From Candidatus Tyloplasma litorale (lineage in GTDB: Bacteria; Bacillota_I; Bacilli_A; Mycoplasmatales; Hepatoplasmataceae): DNA of 64,000 nt. Each line of letters begins with the position of its first letter. Position 1 is the first letter of the stretch. The notes beneath the pieces are model-generated. The model was given only the letters and a program-made list of their open reading frames with translations, was not told the origin of the DNA and made no database searches. This document shows positions 1-64,000 of this stretch, piece after piece. Location: positions 372,001-436,000 of the forward strand of contig AP027078.1 of assembly GCA_027943885.1 (NCBI GenBank), given 5' to 3'. The translations under genes were made by a program, and so were the position numbers.

Positions 1-285
1 AAGCATATCATCTAAAATAAATTCAATAAATGGAACTTTTTTAATTGAAAGTAAATGAGCAAGATTTTTTCTAATAACATTACTTGCTTTTTTTAATTCA
101 AAAAATGTTTGTTCATCTTTTGGTTTTAAAAATGAAACATAAACTTTAGCTACTGAATTATCATTATTCAATATAACTTCAGTAATTGTTGTTTCTCTTA
201 ATTTTTCATTAGATAATTCAGCAATTATTTCTGATAATTTAAGATGAATTTCTGATTCTAATTTTTTTGTTTTTATTCCTGACAT
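1..285 (-). CDS. rbfA: Ribosome-binding factor A, 3' end outside window
   Basis: RbfA is a small KH-fold protein that binds the 30S subunit and helps mature the 5' end of 16S rRNA. About 95 residues are visible, starting MSGIKTKKLESEI and including a conserved VAKVYVSF strand and a VIRKNLAHLL helix, as in the family. The C-terminus lies beyond the left edge. The ATG at 285 follows the infB stop by five bases, so it is the last visible gene of the nusA-ylxR-infB-rbfA operon, its usual position in Gram-positive relatives. Identification rests on both sequence and context. Confidence 0.88.
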   Translation of the reverse strand, partial: MSGIKTKKLESEIHLKLSEIIAELSNEKLRETTITEVILNNDNSVAKVYVSFLKPKDEQTFFELKKASNVIRKNLAHLLSIKKVPFIEFILDDML

Positions 286-290
286 AATAT

Positions 291-2135
291 TTAATTTACC
301 TTTACTAATTCTTTTGCAATAAGAATGTCTCCTTCTTGCAATTTAAGTTTTTGATCTTTAAGAACAATACCACACTCTCTACCCTTAACAGCTTCTTTTA
401 ATTGAGATTTTTCAAATTGAAGAGACAATACTTTTGTTTTTAAGATAACTTTATTATCTCTTATAACTTCAACAATTGAATCTTTTTTTATAGAACCTTC
501 TCTAACAATAGATCCTAAAATTGTTCCTATTTTTGAGAAAGTAAATAATTTTTTGACTTCAACTTTTCCAATTTCTTTTTCTTCAAATTTATCTTCAATT
601 AATCCATTTATTTTATTTTGAACATCTTCAAACATTTTATATATAATGTTAAATTCAAAAATATTAACATTTCTATTTTTGGTAAAAGCCATTATTTTAG
701 GAGAAGTTTTTAAATTGAAAGTATAAATACTAGCTTTTGAAGCTTCTGCAAGAGTGATATCTGTTGTTGAAATTTCACCAGTATCTTTTCTTATTATTTT
801 AACTTCAACATCATCATTTGAAAACCCTTCCAATTTAGAAGAAATTGCTTCCAAAACTCCTAATGAGTCTGCTTTTAAAATAATATTAAAAGCTTTTTTA
901 GAATTATTTATTCTTTCAAATAAATCTGCCACATTATAATTATTTGTTATTTTTCTTAATTGATTGATTCTTGAATCATGAATTTCATTGGCGATTTTTT
1001 GAGCATCCTTATCTTTTGTAACTACAAATTTTGAACCAACAATAGGTGATTGCCCAATACCAAAAATCTCTACAGGACTACCTGGAAAAGCTTCTCTTAT
1101 TATTTTTCCTTTATCATCATGCATTGATTTAATTCTTGAAACAAAATCATCCATTATTATATTGTCTCCAATTTTTAACGTTCCATTTTGAACAATAACA
1201 GATATTAAATTACCTTTATTTTTATCAACATTTGATTCAATAACTGTTCCAGAAGCCAATATATTTTTTGGAGCTTTTAATTCTTGCATTTCAGACATTA
1301 AAACAATATTTTCAATTAATTTATCAACACCTTTATTTTTTAATGCTGAAATAGGAACAAATGGAACATCTCCACCCATTTGTTCTGATACAACACCAAT
1401 TTTTAATAAATCTTCTTGAACTTTATCAAAATTAGCACCTACAGAATCAATTTTATTAACAGCAACAATCATTGGGACATTGGCAGCTTTAGCATGATCA
1501 ATTGATTCAATTGTTTGAGGCATAATTGAATCATCTGCTGCAACAACAATGATAACAATATCTGTTACTTTTGAACCATTAGCTCTCATTTCGGTGAAAG
1601 CTTCATGACCAGGTGTATCAATGAAAGTTAATTTATTTCCATTAACTTCAATTTGATAAGCACCTATTGTTTGTGTTATTCCACCAATTTCTTTTGAAGT
1701 TAAATTAGATTTTCTTATTGTATCAAGTAAAGTTGTCTTTCCATGGTCAACATGTCCCATAATTGTAATAATAGGAGGTCTAGTTATAACTTCCGCTGTT
1801 GAATCTCAATTTTGTTTATCCATTATTTGTAATATTTTTTCAACTACATTAACAGCAGAAACATCTTCAACTTTTTCAAAATCAATATTATTTTTTAAAG
1901 CTAATTCAGCTATTTGTTCATCATCAAGAATATGATTCACATTTGAATTTTGACTTAAACCAACATCTTTCATTGCTTTTTTAATATCAATCCCAATAAT
2001 ATTAGCAACATCATTTATTCTTGAATTAGATCCAAAAAATAATTTTCCGTTTTTAAAAGTTAATTTTTCAACAAAGAATTCTTTTAAATCAAATTCCAAT
2101 CTATGTTCATTTTTTTTATTTTTCTTTTTAGCCAT
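291..2135 (-). CDS. infB: Translation initiation factor IF-2
   Basis: IF-2 is the GTPase that brings fMet-tRNA to the 30S subunit and promotes subunit joining. The 614-aa protein has a short lysine-rich N-terminus (MAKKKNKKNEH) and an IF2_N-like helical region. The G domain carries G1 (GHVDHGKTTLL), G3 (DTPGHEAF) and G4 (NKID), followed by the C-terminal beta-barrel domains. An in-frame TGA near 1806 encodes Trp just before the G domain. Read with the standard code, the gene would look split into 109- and 489-aa pieces. The start has a strong AGGAGG ribosome site that lies inside the end of ylxR; the ylxR stop is one base from this ATG. The N-terminal region is short, as is usual in Mollicutes. 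Confidence 0.97.
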
Positions 2136-2136
2136 A

Positions 2137-2388
2137 TTATTTCGCCTCCTTTTTTATTTCTTCGATTAATTTTTCATAATTTTTACCTTTGAATCTTTTA
2201 ATGTTGTTCAATATAATATTTTTTTTAACACCATCATCAATAGATTTAGGATGGACATAAATTCCACGTCCACCTAAATTATATCTATCATCTATTTGTG
2301 TTTCACCATTTTTAGAAATTGATATTCTAATTAATTCATCACGATTATATTTTTTCTTTGTAACAATATCTTTTCTAGTATTTATCAT
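2137..2388 (-). CDS. ylxR: YlxR family RNA-binding protein
   Basis: YlxR (DUF448, RnpM) is a small RNA-binding protein encoded between nusA and infB in Firmicutes and Mollicutes; in Bacillus it has been linked to RNase P. This 83-aa version shows the hallmark order of the family: an RKDIVTKKKY N-terminus, DELIRI, then GGRGIYVHP. The ATG at 2388 is preferred; an alternative ATG at 2397 adds three residues. A longer upstream reading would run through the nusA tail and is not supported. The start overlaps the 3' end of nusA by 14 bases, and the stop is one base from the infB start, so translation is probably coupled. Confidence 0.88.
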   Translation of the reverse strand: MINTRKDIVTKKKYNRDELIRISISKNGETQIDDRYNLGGRGIYVHPKSIDDGVKKNIILNNIKRFKGKNYEKLIEEIKKEAK

Positions 2389-3724
2389 AGTCCTCATCTT
2401 CAAATTCTGGATCATAATAATCTTCATCATCATTATTGTTTTTTGAAACTCCAAAATCTTCTTCTAAATCATAATCTGATTCAGTAAATTTAGAATCTTC
2501 ATCATTATTAGCTATATCTTCAATAATATTTTCAAATTCATCAAAATTAATGATATTTGTAGAATTATTTTGAGGAACAAATTTGGTTTTTGTTACTTTT
2601 TCTCATTCTATACCTTCATCATTAGCTTCTTGAACTTTTTTAACATCTATTTTTGTTCTTGTTAATAAAGCAGCTAATTTAATATTCACTCCTCTTTTAC
2701 CTAGTGCTGATAAAAATTGGTCATCATCAACAACAACAGTTGCTTCTCAGTTGTATCATAATTCAGGATTTGAAGCTTTTTCAATTTTTATACCTTTAAT
2801 ATTGGCTGGTAAAAGTGATTCAGCAATAAATTGTTTAATATCACTATTGTATTTAATAATATCTAGTCTTTCACCACATATTTCATTTATTATTGGTTTA
2901 ATTTTTTGTCCTTTAACCCCAATTATTGTTCCCACAGGATCAACATTATCATCGATAGTTGAAACAGCAACCTTAGTTTTAATACCAGGTTCTCTTGAAA
3001 TTGATTCTATTTTAACAATTCCATCTTGAACATCATCTATTTCTCTTTCAATTAATTTTTCAATAAATTTAGAATTTTTTCTTGAAGCAATAATTTGAGC
3101 ATCTTTGGAAATTTCTTCAATTTCTAAAACATAAACACTTAATGGTTTTCCTATTTTTATTTTTCCTTTTTCAATATCTAATGGGGATAATTCATTAGCT
3201 GGCATAAATATTGAATCTCCATTATAATCCAATAAAACATTATCTTTTTTTAATTTTTTATGAACAATGGCAGTTAATATTTCTCCTTTAAATTGAGAGA
3301 ATTTTCTATATAATTTAATTTTTTCAGCCTCTGATAATTTTTGGATAAACAATATTTTAATATGATTAGCTCTTGAACTTTCTATTTTATCAATATCAAT
3401 TTCTTCGATATATTCATCACCAATATCTAAACCTAAATTGACAATTCTTTTATCATCTTTTACAATTTCTCTAAATCTAGAAACAATAGAGTAATCATCA
3501 ACAACTTTAAATATTCTTTTAATTGAAACTTTTTCTTTTGATAAATCTATTTCAACTTCAACTTCTGCAGGTTCTGGTTCTTCATCTTCATGAGCTCTCA
3601 ATAAATCATTTTCTTTTTCAAAAGCTTTTTTAATTGAATCTTTCATAAACCCAACAACTTCTTCTTCTGTTAAATTTTTTGTTTTTAAAAGTTCATTTAG
3701 TAAACTTACAAATTTTTCACTCAT
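2375..3724 (-). CDS. nusA: Transcription termination/antitermination factor NusA
   Basis: NusA binds RNA polymerase and nascent RNA to control pausing, termination and antitermination. The 449-aa protein has the N-terminal polymerase-binding domain (MSEKFVSLLNELLK), an S1 domain (GEILTAIVHKKL), and KH domains with the signature PVGTIIGVKGQKIKPI. It ends in a strongly acidic tail rich in D, E and N. TGA codons near 2750 encode Trp. The start has AAAGGAA eight bases upstream. No rimP gene lies between polC and nusA, where many Firmicutes have it. A perfect palindrome sits just upstream, against a possible -10 box. Confidence 0.96.
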
Positions 3725-3752
3725 AATATTTCCTTTCTTTTTTTATACTATA

Positions 3753-3774
3753 GAAGTGACCATTTGGTCACTTC
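3753..3774. promoter_or_regulatory. 22-bp palindrome between polC and nusA, possible operator
   Basis: Two perfect 9-bp arms, GAAGTGACC and GGTCACTTC, flank a 4-base centre. On the minus strand the palindrome directly abuts TATAGT (3747-3752), a plausible -10 box for nusA. There is no T-run after either arm, so an ordinary intrinsic terminator for polC is unlikely. An operator or an RNA hairpin in a polC-nusA transcript are both possible. Confidence 0.5.
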
Positions 3775-3832
3775 ATCATAAATATATTATTACAATCAAT
3801 GATAATTATACCATTAACTTTAATCATTTTAA

Positions 3833-6800
3833 TTATTCAAATAATGACAATTGTTTAGTAAATTTTATAGAACTTGTTTCAGTTTCAAAAACATCCATTT
3901 GCTCTAGTAACTTAATAACTTTTTTAGGTAAATTACATCTTCTTTTAAAATCTTCAATTGAATCAAATGATTTTTCATTTCTTGCTTTTGTTAATGATTT
4001 CGCAACTGATTCTCCTACACCTTCAAGAATAGAGAAGGGAGGAATTATTTTATTATTTTCTTTGTCAATATTGTAGTTTAAAGATCCTGATTTATGAATA
4101 TTAATATTATCAAATTCTATTCCTCTTGAATACATTTCAAAAATAATATTGTATGTATCTAATAAATCGTCATCCTTTTTTTGACGTTCTCTTCTAGGTA
4201 TTGCTTTAATTTCTTTAATATGTTTATTCATTTCATTAATGCCTTTTAAAACTATTTTCAGATTTATTTCAACATCTCTTTTAGAAAAGAAAGTTGCATA
4301 ATATTCTAATGGGTAATTTATTTTGTATCAAGCAATTCGATATGCCATTATTACATAAGCTGTGGCATGAGCTTTAGGAAACATATACTTAATTAATTTA
4401 CATGAATTAATATATCATTCAGGAACATTATTTTTAATCATTTCAGCTTCTCATTCAGAAGTTAAACCATTACCTTTACGAACAGATTCCATTATTTTAA
4501 AGGAAGTTAAATTATCAACACCTTTTTCAATTAAATAACTCATAATATCATCACGAACACAAATAACCTCTGATAATGTTGCGATTTGTTTTTTAATTAA
4601 ATTTTGAGCATTAGATGTTCAAACATCAGTTCCATGTGATAAACCAGATATTCTCACTAAGTCAGCAAATGATTTAGGTTTAGCTTCTCTCACAAGATCT
4701 CTAACAAATTTAGTACCAAATTCTGGTAAACCAATTATTCCTAACTCCTCATTTGTATAATTTTCTTTAAATTTTAAAGCTTTATTTGAAGTAAATAAAG
4801 AAATAACTTCTTTATCATTCATAGGAATTGATTGTGGGTCCACTTTAGTTAAATTTTGTAACATTCTAATTGAAGAGGGATCTAAATGACCAAGAAAATC
4901 TAATTTTAAAACATTATCATGAATGGAATGGAAATCAAAGTGAGTTGTTTTTCATTCAGCATCTGCTGAATCACCAGGATAATTAATTGGTGTAAAATCA
5001 TATATTGACATATCATTAGGAATAACTATTAACCCACCAGGATGTTGCCCAGTAGTTCTTTTTATTCCCTCTATTTTTTTAGAAATTAAATCAATCGATG
5101 ATTTATTTAAATAATTTCCTGTTAATTCTTCATAATTTTTAACAAATCCAACAGCTGTTTTAAATGCCGCTGTAGAAATTGTCCCTGCTCTAAAAACATT
5201 TTCTTCACCCAAAACTTCTTTCATAAAATGATGAATTGAAGATTGGTTTTCTCTTGAAAAATTAAGATCAATATCTGGAACTTTATCTGCATTAAAACCT
5301 AAGAAAGTTTCAAAGGGTATTGAATGACCATCACCAATCATTTCAGTTTTGCATTTTGGACATTTTTTATTTGGTAAATCATAACCACATGTAATATCAT
5401 TATTTTCTTCAAATTCATGTCATTTACATTTTGGACATCTATAATGCGGTTTTAAAGGATTTACTTCAGTAATTCCTGAAAATGTTGCAGCTATTGATGA
5501 ACCAACAGAACCTCTAGAACCAACTAAATAACCATCTTTCATAGATTTTTTAACAGCTATAGCAGAAAGATAATAAATAATTGAAAATCCATGGTGAACA
5601 ATTGAATTTACTTCTCTTTCAACTCTATCTCTTATTTGTTGATTTGGTTTATCACCATAAAGTTTTTTAATTTCATTTTCAATATTATCTTTGAATGTTT
5701 TTTCAACATGATCAATTTTAGGTGGATATAATTTATCTTTTATGGGTTTTTGTTCTGAAATTAAAGATTGTAATTTTTTTGTATTAGTTATTGTTATTTC
5801 AATTATTTCCTCTTTAGTAAAAATATTTTTAAACTCTTCAAATATTTCATCTATCGATCTTAAATGAGCATTTGGTTTTTCATAATTTGGATTTTTAAAG
5901 TTATAAAGAGGATGATATAATCCTCCAACTCTTTTAGCAGAAATTATAACATCTCTTATTTTTTTATCTTTTTTACCAGCATAGTGAGCATTAGAAGAAA
6001 CAATAACAGGAATGTTATTTTTTTTACCTAATTCATATATATTTTTTAAAGTATTATTTAATTCTTCTTTTGTCAGAATTCCATTATTTACCAAATTATC
6101 ATATGAAGTTGGTGGAAAAATTTCTAAATAATCATAAATTTTAATAAGTTTTTCAAGATTCTTATAATCATTATTTAGTATCATATCAAATACAAAACCA
6201 TTTGAACAAGATGAACCAATTAAAATATTTTTAAGTAATCGATGAGATTTATCAGTAAATAATGATAGTGGTAACATTGGTGTTTTTTTTCTAGTATTAA
6301 AATAATTGATGCTAGCCAATGAAACTAATTCATTAATATCTTTTAAACCTTCTTGATTTTTTGAAATAATTGTTAAATGTTTTGTAAAGAAATAATTTTT
6401 AAGTTTATCACTTTCTAAATTTAATGTTTTAAAATCTCTAATGTTTTTATTTGTTAAAAGTTTATGAATTATTCTTTCAAAAATCTTACATAAAATTTCA
6501 GCATCATAATCTGCTCTATGAGCTGCTTTTTCATCATATTCAACAAATTCATGTTTTGATAATACACCTAATCGATGAGATCTAGAGTTAGGATGTAATA
6601 TTCAAGAAATTTTCATTGAATCAACAACAAGATTTTTAATTTCACCTAAATTATTATCAAGATATGCTTTTCTTAAAAATGAATAATCAAAAAAAGCATT
6701 ATGAGCAACAAGAACAGAATCACCTATTCATTCTTTAATTTTTATTATTGCTTCAGAAATATCAAGGGCATCCTTAACATCATCATTAGTTATAGAAGTT

Positions 6801-8125
6801 AAAGAAGTTGTAAACTCAGAAATTGGTTTTTTAGGCTTTATAAATAATTGAAACTTATCTATTATTTTATTATTTTTATATTTAACACCACCAAATTCAA
6901 TAATTTCACCATATTTAGCAGATACTGAAGTTGTTTCTAAATCAAAAAAAACATACTCAGCAGTTAAAATTTCTTGATTATTTTCATTAATGACAATTTT
7001 AGTATTTAAATCATCATAAACATCAAATTCAACTCCATAATTAATTTTTAAATCAGTTGACTTAGAAACTAAATAAGCTTCTGGAAAAGCTTGTGCTGAA
7101 TTATGATCAGTTATAGTTAATGATTTAATATTATATGCTTTTGCATATTCCACATATTCTTTAATATAAGATACACCATCTAAAGTTGACATTTTAGTAT
7201 GTAAATGAAATTCATATCTAGAAAGTCCAGATTTATCATTTTCAATTTGCATAATTGTTTTTCTTGAAATTTTTTGAATATTATCTAAATTAAAGGATTT
7301 AATTACCATCATCTTCTTATATTCATCAAATTCATAATTACCATATATTCTTATAGAATCGCCATCATTAAAATTTAAATTATTTTTTTTATCTCTATCA
7401 AAAATAGAACAAAAAAATGAAAGAGATCCATATCCAAGATCAAAAGAAATTATTCTAGATAAACCATTTTTAGTATCTTTTTTTATAATCTCCCTTACAA
7501 AACCTTCATAATATATTTTTGTTTGTGATTTATCAAGTTCATTATAATTAATCAATTTATAGTTAGGTCTTATTTCTTCATTTAAAACTTCATCTTTTTC
7601 ATATGAATTAACTATTTTTTGCTGATCTAAATTAATTACATTTTCTAATTTTTGGTTTGAAAATTCTTCAGGAATAAATTCAACTTCTAAATCATAATCA
7701 ATAATCTTCATTCAATTTAAAAATAAATTCATATTTTCTATAAACTTAAATAAATTTTCTTGAGTTTCCAAATCTCTTGCTAAAATAATGAATTTTTGAT
7801 TTTTCTCTATTAAAATAATTTTAGATAAATTAAATCAATTAACTTTTTGTAATATGAATTCTCTAATATTATGATAAACATTTAATAAATCTTTTTTAAT
7901 AGAAGTATCTATAGAAATAAACTCTAAAGAATAACCCATTGATGAAATAATTTCTTTAGTTTTATCAAATAATTCAATATTATTTTTAGGACTAAGTTCC
8001 TCTATTTCTGTAAAACTTACTTTAATTGTTCGTTTTATTTTATTATGTAAAGCACTTACTTTTCCATTTCTTATTTTAGATCTTAAATCTTCAGATGCTT
8101 TTATTTTAGTTAAAAAATTATTCAT
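3833..8125 (-). CDS. polC: DNA polymerase III PolC (alpha subunit with proofreading domain)
   Basis: PolC is the replicative polymerase of low-GC Gram-positive bacteria and carries its own 3'-5' exonuclease. The 1430-aa reading frame is continuous only with TGA as Trp. Domain order is: N-terminal domain, OB fold, PHP domain ([13 protein letters not shown] near residue 307), DEDD exonuclease inserted after it (VFFDLETTS near 395), zinc finger (RCPKCK and KKCPKCKTE), then the polymerase core with GSRGSVGSS near 870 and catalytic PDIDLNFS near 950. Length matches the family. No clear Shine-Dalgarno precedes the ATG, which sits close to AT-rich -10-like sequences. It is separated from cdsA by a terminator. 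Confidence 0.97.
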
Positions 8126-8151
8126 AGTATAAATATTGTATTATCATTTTA

Positions 8152-8177
8152 AGATATTTTAAAATAAAAATATCTTT
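8152..8177. repeat. Inverted repeat upstream of polC
   Basis: Arms AAGATATTTT and AAAATATCTT form a 10-bp stem around a 6-base loop, between the polC start and the cdsA terminator. It lacks a clean T-run on the minus strand. It could be a second, weaker terminator or part of the polC promoter region. Confidence 0.35.
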
Positions 8178-8200
8178 TTTATTAATTTTATTAATCATAA

Positions 8201-8227
8201 ATAAAAAAACATCACAAATGTGGTGTT
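8201..8227 (-). terminator. Intrinsic terminator after cdsA
   Basis: On the minus strand an 8-bp stem (AACACCAC / GTGATGTT, one G-T pair) is followed by a run of T. The 5' arm overlaps the cdsA stop codon. Confidence 0.85.
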
Positions 8228-9284
8228 AAATTATAAATATTTCAATTAAAGTTCAAAAAGAAATAAATGCAAAAATATGTGAATCTAATCTATCAAAAAC
8301 ACCACCATGACCTGGAAGAAGATTTGAAAAATCTTTTTTATGATATGCTCTTTTTATTTTTGAAAAAGTAAGGTCGCCAAAAGGTGATGCTAAAGCTGAT
8401 ATGGGAATTATAAATAACATACCTCATGCTTGAACAAATTGATTTGAATTAGAAGAAGCAAATCCTGTATCTGTAAATCCAAATAATATTAAAAAGAATA
8501 TAAATCCAACAGTAACAGAAGATATAAGTCCAATCATAAATCCTTCTAATGTTTTGTTTGGTGAAATATTTGGAAAAATATGATTTTCACCATATTTTTT
8601 ACCACCATAATAAGCAGCAATATCAGAAACAACAGGAATTAATATAATTAAAAATACAACTTGTCAACCACCATCAATTATTGATTTAGTAAAACTTTCT
8701 AGGAATCAATAAAATAACAATGACATTATAAGGGCAACAACACTATCTTTAAAACTCACTGAAGTAAAAACTAATGAACTTAAAAACACTAATACACCTA
8801 TTAAAATTACATTTTTAGAATCTAAAAACTTTAATCAATTTGGTGTATAAGGGACAAATGAAATTATAGGTGCTAATTCAGATCAACTAAATGTAAAAAA
8901 TGTTAAGCCAAAAATTATTGCTAAAGGTAAAAATAAAACAAGTAATTGTTCTTTAGATGTTTCTCTGTCCTTTGGATTTATGAATTTAACAGCTTCATAA
9001 ATTGCATAGATAAGAAGTAAAAGTAAAGCAATTTGAAATAATATAGAATAAATCTCAAAAATTACACCAATAATAGTAATGTCATAAAAAACAACAGGTC
9101 CTAATGCTGCAAAAAATACAGAAGGAATTATAATTAGTAATAAAATAATGGAAGTTTTTGCACGCTTTCCACTTTCTTTTAAAAATTTATTTTTTATTTT
9201 TCGTTTTGAATTAGTAGTTTTTTTAGTAACATTTGTTTTTTCTAATTCTTTTGTTGAATTATTATTTATTTTTTTTTCAACCAT
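8226..9284 (-). CDS. cdsA: Phosphatidate cytidylyltransferase
   Basis: CdsA makes CDP-diacylglycerol from CTP and phosphatidic acid, the branch point to membrane phospholipids. The 352-aa protein has a lysine-rich cytoplasmic N-terminus of about 45 residues, then multiple hydrophobic membrane segments. The C-terminal half carries the family signature: [22 protein letters not shown], and [19 protein letters not shown]. Several TGA codons encode Trp. It follows frr by three bases, in the common order pyrH-frr-cdsA, and ends in its own terminator. Confidence 0.93.
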
Positions 9285-9287
9285 AAA

Positions 9288-9830
9288 TTAAACTTTTAGT
9301 AAAGAATTAACTTTTTTCTTTACTATTTCCTCAATTTCTTTATTAACATCATTTATTAGTACTTGAATTTTTTCTTCTAAAAGTCTATGTTCATCTTCAG
9401 AAACTAAAGTAATTTTTGCTTTTTTGATAGACTCATGTCTTATATTTCTTACAGAAATTCTAGCTTCCTCACCCATTCTTTTAGCTTCTTTAACAAATAA
9501 TTGTCTTTTTTCAAAAGTCATAGGAGGAATTGAAATTCTTATTGTGCCACCTTCATCAACTGGATTAATTCCCAAGTTAGATTTATTAATTGATTCAATA
9601 ATTTTTTTATTTAATTTTTTATCAAAAGGTGTAACTAAAAGCATAGTAGCATCTAAAGCTTTTATATTAGCAACTTGATTCAAAGGTAATATAGCATCAT
9701 AACATTCAACTTCAACATTTTTTAACATTAAAGGGGTTGCTCCTGATGCAATTATTGATGATAGGTTTTCAACTAATAAATTAGTTGTTATAAGTAATTT
9801 TTTTCTAGCATTATCTAAAATTTGTTCCAT
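9288..9830 (-). CDS. frr: Ribosome recycling factor
   Basis: RRF, with EF-G, splits the post-termination ribosome. The 180-aa length is close to the family norm of about 185. Conserved stretches include LNQVANIKALDA, the GGTIRISIPPMTFEKRQ region and VRNIRHES. It is packed between pyrH (two bases upstream) and cdsA (three bases downstream), the standard bacterial order. Confidence 0.96.
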   Translation of the reverse strand: MEQILDNARKKLLITTNLLVENLSSIIASGATPLMLKNVEVECYDAILPLNQVANIKALDATMLLVTPFDKKLNKKIIESINKSNLGINPVDEGGTIRISIPPMTFEKRQLFVKEAKRMGEEARISVRNIRHESIKKAKITLVSEDEHRLLEEKIQVLINDVNKEIEEIVKKKVNSLLKV

Positions 9831-9832
9831 AT

Positions 9833-10555
9833 TTATTTTTCCTTTATTATTGTTTTCTTAGTATATTTATTTTTATACAAACTAATTATATTATTAGGGG
9901 TATTCATATTGAATAAAATTAAATCAATTTTTTGATTTTTTAATAATTCCATAGCCTCTAAATCAACAACTCTCAATTTATTTTTAATAACATCTTGAAA
10001 AGAAAGTTCCGGAATAAATTGGGCATTAGCATTTTTTAAAGGATCATCATCATAAACACCATCTACTCCATTTTTAGCCATTAAAATAGCATCAGCTTTT
10101 ATTTCAATTGCTCTCATTGCAGCTGCTGTATCAGTGGATAAATAAGGTTTCCCTGTGCCTCCACCAAAAATTACAACTTTTTTTTCCGAAAGAAACTTAT
10201 TAGCTGCCTTAACATTTATTCCACTAGATACATTTTCAATTTTTAATGAGTTTTGTAATTTTGATTCAACACCATTTTTATTAAAAAAAGAATTTAAACC
10301 TATCGCATTTATTGTTGTGGCAAGCATCCCCATGTAATCAGCAGGAGCAGTATCTTCTCCCAATCCAATTGATTGGGAGATTTGACCACGGAATATATTT
10401 CCTCCACCAACAACAATTCCTATTTCTAATCCATATTCATTAATTAATATTTTAACTTGATTAAGAATGCCATTTAAAATATTTCTATCTAATATAGATG
10501 AATTAGAACTAAGAGCTTCTCCTGATAATTTTAATAAAATTCTTTTATGATTCAT
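9833..10555 (-). CDS. pyrH: UMP kinase
   Basis: PyrH phosphorylates UMP to UDP for nucleotide synthesis. The 240-aa protein begins MNHKRILLKLSGEAL and shows GIVVGGGNIFRG, the TINAIGL segment, GGTGKPYLSTDTAAAMRA and AKNGVDGVYDDDP, all characteristic of bacterial UMP kinases of the amino-acid-kinase fold. It is the first gene of pyrH-frr-cdsA, downstream of the tsf terminator, with AAAGGTG as ribosome site. Confidence 0.96.
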   Translation of the reverse strand: MNHKRILLKLSGEALSSNSSILDRNILNGILNQVKILINEYGLEIGIVVGGGNIFRGQISQSIGLGEDTAPADYMGMLATTINAIGLNSFFNKNGVESKLQNSLKIENVSSGINVKAANKFLSEKKVVIFGGGTGKPYLSTDTAAAMRAIEIKADAILMAKNGVDGVYDDDPLKNANAQFIPELSFQDVIKNKLRVVDLEAMELLKNQKIDLILFNMNTPNNIISLYKNKYTKKTIIKEK

Positions 10556-10575
10556 TTTAAATACACCTTTTTATA

Positions 10576-10605
10576 AAAATAAAGAGCAATTGCTCTTTAT
10601 TTTTG
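10576..10605 (-). terminator. Intrinsic terminator after tsf
   Basis: A perfect palindrome (AATAAAGAGCAA and its complement) is flanked by A- and T-runs. It overlaps the tsf stop codon and separates rpsB-tsf from pyrH-frr-cdsA. Confidence 0.88.
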
Positions 10606-11460
10606 CATTTGTTTAGCAACTTCTTCAGCAAAATTTTCTTCTTTTTTTTCTATTCCTTCGCCAACTTCATATCTAATAAATGATTTAAAAGTGCCAGAAC
10701 CAGCTAAATCTTTAACTTTTTTAGAAGGATCTTTAACAAAAGATTGCTCTAAAAGAACATTTTCAGATAAAACTTTATCCACTTTACCTTTAATAATATT
10801 TTTTTGAACTTTTTCTGGTTTACCTTCTAATACAGAAGATAATTGTTCCTTTGCTAAAGCAGTTTCCTCTTGAACTTTTTTAGAAGAAATTTCATCTTTA
10901 GATAGAAATTCTGGATTCATAGCAGCAACATGCATAGAAACATCTTTTAAAATTTCTGGGTTAATTCCTTTTCCGGAAACAATAACACCTATTCTAGAAT
11001 TTGCATGTTTATAAATTCCTGTTTCTCCTTTAACAATAACAAATCTTCTTAAAGTAATTTTTTCACCTATTGTAGCAGTCATATTTGTTAATAGTGATTC
11101 AATAGTTTCATTATCAACAGATAATGAAAAAGCTGAATCTAAATCATTGCTTTTAACTTTAGAATTTAAAATTACTTTAGCAATTTTAGTTGATCCTGAA
11201 ATAAATAATTCATTAGAGGCAACAAAATCAGTTTCTGAATTTATTTCTAACATAATGGCTTTATCATCATTTTTTAATACAAAAATAGATCCCTCAGCAG
11301 CAACTCTATCTGATTTTTTAGCTGCTTTAGCAATACCATTTGTTCTTAGTCATTTTATAGCTTCATCAATATCACCATTTGAAGCATCAAGTGCTTTTTT
11401 AACATCCATCATTCCAGCACCAGTCATAATCCTTAATTTTTTAATTTTTTCTATTGACAT
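10597..11460 (-). CDS. tsf: Elongation factor Ts
   Basis: EF-Ts recycles EF-Tu by nucleotide exchange. The 287-aa protein starts MSIEKIKKLRIMTGAGMM and has the signature LEINSETDFVASNE, with a UBA-like N-terminal domain and coiled core. A TGA near 11254-11355 (WLRTNG) is Trp, so a start at the internal ATG 11253 would wrongly cut off the Tu-binding N-terminus. It lies 24 bases after rpsB and forms the usual rpsB-tsf pair. Confidence 0.96.
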
Positions 11461-11484
11461 TTTATTTCCTTTTATAATTTATAA

Positions 11485-12327
11485 TTATTGATTTTTTTCT
11501 TCCTCAACAACTGGAGTTTTAATTGTATTTACTGTATTTTTATATTTATTATTATAACTTGGTTTTTTATTTAAATTTTTTTCTTCTCTAGGAATTAATC
11601 CCATAATTTCAACTTTGTCATCTTCAACATATGCAGCTAATTGTTTTTCATTTTTACCAGCTGCAATTGCATCAGCAATAATTGTTGTTACTAATGACAC
11701 TGATTTATTAGCATCATCATTTCCAAAAATTGGAAATTGAACTGTAAATGGATTAACATTTGTATCAGCTATTCCAAATAAATAAATTCCCATTTTTTTA
11801 GCTTCTTTAATTGTTATTTCTTCATTTTTAATTGATGAAACAAAAATTGCTGAAGGAAGTTTTCTCATAAACTTAATTCCACCTAAAGTTTTTTCAAGTT
11901 TTTCAAGTTGTTTTCTCATTTGGATACCTTCCTTTTTTGTGTATCCTTCAAAATTTTTCTTTGCAAGTCTTTCTAAGTTTCTTAATTTATTAATTGAATT
12001 TTGGATTGTTCTAAAATTAGTTAAAATTCCTCCTAATCATCTATAATCTACATAAAATGCTCCAACTCTTTCAGCATTTTCTCTAATTGTTTTTGAAGAT
12101 TGTTTTGATGTTCCAACAAACAAGAAAGTTCCTTTTCTTTCTGTTATTTTTTTAGCAAAATTATATGCATGTTCTAATGAATGAGAAGTTTTATCTAAAT
12201 TAATTAAATGGATTCCTCTCTTAGACATTTGAATATAAGGTTTCATTGCTGGATCTCAACTTCTAGTTTGATGACCATATTGTAATCCAGATTCTAATAA
12301 TTTATCTTTTGAGATAATTGGTTTCAT
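11485..12327 (-). CDS. rpsB: 30S ribosomal protein S2
   Basis: S2 is a late-assembling protein of the small subunit. The 280-aa frame includes GLQYGHQTRSWDPAMKPYI, the GTFLFVGTSKQ strand, RWLGGILTNFRTI and the IPIFGNDDANKS-like region (here FPIFGNDDANKSVSLVT). Three TGA codons encode conserved Trp. The C-terminus has a lysine- and asparagine-rich extension ending in VVEEEKNQ. The ATG at 12327 has an AAAGGAAAAG ribosome site. A structured, relatively GC-rich leader precedes it. Confidence 0.96.
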
Positions 12328-12360
12328 TTTTCTTTTCCTTTTCGTTTTTACTTTGATATA

Positions 12361-12397
12361 TTTCGAACAATAAAACCACTAGGGCACGATTATTGAA
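12361..12397 (-). promoter_or_regulatory. Possible structured leader of rpsB
   Basis: The leader holds 6-bp arms CAATAA (12368-12373) and TTATTG (12390-12395) around an inner segment with CC and GGG tracts (12376-12385) that stands out in this AT-rich context. Autogenous S2-binding leaders are known in other bacteria. No direct match to a known motif was established here. Confidence 0.3.
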
Positions 12398-12454
12398 TTC
12401 ATATATCTGTTTTTATTCATATTTCTTAATAATTTTACCATAAACAACAAATAA

Positions 12455-12478
12455 ATAAAAAAAGAGCAAATGCTCTTA
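12455..12478 (-). terminator. Intrinsic terminator after topA
   Basis: Arms AAGAGCA and TGCTCTT form a hairpin followed, on the minus strand, by a T-rich tail. It lies 12 bases past the topA stop. Confidence 0.82.
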
Positions 12479-12489
12479 TTTTTTATCAT

Positions 12490-14505
12490 TTATTTTATTT
12501 TTTTATTAAATCTTTCAAATCTCTTATCTCTTTCCTCTTTAGAAATTTCATTTAATTTTAATAAAATATCAATGGATTTTTCTTCAGGAAGAATGTAAGA
12601 ACATTTAGGAAATGTTTCACAAGAAATAAATTTTGTATTTGTTCTTCTAGATTTTCTAACAACAAGTTTATTTCCACATTCTGGACATATTTCACCAGAA
12701 TCCTTTGGTTTTTCTTTAGGAACTAGTGGTTCTGTGTGTCTACATTCTGGAAAACGATCACAAGAAATAAATTCATTATATCTACCTCTTTTGATTATCA
12801 ATTTACCTTTTTTACATTCTGGACAATTCTTACCTGTATAAACTGGTGGTTTTTTAGGAATTTTTTCATCAGCTTCATTAACTCTTGGTTCAAATGTTTT
12901 TCAAAAATCTTTAAGATATTTAGTTCAATTTTTTTTGCCATTAGCAATATCATCTAAAGAATCTTCCATTTCAGCAGTGTATTTTTCATTTACAATATCA
13001 TTAAAATTTCCTTGTAAAAGATTATTAACTTCTTCTGCTATTTCAGTAGGTTTAAGTGAATTACCTTCCTTTTTTAAATATCCAAATCCTATTAATCCAG
13101 AAGTTACGCCTGAATAAGTAGAAGGTCTACCTATTCCAACATCTTTCATAAGTTTAATAAGTGATGAAGGATTATATCTTGCAGGTGGAGTAGTTTGGTG
13201 AGGAATAGATTTTATTAAATTTAAATCAATTTTTAAATTATCTTTTATATATTTTATATCCTTAGGATTTATTGAATCTAATCCATCAACAATTTTAAAT
13301 CCATTTTCTAAAATAAATGAATCTGTTAAGCTAAAATAATTTTCACCATCTTTATAAATTGATTTTAATATTTTATTTACACTTTGAATCATAAAGGCTT
13401 TTACTGTTGTTGTTCAAATTAATGTATATGCTCTCTTTTCATTTATTTTTAACCCTTTTATTTCAGAAGGGGTATTAAATATATCAACTGGCCGAATTGC
13501 TTCATGGGCATCTTGATCACCCTTTTTCATTTTAACAGCTGGAACGCCTTCATAATATTCTTTACCATAATTTGAAGAAATATATTTTTCCATTGATTCA
13601 ATAAATGATTTTGATGAAATTCTTTTAGAATCAGTTCTTGGATAAGTAATAATTCCCTTTTCATATAAATTTTGAATGGCTATTGTTGCTGAATTATTAG
13701 GTGTTCCATAGCTATTATACATACCCATTAAATAAGTTGCCATTTCTAATGGTAATGGTGGTTTTATTTTTTTTGTTGTTGCTTTATTATCAACAAATTC
13801 AAATTCACCAGTAAGTGATTTTAAAATTTTTTTTGTTTCTTTTTCAGTTTTATATTTTATTTCTATGTATTTATCAGAACTTACATTAATTAATTTATTT
13901 TTATCATTTATTTCTCCAGCAATTGTTCATCAATTTTCTGGAACAAATTTTCTTATTTCATTTTCACGATCAATTATTAATTTTAAAACTGCAGATTTTA
14001 CTCTACCAGCTGATCTTGCAGAAATTTTTTTATTTGTTAAATATGATAATCTAAAACCAATAATTCGATCAAGTATTCTTCTTGATTCTTGTGAGTGAAC
14101 TAAATCCAAATCTATATCTTTTGGGTTTTTTATTGCATTTAATAATGATTCTTTAGTTATTTCATTAAATGTTATTCTTTTAATATTTGCCTTATCATTT
14201 TCTATAATGGATTGAATATGATAAGAAATTGCTTCACCCTCTCTATCTGGATCAGTTGCAAGATAGATATTCTTAACTTTATTAGAAAGTTCTTTTATTT
14301 CTTCAATAACTTCTTTTTTATCTTTTATGTTAATGTATTTAGGTTTCATCTCATCAAGATCAAGACCTAATCTTAAAGGTGTACCTCAAGTAGCTAAATC
14401 TTTTATATGTCCAACTGAAGCAGAAACAATTCAATCTTTTCCCAAAAATGATTGAATTTTTTCTAGCTTATTTGGCGATTCTACTATTAATAAATTTTTA
14501 CTCAT
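12490..14505 (-). CDS. topA: DNA topoisomerase I
   Basis: TopA relaxes negative supercoils through a transient 5'-phosphotyrosine break. The 671-aa protein begins with the TOPRIM domain (NLLIVESPNK, then ATDPDREGEAI near residue 75). It continues with the type IA core, including the active-site ITYPRTDS, and GIGRPSTY. It ends with two zinc-ribbon C4 modules (CPECKKGKL...CDRFPEC and CPECGNKL...CETFPKC). Several TGA codons encode Trp. It overlaps dprA by eight bases, so the two are probably coupled. Confidence 0.96.
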
Positions 14506-15244
14506 AATTTTTAATTTCTTTCATCCCTTCAATTCCACAAGCTCCTTTTTTAATTAAAACTAAATTATGAGATTTTGTATCAATATTTTTGTTAAAACAA
14601 AAAATATTTTTATGAAAATCAATGCATTTAGCTATTAATTTAAATGTTATTGGATCTTTTGTTGAGTTTAATAAAAATAAATTTTTGGATAATCCTGCTT
14701 TTATTCTATTTGACATATCTCATGTTTGAAAAGAAGGCATAACTTTACTAGGGTATTCTGAAATAATTAAATTTTTTTCTAAAAAATTCTTTTCTTCTAT
14801 TTTTGTCATATTAATATATGAATCTATTCCAGAATCCTTTACAATAATAAGATCCTCTAAATCAATATTATATAGTAAGTTCTTTTCAAAACTATTTGTA
14901 AATCCAGTTATTTGTGGAATTCTTAATATTTTTAATTCCTTTTTATGTTTTATTGCTTCTTTATTATAAATATCATTATAATAACTTCCATAATATCACA
15001 TTATATTATTTTTTTCAAATAATTCTTTTTTCCCTTTAAAAAAAATAATGAAAGGTGGTTTATTAATTTGTCTCAATTTTTTAGGATAATTTTTATTAAC
15101 TATTGTTAAATAATTATTCTTAAATTTTCTTTTTAATTCCTTTACTTTTTCAAAATCAACTTCCTCTTGCTCTTGAATAGCAATATATATTCTTTCCCAA
15201 TCACCAAAATATTTACAAGCAAAATACAATATAACATCATCCAT
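14498..15244 (-). CDS. dprA: DprA/Smf-like DNA-processing protein
   Basis: DprA loads RecA on incoming single-stranded DNA in natural transformation and is kept in many Mollicutes. This 248-aa protein has the family's PP-containing strand (YPKKLRQINKPPFIIFFKG) and a Rossmann-like core. Two motifs look degraded: the usual GSR is YYGSYYND, and the nucleotide-binding region is short (VKDSGIDSYI). The ATG at 15244 is chosen because GGAGG sits seven bases upstream. A TTG four codons earlier would place that ribosome site inside the gene. The stop lies inside topA. Confidence 0.75.
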
Positions 15245-15285
15245 TTTTTCCTCCAATTTTAAATTAACTAAAAAAGAGGAAAATT

Positions 15286-15312
15286 AAAAAAATAAAAGGA
15301 TTTCCTTTTATT
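15286..15312 (-). terminator. Intrinsic terminator after thrS
   Basis: Arms AATAAAAGGA and TCCTTTTATT are followed by a T-run on the minus strand. The hairpin overlaps the thrS stop codon. Confidence 0.87.
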
Positions 15313-16906
15313 TTTCTTTATAAATATTTGTTATTTCTGATAAATTAATTGTTTTTGTTTCTTCTGATCCAAAGAATCTATATGAAATTAAATTATTTTT
15401 AACTTCATTATCTCCAATAATTATTTGAGTTTTGACTTTTGCCATTTGGTGAATTCTAATTTTATTTGATAATCTTTCTTCAGAACAATCTATTTTAGCT
15501 CTAACATTATTATTTTTTAAAATAGATAAAACCTTATTTGCATATTCTAAATGAACATTATTATTCAAAGGTATAATTATTGCTTGTTGTGGTGATAATC
15601 ACATTGGTAAATCACCTTTGGTTTGTTCTAAAAGTATAGAAATAAATCTCTCATAAGTACCAATTAATCCTCTATGAATCATTATTGGTTGAATTTTTTC
15701 TTTTTTAGCATTTATATATTTTAAATTAAATCTTTCTGGTAACATAAAATCTAATTGGATTGTTGAAACTGTTATTTGATGACATAGTGCTGTTTTAATT
15801 TGAATATCGATTTTTGGTCCATAAAAAGCTGCTTCACCTTTCATTTCAACATATTTTATTTTTATTTCATTTAAGAATTCTTTTAATATTTTTTCAGATT
15901 TAGATCATAATTTTTTATCACCATGATATTTTTCCAAATTTTTTGAATCATGTAGAGCAAGCTCAATATAGTCTATCTCAATATTAAATTTATTTAATGT
16001 TTCTTGAATTAAATTAAAACCTTTTTTTAATTCATTTTTTAATTGATCTTCTCTTAAAAAAATATGAGAATCAGTTAATTCCATTGCCCTAACTCTTTCA
16101 AGTCCTATTAAAGATCCTGAGTGCTCATATCTATATTGTTTTACATTTTCAGCCAATCTAATTGGTAATTCTTTATATGATCTTGGTTTTCTTTTATAGA
16201 CTAAAACATGATGTGGGCAAGCCATTGGTCTCAACATAAAATTTTCATTTTCTTCTATTTTCATTTGAGGAAACATATTATCTTTATAATGATAATAATG
16301 TCCTGAAGTTTTGTATAGATTTATTGAACCTAATACAGGAGTTTCAATTTGACTTGAACCATATTTTTCTTCTTGTTTTCAAATATAATCTTTAATTTGT
16401 TTTTTTAATAAAACACCATTTTCTAATCAAATAGGCAATCCTTTTCCAACAGTTTCATCAATAAAAAATAAATTTAAATTTTTACCCACTCTACGATGAT
16501 CTCTTTGTTCACGATCTTCTATTTCTGCTAATTTTATTAAAAATTCCTCTTTTGTTAAAGTTGCAAAACCAAAAATCCTATTAGCTATTGAATTATGATG
16601 ATCATTAATTCCGGAAACACCTCTTAATTTCAATTGCTTAATTTCACTAGGTAAAATTGAAGTTCCATTAATTTTTGAAACTTTTTTTAATTCTTTTTTT
16701 AATTTACCTTCATGTAATATAAGTGATTTTTCAGAAATATTTTTATTAACTGTAAAATCTATTGAAAACCCATCCTCATCAACAGAAGTTTTAATAATGT
16801 TATTACCTAAATTATTATTTAATATATAATTTTTTAAAGTAATTGCAACAATATTATTTACTTCCATTCATGTTTTAAGTTTTTTATTGTTTGCCTTATT
16901 ATCCAT
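15308..16906 (-). CDS. thrS: Threonyl-tRNA synthetase, short form
   Basis: ThrRS charges tRNA-Thr. The 532-aa protein contains the class II catalytic core: RPMACPHH with the zinc-ligand Cys, RYEHSGSL, the [12 protein letters not shown] region, motif 3 in [12 protein letters not shown], and a C-terminal anticodon-binding domain. Most bacterial ThrRS are about 640 aa. Here the N-terminal TGS domain is absent and the remaining editing-domain region shows no HxxxH metal-binding motif, so proofreading of Ser-tRNA-Thr is probably lost. TGA codons encode Trp (for example KTWMEV at the N-terminus). The ATG at 16906 follows a GGAAAG site. Confidence 0.93.
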
Positions 16907-16993
16907 TTTATTTCTTTCCAATTTTATTATAAATAATAATAAATATTTTACTATTTATTAATAAATATTAATTTATCTTAATTATACACACTA

Positions 16994-17043
16994 AAAAAAT
17001 AAAAAATATCAATTAAACATTGCTTGATAATTGATATTTTTTT
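16994..17043 (-). terminator. Intrinsic terminator after pyk
   Basis: Arms ATATCAATTA (17006-17015) and TAATTGATAT (17028-17037) surround a 12-base loop and are flanked by A and T runs, so it could work in both directions. It serves pyk on the minus strand. Confidence 0.85.
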
Positions 17044-17075
17044 ATTTATATAGAATTAAATAAATATATAATTAT

Positions 17076-18488
17076 TTATTTAATTCTTAAAGATCTAAAT
17101 TCATTTTTATTAGCAACAATGAATTTAACACCAGATTTTAATCCTAATTTTTTGGCAATTGCAATAATTTCTTTATCATCATTAATATTTTCTTGTTTAT
17201 CATGATGTTGAGCATAAACTCCATAATGTGCACCAAATTTATTAATAATTTTTTCATCTTTTATTAAGGCAATTATTAAAGCATTAGGTCTAAATCTAGA
17301 TAAAGCATTAATTAATCTTCCTTTTTCTGAAAAAGCTATAATATATTTTGAATCAGAAGTCAATGCTTTTTTAGCAACTAGATATGCTGATTCAGCATTT
17401 GAAGATTCAACAAAAGCATATGCTGATTCAAAGGCTCTTAAATAATTAAAATTATTTTCAGCTTCCAAATTAACTTTTGACATTATTTCAACAGCTTCTC
17501 TTGGGAAATTTCCTGATGCAGATTCACCTGAAAGCATTGTTGCATCTGCTCCTGACATTGCAGCATAATAAATATCTGTTACTTCAGCTCTTGTAGGTCT
17601 TGGATTTTCCATCATTGAATCTAACATTTGTGTTGCAATAACAATTGGTTTACCTCATGCTCTACATTTATCAATGATAAGTTTTTCATAGAAGGGAACT
17701 TCATAATAAGGAATTTCCACTCCTAAATCACCTCTTGCTAACATGATAGCATCTGATTTAGAAATAATTTCATTAAGATTTTCAATAGCTTTTAAAGCTT
17801 CAATTTTTGACATAATTAAAACTTCTTCCCCACCATTTTCATCAAGTAATTTTCTTAATTCATCAACATCATTTCCATCTCTTACAAATGAGGCAGCAAC
17901 ATAATCAATACCTTGTTTAATACCTCATTTAATAAATCCTTGATCATGTTCAGCAATAAATGGTAATGTTAAATCTGCACCTGGAACATTAATTGCTTTT
18001 TTTGTTCCGATGTAGTGGTTGTTTAAAGCAACAGCAGTTACTTCACCTTTTTCTAAATTTACTGATTTAACTTTTAAAGTTAATTTTCCATCATCAACCA
18101 TTATTAATTGATCATCTTTAACAGTTGTTCCAAGATCTTCATAAGTAACAGAAAAGGTATTATCTTTACCAACAATTTCCTCTTTGTATTTAATTGTTAA
18201 AACATCATTTTTTTTAACAATCATTTTTTTATTTTCAATAGTATGAACTCTAATTTCAGGCCCTTTAGTATCTAATAAGATTGAGATAGGCAAATCTAAT
18301 TCTTTTCTTATTTTTTTAACATTAATAATTCTTTGTTCATGTTCAATATAGTCACCATGAGAAGTATTAAGTCTTACAACATTAACTCCTCTTGCAAACA
18401 TATCTCTAATCATTTCTTCTGTTTCAAAAGTAGGACCCATTGTTGAAATGATTTTTGTTTTTTTAATTAAAGTATTTTCTAATTTCAT
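17076..18488 (-). CDS. pyk: Pyruvate kinase
   Basis: Pyruvate kinase converts phosphoenolpyruvate and ADP to pyruvate and ATP, the last step of glycolysis. The 470-aa protein has [10 protein letters not shown] at the N-terminus, [19 protein letters not shown], the catalytic segment [19 protein letters not shown] and the signature [21 protein letters not shown]. Two TGA codons encode Trp in the middle, so a standard-code reading shows only two fragments. It lies 12 bases after pfkA, forming a pfkA-pyk operon. Confidence 0.96.
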
Positions 18489-18500
18489 TTTTTCTCTCTT

Positions 18501-19460
18501 TTAGTTAAGTGAATCATATTCATTTAATAATTCTTGTCTAGAAGGTCTTTCCATTTTTACGACTTCTAAAATATTTTGAGTTGATAATTTATTATTAACT
18601 AAATTTACAGCAACATTTGTTTGTCCTTCAATTAATTTTTCAACTGCAAATGCTCCCATTCTAGAAGCTAAAATTCTATCCTCAGCACTTGGAACTCCAC
18701 CTCTTTGTGGATGACCTATAGTTGTTGCTTTAGTTTCAATATTTGTTTCTGATTGAATTTTTTGAGCAAGTTTTTTAACATCATAAATATTTTCTGTAAC
18801 CATAATGATTATAGATCTATTTCCTTCTTCTCTTGCTTTTTTAGTTTGGGAAACAATTTCTTCTTCTGGTAATTGTCTTTCAGAAGTTGAAAGAACTTCT
18901 GCTCCTACAGCAATTGCAGCATTTAATGCTAAATCACCACAATATTTACCCATTACTTCAACAATATTTGCACGATTATGAGATTCAGATGTATCTCTTA
19001 TTTGATCTACAGCTTTAGTAATTGTTGAAAGAGCAGTGTGAAAACCAATTGTAAAATCTGTTGAAGAAATATCATTATCAATTGTTCCCGGAAGACCAAT
19101 TGTTTTAATTCCCATTTCAGTTAATTTTGATGCTCCCATATATGAACCATCTCCACCAATAGCAATTAAAGCATCAATTCCTTCTTTTTTCATTTTAGAA
19201 ACAGCTATTTTTCTAATTTTTTCTTCTTTAAATTCTGGAAATCTTGCTGAATAAATAAATGTTCCACCTTTATCACCAATAAATTTCACATCTTTTTTAG
19301 AAACCTTTTTAAAATTACCCTCTGTTAATCCTTTGTATCCTTCATAAACAACATAAGGTTCTAATCCTTTTTTGATAGAAGCATTAACAATAGCTTTGAC
19401 AGCTGGATTCATTCCCGGAGCATCTCCTCCAGAGGTTAATATAGCAATTTTTTTTATCAT
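18501..19460 (-). CDS. pfkA: ATP-dependent 6-phosphofructokinase
   Basis: PfkA phosphorylates fructose-6-phosphate to fructose-1,6-bisphosphate. The 319-aa protein shows ILTSGGDAPGMNPAVKA, IGGDGSYMGA, the catalytic GTIDNDISSTDFTIGF, EVMGKYCGDLA and GHPQRGGVPSA, all typical of bacterial PfkA of about 320 aa. TCCTTTT-type purine-rich sequence (AAGGAGAAA) precedes the start. It is the first gene of the pfkA-pyk pair, downstream of the eno terminator. It might also phosphorylate tagatose-6-phosphate, since lacA and lacB are present and no lacC is visible; that is inference. Confidence 0.97.
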   Translation of the reverse strand: MIKKIAILTSGGDAPGMNPAVKAIVNASIKKGLEPYVVYEGYKGLTEGNFKKVSKKDVKFIGDKGGTFIYSARFPEFKEEKIRKIAVSKMKKEGIDALIAIGGDGSYMGASKLTEMGIKTIGLPGTIDNDISSTDFTIGFHTALSTITKAVDQIRDTSESHNRANIVEVMGKYCGDLALNAAIAVGAEVLSTSERQLPEEEIVSQTKKAREEGNRSIIIMVTENIYDVKKLAQKIQSETNIETKATTIGHPQRGGVPSAEDRILASRMGAFAVEKLIEGQTNVAVNLVNNKLSTQNILEVVKMERPSRQELLNEYDSLN

Positions 19461-19483
19461 TATATTTTTCTCCTTAAATATTG

Positions 19484-19531
19484 AAAAAGAAAGTAACGAG
19501 TTTGAAAAAATTGTACCCTCACTTTCTTTTT
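19484..19531 (-). terminator. Intrinsic terminator after eno
   Basis: Arms AAAAAGAAAGT and ACTTTCTTTTT enclose a 26-base loop that contains a small GAG/CTC inner stem. The A/T ends give a T-run on the minus strand. Confidence 0.7.
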
Positions 19532-19546
19532 TTAATATTTTATAAA

Positions 19547-20845
<1,299 letters not shown>

Positions 20846-20938
20846 TTAATTGAATAATTCCTTTCATTTAGTATAAGTTAATTATATAACAAATACATAA
20901 TAAACTTTAAAACTAAATGCCAATAAAATAATTAAATT

Positions 20939-22351
20939 TTAAATTAACATTGGTAATATTAAGAATATTAAAAACATTGGACTTGAAGCTAATAATACTC
21001 AATCTAACTCTTTGTATCTTCCTGTTATTAACATTAAAATAATAAATGTTAGTAATCCAATTACAATTCCTGTTCCAATTGAATAAGAAAGCATCATAAA
21101 GATAATTGTAAAAATTGAGGATGCAAAGTAAACCTTATCATCAGCTCTTAAATCTTTTAATGTAGAAGACATCATAATACCAACAAGTACAATTGCTCCT
21201 ACAGTTATTGATGAAGTAAATAATGGTGCTAATAATGGAATAATTGGAATTGCCACAAGAAATAATATACCAGTCGTAATTGCTGTTAAACCTGTTCTTC
21301 CCCCATATTGAATTCCTGCATTTGATTCTGCATAAACAGTTACATTAGTTGCTCCCAACATTGAACCAAAAGTTGTTGCTAAAGCATCTACGACTAAAAC
21401 TCTTTTACTTGATTTTTCATCAACTTCAAAATCTTTTTGCATTAATTTAGTTACTCCAAAAACAACTCCTGCAGTATCAAAGAAATCATTTAAAAATAAA
21501 ATAAAAATTGCTAAATATCAATTTGGATTTTTTCAAGTATCATCTACATTTTGAAATTCTTTAAAAGATGTTCCAAAAACATTGTTTAATCCTCTAAATG
21601 ACTCTCCATATACACTTCAATCCATATTTAAACTTGGTAATGAAGATAAGTCATTATCATCTCCTCAAGAACTAGAATTTGTTATTGCCATAAAAATAAA
21701 TCCAATTAATATGGTAATAATCATTGCAATTAAAGTTCCGCCTTTAACATCTAGTAATCACAAAACAATTGTTGCAAAAATAGAAATAAATGATAGAAGA
21801 ATAACTGGATTTGATAAATCACCTAAAAATGTCGCTGTTGAATTTGGATCACCTCAACCAATTATTCCAGTATTAGTAAATGCAACATACATTAAAAAGA
21901 AACCTACACCTATTGATATTGCCTTTCTAATTTCTTCAGGAATAGAATTTAATATTTTTGATCTTATAGATGTAACTGACACTAAAATAAAAATTAATCC
22001 AGAAATTAAAACAGCTGATAAAGCTGCACTAAAAGACATTCCCCCAGCAATTAATGTATATGAAATGAAAGCATTAACTCCCATTCCCGATGCTAAAGAT
22101 AATGGTAAATTAGCATAACAACCTAACAGAATGGAGGCTATCGCAGCTGATAAGGCGGTTACTATTCCTATTGTTGCAGCTGCAACAATAGGATCCATTC
22201 CAGATTCAGCTGCAAGTCCATCGCCAATTATGTCTCCTTGAACAACAATAATATAAAACATTGAAATGAAAACAATAATTCCTGCTATTATTTCTCTTGA
22301 AAAAGTTGATCCCCTTTCCGATATTTTAAAATAGCTATTTAATTTATTCAT
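20939..22351 (-). CDS. NCS2 (AzgA-type) purine permease
   Basis: A 470-aa polytopic membrane protein of the xanthine/uracil permease superfamily, closest in pattern to the AzgA branch (PbuG/PbuO) that imports guanine and hypoxanthine. It starts FKISERGSTFSREIIAGI, has many hydrophobic helices, and carries FLNDFFDTAGVVFGVTKL followed by DALATTFGSMLGATNVTVYAES, a well-conserved AzgA block. Mollicutes cannot make purines de novo, so import fits. No purine riboswitch core could be recognised upstream. Several TGA codons encode Trp. Confidence 0.88.
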
Positions 22352-22371
22352 TTTTATTTTCTCCTTTTAAA

Positions 22372-22407
22372 ATAAAAAAATTCCATAATAAAATAGAAAT
22401 TTTTTAA
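22372..22407 (-). terminator. Possible weak terminator between galU and the permease
   Basis: A- and T-rich arms (AAAAAATT / AATTTTTT) around a 15-base loop precede T-rich sequence on the minus strand. The stem has no G-C pairs, so the call is tentative. Confidence 0.35.
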
Positions 22408-22534
22408 TTTATCTAAGTAAAACATAGAAATATTTTAATGTTTTAAACATGATAAATTTTAACAATTATTAATTTAAGCAAGCTAAAAAATAATTATATA
22501 TAAGTAATATTAAAAATTAAAACTTATTTAAATT

Positions 22535-23434
22535 TTATTCAGAATATTTTTTAATTTGCTCCTTCATTATTTTTAAAACATCTTCTCTATATTCTTCTCT
22601 TCTTAGAGAATATTCAATTTGAGCTTTCATAAATCCAATTGTTGAACCCATATCATATCTTATTCCAGAAAGTCTTCGAGCAATAACTCCTTTAGAATTT
22701 GAAAGTTTCAAAATAGAATCTGTAATTTGAATTTCATTTGTTTTTTCATCAATATTTTGTTCAGATAAATAATCAAAAATACTATAATTCAATAAATATC
22801 TTCCAACAATACCCAAATTAGATGGTGCTTCATCTTGTTTAGGTTTTTCCACAACTCTTGATATTTTTCAATAGTTATCATCTAATTTTTTACCAATCTC
22901 AACAATTCCATAATTAGAAATTTGATTTTGTGGAACTTCTTGAACACCAATAACTGATAAACCTGTTTTTTCATAAACTTCAATTAATTCTGATAAAGCA
23001 GATTTTTCTGTTTTGCTATCATGATGAATAACATCATCTCCTAATAAAAGTGCAAATGTTTCATCTTTATCAATTAATGGTTGTGTTAATAAAACAGCAT
23101 GTCCTAAACCTTTTTGTTTATGTTGTCTAACTCAAAAGCATTTAACTTTTTTTGTAGGACTTATTATTTCTTTTATTAAATTATCTTTACCCTTCTTTTT
23201 TAAAATATATTCTAATTCAAAATTACGATCATAATAATCTACAATTGAAGATTTTGAAGAAGATGTTACAAATATTATCTCTTCTATACCTGCAGCAATT
23301 GCTTCATCAACTATATAATCAATAGTTGGTTTATTTAAAATTGGTAGCATTTCTTTTGGAATTGTTTTTGTAAATGGCAAAAACCTTGTTCCATTACCTG
23401 CTACAGGTATTATTGCCTTTTTTATTTTTTTCAT
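22535..23434 (-). CDS. galU: UTP-glucose-1-phosphate uridylyltransferase
   Basis: GalU makes UDP-glucose, the donor for glycolipids and capsular sugars. The 299-aa protein has the nucleotidyltransferase loop [17 protein letters not shown] with [27 protein letters not shown], and [19 protein letters not shown], all characteristic. TGA codons encode Trp in the middle. No Shine-Dalgarno is visible. A perfect TATAAT (23445-23450) lies only ten bases upstream of the ATG, so the mRNA leader is predicted to be a few bases at most. Confidence 0.94.
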
Positions 23435-23470
23435 TACAATTTATATTATAGCAATTAAAAATATTAAAAA

Positions 23471-23497
23471 GAAAAAAGCAAGTAAAACTTGCCTTTT
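23471..23497 (-). terminator. Intrinsic terminator after the 45-aa gene
   Basis: Arms around GCAAG and CTTGC with an A4 loop and one bulge are followed by a T-run on the minus strand. Confidence 0.7.
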
Positions 23498-23513
23498 AAA
23501 AAAGTGGTAATAA

Positions 23514-23651
23514 TTATGCTTTTTCGCATTTACCTTGTGCAGCCATAGCTTTCATGTAACCGTTTTCTGTATCAACGATTTCATCACCTGGCTTAAATGA
23601 TTTGTCTCTTCATTCCATTGGTTCAAGAACTCTTCATTTAATTTTATCCAT
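23514..23651 (-). CDS. Small 45-aa protein of unknown function
   Basis: This short gene is too small for ordinary gene calls, but it has a GAAAGG ribosome site, codon use like its neighbours (two TGA Trp codons), and its own terminator just downstream. It encodes MDKIKWRVLEPMEWRDKSF followed by KPGDEIVDTENGYMKAMAAQ and a lysine-rich end with one Cys. The KPGDEI pattern vaguely resembles small beta-barrel proteins found in phage head-tail clusters, but that is a weak hint. It stands alone between galU and gpmI. I do not recognise it. Confidence 0.65.
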
Positions 23652-23738
23652 AAATTTGCCTTTCTCAAATGTGAAAAAATAATAAATTTAAATCTTCAAT
23701 TTGATAATTTAATTATACATTATATTAAAATAGTTAAA

Positions 23739-25265
23739 TTATTTTATTAAAATATTACCTGTCATTTCTTTTGGTTTTTTAATTCCAGCATATTTTAAAA
23801 TAGTTGGTGCTAAATCACCTAATTTAGCTTCTATATTTTTAGAATCTGTAAATTCTTCTTTAAATTTAGCTTTTTTATCAGTAATAATTAATCTTACTGG
23901 TGCTGTTGTATGTGTTGTACATATAGAACCATCTTTATTAATCATTCTATCAGCATTTCCATGATCAGCAGTAATTAACATTACTCCTTTCATTTCCTTA
24001 ACTATTTTTGTATAAAGTTTTCCAAGCATTTCATCAGCAACTTCTAATGATTTAATTACAGCTTTTAAAACTCCTGTATGTCCCACCATGTCTGGTTGGG
24101 CAAAATTAATTAAAAATACATCTTGTCCATCTGCATTTTGAATAATTTTCTCTGTTAATGGTCTACATGACATTTCTGGTTCTAAATCATATGTTGCAAC
24201 TTTTGGAGAATCAACAAGAATTCTAGTTTCATGTTTCTTAGGAATCTCTTGTCCTCCATCTATAAAGAAAGTAACATGTGGATATTTTTCTGTTTCAGCC
24301 GCTCTCACTTGTTTTAATTTATTATTTTCTAAAACTTCACCAATTAAATTTTTCATTCTAATAGGTGGATACATAATATCTTGTGTGATTCCAGCATATT
24401 CTCTTGAAGAAACAAAATATAAATTCTCTTTTCTTCCTTGCTTAGGATCATATTGATATTTGGTAACATCAGTATCTGATCCAATTAATAAATGAGAAAT
24501 TTCTCTTGCACGATCAGGTCTAAAATTAATGAAAATAATTGAATCTCCATCACTAACACCTTTAAGTTTAGGATTAAAAGATGGATTAAAAAATTCATCA
24601 AATCTTCCTTCACTATACTCATTTTTAACATATTCATCAGCATCTTTAAATGATGCACCTTTTCTATCTGCGATAACATCATATGCAAGTTGAACTCTAT
24701 CCCATCTTTGATCTCTATCCATTGCATAATATCTTCCTGATATTGATGAAATTGGAATTTGTGCATCAATAATTTGCTTTAAATAATTCATTGCTGATTT
24801 TTGACTAACATCTCTTCCATCTGTGAAGGCGTGAAGAACAAATTCAACATTATTAGTTTTTAAAATTCTAGCAATTTCTATAATGTGTGAAATGTGTGAA
24901 TGAACTCCACCATCTGAAATCAAACCTAAAATATTGACTTTAGAATTATTTTTCTTAGCATGATCAATTGCTTTTAATAAGTATTTATTATCCTTCATTA
25001 AATTTTCTTTAACTTCTTTATTCATTAAAGCTAATGATTGATAAACAATTCTACCTGCACCAATATTCATATGACCCACTTCAGAATTACCCATTTGTCC
25101 ATCTGGAAGTCCAACAGGTTCACCTGATGCATTCATTAAAATATTGGGATATTGTTTTGCTCATTTATCTAGATTTGGTGTTTTAGCATGAGTAACTGCA
25201 TTCCCCTCTGAATCAGGGGCAACACCAACGCCATCCAATATAACTAAGGCTACTGGTTTTTTCAT
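23739..25265 (-). CDS. gpmI: 2,3-bisphosphoglycerate-independent phosphoglycerate mutase
   Basis: GpmI interconverts 3- and 2-phosphoglycerate using two Mn ions. The 508-aa protein has the alkaline-phosphatase-like metal site at the N-terminus ([10 protein letters not shown]), the nucleophile Ser in [44 protein letters not shown] and the C-terminal [10 protein letters not shown]. The start at 25265 is needed to include the first metal-binding Asp; a TGA Trp near residue 36 hides it from a standard-code reading. AAAAGGAGAAAA precedes the ATG. Confidence 0.96.
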
Positions 25266-25353
25266 TTTTTCTCCTTTTACTATTTAATATTTCATAATTA
25301 AAATAGTTTATATAAATAAATTATATACATATTTATAAAAAACATATTTTATT

Positions 25354-25390
25354 AAAAAGGAAACTAATTTAATAATTTAGTTTCCTTTTT
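25354..25390 (-). terminator. Intrinsic terminator after the SAP-like membrane protein
   Basis: Arms AAAAAGGAAACTAA and TTAGTTTCCTTTTT form a 14-bp stem followed by T-rich sequence on the minus strand. Confidence 0.87.
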
Positions 25391-25393
25391 TAA

Positions 25394-26398
25394 TTATTTT
25401 TTAGTTGATTTTGTTTTTTTGTTAGCTTTTTCTTGGTAGTATTTTTCTAATAACTCAATAAGTTGTTCCTTATTCATATTATTTTCATACTTTATTTTTT
25501 TTGAATCAAGTTCTTTAACTAATTCAATAATGGTTAGTTTACTATATTTTGAATTAGGATATTTATTATTTTTTTCAATTTCAGCTTGTTCTTTGATTGC
25601 AGCTTCTGCTCTTTCTTTTTTTATTCTTTCTCTTTCAATTTTTTCTTTTTCTTTGGCAGGTTTTACAATAAATTCTTCAACTAATTCAAGTAATTCATTT
25701 TTATTAGATTCAGGAGAATATGGAATACCTTCTGATTTTAATAAAAGTTTTAAATCTTGTGGAGTTAAATTAGAATAATCATGATTATTCTCTTCAACTT
25801 TTTGTTCATGTTTTTCAGGGACAACATATTGATGTGTTGATCCTTGTTTTACATTTGGAGCAAGTTCTTCTTCATTAACTGTTTTAGGTTGAACATTAAT
25901 ATATTTATAAAGATCTTCAATATTACCATTTCTTGGATCATCAAAACTAAATCCTCTTTTGTAATAACTTCTTAATCTTAATTTATTAGCAAATAAAATA
26001 TAATAATAACTTATAGCAGTGGAAATTAAAAGCATTGAAATAAATCCGATTCAACCTCCAACTGTTGCATCATCAACTATAATTGAAAATGTTGCATCAT
26101 CTGGAATTGGATTAAATCCATTTAAACAATACAAACCAAATGCACTAAGCATAGTTGTTCCAAAAAAAACAATTAAAAATTCTATAAATTGACCTCTAAA
26201 TAGTAATGCTCAACCTTTAAAAAAGAAAACAGTTCAAGAAAAACCAATTTTTAAAGGCATACTTTTTTTTGTTCCATCTGGAGCAGAAAAAGTAACATTA
26301 ATGTGTCTCACTCTTCCCATTTTTTCTTGTTTAGCATAAACAACAATTAAAGGTGTTAATAACAATAATTCAATTAAAAATATTATAAAAAAGTTCAT
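25394..26398 (-). CDS. Membrane protein with DUF2628-like N-terminus and two SAP-like motifs
   Basis: This 334-aa protein is not a known enzyme. The N-terminus has one hydrophobic helix (FFIIFLIELLLLTPLIVVYA), then GFSWTVFFFKGWALLFRGQ, a pattern like DUF2628/HrgC membrane proteins, and two more hydrophobic segments, ending near residue 130. The rest is charged and presumably cytoplasmic. It contains two copies of a helix-extension-helix motif: LTPQDLKLLLKSEGIPYSPE near residue 212 and LTIIELVKELDSKKIKYENN near the C-terminus, separated by a lysine/glutamate coiled stretch. Both look like SAP or HeH motifs, which in other proteins bind DNA or RNA. Tethering nucleic acid to the membrane is a possible role, not shown. 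Confidence 0.7.
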
Positions 26399-26429
26399 AT
26401 CAATATAATTATATATTATATTGATAAAC

Positions 26430-26470
26430 CAATATAAAAAATAGTAAGTATATTATTTATACTTACTATT
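26430..26470 (-). terminator. Intrinsic terminator after tpiA
   Basis: Arms AATAGTAAGTAT and ATACTTACTATT form a 12-bp stem with a 7-base loop, followed by a T-run on the minus strand. Confidence 0.87.
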
Positions 26471-26481
26471 TATAAAAAACA

Positions 26482-27276
26482 TTACTTATTATATGTTAAT
26501 AATTGAAAGAATGACTCTGGATCTAATGAAGCGCCACCTACTAATCCACCATCAATATCTGGTTGTTTCATTAAATCCTTCACATTTTCAGGTTTCATTG
26601 ATCCACCATATTGAATTCTAACTTCCTTAGCTATCTCATCACCATACATTTCTGCAATAACTTCTCTTGAAGCTTTAATAACTTTTTGAGCTTGATCAGG
26701 AGTTGCTGTTTTACCTGTTCCAATCGCTCAAATTGGTTCATAAGCAAGAACAACCTCTTTCATATGTTCAGGATTTAACCCAACTAAACATTCTTTAAGT
26801 TGTGTTTCAATCACTTCTAATGTTCTATCAGATTCAAATTCTGCTTCTGTTTCACCAAAAGCAACAATGGGAATGATGTAATCATCATCTTCTGAATCTA
26901 ATGTTTTAGTTACAGCAAGAACTTTAGCGTTCACTGAAGCATTTGTTTCATTATACATTTCTCTTCTTTCAGAATGTCCAATAATAACATATTCAACACC
27001 AAATTCTTGAAGCATTGGAATAGAAATTTCTCCTGTATATGCACCTGATTTATTTTCATTTACATTTTGTGCAGCTAAAGGAATGTATTTTGCATCATCT
27101 TCATCCATCAATGAAATCATTGAAATATAAGGAGCAGCAATTGCTCAATCTACTTCAATTTCTTTTCCATTTTTTTCATATTCACTTTTTAATTCAATAA
27201 ATTTATCAAAAAATGCCCTAGCCTCTGTTGGACCATTATTCATTTTTCAATTACCAACTATAATTGGTCTTCTCAT
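26482..27276 (-). CDS. tpiA: Triosephosphate isomerase
   Basis: TpiA interconverts dihydroxyacetone phosphate and glyceraldehyde-3-phosphate. The 264-aa protein has [12 protein letters not shown] with the catalytic Lys, the catalytic His in VIIGHSERR, the active-site [15 protein letters not shown] and the phosphate loop [12 protein letters not shown] stretch [10 protein letters not shown] is a small acidic insertion. Trp in NWK is a TGG or TGA codon, consistent with code 4. It starts one base after the pgk stop, so the two are translationally coupled. Confidence 0.96.
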
Positions 27277-27277
27277 A

Positions 27278-28477
27278 TTATTTTTCTTCAATAGCATCGA
27301 TCCCTGGTAATACTTTCCCTTCTAAAAATTCCATTGATGCTCCTCCACCTGTTGAAACATGAGTGAATTGATCAGCTAATCCTAACTTAGTAGCCGCTGC
27401 TGCTGAATCTCCACCACCAATGATTGTTGTTGCACCTTCTAGTGAAACCATTGTTTCAGCAATTGCTTGTGTTGCATGTTTAAAATTTTCAAATTCTGAA
27501 ACACCAAATGGTCCATTTCAAACAACTGTTTTAGCACCTTGTAATTCTTTTTTAACTCTTTCAATAGTTTTAGGACCCGCATCCATTCCCATCATTCCAT
27601 CAGGAATTTCATCATGAACCTCTCCAGGTACATCAGCAAATTCTTTTGAACAATATGAATCTTCAGCAATAATTAATTTATCACCATATTTTTCTAATAA
27701 TTCTTTAGCTAAATCTACCTTTTCTGGTTCACATAGAGAGTTACCAACTTTTCTCCCCATAGCTAAATGAAAAGTGTAGCACATAGCTGTACCAATAATA
27801 ACTTTATCAGCTTTTTGTGCTAATGATTCGATAACATTAATTTTATCAGAAACTTTAGCACCTCCTAATAAAGCAACAAATGGTCTTTTTGGATTAGTTA
27901 CTGCACCATGTAGAAATTTAACTTCTTTTTCAATTAAAAAGCCAATTGCTGATTCATTAATGTTAGATGCAATCCCAACATTTGAAGCATGTGCTCTATG
28001 AGCAGTTCCAAATGCATCATTGACAAATACATCACCTAATGAAGCTCAATATTTTCCTAATTCTGGATCATTTTTAGATTCTCTTTTTACAAGTTCTCCA
28101 TCGATAACATCTTCAAATCTTGTGTTTTCAAACATTACTATAGAACCATTTGTCATTTTAGAAATTGCTTTTTCTAATTCTTTTCCTCTAGTATTAGGAA
28201 TGAATTTAACATCTCATCCTGATAATTCTGCTAATTTTTCAGCAACCACTTTTACTGATTTAGAAATTTTATCTTCTTCAGAAGTAACTCTACCTAAGTG
28301 TGTAAACAATACTACTTTAGCATTATTTTCTAATAAATATTTAATAGTTGGAAAAGCAGCTGATATTCTATTTGTATCAGTCACAACACCATCTTTAATT
28401 GGAACATTGAAATCAACTCTTGTTAAAACAATTTTTCCATTTAAATCCTTTAAATCATTTAAAGTTTTTTTGTTCAT
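27278..28477 (-). CDS. pgk: Phosphoglycerate kinase
   Basis: Pgk makes ATP from 1,3-bisphosphoglycerate. The 399-aa protein starts with [11 protein letters not shown], has [46 protein letters not shown] and the nucleotide-binding [11 protein letters not shown] with [12 protein letters not shown] codons encode Trp, including the one in the WNGP motif. It is the first gene of pgk-tpiA and has AAGGAGAAAAAA upstream of the ATG. Confidence 0.97.
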
Positions 28478-28520
28478 TTTTTTCTCCTTAAATTTAAGAT
28501 TACTAAAATTATAAAATAAA

Positions 28521-28547
28521 AGAAATAGATTATCATAATCTATTTCT
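28521..28547 (-). terminator. Intrinsic terminator after the PemK/ToxN-like gene
   Basis: Arms AGAAATAGAT and ATCTATTTCT form a hairpin that overlaps the stop codon and is followed by a T-rich tail on the minus strand. Confidence 0.82.
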
Positions 28548-28938
28548 TATTTTGTTTATTTTCATATGAAAATATTCTTTGCAAAATTGAAATTGCCATG
28601 GGTTTTTTATTCAAAGGTAAATAATATTTCATTAATTTTATATCATCATTTTTAAGATCATTAATATTAAAAATAACAATTTGATCTAATTTAATGTAAC
28701 TTTCTTTTGTATAACTAAATTTAATTCAATTTCTATTTTTTTGTTTAGTATTATTATCCTTTGTTTTTACAGAAGTTAATGGAACAGCTAAAAAATGGTT
28801 TTGAGAAATTTTATTTTTAACAACTAAATAAGGTCTAGGATTTTTAAATTTAGAATCTTTATATTTAATGTTAACATTGTGTTCTTTCACTTCAATTATT
28901 TGGAAATTTTTAAGTTCTAAGTGTTTATATTTTTTCAT
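28540..28938 (-). CDS. PemK/MazF/ToxN-like small protein (candidate toxin)
   Basis: The 132-aa protein carries [18 protein letters not shown] and [13 protein letters not shown]. The RPYLVV plus VPLTS spacing is what one sees in PemK/MazF-fold endoribonucleases and, with APLTS, in ToxN-type toxins of type III toxin-antitoxin systems. No small protein antitoxin gene is next to it. Instead a structured RNA segment with an intrinsic terminator ends two bases before the ATG, so the gene can be expressed only by read-through. No Shine-Dalgarno is present. One TGA Trp at about residue 71 (NRNWIKF). Alternative: a conserved non-toxic Mollicute protein of the same fold. Confidence 0.55.
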
Positions 28939-28940
28939 TT

Positions 28941-28971
28941 AAAAAAAACGGCCGGTGCCCAGCCAACCAAA
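28941..28971 (-). terminator. GC-rich terminator abutting a start codon
   Basis: Stem GGCTGG/CCGGCC (one G-T pair) with a 3-base loop, followed by C-free T8 and then AAATG. This is the most GC-rich hairpin outside the tRNA genes. Confidence 0.75.
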
Positions 28972-29089
28972 ATACTTTAATCGTCTAATTAAATGGGTAT
29001 TAAAAAGATTAAAGAATAGTAGAAAGGAGTATGAAAATCTAGAGCGAAGCAACGACGACGACACGCTTAAACTACAAGACTTATAACTC
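28941..29089 (-). ncRNA. Structured leader RNA with GC-rich terminator, candidate RNA antitoxin or attenuator
   Basis: On the minus strand a TATAAT box (29096-29101) precedes a segment that is much richer in G and C than its surroundings. It has GAGUUAU/AUACUC at the ends of a 5' domain, a perfect 8-bp helix CUUUAAUC / GAUUAAAG, and finally GGCUGG-GCA-CCGGCC plus U8. The U-run is followed by AA and the ATG of the 132-aa gene. No match to tmRNA, SRP RNA or RNase P motifs was found on either strand. The role is inferred. Confidence 0.6.
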
Positions 29090-29095
29090 AAAAAT

Positions 29096-29101
29096 ATTAT
29101 A
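29096..29101 (-). promoter_or_regulatory. -10 box of the leader RNA
   Basis: Perfect TATAAT on the minus strand, placing transcription start near 29089. No good -35 is visible; the upstream region is the 13-bp A/T repeat. Confidence 0.5.
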
Positions 29102-29105
29102 ACAA

Positions 29106-29166
29106 ATAAAATACTAAATAAAAATACTAAATAAAAATACTAAATAAAAATACTAAATAAAAATAC
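29106..29166. repeat. 13-bp tandem repeat (about 4 copies)
   Basis: The unit TAAATAAAAATAC is repeated about four times, directly upstream of the leader RNA's -10 box. A-tract spacing like this could act as an UP-type element, or could vary in copy number. Confidence 0.8.
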
Positions 29167-29179
29167 GGAATATAAAATT

Positions 29180-29213
29180 AAAAAAAAAAAAAAAGATTTT
29201 ATAAAATCTTTTT
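29180..29213 (-). terminator. Intrinsic terminator after the dipeptidase gene
   Basis: An 11-bp arm AAAAAGATTTT and its complement, overlapping the stop codon, followed on the minus strand by a T15 tract. Confidence 0.85.
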
Positions 29214-30473
29214 AAAAAATTCTTCATAGATATCAAATGATTTTATAAAATCACTTAGTCTAGAATATTCATTATATTGATGTTCGGTTTGAGGAGTATC
29301 TTTAAAATATGGTCCAAAAGCCACAATATTAGGCATTGATCTTGCATAAGTTGCTCCACCTGTAGCAGTTGGTTCAGAAATTAAATCTTTTGTCACTGAT
29401 TGGTAAGATTCAATTAAATTTTTCATAATAAATGAATCCTTTTTAATATAAACACCTGTTAATCAATCGTATTCTTCAAATTCAAGATCAGAATAATTAT
29501 TTTTAATTTTTTCTAAAAGAATTTCTTTTAATTCTTTTGAATTTGTAGAATTAGGTATTCTTAAATCAAATAATATTTCTCCTTTTTCCTCATTAATATT
29601 AACAACTGCTAAATTAACAGACATTTCTAAATTATTATCATCAACAAATAATTTATTAAATAATGTTTGTCCATTTGTTTCATTTTTAACTTCATTTTTA
29701 ATAAAATCAATTAATTGATTTTTTTCTGAAATGGAAGGAATAATTTTAACAATAGCATTTTCACCTTCTTGAGGTTCCATTGCGTGAGCGGCTTTACCAA
29801 ATTCCTTATGAATTTCTCCTTTTGAATTTACATATTCCACTTCATCAGGAACAACATTTAATGCTTCTCCTGCTTTTAAAGTAAATTTTGTAGAAGGTTT
29901 TCCTTTTAATCTAAACTCTCAAAGTTCTCTTTCTGAATAAACAACTGGAAAGAAAGCATCTGCTGTATATCCATAAGTAGGTATTTCTTGGCCATCAGAT
30001 TTATATTTATCAACACCTCTTCAAAAAGATTCTTCATCAGTAGGTAAAATTAATCTGATTCTTTTAGTCAATTTCTTTTTAGATTCTGCTAATTTTTTTA
30101 ATAAATAAAATTGTTGCATCACAGGACCCTTGTCATCTTGAGTTCCTCTTCCTTTTAATAAATCACCATCAACTTTTAGTTCAAATGGATCATTTTCTCA
30201 TCTTGATAAATCTTGTCCTGGGGGAACAACATCTAAATGTCCTAAAATACCAATAAGTTCCTTTCCTTCACCTATTTCTATATAACAATAATGGTTATCT
30301 TCATCTTTAAAATATTTAAATCCTTCTCTTTTAGCAAGATTAATCATATAATCAAGTGCACTTATTAATTCTGGAGTTGGATAATTTTCAGGATTAGTTA
30401 AATAAGACTTAATTTTAATTAATCCTTTTAAATCTTCAATAAAAGATTCTTTGTTTTTTTCTAAGTAATTCAT
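29199..30473 (-). CDS. pepV: PepV-type M20 dipeptidase
   Basis: A 424-aa zinc or manganese dipeptidase of the M20 family, which splits imported dipeptides. Visible metal-site motifs are GILGHLDVVPPGQ, GTQDDKGPV and LPTDEESFWRGVD; the C-terminal half has SEPTATGGATYARS and the conserved late His in TPQTEHQYNEY. Three TGA codons encode Trp. The ATG at 30473 is preferred to one six codons upstream, because a perfect TATAAT lies exactly six bases before it. The mRNA should therefore start at the ATG itself (leaderless). Confidence 0.88.
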
Positions 30474-30479
30474 ATTTTT

Positions 30480-30485
30480 ATTATA
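30480..30485 (-). promoter_or_regulatory. -10 box giving a leaderless pepV mRNA
   Basis: TATAAT followed by six bases and ATG. With start sites normally about seven bases past the -10 box, transcription begins at or next to the start codon. Confidence 0.6.
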
Positions 30486-30503
30486 CAACACATATTTTTA
30501 TTT

Positions 30504-30533
30504 AAAATAAAAACACACTATAAAAATAATGTG
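30504..30533 (-). terminator. Intrinsic terminator 230 bases past the 70-aa gene
   Basis: On the minus strand CACATTAT and ATAGTGTG (one G-T pair) form a hairpin with a T4 loop, then TTTTTATTTT. The 226 bases between this and the 70-aa gene hold no supported gene; they contain a TTAA microrepeat (30744-30762) and could be a 3' UTR or a small RNA. Confidence 0.65.
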
Positions 30534-30759
30534 CTCCATAATTCCTCAACTAAAAATTTATATACAAATAAATCTCTAGTTATGGTTGTTTTTTTATGAA
30601 TTCTTATATATAAAAACACAAGTAAACACTTATCCCATAAATATCATACATTTCGTATAAAAAACGTATATTTATTCCCGTCTAAGGAATCGTTATAATT
30701 TTTGTATAAGTGAACATGTATTTATTTTCGTTAAAATTAGAATTTAATTAATTAATTAA

Positions 30760-30972
30760 TTAATATATAGGATTACCTAATTCAATATCTAATTGTCTTT
30801 CTATTTTGTGTTTAACACCCATTGGATCTGAATTTGTTCTAACTCATATTCCTCCACCTTCATAATCATAACAAAAAACTTTATTTTGATTATCAGGTTG
30901 CTCATTAACCCATTGACAAGCTTTTCTTGTTGAAGTTCCTGGAGTTCTTACAGAATAAAATATTTCTTTCAT
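30760..30972 (-). CDS. 70-aa protein of unknown function
   Basis: A short gene with a good GGAGG ribosome site eight bases before the ATG. It encodes MKEIFYSVRTPGTSTRKACQ, then WVNEQPDNQNKVFCYDYEGG and GIWVRTNSDPMGVKHKI, with a TGA-coded Trp in GIWVR. Two Cys and several aromatic residues suggest a small folded domain. It has no signal peptide or membrane helix. I do not recognise the family. It stands alone between pepV and gapA. Confidence 0.7.
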
Positions 30973-31094
30973 TATTACCTCCATCAATTTAATAATTTTT
31001 TATTTTTAACATATTATAATTATATAAAAAAAATTTTCAAATTTAAATAGAAATAAATGATGTATATGATTAAAAATAATTTACTATACAAATA

Positions 31095-31131
31095 AAATAA
31101 AAAAACTTCACCAAAATAAGTGAAGTTTTTT
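31095..31131 (-). terminator. Intrinsic terminator after gapA
   Basis: Arms AAAAAACTTCAC and GTGAAGTTTTTT form a 12-bp stem, with a T-run on both strands. Confidence 0.88.
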
Positions 31132-31139
31132 ATTTTATA

Positions 31140-32129
<990 letters not shown>

Positions 32130-32179
32130 ATTGATATTTCCTTTCATTATGTTTTTAAACACCTTAATTATAATACAAA

Positions 32180-32217
32180 AAAAATAAAACTCATAATATT
32201 GAGTTTATTTTTATTAT
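32180..32217 (-). terminator. Intrinsic terminator after the GntR gene
   Basis: Arms AATAAAACTCA and TGAGTTTATT (one bulged A) are followed by T-rich sequence on the minus strand. Confidence 0.7.
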
Positions 32218-32232
32218 TTTTAATATATAGTT

Positions 32233-32898
32233 TTAACTTCACTTAACTTCAAAAGCAGAAAAGTATTTGGGTTTAACTTTTGTAACTCTCATCATTGCTA
32301 CATTACGATCTTTTTTAAGATAATAAGAATAAGTAGTGGGTATATATTCCAAATCATTTAATAAAATATTTTTATCTGATAATGATGCAATTTCTAATTT
32401 ATGCATATTGATTACTTTATTAAAATTCTTTCTACTATGAATATCAACATTTCCAGAAATAACTTGTTTTAAAGAATATTTTTTTTCCATATTATTTAAT
32501 CAATTTATTGAATAAGCAACTATTTCATCATTAATGAAATACAACTTAACAAAAGTAATATGTTCATTTAAATCCATTTGAAATTCTTTATTAACCTTAT
32601 TTAAAAGAATTGATGGAATTTTTGAAGAAGAAGGTAAATAAATAACCTTTGTTGCTCCAATTATTTCTGATAAATAAAACATTTTGGATTTTTTATAAAA
32701 AGATGATACAAATGTTCCTTTTCCCTTAATTGTATATAATATCTCCCTTTCTTTCAATTTATCTATAACTTTTCTAACTGTCATTTTAGATAAATTGGAT
32801 TTTTCTATCAATTTTTGTTCTATTGGTATTTTTGAATTAATTTTTCATTCATTTGAATAAATTTTATCAATAATGTATTTTTCTAAATCAAACTTCAT
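32233..32898 (-). CDS. GntR/HutC-family transcriptional regulator
   Basis: The 221-aa protein has an N-terminal winged helix (KIPIEQKLIEKSNLSKMTVR, KVIDKLKEREILYTIKGKGT) near residues 20-70, typical of GntR regulators, then a UTRA-like ligand-binding domain. TGA codons encode Trp at EWKI, at the middle and near the end. It diverges from the choline-kinase-like gene, and a 24-bp palindrome lies in the shared 65-bp promoter region. The regulator likely controls itself and the kinase in response to a small metabolite. Confidence 0.88.
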
Positions 32899-32919
32899 TT
32901 CTTTATAATTATATTATAA

Positions 32920-32943
32920 ATACTATAACTTAAAGTATAGTAT
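32920..32943. promoter_or_regulatory. Palindromic operator between gntR-type gene and choline kinase gene
   Basis: Perfect 8-bp arms ATACTATA and TATAGTAT, separated by eight bases, lie in the divergent promoter region and overlap TATAGT/TATACA -10-like sequences of the plus-strand gene. GntR-family dimers bind such palindromes. Confidence 0.7.
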
Positions 32944-32963
32944 ATACAAGTAATGGAGAATAT

Positions 32964-33770
32964 ATGAAAAAATTTACAAATGCATTATCAAATGATGTTG
33001 AAATAAAAGGTAAGAAAGTAATAAAAAAATATAAAAAAGATGAATTTAAAGAAATTTATGGAAATGCTGAAATTATACTTTTAGAAAAAATGGGTTACAA
33101 ATATAAAGGTGATCAAGATAAAGTTGAAATTGAATATTTTCAACATAAACCATTTATTGATGAAAAAATAACTGATCAAGATATTTTAAATGTTGTAAAA
33201 GCAATTAAAAAGATAAATTCATTAAGCAAAACCAAACTAAGAATAAGTCCGTTTAAGGAAGTTTATTTAGGATTATTAACAAAATTAGATGGTAAAGTTA
33301 TTGGTGAAGAAGAAATGAAAATAGCTACTAGAGCTTTAAAAATATTAGAAAGTGGAAAACAAGTAGTTTTACATAATGATTTAGTTTCTGGTAATTTATT
33401 AAAGGTAAATGATAACGAAATAAAATTAATTGATTTTGAATATTCTGGATTAGGTAATCAACTTTTTGATATCGCATCTTTTATAACAGAAAGAGATTTA
33501 AATGAAGAGCAAGAAAAATTATTTATTAGTAAATTTACTAGTGTTAATAAAAAGAACTTAATGATAGTTAGTGCCTTTTTACAAATATTTTGAGCAAGAT
33601 GAGCATTATTTAAATATACTAAAACAAAGAAAGTAATTTATAAGGAAATTGCAAAATGAAAGCAACTTAAATATTATGAATTAGTTGAAATAATAGATTT
33701 TAAAAAAATTAATAATAACAATGATGAAGAAGAAAATAAAAAAGAAAATAGTAAAAAAATACCTGTTTAA
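32964..33770 (+). CDS. Choline/ethanolamine kinase-like phosphotransferase
   Basis: The only plus-strand gene in the window. The 268-aa protein has the kinase catalytic loop VVLHNDLVSGNLL and metal-binding IDFEYSG of the choline kinase/aminoglycoside phosphotransferase family (LicA-like). In Mollicutes such enzymes supply phosphocholine for phospholipids or glycolipids; the real substrate is not shown. Three TGA codons encode Trp near the C-terminus (FWARWALF). A GGAGAA site precedes the ATG. Expression is probably controlled by the divergent GntR regulator. Confidence 0.82.
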
Positions 33771-33784
33771 TCAGGTATTTTTTT
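33753..33784. terminator. Bidirectional terminator
   Basis: Arms AAAAAAATACCTG and CAGGTATTTTTTT lie between the plus-strand choline kinase gene and the convergent minus-strand membrane protein gene, with T-runs on both strands. Confidence 0.88.
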
Positions 33785-33796
33785 ACTATTATATAA

Positions 33797-34495
33797 TTAT
33801 TCTTTATCTTCTTCCTCTTCATCTTTTACATCAACAAAAGGATTATTTTTATAATCTTTATTATTTTTATTAGAATTAGAAGAATTTTTTGTATTATTAT
33901 GTTTTTTATGATCGTTAAGTTTTCCAGAATTAGGACCTTTAAACATATTTTGGAATTGATTCATTGCATTTTTCATTTCTGGATCATTTTCCATTTGCAT
34001 CATTTGTTTTCTCAATTGAGTTATTGTTATAAAAATAACAATAATAACTCCCAAAATATAACCTATTATTGCAAATGAAGGCAATGATAATATTAAAAAT
34101 ATTTGTTTTGAATGTGGAATAACAAATAAATTTAACATTGCTAAACTAGCAGAAGAAACTAATGGTAATGTATCTAAATTAATTGTCTTTATTTTATCTG
34201 CTAATATTTTATTAATCACTAATGAAAATATAAATATAGCAATTCCTAATAATCACATAAATCCATAATCTATTGTTCAAGTATAATTTTTTACTTGATA
34301 ACCTGTATCTCCTCATTGATTAAATTCTTGACTACCTGTAGAAGTTATAAAAACACTACATATTAATAAAGGAAAAATCCCTAGTAGTATAATCATTAAC
34401 AACTTTATGTAACCTTGAGTTTTCTTTTGTTGCATCATTCCAGGAGGCATTTTATAATTTAAATTTTTAAAAGGGTTTTGTTGATTATTATTCAT
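33797..34495 (-). CDS. Membrane protein of unknown function
   Basis: A 232-aa protein with a proline- and methionine-containing N-terminus (KMPPGMMQQKK) and four hydrophobic segments (near residues 30-50, 75-95, 105-125 and 130-155). The C-terminal tail is charged and Asn/Lys-rich and ends with a run of acidic residues (VDVKDEEEEDKE). TGA codons encode Trp (QWGDTG, YTWTID, FMWLLG). It has no recognisable catalytic motif. A perfect TATAAT sits exactly six bases before the ATG, so the mRNA is predicted leaderless. Confidence 0.75.
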
Positions 34496-34501
34496 ATGAT
34501 A

Positions 34502-34507
34502 ATTATA
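34502..34507 (-). promoter_or_regulatory. -10 box giving a leaderless mRNA
   Basis: TATAAT on the minus strand, six bases before the ATG at 34495. It is at the end of the T-rich tail of the tRNA-cluster terminator. Confidence 0.6.
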
Positions 34508-34533
34508 AAATAAAAAGACACTCGAAAGTGTCT
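34507..34533 (-). terminator. Terminator of the tRNA cluster
   Basis: Arms AGACACT and AGTGTCT with a TTCG tetraloop on the minus strand, followed by TTTTTATTTTAT. Confidence 0.88.
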
Positions 34534-34588
34534 ATATTTAAATATATATTAATATATACTTATTACATCAAAATTACAAATGTAACAA

Positions 34589-34675
34589 TGGTGCCCAGAG
34601 TGGGACTTGAACCCACACGCTACTGCTAGCAAGGGAGCTTAAATCCCTCGTGTCTACCAATTCCACCACCTGGGC
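34589..34675 (-). tRNA. tRNA-Leu(TAA)
   Basis: Type II tRNA with a long variable arm. Acceptor GCCCAGG pairs with the 3' strand, the anticodon loop reads ATTTAAGC (anticodon TAA), the T loop is GGTTCAAGTCC, and CCA is encoded. It is the last gene of the four-tRNA cluster. Confidence 0.96.
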
Positions 34676-34679
34676 TAAA

Positions 34680-34756
<77 letters not shown>

Positions 34757-34763
34757 TAATAAA

Positions 34764-34838
34764 TGGCTGGCCTGGGAGGATTCGAACCGCCGCATGACTG
34801 GACCAAAACCAGTTGCCTTACCGCTTGGCTACAGGCCA
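34764..34838 (-). tRNA. tRNA-Gln(TTG)
   Basis: Acceptor TGGCCTG pairs with CAGGCCA, anticodon stem-loop CTGGTTTTGGTCCAG (anticodon TTG), T loop GGTTCGAATCC, CCA encoded. The T-A first pair is typical of tRNA-Gln. Confidence 0.95.
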
Positions 34839-34842
34839 AAAA

Positions 34843-34928
34843 TGGTGGAGGGGGAGGGATTCGAACCCCCGAACCCGAAGGAACTGGTTTACAGCCAGTC
34901 GTGTTTAGCCAGACTTCACTACCCCTCC
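34843..34928 (-). tRNA. tRNA-Tyr(GTA)
   Basis: Type II tRNA with long variable arm. Acceptor GGAGGGG, anticodon stem-loop CTGGCTGTAAACCAG (anticodon GTA), T loop GGTTCGAATCC, CCA encoded. It is first in the cluster; a TATAAT (34933-34938) lies just upstream. Confidence 0.95.
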
Positions 34929-35035
34929 GTAAATTATATAATTATTTTTTTAGACACTTTGTTAATGTCCTAACTAATTATATAATAAAAAATATCTAAA
35001 TTAAATAAAAAAATAAATTATTTTTATTTAATTTA

Positions 35036-35752
35036 TTAATTAAATATTTCTTCATTATCAAAGTTAATTTCTTTAGTTTCAAAATTAGATTCAATAATTC
35101 CTTTTATTGTTAAAAAATATTTTCTTGCATCTTTTTTAGTTTTAGACACATCTATTTTATGATGAATTTCATTAGAGCTTTTTCTCATTTTATTTAAAAG
35201 ATCTTTATCTTTCAATGTTAGATAACGATTTTCAAAAAGTCATGCAATACCTTGCTCAAAATTAAAATTTTTTTCATTAAAAACTTTGTATTCTTCATTA
35301 ATTTTATATTTTTTATCACTAAAAATATTTTGACCATATTTTTTAGCTAAAGAATAACATAAATTAATTATAAATTTTCTACTTAAAAGAACAACAGCAG
35401 TAAAGCAATCATTTTTATAAGATTTATTTGTTTCATCTATCAAAATTCTTAAATTTTCAAATTCTTCCAAAATTCTTTCATTACTATTTAATTTTTGTAA
35501 ACATTCCTTAGGAATTTGAATAAAATTATCATTTTCTAAAGATCTTATTCTTAATTTAAGTTCTCTATTTTGCAAATCATTTATTCGATCTTTATTTCTA
35601 TTATTTCTTTGAATAAGATTTTTAATTTTAAATAATGATTTTTCATTGTTATTATTTTTTAAATCATTTATTAAATTATTTATTTCTAAATTATTTATTC
35701 TAATTTCATTTTCCAAAATAATTCAATTTTCAATATCTATTTTTTTAAACAT
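35036..35752 (-). CDS. DUF4145-like protein of the defense island
   Basis: A 238-aa protein. The N-terminal half is a coiled coil rich in Asn, Lys and Glu (repeated NLIN, LKNNNN). The C-terminal half has RKFIINLCYSLAKKYG, then EQGIAWLFENRYLTLKDKD and NKMRKSSNEIHHKID. This order (helix, loop, then an N-E-x-H-H pair) resembles DUF4145, a domain often found in restriction-modification and other defense operons. A TGA Trp is near the N-terminus (IENWII). It is the last gene of the SIR2-HerA-methyltransferase-endonuclease cluster; it may be an accessory factor. Confidence 0.6.
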
Positions 35753-35778
35753 ATATAAATAATTATAATAAATAAATT

Positions 35779-36504
35779 TTAAAAATTTAATAATTTATTT
35801 TTTTCTTCTTCATTTATAAAACTAATACTTATTTCACCATTGTGTTTTTTTTCATAAAAAATTGTAATTATTTTTTTATTTAATGAAATATTTTTTGAAT
35901 TCTCAATTAAATAAAAACTAGTAGGTTTTACATTAATATAGATTTTATTATTTTTATTTTCTTTTTCAATAATAATATCTATACCTTTAGATTCTTCTTC
36001 AGGATTACTTCTTCTTATTTTATAAGGTTTTTTGCCAAATTTATTTTTTTTAATTAAATATCAATAAATTATTTCTTCATATTGAAATCCTTGAAAATTT
36101 TGCAACATAAGAAATTTATCATATCAAATTTTAGCTAATTCATCCTTATTATCAATTATTTTTTGCATTGTTTCTATATGTTTATTTAAATATTCTTTTA
36201 ATCTTGAAAGACCATCATTGTAATTTTTTTCATAATTCTTCAAGTAATAAATTTCTCAATCTTTTCAATTGGGAAATTTATTATTTTCAATATAAAATTC
36301 TTTAATAAATTTAGGAACTATTTCTGACATTTGACCAACATACTTAGATCTTGTGGCACCTGCATTACTACTTATAATATTAAAAAATTGACTAGCATAT
36401 TTAGGTAGTTCAAAAGATTCAATTGTATCTAAATTATTTTCAATATATTTTTTTAAATCTTTTTGTGTTTTTTTATCTATTTTAATCTCATTATTCATAT
36501 TCAT
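35779..36504 (-). CDS. Type II restriction endonuclease, MjaI-like
   Basis: The 241-aa protein has NAGATRSKYVGQMSEIVPKF in its N-terminal third, a block like the one in MjaI-family endonucleases. Near the C-terminus is an apparent PD-(D/E)xK-type core: EEESKGIDIIIEK followed by KIYINVKPTSFY. MjaI cuts CTAG, but the specificity here is not established. Many TGA Trp codons lie in the middle (PNWKDWEIYY). It directly follows its presumed methyltransferase. A second ATG two codons in is an alternative start. Confidence 0.65.
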
Positions 36505-36514
36505 AAATTTTATA

Positions 36515-37516
36515 TTAATTATATTCTACTTCAAAAGTATCAATATCTTTTTTAACAATTTTGTTAATTTTATTAATTTTTATTTTTTGTTCTCATTTGG
36601 TTTTCACAATAAAATTATGATTTTCATTCATAAAATTTTCTTTACTTAAATTATTAGTTGCAAATTCTTTATGTTTATCCAAACGTCTATCAATAAATTC
36701 ATTAACTTGATTTTTGCATTTTAAAAATCTTTCTTTACTAAATTCTACAAAATCTTGCATTAAATCGACACCAATAGAATTTCTTTCTGTAGCAGCAGCA
36801 GCAATTGAAGTTGTTCCTGTTCCCATAAAAGGGTCTAAAACAACATCCCCCTTAATGGAAAACATATTTATCAATCTAAAAGGTAGTTCCAATGGATAAG
36901 CAGCATTACGTTTTCTTGACAGTCCTTTTATTTTTTGTTGTGTACCTGTTAGACCTGTTCAAATATCAGAAAATCATTTATTTCTTTCTTCTCAAAAAAA
37001 AGCAGATTCTTTTCTTATTTCTTCTTCTAATTTACTAAAATTTCTTTCACCTTTTCTAAAAATTAATATATGTTCATGTTCCAATGTTATATAAGCTTTT
37101 ACTGGATACATACCAGATCCTAAAAATTTATTAGGAGAATTTGAAGGTTTCGATCAAATAATACCAGGCAATTGTGTAAATCCATGCTCAATACATGAAT
37201 TTATTATTTTAGAAGAATTTGAATAAAGAAGAAATCCTTTTTCATTTCTTCTTGCTGCATCTCCAATATTAATTGCTAAAATCCCGCCTGGTTTAATAAC
37301 TCTATACATTTCCTTTCAAATTTCACTTAATATATTTGAAAATTCAATATAATCAAAATCCTCTGCTATGTTTTTAGATTCTTTTTCCAATATTCAATCT
37401 CACATTTTTATCATTGGATAAGGTGGAGAAGTCACAACTAAATTAATTGTTTCATTTTTAATTTGATTTATTTTACGTGAATCACTATTTATAAAAATAT
37501 GTTTTGTTTTATTCAT
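36515..37516 (-). CDS. DNA methyltransferase (TSPPY type)
   Basis: A 333-aa adenine-N6 or cytosine-N4 methyltransferase. The catalytic motif VTSPPYPM comes near the N-terminus, followed far downstream by the AdoMet-binding motif [13 protein letters not shown]; this order marks the beta class, which includes M.MjaI-type N4-cytosine enzymes. [15 protein letters not shown] is another typical segment. It pairs with the adjacent endonuclease in a type II restriction-modification system. TGA-coded Trp (KMWDWI, IIWSKP) interrupts a standard-code reading; only the last third would be seen. Confidence 0.88.
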
Positions 37517-37548
37517 ACTTAATAATTCTAGCATAAAATAAATGTATT

Positions 37549-39438
37549 TTAATCATTAAGTCAATTATCTAAAATAATATTTGAGCTTTTAGGTTTATCT
37601 TCTTTACTTAATTCATCAATCATAACTTTATAAATACCTTTAAAGTCTTTTCCCGATATCAAACATTCACCTGTTTTTAAATTGGAAATTTCTAAAATAT
37701 CATTTTCACTTAAAAAATTAGAAGATTTTCTAATTATATTTAAATCATTTTCACTTTTTAAATTATGAATAAACATATTATGAATTTGAGATAGAAATAT
37801 GCCCTCTATATCAGATGGTCTTTGAGAAGAGATTGTTAAAAAAATATTAAATTTTCTTCCTTCTCTAATTATTTCTTCAAAAACTTCTTTTGTATAATCA
37901 TTATAAGTATCATTTTTTATTTTTTTATCTGTTAAAAGATTATGTGCTTCATCTAATATAATAGGAAAAAATAATTCCTTATTTTTTCCATTTTTATTTT
38001 TTTTAGATAAATAATAAATATTTTTACAAAATATAGATGATACAATTTTTTTCAATTCTAAATCTAATTTAGATAAATCAATTACATTTATAATATTTTT
38101 AAATTCATTCAAAAAACCTAAATTTAAACTTTCTTTATATTCTAATTTTATTTTTTTATCTTTTAAATCAAGTATTTTTTTAGAAAATCTAATTACACAA
38201 GGTTCTATTCAATCTTTATTTGATTTTCAATAAATAAGGAAATACATTCATATAGAAATTTCTAGTGGAAAATCTTGCATAAATACATTTTCTAATTCAT
38301 TTTGTTCTTTTAATGGTATTTTTTCTAATATTAATTTCTTAAAATCTTCTGAAGACTTAATAATTTCATCATTAAATTTTTTTGTATGTGAATAATTTGC
38401 ATAAATTCCATCAATTCCTTTAATAAAATAAATAAAAAGATTTCTCATTTTTCTTAAATTTTCTTTTAATTTTGAATTTTCTTTTAATTTTGAATTTTCT
38501 TTTAATTTTGAATTTTCTTTTAATTTTGAATTTTCTTTTAATTTTGAATTTTCTTTTAATTTTGAATTTTCTATTAATTCTAAATTCTCATTTAATTTTT
38601 CTATTAAATTATTTATGTTTTCTCTTCTATCATTTATTTTTTTTATATCATTAAATATATTTGCTTCATTCTTAATAAATGACTGAAAAGTAGATTTATT
38701 TTCTCGATTTAATCAAGCAAAAAATGATTTAATAAATGGTTCTTGTGTTTGTTTTGTTGCATTAGATAATATTAAAAATGACTCAATATCTAAATTTAAA
38801 ATTAAATTTTCTTTATTTATTACTTCAAAATTCTTATATTCACCTGTTAAATCTAATAAAAAACCTTTTACATTATTTACATGTTCCTTTTTAAGTTCAT
38901 TTTTAAATGTTTTTCAAATTTTAGTTGTAGTATTAGATTTACCACTTCCCGTATTTCCAAAAACACCAATATGAGAAGAAAATATTTTAGATTCAATTTT
39001 AAATTCTATTTCTTGATCAGAAGAAGAAAATTTACCAATTTTATGATTTCCATTAAAATTACTATAAATTTGAGATATTTCTTTATTATTTAATAAAAAA
39101 ACTTTATTACTTATTCTAGGAAATAAATTTAATGTATTTTGAAATTCTGTATAATCTTTTAAAAACATCCCTCATTTTATAGCTTTACAAAATTTTTGAT
39201 TTTCATTTTTTTCTTTTGAATATTTTTTATATACTGCAATGATTTTATAAATCATATTTTTTTCATTATTTTTAACCAATACAAAATTGTTAATTGAAAA
39301 ATTTTGATAAACATGACCATCAAAGAAAATAGAATTTTGATTTTCAAAAATTTTATTTTGTTTTACTAAAATTGTTATCTCATTTCCAAAAACCTTAAAA
39401 ACAACACCTAAATATTCTCTATTAATTTTTGGGTTCAT
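37549..39438 (-). CDS. herA: HerA-family ATPase of a SIR2-HerA defense system
   Basis: A 629-aa ATPase with a small N-terminal beta-barrel, Walker [15 protein letters not shown] near residue 160, Walker [13 protein letters not shown] near 495, and [20 protein letters not shown] (sensor/arginine region). These are HerA/FtsK-type translocase features. HerA hexamers act with SIR2 or nuclease partners. The SIR2-like gene directly upstream overlaps its start by 17 bases. Residues 291-326 are six perfect copies of the hexapeptide KLKENS from an 18-bp DNA repeat, inside a predicted coiled coil. Several TGA codons encode Trp. Confidence 0.85.
38461..38586. repeat. 18-bp in-frame tandem repeat in herA
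   Basis: Six perfect copies of TTCTTTTAATTTTGAATT (plus strand) plus one degenerate copy. Each encodes KLKENS, so gain or loss changes coiled-coil length without a frameshift. Confidence 0.95.
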
Positions 39439-40381
39439 TTATTCTCTCTCAAACTCCCTCAAATATTTTCTTATTCTTCTCAAGTTTTTTTAAAATTGTT
39501 ATATCAGTTCCTTTTAAGTTTCGATATAAATTTTTTTCTTTTAAAAATTCTTTTTTATCATGTTTAGAACTTTCATTTTCAAATTTATCAGATCATAAAA
39601 ATAATATATTTATATTTCATTTGTTATTAAGTGAATCTTCTATTATATTATTAATATATTGATCATTATATCCATACCCAATAACAAAAAGAATAGAATT
39701 TTCATTGTTTAATAAATTATTTCTAAAAATTCTTATTTCTTCAAAAGAATTAAAATTAGATATAGTATTTTTATCAACAGAATTAATTCAAAAACCATAG
39801 CCATCAGTTTTTTTTATGTTTTCTATATCACCATGTGGTTTAAATAAATTTATTGTAGGAGTAGCTAAATTTGTATTTAAATCTATTTCCATTTTATTAA
39901 AATTTACAAATTTTTTATCTTCAGAAAATTTATTTAATCTTATAAAATTAGAACATTCCTTTAAAATTACTTGTTCAATAAAATTATCATAATTAGGAGT
40001 TAATATATTTATTTGATTTAATGAAAATTCATCATTTTTACCTTTTGTTTTACCATTAGAATTTTCTAAAATATATTGTATGTCTCTTAGTAAAAATTCA
40101 TAATATTCTTTTATTATTGATTCGTCTTCATTTATAGATAAATTTTTTTTTATTTTTTCAAGATCAATTAATCCTTCATCAACTTTTTTATTTTTGAAAA
40201 AATCCTTTTTATTTTCCAAATCTGCTGTTGTGATTTCTTTTTTAAATAAAGAAGAAATACCTGATCCAATTATAAAATTAATATTATAGTCAAATAAATA
40301 AATTAAATTATCTTTTAATTTATTTGATAATTCTGAATTTTCTTTATTCTTGTTTTCATCATTTTCTTTTGATTCTGACAT
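39422..40381 (-). CDS. SIR2-like NAD-binding protein of a SIR2-HerA defense system
   Basis: The 319-aa protein has the SIR2 core: NFIIGSGISSLF near residue 35 (NAD-binding loop), NILTPNYDNFIE near 126, FKPHGDIE near 180 with the catalytic-position His, and FVIGYGYNDQYI near 232. Defense SIR2 proteins deplete NAD during phage infection; that is known for the family and not shown here. The N-terminal 20 residues are charged and low-complexity. The frame runs through TGA Trp codons and ends inside herA. A TAGGAG site precedes the ATG. Confidence 0.82.
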
Positions 40382-40430
40382 ATGTTTTACTCCTATAAAT
40401 TTAAGTTAATTTTACATTAAATTTAATAAA

Positions 40431-40470
40431 AATAAAAAACATCCTTTTATAAAAAGGATGTTTTTTATTT
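40431..40470 (-). terminator. Strong terminator between fba and the SIR2 gene
   Basis: Arms AAATAAAAAACATCCTTTT and its complement surround a 3-base loop; T-runs occur on both strands. Confidence 0.9.
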
Positions 40471-40483
40471 TAAATTATTATAA

Positions 40484-41344
40484 TCAATTTTTATCCACAG
40501 CTTTAACTGCTTTTATTTTAGAAATTGCAATTGCCTTAGCATAATCAATTCCTTGTCTATTAATTTTTCTTAAATCATATGCTTCTGGATGTTTTTCCAT
40601 ATAATCCATCACACCTTTAATAATTCCTTGTTTTAATTCAGAATCAATGTTAACTTTAACAACTCCATTACCAACAGCTTCAGTAATTTGTTCTAATGGA
40701 ACACCTGTTCCACCATGTAAGACTAATGGAACATTAGTTTGGGCATAAACTTCTTTAATTAATTCTTGATTAATATGTGGTTCTTTTGTGTAAAACCCAT
40801 GTGAAGTTCCACAAGCTATCGCTAACATATCAACACCACCATTGGTTTGTTTAATAAAGTTAATTGCATCTTCTACAGAAGTATATGTTGAACCTTCATC
40901 TTCAACATCATCTTCTTTTCCACCAATTTTTCCTAATTCAGCTTCAATAGATAAATTTAAATTATTTTCTCTAACCATAGCAATTACTTGATTTGTAATT
41001 TTAACATTTTCATCAAAAGATAATGGAGATCCATCAATCATTAATGATGTATAACCTAATTCAATAGCTTTTTGGTGATATTTAGTATCTCTCCCATGAT
41101 CTAAATGTAAAGCAACTGGAATTGTTGCATCTTTAGCTAATGAAATAACAATTGCAGCCAATTGAGCATGACCTGCATATTCTATTCCTCCTTGTGTTGT
41201 TTGGATAATCACAGGGGAATTTGTTTCTGTTGCAGCTTCAATGGCTGCAATCGCACCTTCAAGGTTAACAATTCCAAAGGCTGGAATTGCATATTTACCT
41301 TCAAGAGCATGTTTAATTAATTCTTTTCCACTTACTAATGGCAT
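40484..41344 (-). CDS. fba: Class II fructose/tagatose-bisphosphate aldolase
   Basis: A 286-aa zinc aldolase that cleaves fructose-1,6-bisphosphate (Fba) or tagatose-1,6-bisphosphate (GatY/KbaY). It has the zinc-ligand HLDHG, SLMIDGSPLSFDENVK, EAELGKIGGKEDD, the His-containing ACGTSHGFY and LVLHGGTGVP. It is the only aldolase in the window, so it is probably glycolytic. Its place right after lacA-lacB, and resemblance to GatY, suggest that it may also take tagatose-1,6-bisphosphate. It ends the five-gene sugar operon with a strong terminator. Confidence 0.9.
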   Translation of the reverse strand: MPLVSGKELIKHALEGKYAIPAFGIVNLEGAIAAIEAATETNSPVIIQTTQGGIEYAGHAQLAAIVISLAKDATIPVALHLDHGRDTKYHQKAIELGYTSLMIDGSPLSFDENVKITNQVIAMVRENNLNLSIEAELGKIGGKEDDVEDEGSTYTSVEDAINFIKQTNGGVDMLAIACGTSHGFYTKEPHINQELIKEVYAQTNVPLVLHGGTGVPLEQITEAVGNGVVKVNIDSELKQGIIKGVMDYMEKHPEAYDLRKINRQGIDYAKAIAISKIKAVKAVDKN

Positions 41345-41408
41345 AATTTATCCTCTTTTCAATTTTATAAATTAATTATAAAATAATAATCAATTTTAAA
41401 CTCTACTA

Positions 41409-41918
41409 TTAATCGTGATATTCACCTTTATCTCATTTATCTAGTTGTTTTTTAAAGTAAACATTTTTGTTAGCTTCTTCTGGAATAATTCCATCAAGAT
41501 AATCAACTAATTCTTGATCGCCTTTAAATTCTGTTTTTCTAAAAATATCAATTGCTTCTTCAATGATGCCTGGGCCAGTAATTCTACCTCCAAAGGCAAT
41601 AATATTAGCATTGTATTGTTCTCTAGCTTTTCTAGCTGTATATAAGTCTCTAACTAAAGCAACTCTTGCTCCTTTTACTTTTTGAGCAGAATTAGAAATT
41701 CCAACTCCTGTTCCGCAAATAACAACTCCAAAATCAAAGTTATTATTAACAACTTCTTCAGCTACTCTTTTACCAAAAATAGGATAGTGAGTTCTTACAG
41801 TGTCATATGTACCACAATCAACAACATCATGGCCTTGGGAAATTAAATAATTTTTAATTTGGTTTTTTATTGGAGTGACAATATGATCACAACCAATAGC
41901 AATTCTTTTTCTTTCCAT
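41409..41918 (-). CDS. lacB: Galactose-6-phosphate isomerase subunit LacB
   Basis: A 169-aa protein of the LacAB/RpiB family. It begins KRIAIGCDHIVTPIKNQI, and has DCGTYDTVRTHYP, the active-site VVICGTGVGISNSA, ARVALVRD and GGRITGPGI. With LacA it converts galactose-6-phosphate to tagatose-6-phosphate. A TGA codon near the end encodes Trp (KWDKGEYHD), which extends the protein past a standard-code reading. It lies 25 bases after lacA. RpiB (ribose-5-phosphate isomerase) is the main alternative, less likely with LacA beside it. Confidence 0.88.
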
Positions 41919-41943
41919 ATTTTGTTCTCCTTCTTATTTGTTG

Positions 41944-42381
41944 TTATGCCATTTCATCTAGCATGTCAATTCTTACCATATGACGACCAGCAGCAAATTT
42001 TTCTTCAACAAATAATTTGATAATTGCTTTAATTTGGTGAATATGAGAAATATTTCCACCTAAAGCAATTCCAACTGCTCCATTATGTTCTCTAGTCATA
42101 TGTGAAGAGTGTTCATCTGAAATTTGAGCACAAATCATTCCTTTAACTTTAGCAGCTGCAGCAAAACCTAATCCACCTGTTTCATCTATTAAAATTAATG
42201 AATTTTTATATCTATCATCTTCAACAATTTTTTTAGAAAGTTCAACAGCTTTTTTAATATAACTTAAATTATCATTTTCAATAATTAATTCAACATTAAC
42301 ATTTAATTCATTTTGCATATATTCATTTAATTCAATGGAATATTTTTCAAATATTTCAGTTGATAATATATAATATTTCAT
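41944..42381 (-). CDS. lacA: Galactose-6-phosphate isomerase subunit LacA
   Basis: A 145-aa protein, the usual length. The C-terminus AAGRHMVRIDMLDEMA is the hallmark of LacA. Also seen are IDETGGLGFAAAAKVKGM, SDEHSSHMTREHNGA and IALGGNISH. The cysteine of the RpiB active site is replaced, as normal in LacA. It works with LacB. It has AAAGGAGAAAA before the start and lies 90 bases after the ROK kinase gene. Confidence 0.88.
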   Translation of the reverse strand: MKYYILSTEIFEKYSIELNEYMQNELNVNVELIIENDNLSYIKKAVELSKKIVEDDRYKNSLILIDETGGLGFAAAAKVKGMICAQISDEHSSHMTREHNGAVGIALGGNISHIHQIKAIIKLFVEEKFAAGRHMVRIDMLDEMA

Positions 42382-42471
42382 ATTTTTCTCCTTTAATTTT
42401 GTTTATTTAATTCCATTAGGAATAAAAACTAATCACTATAATTTTAAAAATATAGTAATTAGTTAATATTT

Positions 42472-43452
42472 TTAATAGAATATTTTTTTATTAGCTTTTT
42501 TCATTCCAGCATATGCTGCACCATAAAGTCCAGCATCATTACCAACAATGCAAAGATCTAATTTAGTAGTATCACTAATAAATTTATGGACAAATCTTTC
42601 ATATACTGGTTGAAGGTATTCAATTAGTGTTGGATTATGGTGAGCTAATCCTCCACCTAATAAGATTTTGGCAGGATTTAGAGCCATTGCAACAGTTGCA
42701 CAAACTCTACCTCCATATTCAGCAAATTCTTCAGCTGCTTTAATAGCTATTTCATCACCTGCTCTTACACCTTCTCAAATTGCAAATCCATCTTCTTCTA
42801 AAACACTTGTTTCAATATCAGGATTTGCATCTCTATGTTTTCTAAAGAAATTAACTAAACCTGTTGCTGAGAAAACTGGTTCAGCACATTCAGGTAATCC
42901 ACAAGTACATTGGAATTGTGGATTCATAACTTGAATAGGTATATGTCCAAATTCCCCTGCAGTTCCTGCTGATCCCATATAAAGTTCTCCATTTAGGAAT
43001 AAACCAGCACCATTTCCTGTTCCTAATGTGATGAATACAAAGTCATCTAAATCTTTACCAGCACCAATGAATTTTTCACCTAATGCAGCAACATCACAAT
43101 CATTATGAACAGCTATTGGAAGATCTCATCATTTATTTAAAATACTTTTAATATCATAATTTCTTCAACCAATATTTCCTGAGAATTTAACTGTTCCATC
43201 AAGAGCAGCAAATCCTGGTATTCCGATTCCCATTGCAATTGGATTTAAATCTTTAAATTCCTCTTTTTGAAGTCTTGCTTTAAATTCTCTAGTTATTTCT
43301 TCAGGGATTTTACTTCCAGTTCCAGAGAGATTAGTTTTAATTTCTCATCTATCTAACATTAATCCTTGAACATTTATTAAAGCTAGTTTAATATTTGTTC
43401 CACCAATGTCAGCAGCTAATAGAATTTCATTACTTTGTTCTCTATTACTCAT
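42472..43452 (-). CDS. ROK-family sugar kinase (probable glucokinase)
   Basis: A 326-aa kinase with the phosphate loop LLAADIGGTNIKLALI, catalytic-region VHNDCDVAALGE, GTGNGAGLFLNGELY, AGEFGHIPI and the ROK zinc motif CTCGLPECAEP. ROK kinases phosphorylate glucose, fructose or N-acetylmannosamine; glucose is most likely here as an entry to the glycolytic enzymes nearby. Several TGA codons encode Trp. It is the second gene of the pnuC-like/ROK/lacA/lacB/fba operon. Confidence 0.87.
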
Positions 43453-43496
43453 GAAATTTTCTCCTTTACTTAATTATATTTTTATATTTTTAATCT

Positions 43497-44522
43497 TTAT
43501 TCTACTGGAGCAACATAAGGTTTACCAGCTTTAATTCTTTGTGCTGATTTTTTGTTTTGAACAACTCAATAGAATAATGGTAATAGGTTTGATAAGAATA
43601 ATAGAATGTTTTGAACAATCATTATTACATTACCTGATTTAATAAACACTGTAATCATGCAAATTTCTGCAAATTCTCACATTAATCAGCATAATCATGT
43701 TTTTCTAATCATTAAGATTAAACCAGCAATTTGGAATACTCCACCTGCTAAATCAATTCAAGGTGAACTATCTCAAATTACACCACCAGTTTTAATTGAA
43801 ACAACCCCTGCACCATCATCTGTGAATTCATAGAATGTATGATCTTTAGAAAATGCAGTGTCTGTTAATAATAACATCCCAACAACAAAGAATATTGCTA
43901 ATGCTAAGATTGTTATTCCTAAGAATTGATAATCTAATTCTGATGCATAAGGATCAACACCTTGTTCTTCTTTAGCATCTTTTTTATCTCATTCAAAATA
44001 TCTAATTTGAGCTAGAATTAACCCTGCAACTTGTGTTAAGGCAATTCATCAAATTCCGTATATTATATCAATGATTAATAGTAAGAACATTGATATTTGG
44101 TTAAATCAAATAAATTTTTTAGAAAATTTTGTTACAAATATATTTGAAATAAATTGGAATACTGATGCAACTAATGATGCAAATAATAGTATTCAACCTA
44201 ATGCATATCAAGCTGAAGATTTAGTAACATCAGCAACTGCTCCATTTGCTGATCCTGCAGAACCTTCAATAACAGCCCCGGCATTACCATTAACAGTATG
44301 ACCAAAGAAAGTTTGGTTTGTGAAATCTGAACCCATACCAAATAATATAATATTGATTACTGCCATAACTAATAAAATTATGATAAAGTAAATCAATGGA
44401 TATACTGCTTTGTCTTCTGAATTTCACTCTTTGAATTTAAAAAATTTAGACATGTCAACAAAAGAATCTCTTTTAGGAACTTTTTTTTGACTTTTGTTTT
44501 TAATTTCTTGAACTTCCGACAT
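43497..44522 (-). CDS. PnuC-like membrane transporter
   Basis: A 341-aa polytopic membrane protein with about seven hydrophobic segments and many aromatic residues (IYGIWWIALTQ, TWLCWLMWEFAEI, SNLLPLFYWVVQNKK). The pattern of a cytoplasmic N-terminus with a W-x-x-x-D/E motif (FKEWNSEDK), and two halves with Trp-rich helices, resembles PnuC transporters of nicotinamide riboside/mononucleotide. Many Trp codons are TGA, so the gene is almost invisible with the standard code. A Gly/Ala-rich loop follows the first helix. As first gene of a sugar operon it could instead be a sugar transporter. Confidence 0.45.
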
Positions 44523-44727
44523 ATTTATTCTCCTCCTTTAAATTATTAATATTAATATTTTTAATCACATTTATATCTAAAAATTAATATAAATAAATAC
44601 AAATGTAATTAACTTAATTATGATACTAAAACCTTACGAAATGGAAAAAAAAATCAAATATAATATAAAAAAAATAATAGATATATTTTTATATTTTTAT
44701 ATTAAAAAAATACAAAAGAAGAGTATG

Positions 44728-44755
44728 AAAAAACATGAATTACTTCATGTTTTTT
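44728..44755 (-). terminator. Intrinsic terminator after the Dam-DpnII locus
   Basis: Arms AAAAAACATGAA and TTCATGTTTTTT form a 12-bp stem nine bases past the stop codon. Confidence 0.88.
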
Positions 44756-44763
44756 AAAATAAA

Positions 44764-46421
<1,658 letters not shown>

Positions 46422-46486
46422 AATACAATTATTGATCAAAATAGTAAATTTTGGATCTCTTAATTATAATAATTTAAATAAAAAAT

Positions 46487-46516
46487 AAAGAACGTTAATT
46501 TAAATTAACTTTCTTT
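46487..46516 (-). terminator. Terminator after the 399-aa repeat protein gene
   Basis: An 8-bp GTTAATTT palindrome with flanking AAAGAA/TTCTTT arms, followed by TTTATTTTTTATTT on the minus strand. Confidence 0.75.
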
Positions 46517-46528
46517 AATATAAATTTT

Positions 46529-47728
46529 TTAAACAAATAATAAATAAAATGCAATTAAAATAAAGAGTTCAAATATTGTTAAAATTATCGATATTTTTTT
46601 TCAATCTAAAGAATCATTTAATTCAAAAATAAGATCATCAAATTGAATTCATTTTTCATTATCAACAGAAGCCTCAGTAATTTCATAAGTACTTCCTCTT
46701 CCTAAACCTGAAATTGTATAATAAGCTTCTGTTTCATCAATTGATGTTGAATCATAAGTTAATTCTATTTTGTCAATTGAATTTGTTGTTGTTAAATTTT
46801 CATCATATCCTTTAAGATGAAGAATTAAATTATTTGGATCAATATTTGCTGTTGAGAAATATACTTTAATTTGGACAGATGAATTTGTAATGGAACTATC
46901 AATAACTTCAATATTATAAATTTCCGCTGGTGCTTCTAATGTTGTAAATGATAAATCAATATTTGTTAATTCATCATTAATTCCTGCACTAGTGATTGTA
47001 TATTGTGTATTTGATTCTAATCCTGAAATTGTATAATAGACTTCTGTTTCATTAGTAGAATCATAAGTTAAAGTTATTCCATCAACTGGAGTTGATGTTG
47101 TTAAATTATCATCATAACTTTCAAGATAAAGAATTAAATCATCTTCATCAAAGTTTGTTGTTGAAGTATTGACTTTAATTTGAACAGAAGAATCTGTAAT
47201 TGAATCTTCAATAATTTCTATAGATTGAACATTTAATATTTCTGTTGTAAATGTTAAGTTAATATCTTTTAATTCACCATTAATTTCTGCACTAGTGATT
47301 GTGTATTGTGTATTTGATTCTAACCCTGAAATTGTGTAATAAATTTCTGTTCCATCAGTAAAATCATGAGTTAGAGTTATCCCATCCACTGGAGTTGATG
47401 TTGTTAGGTCATCATCATGACCAGCAAGGTGAAGAATTAATTCATCTTCATCAAAATTTGTTGTTGAAGTAATAACTTTGATTTGGGCAGATGAAGATAT
47501 GATTGAATCATTAACAACTTCAATAGAATCAATTGGTGATGATTCTTCATTTTCACTAAAAGAAAAATCAAAATTATTAAATTGTTTTTCATTATCATAT
47601 TCTTTTATTTCCATATTATTAGAAGGATAAATATCAAAATTATTTCCCTTTAAAATATTAATAGTAAAAGATATAAATAATAAGAAAATAAATAAAACTA
47701 TTAAAAATAATAAAATCCTTTTAAGCAT
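46529..47728 (-). CDS. FN3-like repeat surface protein, short member
   Basis: A 399-aa protein with a long N-terminal hydrophobic segment (MLKRILLFLIVLFIFLLFIS) without lipobox Cys. Then come an Asn/Asp-rich linker, three copies of the 103-aa repeat (cores such as SSVQIKVNTSTTNFDEDDLI and YYTISGLESNTQYTITSA), and a C-terminal hydrophobic helix (IILTIFELFILIAFYLLFV) with no basic tail. The repeat's L-x-x-x-T-x-Y-x-I pattern is fibronectin-III-like. The ATG at 47728 lies six bases after a perfect TATAAT; further upstream is a T16 tract. It is the smallest and last of four paralogs; expression is probably variable. Confidence 0.82.
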
Positions 47729-47734
47729 AATTTT

Positions 47735-47770
47735 ATTATAATAGAAAAAAAAAAAAAAAAGAATAATCAA
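47735..47770 (-). promoter_or_regulatory. Promoter with T16 spacer, overlapping the upstream terminator
   Basis: On the minus strand TTGATT (47765-47770), four bases, a T16 tract (47745-47760), four bases, TATAAT (47735-47740), six bases, ATG. The -35 to -10 distance is 24; loss of about seven Ts would give the optimal 17. The T-tract is also the tail of the preceding gene's terminator. Confidence 0.55.
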
Positions 47771-47782
47771 AGAAATTTATTC
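47745..47782 (-). terminator. Terminator after the 2279-aa repeat protein gene
   Basis: Arms GAATAA and TTATTC with a 10-base loop are followed by T16 on the minus strand. The stem is short but the T-run is the longest in the window. Confidence 0.6.
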
Positions 47783-47795
47783 AATTTTTCTTTTT

Positions 47796-50700
47796 TTATT
47801 TTCTTAGTTTTTTAAATAAATATCAATTAAATAAAATCAATAGAATAATTGCTATTATTATCATTATTAAAACAATTAAATCTAAAGAATTATTTAATGT
47901 TCAAAATGTTTCATCAACATTTATTTCGGAAGAATTAAGTTTTGCACTAGTGATTGTGTATTCTGATTCTTCTTCCAATCCTGAAATTGTATACATAATT
48001 TCTGTGCCATTATTTGAATCACAAGTTAATTTTGCACCATGAATTGAATTTGTTGTTGATAAACTACCATTTATATGTCCTTCAATAAGAAGAATTAAAT
48101 TATCTTCATCAAAGTTTGTTGTTGAAGTTATCACTTTAATTTGAGCAGATGAGTCTGTGATTGAATCTGTGACTATTTCAATAGAATCAAGTTTTGCTGG
48201 TATTTCTAATGTTGTGAATGGTACATCCATATCTATTGAATCATCATTAATTTCTGCATTATTAATTATATATGTTGTATTTGATTCTAATCCTGAAATT
48301 GTGTAGTAAATTTCTGTTTCGTTTGTTGAATCATGAGTTAGAGTTATTCCATCAACTGTAGTTAATGTTGTTAGGTCACCATCATGACCAGTAAGATGAA
48401 GAATTAAATCATTTTCATCAAAGTTTGTTGTTGAAGTTGTGACTTTAATTTGGGCAGATGAATCTGTGACTGAATCTGTGACAACTTGAATAGAATTAAC
48501 TATTGCTGCTATTTCTAATGTTGTGAATGATACAGCTGTACTTAATTCACCATCATTATCATTAAGTTTTGCACTAGTGATTGTGTATTCTGTACCTGAT
48601 TCTAATTCTGAAATTGTGTAATAAATTTCTGTTTCATTTGTTCAATCATAAGTTAGAGTTATTCCATCAATTGGAGTTGATGTTGTTAGATCACCATCAT
48701 GACCAGCAAGATGAAGAATTAATTCATCTACATCAAAGTTTGTTGTTGAAGTTGTGACTTTAATTTGGGCAGAAGAATCTGTAATTGAATTATCAATAAC
48801 TTCGATAGAATCAACTATTGCTGGTGTTTCTAATGTTGTGAATGGTACATTCATATCTATTGAATCATCATTAATTTCTGCACTAGTGATTATGTATTCT
48901 GTATCTGCTTCCAGTCCTGAAATTGTGTATGTAATTTCTGTTTCGTTTGTTGAATCATGAGTTAGAGTTATTCCATCAATTGAAGTTGATGTTGTTAGAT
49001 CACCATCATGATTAGCAAGATGAAGAATTAATTCATCTGCATCAAAGTTTGTTGTTGAAGTTGTGACTTTAATTTGGGCAGAAGAATCTGTAATTGAATT
49101 ATCAATAACTTCGATAGTAGTAACTTCTGCTGGTGATATCAATGTTGTAAATGATAGATTAATATCTTCTGTTTCAATGTCATTAAGTTTTGCACTAGTG
49201 ATTGTATATTCTGTATCAGATTCTAATTTTGAAATTGTGTAATAAATTTCTGTTTCGTTTGTTGAATCATGAGTTAGAGTTATTCCATCAACTGGGTTTG
49301 ATGTTGTTAGATCTCCGTCATGACCTTCAAGATGAAGTACTAAATCATTTTCATCAAATTCTGTTGTTGAAGTTGTGACTTTAATTTGGGCAGAAGAATC
49401 TGTAATTGAATTATCAACAACTTCGATAGTAGTAACTTCTGCTGGTGATATCAATGTTGTAAATGATAGATTAATATCTTCTGTTTCAATGTCATTAAGT
49501 TTTGCACTAGTGATTGTGTATTCTGTATTAGATTCTAATCCTGAAATTGTGTAATAAATTTCTGTTTCGTTTGTTGAATCGTGAGTTAGAGTTATTCCAT
49601 CAATTGGAGTTGATGTTGTTAGATCACCATCATGATTAGCAAGATGAAGAATTAATTCATCTACATTAAAGTTTGTTGTTGAAGTAATGACTTTAATTTG
49701 GGCAGAAAAATCTGTAATTGAATCATCAATAACTTCGATAGAATCAACTATTGCTGGTATTTCTAATGTTGTGAATGGTACATTCATATCTATTGAATCA
49801 TCATTAATTTCTGCATTAGTGATTGTGTATTCTGTATCTGGTTCTAGTCCTGAAATTGTGTATATAATTTCTGTTTCACCAGTGGAATCATGAGTTAGAG
49901 TTATTCCATCAACTGAAGTTGATGTTGTTAGATCGCCATCATGATTAGCAAGATGAAGAATTAAATTATCTTCATCAAAGTTTGTTGTTGAAGTAATGAC
50001 TTTAATTTTAGCAGAAGAATCTGTAATTGATTCATCAATAACTTCAATAGAATCAACTATTGCTGGTATTTCTAATGTTGTGAATGGTACATTCATATCT
50101 ATTGAATCATCATTAATTTCTGCACTAGTGATTATGTATTCTGTATCTGCTTCTAGTCCTGAAATTGTGTATGTAATTTCTGTTTCATTAGTGGAATCAT
50201 GAGTTAGAGTTATTCCATCAATTGGAGTTGATGTTGTTAGATCACCATCATGACCAGCAAGATGAAGAATTAATTCATTTTCATCAAAGTTTGTTGTTGA
50301 AGTAGTGACTTTAATTTGGGCAGAAGAATCTGTAATTGAATTATCAATAACTTCAATAGAATCAACTGTTGATGGTGTTTCTAATGTTGTGAATGGTACA
50401 TTCATATCTATTGAATCATCATTAATTTCTGCATTAGTGATTGTGTATTCTGTATCTGGTTCTAGTCCTGAAATTGTGTATGTAATTTCTGTTTCATTAG
50501 TGGAATCATGAGTTAGAGTTATTCCATCAATTGGAGTTGATGTTGTTAGATCACCATCATGACCAGCAAGATGAAGAATTAATTCATCTGCATCAAAGTT
50601 TGTTGTTGAAGTTGTGACTTTAATTTGGGCAGAAGAATCTGTAATTGATTCATCAATAACTTCAATAGAATCAACTGTTGATGGTGTTTCTAATGTTGTG

Positions 50701-53700
50701 AATGATTGATTGATATCTGTTACATTAGAAGTTGTTTCAGTACTTTCTATTGTATATTTTGTATTTGCTTCTAATCCTGAAATTGTGTAATAAACTTCCA
50801 TACCATCTACTGAATCATAAATTAAGCTTATATCACCAATTGGATTTGTTGTTGATAACCCTTCATCATATCCTGCAAGATGAATAACTAAATCAGATTT
50901 ATTAACTCATCAAGAAGTTGATGAAACAGTAACACCAATTTGAACACTTGAATCTGTGATTGAATCGTCCACAATTTCTATAGATTCAACCTTTGATATT
51001 TCTGTTTTAAATGATAAACCAATATTTGTTGAAATATCATTAATTTCCGCACTAGTAATTACATACGTTGTATCTTCTTCTAAACCTTCAATTGTATAAT
51101 AAGCTTCTGTTTTATTAGTGCTTGTTGAATTATAAATTAAACTAATACCATCAACTGGATTTGATGTTGTTAAATCACCACTATGTTCAACAAGATGAAG
51201 AATTAAATCATTTGGATCAAAATATTCTGATGAATAAGAAACTTTAATTTTAATTGCTGAATCTGTTGGTGTTGGAAAACTAGTGTCAATTTCTATAGAT
51301 TCAACTATTGCTAATGATTCTGTTGTAAATGATAAATTAATATCTTCTGTTAAATTAGAAGTTGTTTCAGCACTTTCAATTATATATGTTGTATCTGGTT
51401 CTAGTCCTGAAATTGTATAATAAACTTCCATACCATCTGTTGAGTCATAAATTAAATTTATACTACCATCATTAATTGAATTTGTTGTTGATAAACCTTC
51501 ATCATAACCTTCAAGATGTAAAATTAAATCAGATTCATCAACTCATCAAGATGTTGATGAAACATTAACTTTAATTTGAACACTTGAATCTGTAATTGAA
51601 CCATCCACAATTTCTATAGATTCAACTACTGATATTTTTGTTGTGAATGATAAGTCAATATTTGTTTCAACATCATTCATTTCTGCAGTGGTAATTGTGT
51701 ATTCTGTATCTGGTTCTAGTCCTGAAATTGTGTAAGTAGCTTGAACACCATTAATATATGTTGAATTATATTCTAAACTTATGCCATCAACTGGATTTGA
51801 TGTTGTTAGACCTTCATCATAATCTTCAAGATGAAGAACTAAATCATCTTCATCAAAGTCATCTGATGAATAAGAAACAATAATTTTAGCTTCTGAATCT
51901 GTAGGATAATCATCAGCCATTTCTATAGATTCAACTACTGTTAATATTCTTGTTTTAAATGATAAGCCAATATTTGTTTCAACATCATTAATTTTTGCAC
52001 TAGTGATTACATATTTTGTATCTTCTTCTAAACCTTCAATTGTATAATAAGCTTCTGTTGAATCATCATCACTTGTTGAATTATAAGTTAAAGTCATACC
52101 ATTAACTGGATTTGATGTTGTTAAATCACGTTCAACAAGATCTACATTAAGAATTAGATTATTTGGATCAAAATATTCTGATGAATAAGAAACTTTAATT
52201 TTAACACTATTTGGTGTTGGGTAACCATCTACAATTTCTATAGATTCAACTATTGCTAATGATTCTGTTGTAAATGATAAATTGATGTCTTCTGTTAAAT
52301 TAGAAGTTGTTTCAGCACTCTCAATTGTGTATGTTGTATCTGATTCTAGTCCTGAAATTGTATAATAAACTCCCATACCATCTATTGAATCATAAGCTAA
52401 AGTTATACTATTATCATTAATTGAATTTGTCGTTGATAATCCTTCATCATAACCTTCAAAATAAAGAATTAAATCAGATTCATCAACTCATCAAGATGTT
52501 GATGAAACATTAACTTTAATTTGAACACTTGAATCTGTGATTGAACCATCCACAATTTCTATAGATTCAACTTCTGATATTTCTGTTGTAAATGATAAGT
52601 CAATATTTATTTCAATATCATTAATTTCTGCAGTAGTGATTGTGTATTTTGTATCTTGTTCTAGTCCTAAAATTGTGTAACTAACTTGAATTCCATTAGC
52701 ATATGTTGAATTATATTTTAAACTTATGCCATCAACTGGATTTGATGTTGTTAGATCGCCATCATGACCTTCAAGATGAAGAACTAAATCATCTTCATCA
52801 AAGTCATCTGATGAATAAGAAACAATAATATTAGCTTCTGAATCTGTAGGATAATGTTCAGCCATTTCTATAGATTCAACTACTGTTAATATTCTTGTTT
52901 TAAATGATAAGTCAATATTTGTTTCAACATCATTAATTTTTGCACTAATGATTACATATTTTGTATCTTCTTCCAAACCATCAATTGTATAATAAGCTTC
53001 TGTTGGATCATCATCACTTGTTGAATTATAAGTTAAAGTTATACCATTTACTGGATTTGATGTTGATAAATCACGTTCAACAAGATCTACATTAAGAATT
53101 AGATTATTTGGATCAAAATATTCTGATGAGTAAGAAACTTTAATTTTAACACTATTTGGTGTTGGATAACCATCTACAATTTCTATAGATTCAACTATTG
53201 TTGATGATTCTGTTGTAAATGATAAATTAATGTCTTCTGTTAAAGTAGAAGTTATTTCAGCACTCTCAATTGTGTATTCTGTATCTGGTTCTAGTCCTGA
53301 AATTGTATATATAATTTCTGTTTCATTAGTTGAATCATGAGTTAAAGTTATAGTACCATCATTAATTGAATTTGTTGTTGATAGTCCTTCATCATAACCT
53401 TCAAAATAAAGAATTAAATCAGATTCATCAAATCATCAAGATGATGTTAATGAAGGGTCCAAATTAACAGTAACTTTAATTTGAACACTTGAATCCGTAA
53501 TTGAACCATCCACAATTTCTATAGATTCAACTTCTAATATTTCTGTTGTAAATGATAAGTCAATATCTGTTTCAATATCATTAATTTCTGCAGTTGTGAT
53601 TGTGTATTCTGTATCTGCTTCTAAACCTTCAATTGTGTAACTAACTCGAATTCCATCAACATATGTTGAATTATATTTTAAACTTATGCCATCAACTTTG

Positions 53701-54635
53701 CTTGATGTTGATAAACCTTCATCATATCCATCAAGATGAAGAATTAAATCATCTTCATCAAAATCATTTGATGAATAATGAACAATAATTTTGGCTGATG
53801 AATCTGTAGTATAATTATCTTCCAATTCTATATATTCAACTTTTGTGGCTTCTTTAGTTGTTGTGAATGATACATTAAAATCTGTTGAAGTAGAATCAAC
53901 TTCTGCACTTTCAATTGTGTATGTTGTTTCTGGAGATAAACCTGTGATATCAAAATAAATTGTTTGACTATCATGTGTTGAAATATAATTTAAACCTATA
54001 CCATCAACTGAATTTGTTGTTGATATTCCTCCATCATGTCCTTCAAGATGAATTGCTATATCATCAATATCAAAATCATCTGATGATAATTTAACTATAA
54101 TTCTAGCTGTTGAATCTGTAATTAATTCATCGACCATTTCTATAGATTCAATTTTTGTTTCATCTACTTCTGGTTCTAAAGATTTTGTTGTAAATGATAA
54201 ATTAACATCTTCAACATCAGAACCAATTTGAGCAGAAATGATTGTATATTCTGTATCTGGTTCTAGTCCTGAAATTGTATAATAAAACTCCACTCCACTA
54301 CCATAATCAAGAGTTAGAGTTATTCCATCAACAGGAGCTGATGTTGTTAGATTTCCATCATGACCAGCAAGGTGAAGAATTAAATTTTCTCCTTCAACAT
54401 TGTTATTTGATGAATCATAAATAACATAAATTTGAGCACTTGAATCTGTAATACTATCTTCAACAATATAAACATTTTTAATAGTAGGAGCAGTATATCT
54501 ATTATCATAAGAAACATGAGAAGCATCACTAAAAGTATTATTTTCTGGAGTAGTTTCTGAAATAGTTAAAACAGAAAATACAAAAATAAATGGAATAAAT
54601 ATAATTGTTAAAAGTAATATTATTTTTTTCAACAT
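47796..54635 (-). CDS. Giant FN3-like repeat surface protein (21 repeats)
   Basis: A 2279-aa protein, continuous only with TGA as Trp. It starts MLKKIILLLTIIFIPFIFVF (signal/anchor) and ends with a hydrophobic helix plus basic tail (NWYLFKKLRK), so it should be anchored at the C-terminus with most of the chain outside. About 21 repeats of 100-110 aa follow one another. The N-terminal half has diverse repeats, including a three-domain superunit present three times (about 53.5, 52.6 and 51.6 kb), one domain of which has a WW pair from two TGA codons. The C-terminal nine are nearly identical, with a 309-bp period. No cysteines occur in the repeats. Adhesion is a reasonable guess. Confidence 0.85.
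48642..50801. repeat. 309-bp tandem repeat block in the 2279-aa gene
   Basis: Seven or so closely similar 309-bp units. Landmarks such as ATTTGGGCAGAAGAATCTGT and GCACTAGTGATT recur every 309 bases. Identity is high enough for recombination. Confidence 0.9.
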
Positions 54636-54644
54636 AACAACAAT

Positions 54645-54671
54645 ATTTTACCATTTAAAAAAAAAAGCCAA
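54645..54671 (-). promoter_or_regulatory. Promoter of the 2279-aa gene, overlapping a terminator
   Basis: TTGGCT (54666-54671, in the terminator stem), a 15-base spacer that begins with most of the T10 tract, and TAAAAT (54645-54650) nine bases before the ATG. The predicted leader is only a few bases. Confidence 0.45.
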
Positions 54672-54688
54672 ATGTATTTGGCTTTTTT
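54657..54688 (-). terminator. Terminator after the 1886-aa repeat protein gene
   Basis: Arms AAAAAAGCCAAA and TTTGGCTTTTTT with a 4-base loop. The T10 tail runs into the promoter of the next gene. Confidence 0.9.
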
Positions 54689-54694
54689 ATATTT

Positions 54695-57600
54695 TTATTT
54701 TTTTAATTTTCTAAATAAATAATAATTCATTAAGATTAATAAAATAATTACTATTATTATTAATATTAAAATAAATATATTTAAAGAGCTATTTAATGTT
54801 TGAAATGCCTCATCAACTTCTACTTCAAGAGAATTAAGTTTGGCACTAGAAATTTTGTATTCTGATTCCTCATCTAATCCTGAAATTGTGTAATAAATTT
54901 CTGTTCCATTTGTTGAATCATGAATTAATTTTACACCATTAATTGAAGATGATGTTGTTAAGATACCATTTGTATTTCCTTCAAGAAAAATAGATAAATC
55001 ATTTTCATCAAAGTTTGTTGTTGTTACAACAACTTTAATTTGAGCAGATGAATCTGTGATTGATCCATCAACAATTTCAATATAATCAATTATTGCTGGT
55101 ACTTCTAATGTTGTGAATGTTGCATTCATAGTAAGTCAATCATCATTTTCATTAAATTTTGCATAAGTAATAGTGTATGTTGTTTCTGCTTCTAGTCCTG
55201 AAATTGTATAATAAATTTCTGTTTCGTTTGTTGAATCATGAGTTAGAGTTATTCCATCAATTGGATTTGATGTTGTTAGATCTCCGTCATGATTAGCAAG
55301 ATGAAGAATTAAATTATCCTCATTAAAATTTGTTTTTGAAGTAGTCACTTTAATTTGGACAGATGAATCTGTCAATGAATCATAAAGAATTTCAATAGTA
55401 GAAATTTTTGCTGGTGCTTCTAATGTTGTAAATGTTGTATTTGTGTTGTATAAATCATCATTATCATTAAATTTTACACCAGTAATAGTGTATTTTGTTT
55501 CTGCTTCTAACCCTGAAATTGTGTATGTAATTTCTGTTTCATTTGTTGAATCATGAGTTAGAGTTATTCCATCATCAATTGGGTTTGAAGTTGTTAGATC
55601 TCCGTCATGACCTTCAAGATGAAGCACTAAATCATTTTCATCAAATTCTGTTGTTGAAGTAGTCACTTTAATTTGGACAGATGAATCTGTGATTGAATTA
55701 TGAAGAACTTCAATAGTAGAAACTTCTGCTGGTGCTTCTAATGTTGTAAATGTTATGTTGATATCTGTTGTTTCAATATCATTAAGCTTTGCAGTAGTGA
55801 TTGTATATTCTGTATCTGATTCTAAACCTGAAATTGTGTACATAATTTCTGTTTCACTTAGTAAACCATCATTAGTTAAAGTTATTCCATCAATTGGGTT
55901 TGAAGTTGTTAGATCTCCGTCATGACCTTCAAGATGAAGCACTAAATCATTTGGATCAAAATTTGTTGTTGAAGTATTTACTCCAATCATAACAGATGAA
56001 TCTGTGATTGAACCATCAAGAACTTCAATAGTAGTAACTTCTGCTGGTGTTTCTGATGTTGTAAATATTGTATTAATATCTGTTGTTTCAATATCATTAA
56101 GCTTTGCAGTAGTGATTGTATATTCTGTATCTGATTCTAAACCTGAAATTGTGTATGTAATTTCTGTTTCATTTGTTGAATCATGAGTTAGAGTTATTTC
56201 ATCAACTGGGTTTGAAGTTGTTAGATCTCCGTCATGACCTTCAAGATGAAGTACTAAATCATTTTCATCAAATTCTGTTGTTGAAGTAGTTACTTTAATT
56301 TGGACAGAAGAATCTGTAATTGAACCATCAATAACTTCAATAGTAGTAACTTCTGCTGGTGATATCAATGTTGTAAATGATAGATTAATATTTTCTGTTT
56401 CAACATCATTAAGCTTTGCACTAGTGATTGTATATTCTGTATCTGATTCTAAACCTGAAATTGTGTATGTAATTTCTGTTTCATTTGTTGAATCATGAGT
56501 TAGAGTTATTTCATCAACTGGGTTTGAAGTTGTTAGATCTCCGTCATGACCTTCAAGATGAAGCACTAAATCATTTTCATCAAATTCTGTTGTTGAAGTA
56601 GTTACTTTAATTTGGACAGAAGAATCTGTAATTGAATTATCAATAACTTCGATAGTAGTAACTTCTGCTAGTGATACCAATGTTGTAAATGTTGTGTTGA
56701 TATCTGTTATTTCAACATCATTAAGCTTTGCACTAGTGATTGTATATTCTGTATTTGCTTCTAGCCCTGAAATTGTGTATGTAATTTCTGTTTCATTTGT
56801 TGAATCATGAGTTAGAGTTATTTCATCAACTGGGTTTGAAGTTGTTAGATCTCCGTCATGACCTTCAAGATGAAGTACTAAATCATTTTCATCAAATTCT
56901 GTTGTTGAAGTAGTTACTTTAATTTGGACAGAAGAATCTGTAATTGAATTATCAATAACTTCGATAGTAGTAACTTCTGCTAGTGATACCAATGTTGTAA
57001 ATGTTGTGTTGATATCTGTTATTTCAACATCATTAAGTTCTGCGCTAGTGATTGTATATTCTGTATTAGATTCCAATCCTGAAATTGTGTATGTAATTTC
57101 TGTTTCATTAGTTGAATCATGAGTTAGAGTTATTCCATCAACTGGGTTTGAAGTTGTTAGATCTCCGTCATGACCTTCAAGATAAAGTACTAAATCATTT
57201 TCATCAAATTCTGTTGTTGAAGTAGTTACTTTAATTTGGACAGAAGAATCTGTAATTGAATTATCAATAACTTCGATAGTAGTAACTTCTGCTGGTGTTT
57301 CTGATGTTGTAAATATTGTATTAATATCTGTTGTTTCAATATCATTAAGCTTTGCACTAGTGATTGTATATTCTGTATTTGCTTCTAGCCCTGAAATTGT
57401 GTATGTAATTTCTGTTTCATTTGTTGAATCATGAGTTAGAGTTATTCCATCAACTGGGTTTGAAGTTGTTAAATCTCCGTCATGACCTTCAAGATGAAGC
57501 ACTAAATCATTTTCATCAAATTCTGTTGTTGAAGTAGTCACTTTAATTTGGACAGAAGAATCTGTGATTGAACCATCAATAACTTCGATAGTAGTAACTT

Positions 57601-60355
57601 CTGCTAGTGATACCAATGTTGTAAATGATAAATTAATATCTGTTGAATTAGAAGTTGTTTCAGCACTTTCTATTGTATATTCTGTATTTGCTTCTAATCC
57701 TGAAATTGTGTAATAAACTTCCATACCATCTACTGAATCATAAGTTAAGCTTATATCACCAATTGGATTTGTTGTTGATAACCCTTCATCATATCCTGCA
57801 AGATGAATAACTAAATCAGATTTGTTAACTCATCAAGAAGTTGATGAAACAGTAACACCAATTTGAACACTTGAATCTGTAATTGAATCTTCAACCATTT
57901 CTATAGATTCAACTTTTGATATTTCTGTTTTGAATGATAAAGTAATATTTGTTTGAACATCATTAATTTTTTCACCAGTAATTACATACATTGTATCTTC
58001 TTCTAAACCTTCAATTGTGTAATAAGCTTCTGTTTTATTAGCACTTGTTGAATTATAAATTAAACTAATTCCATCAACTGGAGTTGATGTTGTTAAGTCA
58101 CCACTAACACCAGCAATTTGAAGAGCTAAATCATTTGGATCAAAATATTCTGATGAATAAGAAACTTTAATTTTAATTGCTGAATCTGTTGGTGATGGAA
58201 GACTAGTATCAAGTTCTATATTATCAACTATTGCTAATTCTTCTAATGTTGTGAATGAATAATCAACAGTTGTTATATTTGATGTAATTTCAGCACTTTT
58301 TATTGTGTATTCTGTACCTGCTTCTAAGCCAGAAATTGTTCATTCAGTTACAATTTCAGTATTTTCATTATGTCTACCATTATATTCTAAACTAATACCA
58401 TCAACTGGGTTTGATGTTGTTAGACCTTCAGCATATCCATCAAGATAAAGAGTTAAATCATCTTCATGAAGTCATCATTCTACTTGTGAAGCAATAATAT
58501 TAATATCAACAGATGAAGTTGTGATTGCATCATCAGCATCATCAACTTCAATATATTCAACTTCAACCATATCTGTTCTAAATCATAAATCGATACTTGT
58601 TTCAATATCATTGATTTCTGCAGTTTCTATTGTGTATTGTGTACCTTGTTCTAAACCAGAAATTGTATAATAAGCTTCTGTTTTATTAGAACTTGTTGAA
58701 TCATAAGTTAGAGTTATTCCATCAACTGGAGTTGATGTTGTTAGACCTTCATCATAACCTTCAAAATAAAGAACTAAATCATCTTCGTCAAATTCTGCTG
58801 ATGAGTAAGAGACTTTAATATCAGCAGTTTCATTTGTTGGATAACCATCTTCAAGTTCTATAGTATCAACCATTGTTAAAACTTCTTCTATTGTTGTGAA
58901 TGATACATCAAGTTCTGTTGACTTAGAATCAACTTCTGCACTTTCGATTGTGTATGTTGTTTCTGGAGATAAACCTGTGATATCAAAATAAATTGTTTGA
59001 TCATCATGAGTTGAAATTCATTCTAAACCTATACCATCAACTGAATTTGTTGTTGATATTCCGCCATCATGTCCTTCAAGATGAATAGCTATATCATCAA
59101 TATCAAAATCATTTGATGATAAGTTAACTATAATTCTAGCTGTTGAATCTGTAATTAATTCATCAACCATTTCTATTGATTCAACTTTTGTTGATGTATC
59201 AGGAGTTGTTGTAAATGATACATTAAGATTTGTTGAAGTAGAATCAACTTTTGCACTTTCGATTGTGTATGTTGTTTCTGGAGATAAACCTGTGATATCA
59301 AAATAAATTGTTTGATCATCATGAGTTGAAATTCATTCTAAACCTATACCATCAACTGAATTTGTTGTTGATATTCCGCCATCATATCCTTCAAGATGAA
59401 TAGCTATATCATCAATATCAAAATCATTTGATGATAAGTTAACTATAATTCTAGCTGTTGAATCTGTAATTAATTCATCAACCATTTCTATTGATTCAAC
59501 TTTTGTAGGTTCTTTAGTTGTTGTGAATGATACATTAAGACTAGTTGAAGTAGAATTAACTTCTGCACTTTCGATTGTGTATGTTGTTTCTGGATCTAAA
59601 CCTGTTATATCAAAATAAACCGATTTATTATTAGTGGTTTTAATATAGTCTAAACCTATACCATCAACTGAATTTGATGTTGTTATTTTTCCACTATGTC
59701 CTGCAAGATGAATACCTATATTACTATATTCAAAATTAGTTGTTGATAAATTAACTATAATTCTAGCTGTTGAATCTGTAATTTGATTGTCGACCATTTC
59801 AATAGAATTAACTTTTGCTGCTGAAGGTGTTGATGGTTCTGTTGTTCATTCTTTATCTGTTGTAAAAGATTTATTAATACTTGTCGAAATGCCATTAACT
59901 TCTGCACTTTCGATTGTGTATGTTGTTTCTGGGGATAAACCAATTAATCAAAAATAAACTTGTGTATTGTTTTCAGTTTTTTCATAGCTTAAATACATAC
60001 CATCAACTGAATTTGATGTTGATATTTTTCCACTATGTCCTGCAAGATGAATACCTATATCACCAAGATCAAAATTAGATGTTGATAAATTAACTCTAAA
60101 ATATTTTGTTACAGCTCTGTCCAGACGTGAATTAAGGAAGAAATCTATAGATTCAACTTGTGCTAAAGCAGTTTTTTGATTAATATATGAATCTGAATTA
60201 TCTAAATCTTTATTTGAATTTGTATCATAAGAGGTATTAGAAATAGAATTAAAATTACCTTCCTCTGAAATATTTTTTGAAATATCAAAAATAAAAAATA
60301 TTGAGAAGAACGAAATTAATAATATTGTTGAAAATAAAATGATTTTTTTTAGCAT
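54695..60355 (-). CDS. Giant FN3-like repeat surface protein (17 repeats)
   Basis: An 1886-aa paralog with the same plan: MLKKIILFSTILLISFFSIF signal/anchor, a Ser/Asn-rich linker, about 17 repeats, and a C-terminal membrane helix with basic tail (MNYYLFRKLKK). The first repeats (60.3-58.9 kb) form a distinct subtype with DSTARIIVNLS cores and a VYFDITGLSPETTYTIES strand. From 57.7 to 55.1 kb there are nine closely similar repeats with EVTTIEVIDNSITDSSVQIK. A WW-containing repeat near 57.8 kb is almost identical in DNA to one near 50.9 kb in the neighbour, suggesting recombination. Read with code 4 it has no internal stops. Confidence 0.85.
55136..57724. repeat. About 309-bp tandem repeat block in the 1886-aa gene
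   Basis: Eight to nine similar units, most between 56.0 and 57.6 kb, that share the TTTGAAGTTGTTAGATCTCC landmark. They are more similar to each other than to the blocks in the neighbouring genes. Confidence 0.88.
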
Positions 60356-60364
60356 AATAATATT

Positions 60365-60370
60365 ATTATA
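60365..60370 (-). promoter_or_regulatory. -10 box of the 1886-aa repeat protein gene
   Basis: TATAAT nine bases before the ATG at 60355. No Shine-Dalgarno is seen; the predicted leader is about three bases. Confidence 0.55.
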
Positions 60371-60374
60371 TATG

Positions 60375-60414
60375 AAAAAAGAAAATTAAATTCATAATTT
60401 TAATTTTCTTTTTT
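60375..60414 (-). terminator. Terminator upstream of the 1886-aa gene
   Basis: Arms GAAAATTAAA and TTTAATTTTC, flanked by A6 and T7, with T6 after the stem on the minus strand. It ends four bases before TATAAT (60365-60370) of the 1886-aa gene. Confidence 0.75.
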
Positions 60415-60551
60415 TAATAAAATAAATAGATAAATAATTAATTAATATTTAATATTAATGCTTATACTTAAACTTGAAATTATATATACAACTATATTAT
60501 TAATTTTATCATTATATATTAAGGTAATGTTATATATTTAGTTTGATTTTG

Positions 60552-63500
60552 TTAAATTTGCATCATAGAATCATTTTTCATTGAAACATCCACAAATGAT
60601 AAATCTTTAATAAAATTATCATAAGTTGTAAATGATAAATCAATAGTTGTTTCATTACCATTAAGCTTTGCACTAGTGATTGTGTATGTTGTTCCTGATT
60701 CTAAGCCTGAAATTGTGTATATAATTTCTGTTCCGTTTGTTGAATCATGAGTTAAAGTTATTCCATCAACGGGAGTTGATGTTGTTAGGTCACCATCATG
60801 ATCAGCAAATTGAAGAGCTAAATCATCTGCATTAAAGTTTGTTGTTGAGGTAGTGACTTTAATTTGAGCAGAAGAATCTGTAGTTCAACCATCAATAATT
60901 TCAACATTATTAACTGTTGCTAAAGAGATTGTTGTTGTAAATGATACAGCAATAATTAATTCATGATCATTAATTTTTGCACTAATCATTGTGTATTCTG
61001 TATTTGCTTCTAATCCTGAAATTGTGTATATAATTTCTGTTTCATCAGTTGAATCATAAGTTAGAGTTATTCCATCAACTGGAGTTGATGTTGTTAGATA
61101 ATCATCATAACCAGCAAATTGAAGAACTAAATCATTTGGATCAAAGTTTGTTGTTGAGGTAGTAATTTTAAATTGGACAGAAGAATCTGTGATTGAATCT
61201 TCAATAATTTCAATATAATTAATTTCTGCTAAAGAGACTGCTGTTGTAAAAGATAAATCAATAGTTGTTTCAGTATCATTAAGTTTTGCACTAGTGATTG
61301 TATATTCTGTATCTGCTTCTAATCCTGAAATTGTGTAGTAAATTTCTGTTTCATCAGTTAAAAGACTAGTTAAAGTTATTCCATCAATTGGAGTTGATGT
61401 TGTTAGATCACCATCATGACCTTCAAGATGAAGAATTAAATCATCTGCATTAAAGTTTGTTGTTGAAGTAGTGACTTTAATTTGGGCAGAGGAATCTGTG
61501 ACTGAATCTGTGACAACTTGAATAGAGTTAACTATTGCAGGGGAGATTCCTGTTGTAAAGGATACATCAACAGTTGTTTCGTTACCATTAAGTTTTGCAC
61601 TAGTGATTGTATATGTTACTCCTGATTCTAATCCTGAAATTGTGTAGTAAATTTCTGTTTCATTTGTTGAATCATAAGTTAGAGTTATTCCATCAATTGG
61701 ATTTGATGTTGTTAGATCACCATCATGACCTTCAAGATGAAGAACTAAATCATCTGCATTAAAGTTTGTTGTTGAAGTAGTCACTTTAATTTGGGCAGAA
61801 GAATCTGTAACTGAATTAGTGATAACTTGAATAGAGCTAACTGCTGCTGGAGAGATTCCTGTTGTGAATGATACATCAACAGTTGTTTCAGTACCATTAA
61901 GTTCCGCACTAGTGATTGTGTATTGTGTCTCTTGTTCTAAACCTGAAATTGTGTATATGATTTCTGTTTCGTCAGTTGAATCATGAGTTAGAGTTATTCC
62001 ATCAACGGGAGTTGATGTTGTTAGATCACCATCATGATTAGCAAGATGAAGAATTAAATTATCTGCATTAAAGTTTGTTGTTGAAGTAGTGACTTTAATT
62101 TGGGCAGAAGAATCTGTGATTGAATCATTAACAACTTCAATGGAATTAACTACAGCAAGAGTAATTCCTGTTGTGAATGATACATCAACAGTTATTTCAT
62201 TACCATTAAGTTCTGCACTAGTGATTGTATATTGTGTATTTTGTTCTAAACCTGAAATTGTGTATATGATTTCTGTTTCGTCAGTTGAATCATGAGTTAG
62301 AGTTATTCCATCAACGGGAGTTGATGTTGTTAGATCACCATCATAACCTTCAAGATGAAGAACTAAATCATCTGCATTAAAGTTTGTTGTTGAAGTAGTG
62401 ACTTTAATTTGGGCAGAGGAATCTGTGATTGAATCATTAACAACTTCAATGGAATTAACTACAGCAAGAGTAATTCCTGTTGTAAAGGATACATCAACAG
62501 TTGTTTCAGTACCATTAAGTTTTGCACTAGTGATTGTATATTGTGTATTTTGTGCTAAACCTGAAATTGTGTATATAATTTCTGTTTCGTTTGTTGAATC
62601 ATGAGTTAGAGTTATTCCATCAACGGGAGTTGATGTTGTTAGATCACCATCATGATCTTCAAGATGAAGAACTAAATCATCTGCATTAAAGTTTGTTGTT
62701 GAAGTAGTGACTTTAATTTGGACAGAAGAATCTGTAACTGAATCATTAACAACTTCAATAGATTTAACTGTTGCTGAAGGAATTCCTGTTGTGAATGATA
62801 CATCAACAGTTGTTTCAGTACCATTAAGTTCTGCACTAGTGATTGTGTATTGTGTCTCTTGTTCTAAACCTGAAATTGTGTATGTAATTTCTGTTTTGTT
62901 TGTTGAATCATAAGTTAGAGTTATTCCATCAATTGGATTTGATGTTGTTAGATCACCATCATGACCTTCAAGATGAAGAACTAAATCATCTGTATTAAAG
63001 TTTGTTGTTGAAGTAGTGACTTTAATTTGGGCAGAAGAATCTGTGACTGAATCTGTGATAACTTGAATAGAGTTAACTACTGCAAGAGTAATTTCTGTTG
63101 TAAAGGATACATCAACAGTTATTTCATTACCATTAAGTTTTGCACTAGTGATTGTATATTGTGTGCCTTGTGCTAAACCTGAAATTGTGTAATAAACTTC
63201 TGTTTCACTAGTTGAGTCATGAGTTAAAGTTATTCCATCAATTGGAGTTGATGTTGTTAGATCACCATCATGATCAGCAAGGTGAAGAGCTAAATCATCT
63301 GCATTAAAGTTTGTTGTTGAATTAGTAACTTTAATTTGAACACTTGAATCTGTAATTGAATCATTAACAACTTCAATAGATTTAACTATCGCTGAAGGAA
63401 TTCCTGTTGTAAAGGATACATCAACAGTTGTTTCATTACCATTAAGTTCTACACTAGTGATTGTATATTGTGTATTTTGTGCTAAACCTGAAATTGTGTA

Positions 63501-64000
63501 TATAATTTCTGTTTCATTTGTTGAATCATAAGTTAGAGTTATTCCATCAACTGGAGTTGATGTCGTTAGATCACCATCATGACCATCAAGATGAAGAATT
63601 AAATCATCTGCATTAAAGTTTGTTGTTGAAGTAGTCACTTTAATTTGGGCAGAAGAATCTGTGACTGAATCATTAACAACTTCAACAGTATTAACTATTG
63701 CTAAAGAGATTGCTGTTGTAAAAGATAAATTAATATTATTTGTTGAAATGCCATTAAGTTTTGCACTAGTGATTGTATATTGTGTATTTTGTGTTAAACC
63801 TGAAATTGTGTATGTAATTTCTGTTCCACTAGTTGAATCATGAGTTAGAGTTATTCCATCAACAGGAGTTGATGTTGTTAAATCACCATCATGACCTTCA
63901 AAATGAAGAACTAAATCATCTGCATTAAAGTTTGTTGTTGAAGTAGTGACTTTAATTTGGGCAGAAGAATCTGTAATTGAATCTGTGACAACTTGAATAG
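60552..64000 (-). CDS. FN3-like repeat surface protein, N-terminus outside window
   Basis: At least 1148 aa, containing 11 visible repeats with a strict 309-bp period. They are highly alike (for example SSAQIKVTTSTTNFNADDLV, and TITSAELNG with small changes). It ends in KDLSFVDVSMKNDSMMQI directly after the last repeat, without the C-terminal hydrophobic helix seen in the three neighbours. So either it is released, it is held only by its N-terminus (not visible), or its 3' end has been lost. The 138 bases between the stop and the next terminator encode no convincing membrane segment. Confidence 0.82.
60860..64000. repeat. 309-bp tandem repeat block in the rightmost gene
   Basis: Ten full units spaced exactly 309 bases, continuing past the right edge. 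Markers such as TCTGCATTAAAGTTTGTTGT recur in each unit. Confidence 0.92.

Follow-up and report, generated by a model that had tools for sequence, protein, structure and literature searches.

What proteins are encoded by the long tandem array of repeats in the genome of 'Ca. Tyloplasma litorale' Fukuoka2020 (AP027078.1), a symbiont of isopods (PMC10928387), how do the repeats evolve, and what might the proteins do? The bacterium is tiny and wall-less, and its hosts are seashore woodlice. The locus and the core of its reading are already published and not new. In their treatment of these ORFs, Kawato et al. 2024 (PMC10928387) describe large tandem repetitive ORFs in this genome, including TYPL_3910, with three to four large ORFs per genome, a predicted β-sandwich that was called 'unique', a possible role in host adhesion and no similarity to the giant ORFs of Hepatoplasma. 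The array analysed here belongs to this class, consisting of tandem giant repetitive ORFs in the same genome. We add its extent, the assignment of its domain to the FN3 and DUF1410 families, its evolutionary mode and its membrane-segment anatomy. Our computations establish the array, the domain type, the membrane segments and the homogenisation of inner units; overall, they partly support the interpretation given in an earlier note on this DNA.

Layout and extent of the array

Read with genetic code 4 (TGA = Trp), the repeat region of the window, i.e. the whole 64,000-nucleotide stretch of DNA that was analysed (positions 372001-436000 of the single-contig genome), is packed with minus-strand ORFs, namely genes A, B and C and part of gene D; all features given with window coordinates below lie on this strand. 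Gene A (46529..47728; code-4 ORF 46529-47770 with the likely ATG at 47728) encodes ~399 aa with three units (A1-A3) and hydrophobic segments at the N- and C-terminus. ORF, Pfam and unit-HMM data define gene B (47796..54635; 2279 aa, 21 units) and gene C (54695..60355; 1886 aa, 17 units). The 3′ part of gene D (60552..64000) continues beyond the window, and the whole gene encodes 2592 aa with 23 units when read from a TTG, the likely ATG being at window position 68297. The remainder of D and genes E, F, G and H occupy the 18 kb beyond the window, up to genome position 454,298, where the array ends and adjoins a divergent Cas9-like gene. In total, the array comprises eight genes and 98 units over ~36 kb, which is 5.8% of the 615,622-bp genome.

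The unit HMM distributes these units as A 3, B 21, C 17, D 23, E 17, F 4, G 6 and H 7, with E-values down to 1e-47 to 1e-49, so that chance is no issue. Most units have a period of 309-312 bp and a length of ~103 aa. The window holds 51 complete units and one cut by its edge, in agreement with the about 50 copies of a 103-aa domain counted in the earlier note, whose observation of a repeat array is hence confirmed. The four tandem paralogs described there correspond to A, B, C and part of D, but their coordinates were incomplete and four more genes follow up to genome position 454,298. Likewise, the domain is cysteine-free, as had been claimed, in nearly all window units but not in B21, the only one with a cysteine.

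Six of the eight genes are intact and encode up to 2279 aa. Gene D lacks the final unit and the C-terminal transmembrane segment that its paralogs have, and its stop falls within a stretch that looks like the beginning of the final domain in these paralogs. Gene E is interrupted by two frame changes flanking a near-exact three-unit tandem duplication of ~930 bp (genome 440900-442800), whose copies match exactly over 302, 257, 96 and 286 bp, at offsets of 931, 930 and 929. Either a very recent exchange or an error of assembly may account for this duplication; as Illumina reads are shorter than its copies, polishing with short reads may not have worked at E. Given the missing C-terminal anchor of D and the two frameshifts in E, not all genes need be functional.

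Besides the array, several neighbouring elements were observed. An identical promoter-proximal stretch occurs at both G and H, and a fragment of the 5′ coding region of E lies upstream of G. The Cas9-like gene beside the array end spans genome 454426-457803, and beyond the window a very large CRISPR array (genome 457839-474423) contains ~249 repeats of a 36-bp unit and ~242 spacers over 16.6 kb; the core of one spacer matches the bacterium's own genome (L056 position ~1895). For H. crinochetorum Av, 35 spacers are reported.

Domain type and distant relatives

Proteins B (129.3 bits), C (79.8) and D (64.8) score above the gathering cut-off of the FN3 family PF00041 (25 bits), and A, with 21 bits, stays under it. 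Single units match PF00041 and PF07198 weakly, 14 and 15 of 91, respectively (for PF00041, at E <= 0.01). The best PDB sequence matches of the unit profile are fibronectin, DCC and neogenin. The AlphaFold2 model of the unit, based on the 91-unit alignment, shows seven strands (residues 4-10, 18-25, 36-39, 55-63, 66-72, 79-87 and 90-100, as read from strand positions, not strand pairing) with a pLDDT of 95.9 and a pTM of 0.87, and core positions are nearly invariant over the 91 units. The structure prediction of a single unit, proposed earlier as a check, has thus yielded a confident seven-strand model, but a Foldseek search of this model against the PDB gave no match at E <= 1e-3. The fold matches are mainly antibody-like and transglutaminase domains, the best in the PDB being transglutaminase 3 (TMq 0.62); with viral models, the top fold matches include two phage proteins, one FN3-named and the other a tail tube protein (TMq 0.60-0.62, rmsd 2.6-2.8 Å). 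From the family matches and the predicted strands, we read the unit as a probable derived FN3/Ig-type β-sandwich and not as an isolated 'unique' fold, which reconciles the published label with the sequence evidence. As such, the earlier description of the repeats as fibronectin-III-like holds at the level of family and PDB sequence matches and of the predicted strands, though the PDB fold search did not reach significance.

The single-unit query found no match outside the 'Ca. Tyloplasma litorale' genome in 40 relatives, and the scan of genome contigs found no close relative. The unit profile, in turn, matched weakly in other Hepatoplasmataceae, i.e. in Hepatoplasma genomes (606,194, 657,101 and 662,108 bp) and in a same-genus draft. 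In several of the related proteins, FN3-like domains come after RCC1-like propellers, mostly with a transmembrane segment. In hhalign, the unit aligned to the FN3-like domains of Hepatoplasmataceae with a probability of 97.1 (E 7e-11), compared to 0.2 for a reversed-sequence control. The presence of FN3-like relatives in Hepatoplasma proteins indicates that the domain arose before the genus. Among 59 genomes searched by profile, only that of 'Ca. Tyloplasma litorale' was found to have the homogenised array itself. Elsewhere in this genome, a second FN3-like repeat locus (585438-590251) encodes several nearly identical ~105-aa units and a C-terminal membrane segment, and seems to be interrupted where a frame change separates two overlapping ORFs.

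A further family, PF07198 (DUF1410), scores 65.9 bits in D (gathering cut-off 25.5) and 18 bits, under the cut-off, in C, A and B being unlisted; the unit aligned in hhalign to the DUF1410 domains of the mollicute genome G046 with a probability of 91.8. The analogy to Ureaplasma DUF1410-type proteins drawn in the earlier note is therefore borne out at the profile level, with the domains compared coming from G046 and not from Ureaplasma. A literature search for DUF1410 together with Ureaplasma gave no paper.

Homogenisation of inner units

Within the inner blocks of three genes, the units are more alike than between these blocks. Mean nucleotide identity is 0.912 in C9-C15 (55424..57607), 0.881 in B13-B20 (48210..50684) and 0.891 in D14-21, compared to 0.81-0.84 between the blocks, a difference reached by 0/10,000 label shuffles; in line with this, dS amounts to 0.15-0.18 inside these three blocks and 0.23-0.32 between them. 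The nearest unit comes from the same gene in 54/92 cases (16 expected) and is adjacent in 17 (2 expected). On the unit tree, gene labels require 30 changes, compared to 57 when shuffled. Many inner units cluster by gene there, and edge units cluster across genes (B21/C17, F4/H7/G5, E17/G6, D1/E1); supported cross-gene pairs are D14/E10, D4/H4, B12/C8, B11/C7 and B2/C3-C4. Units B3-B12 (50694..53846) form a three-unit super-repeat, with an identity of 0.872 at lag 3 and 0.70-0.76 at other lags. Furthermore, unit pairs of 86-95% identity contain exact tracts of 118-188 bp; for six pairs, these are significant in a column-weighted simulation (p <= 1e-4), and clustered mismatches fit better than uniform divergence.

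This pattern does not extend to whole genes. A gene-label rotation test, which preserves label runs, was not significant for whole genes (14/91 rotations as high), since edge units and the B3-B12 super-repeat track position, not gene. Homogenisation of whole genes was dropped on this ground. The silent-site mosaic test on blocks was clear for E alone (2/500 permutations as high) and weak or null elsewhere. We thus confine the claim of homogenisation to the inner blocks, where it is what unequal exchange and occasional conversion produce. Accordingly, the proposal in the earlier note that repeats are more alike within than between genes stands for the inner blocks but not for whole genes, and its suggestion of concerted evolution by unequal exchange or conversion is upheld for these blocks by identity, dS, the unit tree and the exact tracts.

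Proposed function and comparison with known systems

By hydropathy, a strongly hydrophobic N-terminal segment is present in all eight genes A-H (in B at 54561..54635, a signal peptide or anchor), and a C-terminal hydrophobic segment with a short tail in all except D. In B and C, the latter is a transmembrane segment with a basic tail (47799..47885, hydropathy 3.47 over 19 residues, and 54698..54784). The genome contains no match to the signal peptidase I family; hence, the N-terminal segment may stay as a second anchor, with both ends held in the membrane. Unlike lipoprotein surface antigens, the proteins have no lipobox cysteine, as the N-terminal regions analysed for A-H contain no cysteine. 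The N-terminal regions of D-H are divergent and were modelled with moderate confidence (pLDDT 78) as further β-rich domains, which could form fibre tips. A fold search with this head model gave weak matches alone (TM-scores up to ~0.3); the top-ranked one, the E. coli adhesin FdeC, was dropped as too weak for use.

Altogether, the anatomy is well supported, and it seems somewhat probable that the array encodes eight membrane-anchored extracellular fibrous proteins for host attachment or spacing. We infer surface display from the hydrophobic ends and the domain type. Each protein would start with an N-terminal hydrophobic export segment, continue with 3 to 23 FN3/Ig-type β-sandwich domains connected by few-residue linkers and end, except for D, in a C-terminal transmembrane helix that a short tail follows. 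The family, whose domain is older than the genus and has relatives in Hepatoplasma surface-type proteins, would have grown by gene duplication and by unit amplification within genes. Inner units would be kept alike per gene by unequal crossing-over and by conversion, both acting between 309-bp units that are in register, with first and last units remaining common to different genes. The relative Hepatoplasma is attached to the microvillous border via stalk-like appendages (PMC5033963), which makes long multivalent fibres a sensible candidate; their most likely job would be to attach the cell to the host brush border or to hold it at a distance from it. A host-contact role is plausible and was already proposed by Kawato et al. 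2024 (PMC10928387).

Alternatively, the array could be a reservoir for surface variation, in which unit gain and loss alter protein length and slippage in T tracts that precede the start codons switches genes on and off. The fresh near-exact duplication in E fits this reading, though it may be an assembly error. Tracts of T16 (47745..47760, just upstream of the TATAAT-like box and ATG of A), T10, T15 and T8 lie just 5′ of the TATAAT-like boxes of genes A, B, D and E, respectively, and of the 10 tracts of at least 12 T in the genome, all 15 or 16 long, three are in the array, one each 5′ of A, D and F. However, at A and B a terminator-like hairpin immediately precedes the tract (between C and B, an intrinsic-terminator-like hairpin with T10 at 54657..54686); two of the 10 directly follow rRNA-like ends, and several long tracts elsewhere come after rRNA-like ends or terminators, so that we keep T-tract phase variation as speculation. 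Nor are loops more variable than strands (1.17 and 1.18 bits), which disfavours loop-based antigenic variation. Taken as a whole, a variable coat appears unlikely. The TATAAT-like boxes, ~6-12 bases before the ATG (window 47728, 54635 and 60355, and upstream of D-H), suggest by their spacing that the A-H mRNAs may be nearly leaderless. A very doubtful extension would combine homogenised FN3 stalks of different lengths, gene-specific divergent tips, switching by the length of T tracts immediately 5′ of nearly leaderless promoters, and length change by in-register unit exchange into a self-renewing adhesive fibre system of an isopod symbiont.

Structural fibres resembling a cell envelope or cytoskeleton, or a protective coat, without a specific receptor, would agree with homogenised units lacking hypervariable loops, with the very high abundance of one domain and with β-rich D-H heads that show no obvious lectin or enzyme. 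Yet the divergent N-terminal regions of D-H look as a tip domain would, and relatives of the domain in other proteins occur together with RCC1-type propellers, so we rate this explanation as rather improbable. Least probable of all is a largely decaying or selfish expansion, in which unequal exchange multiplies repeats of little function: dN/dS between units of 0.5-1.0, the truncation of D, the frameshifts in E and the E fragment upstream of G would be expected, but not the large intact genes in a reduced genome or the near-invariant core positions. Anchored fibres for host contact are the reading we retain. They provide a testable candidate for how a gut mollicute of isopods holds on to the hepatopancreas brush border, and the locus is a clear example from bacteria of protein domains that evolve in concert within a strongly reduced genome, with a fold published as 'unique' now tied to FN3 and DUF1410.

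Compared with PF00041, the units resemble FN3 domains in scoring above the cut-off in B, C and D, in a conserved GLxxxTxY stretch and in their seven strands, and differ in being weak singly and in having no close PDB fold match. DUF1410 repeat proteins of mollicutes are alike in the above-cut-off score of D, the profile match and the giant multi-domain proteins of G046; the five domains taken from that genome, in contrast, are not homogenised (17-26% identical to the first of them); moreover, the Pfam model covers mainly the C-terminal half of the array unit. The Vlp proteins of M. hyorhinis and MBA of Ureaplasma are size- and phase-variable lipoproteins with short tandem repeats. The array shares with them tandem-repeat surface proteins, here predicted, and a homopolymer tract near the promoter, whereas its proteins have full domains and a C-terminal membrane segment and show no lipobox cysteine, and switching is putative. 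Closest are the large repetitive ORFs of Hepatoplasmataceae as presented by Kawato et al. 2024, with the same genome, tandem giant ORFs, β-sandwich and adhesion idea in common; our analysis differs in finding eight genes, FN3 by Pfam and, at the profile level, a resemblance of the unit to FN3-like domains in Hepatoplasma proteins.
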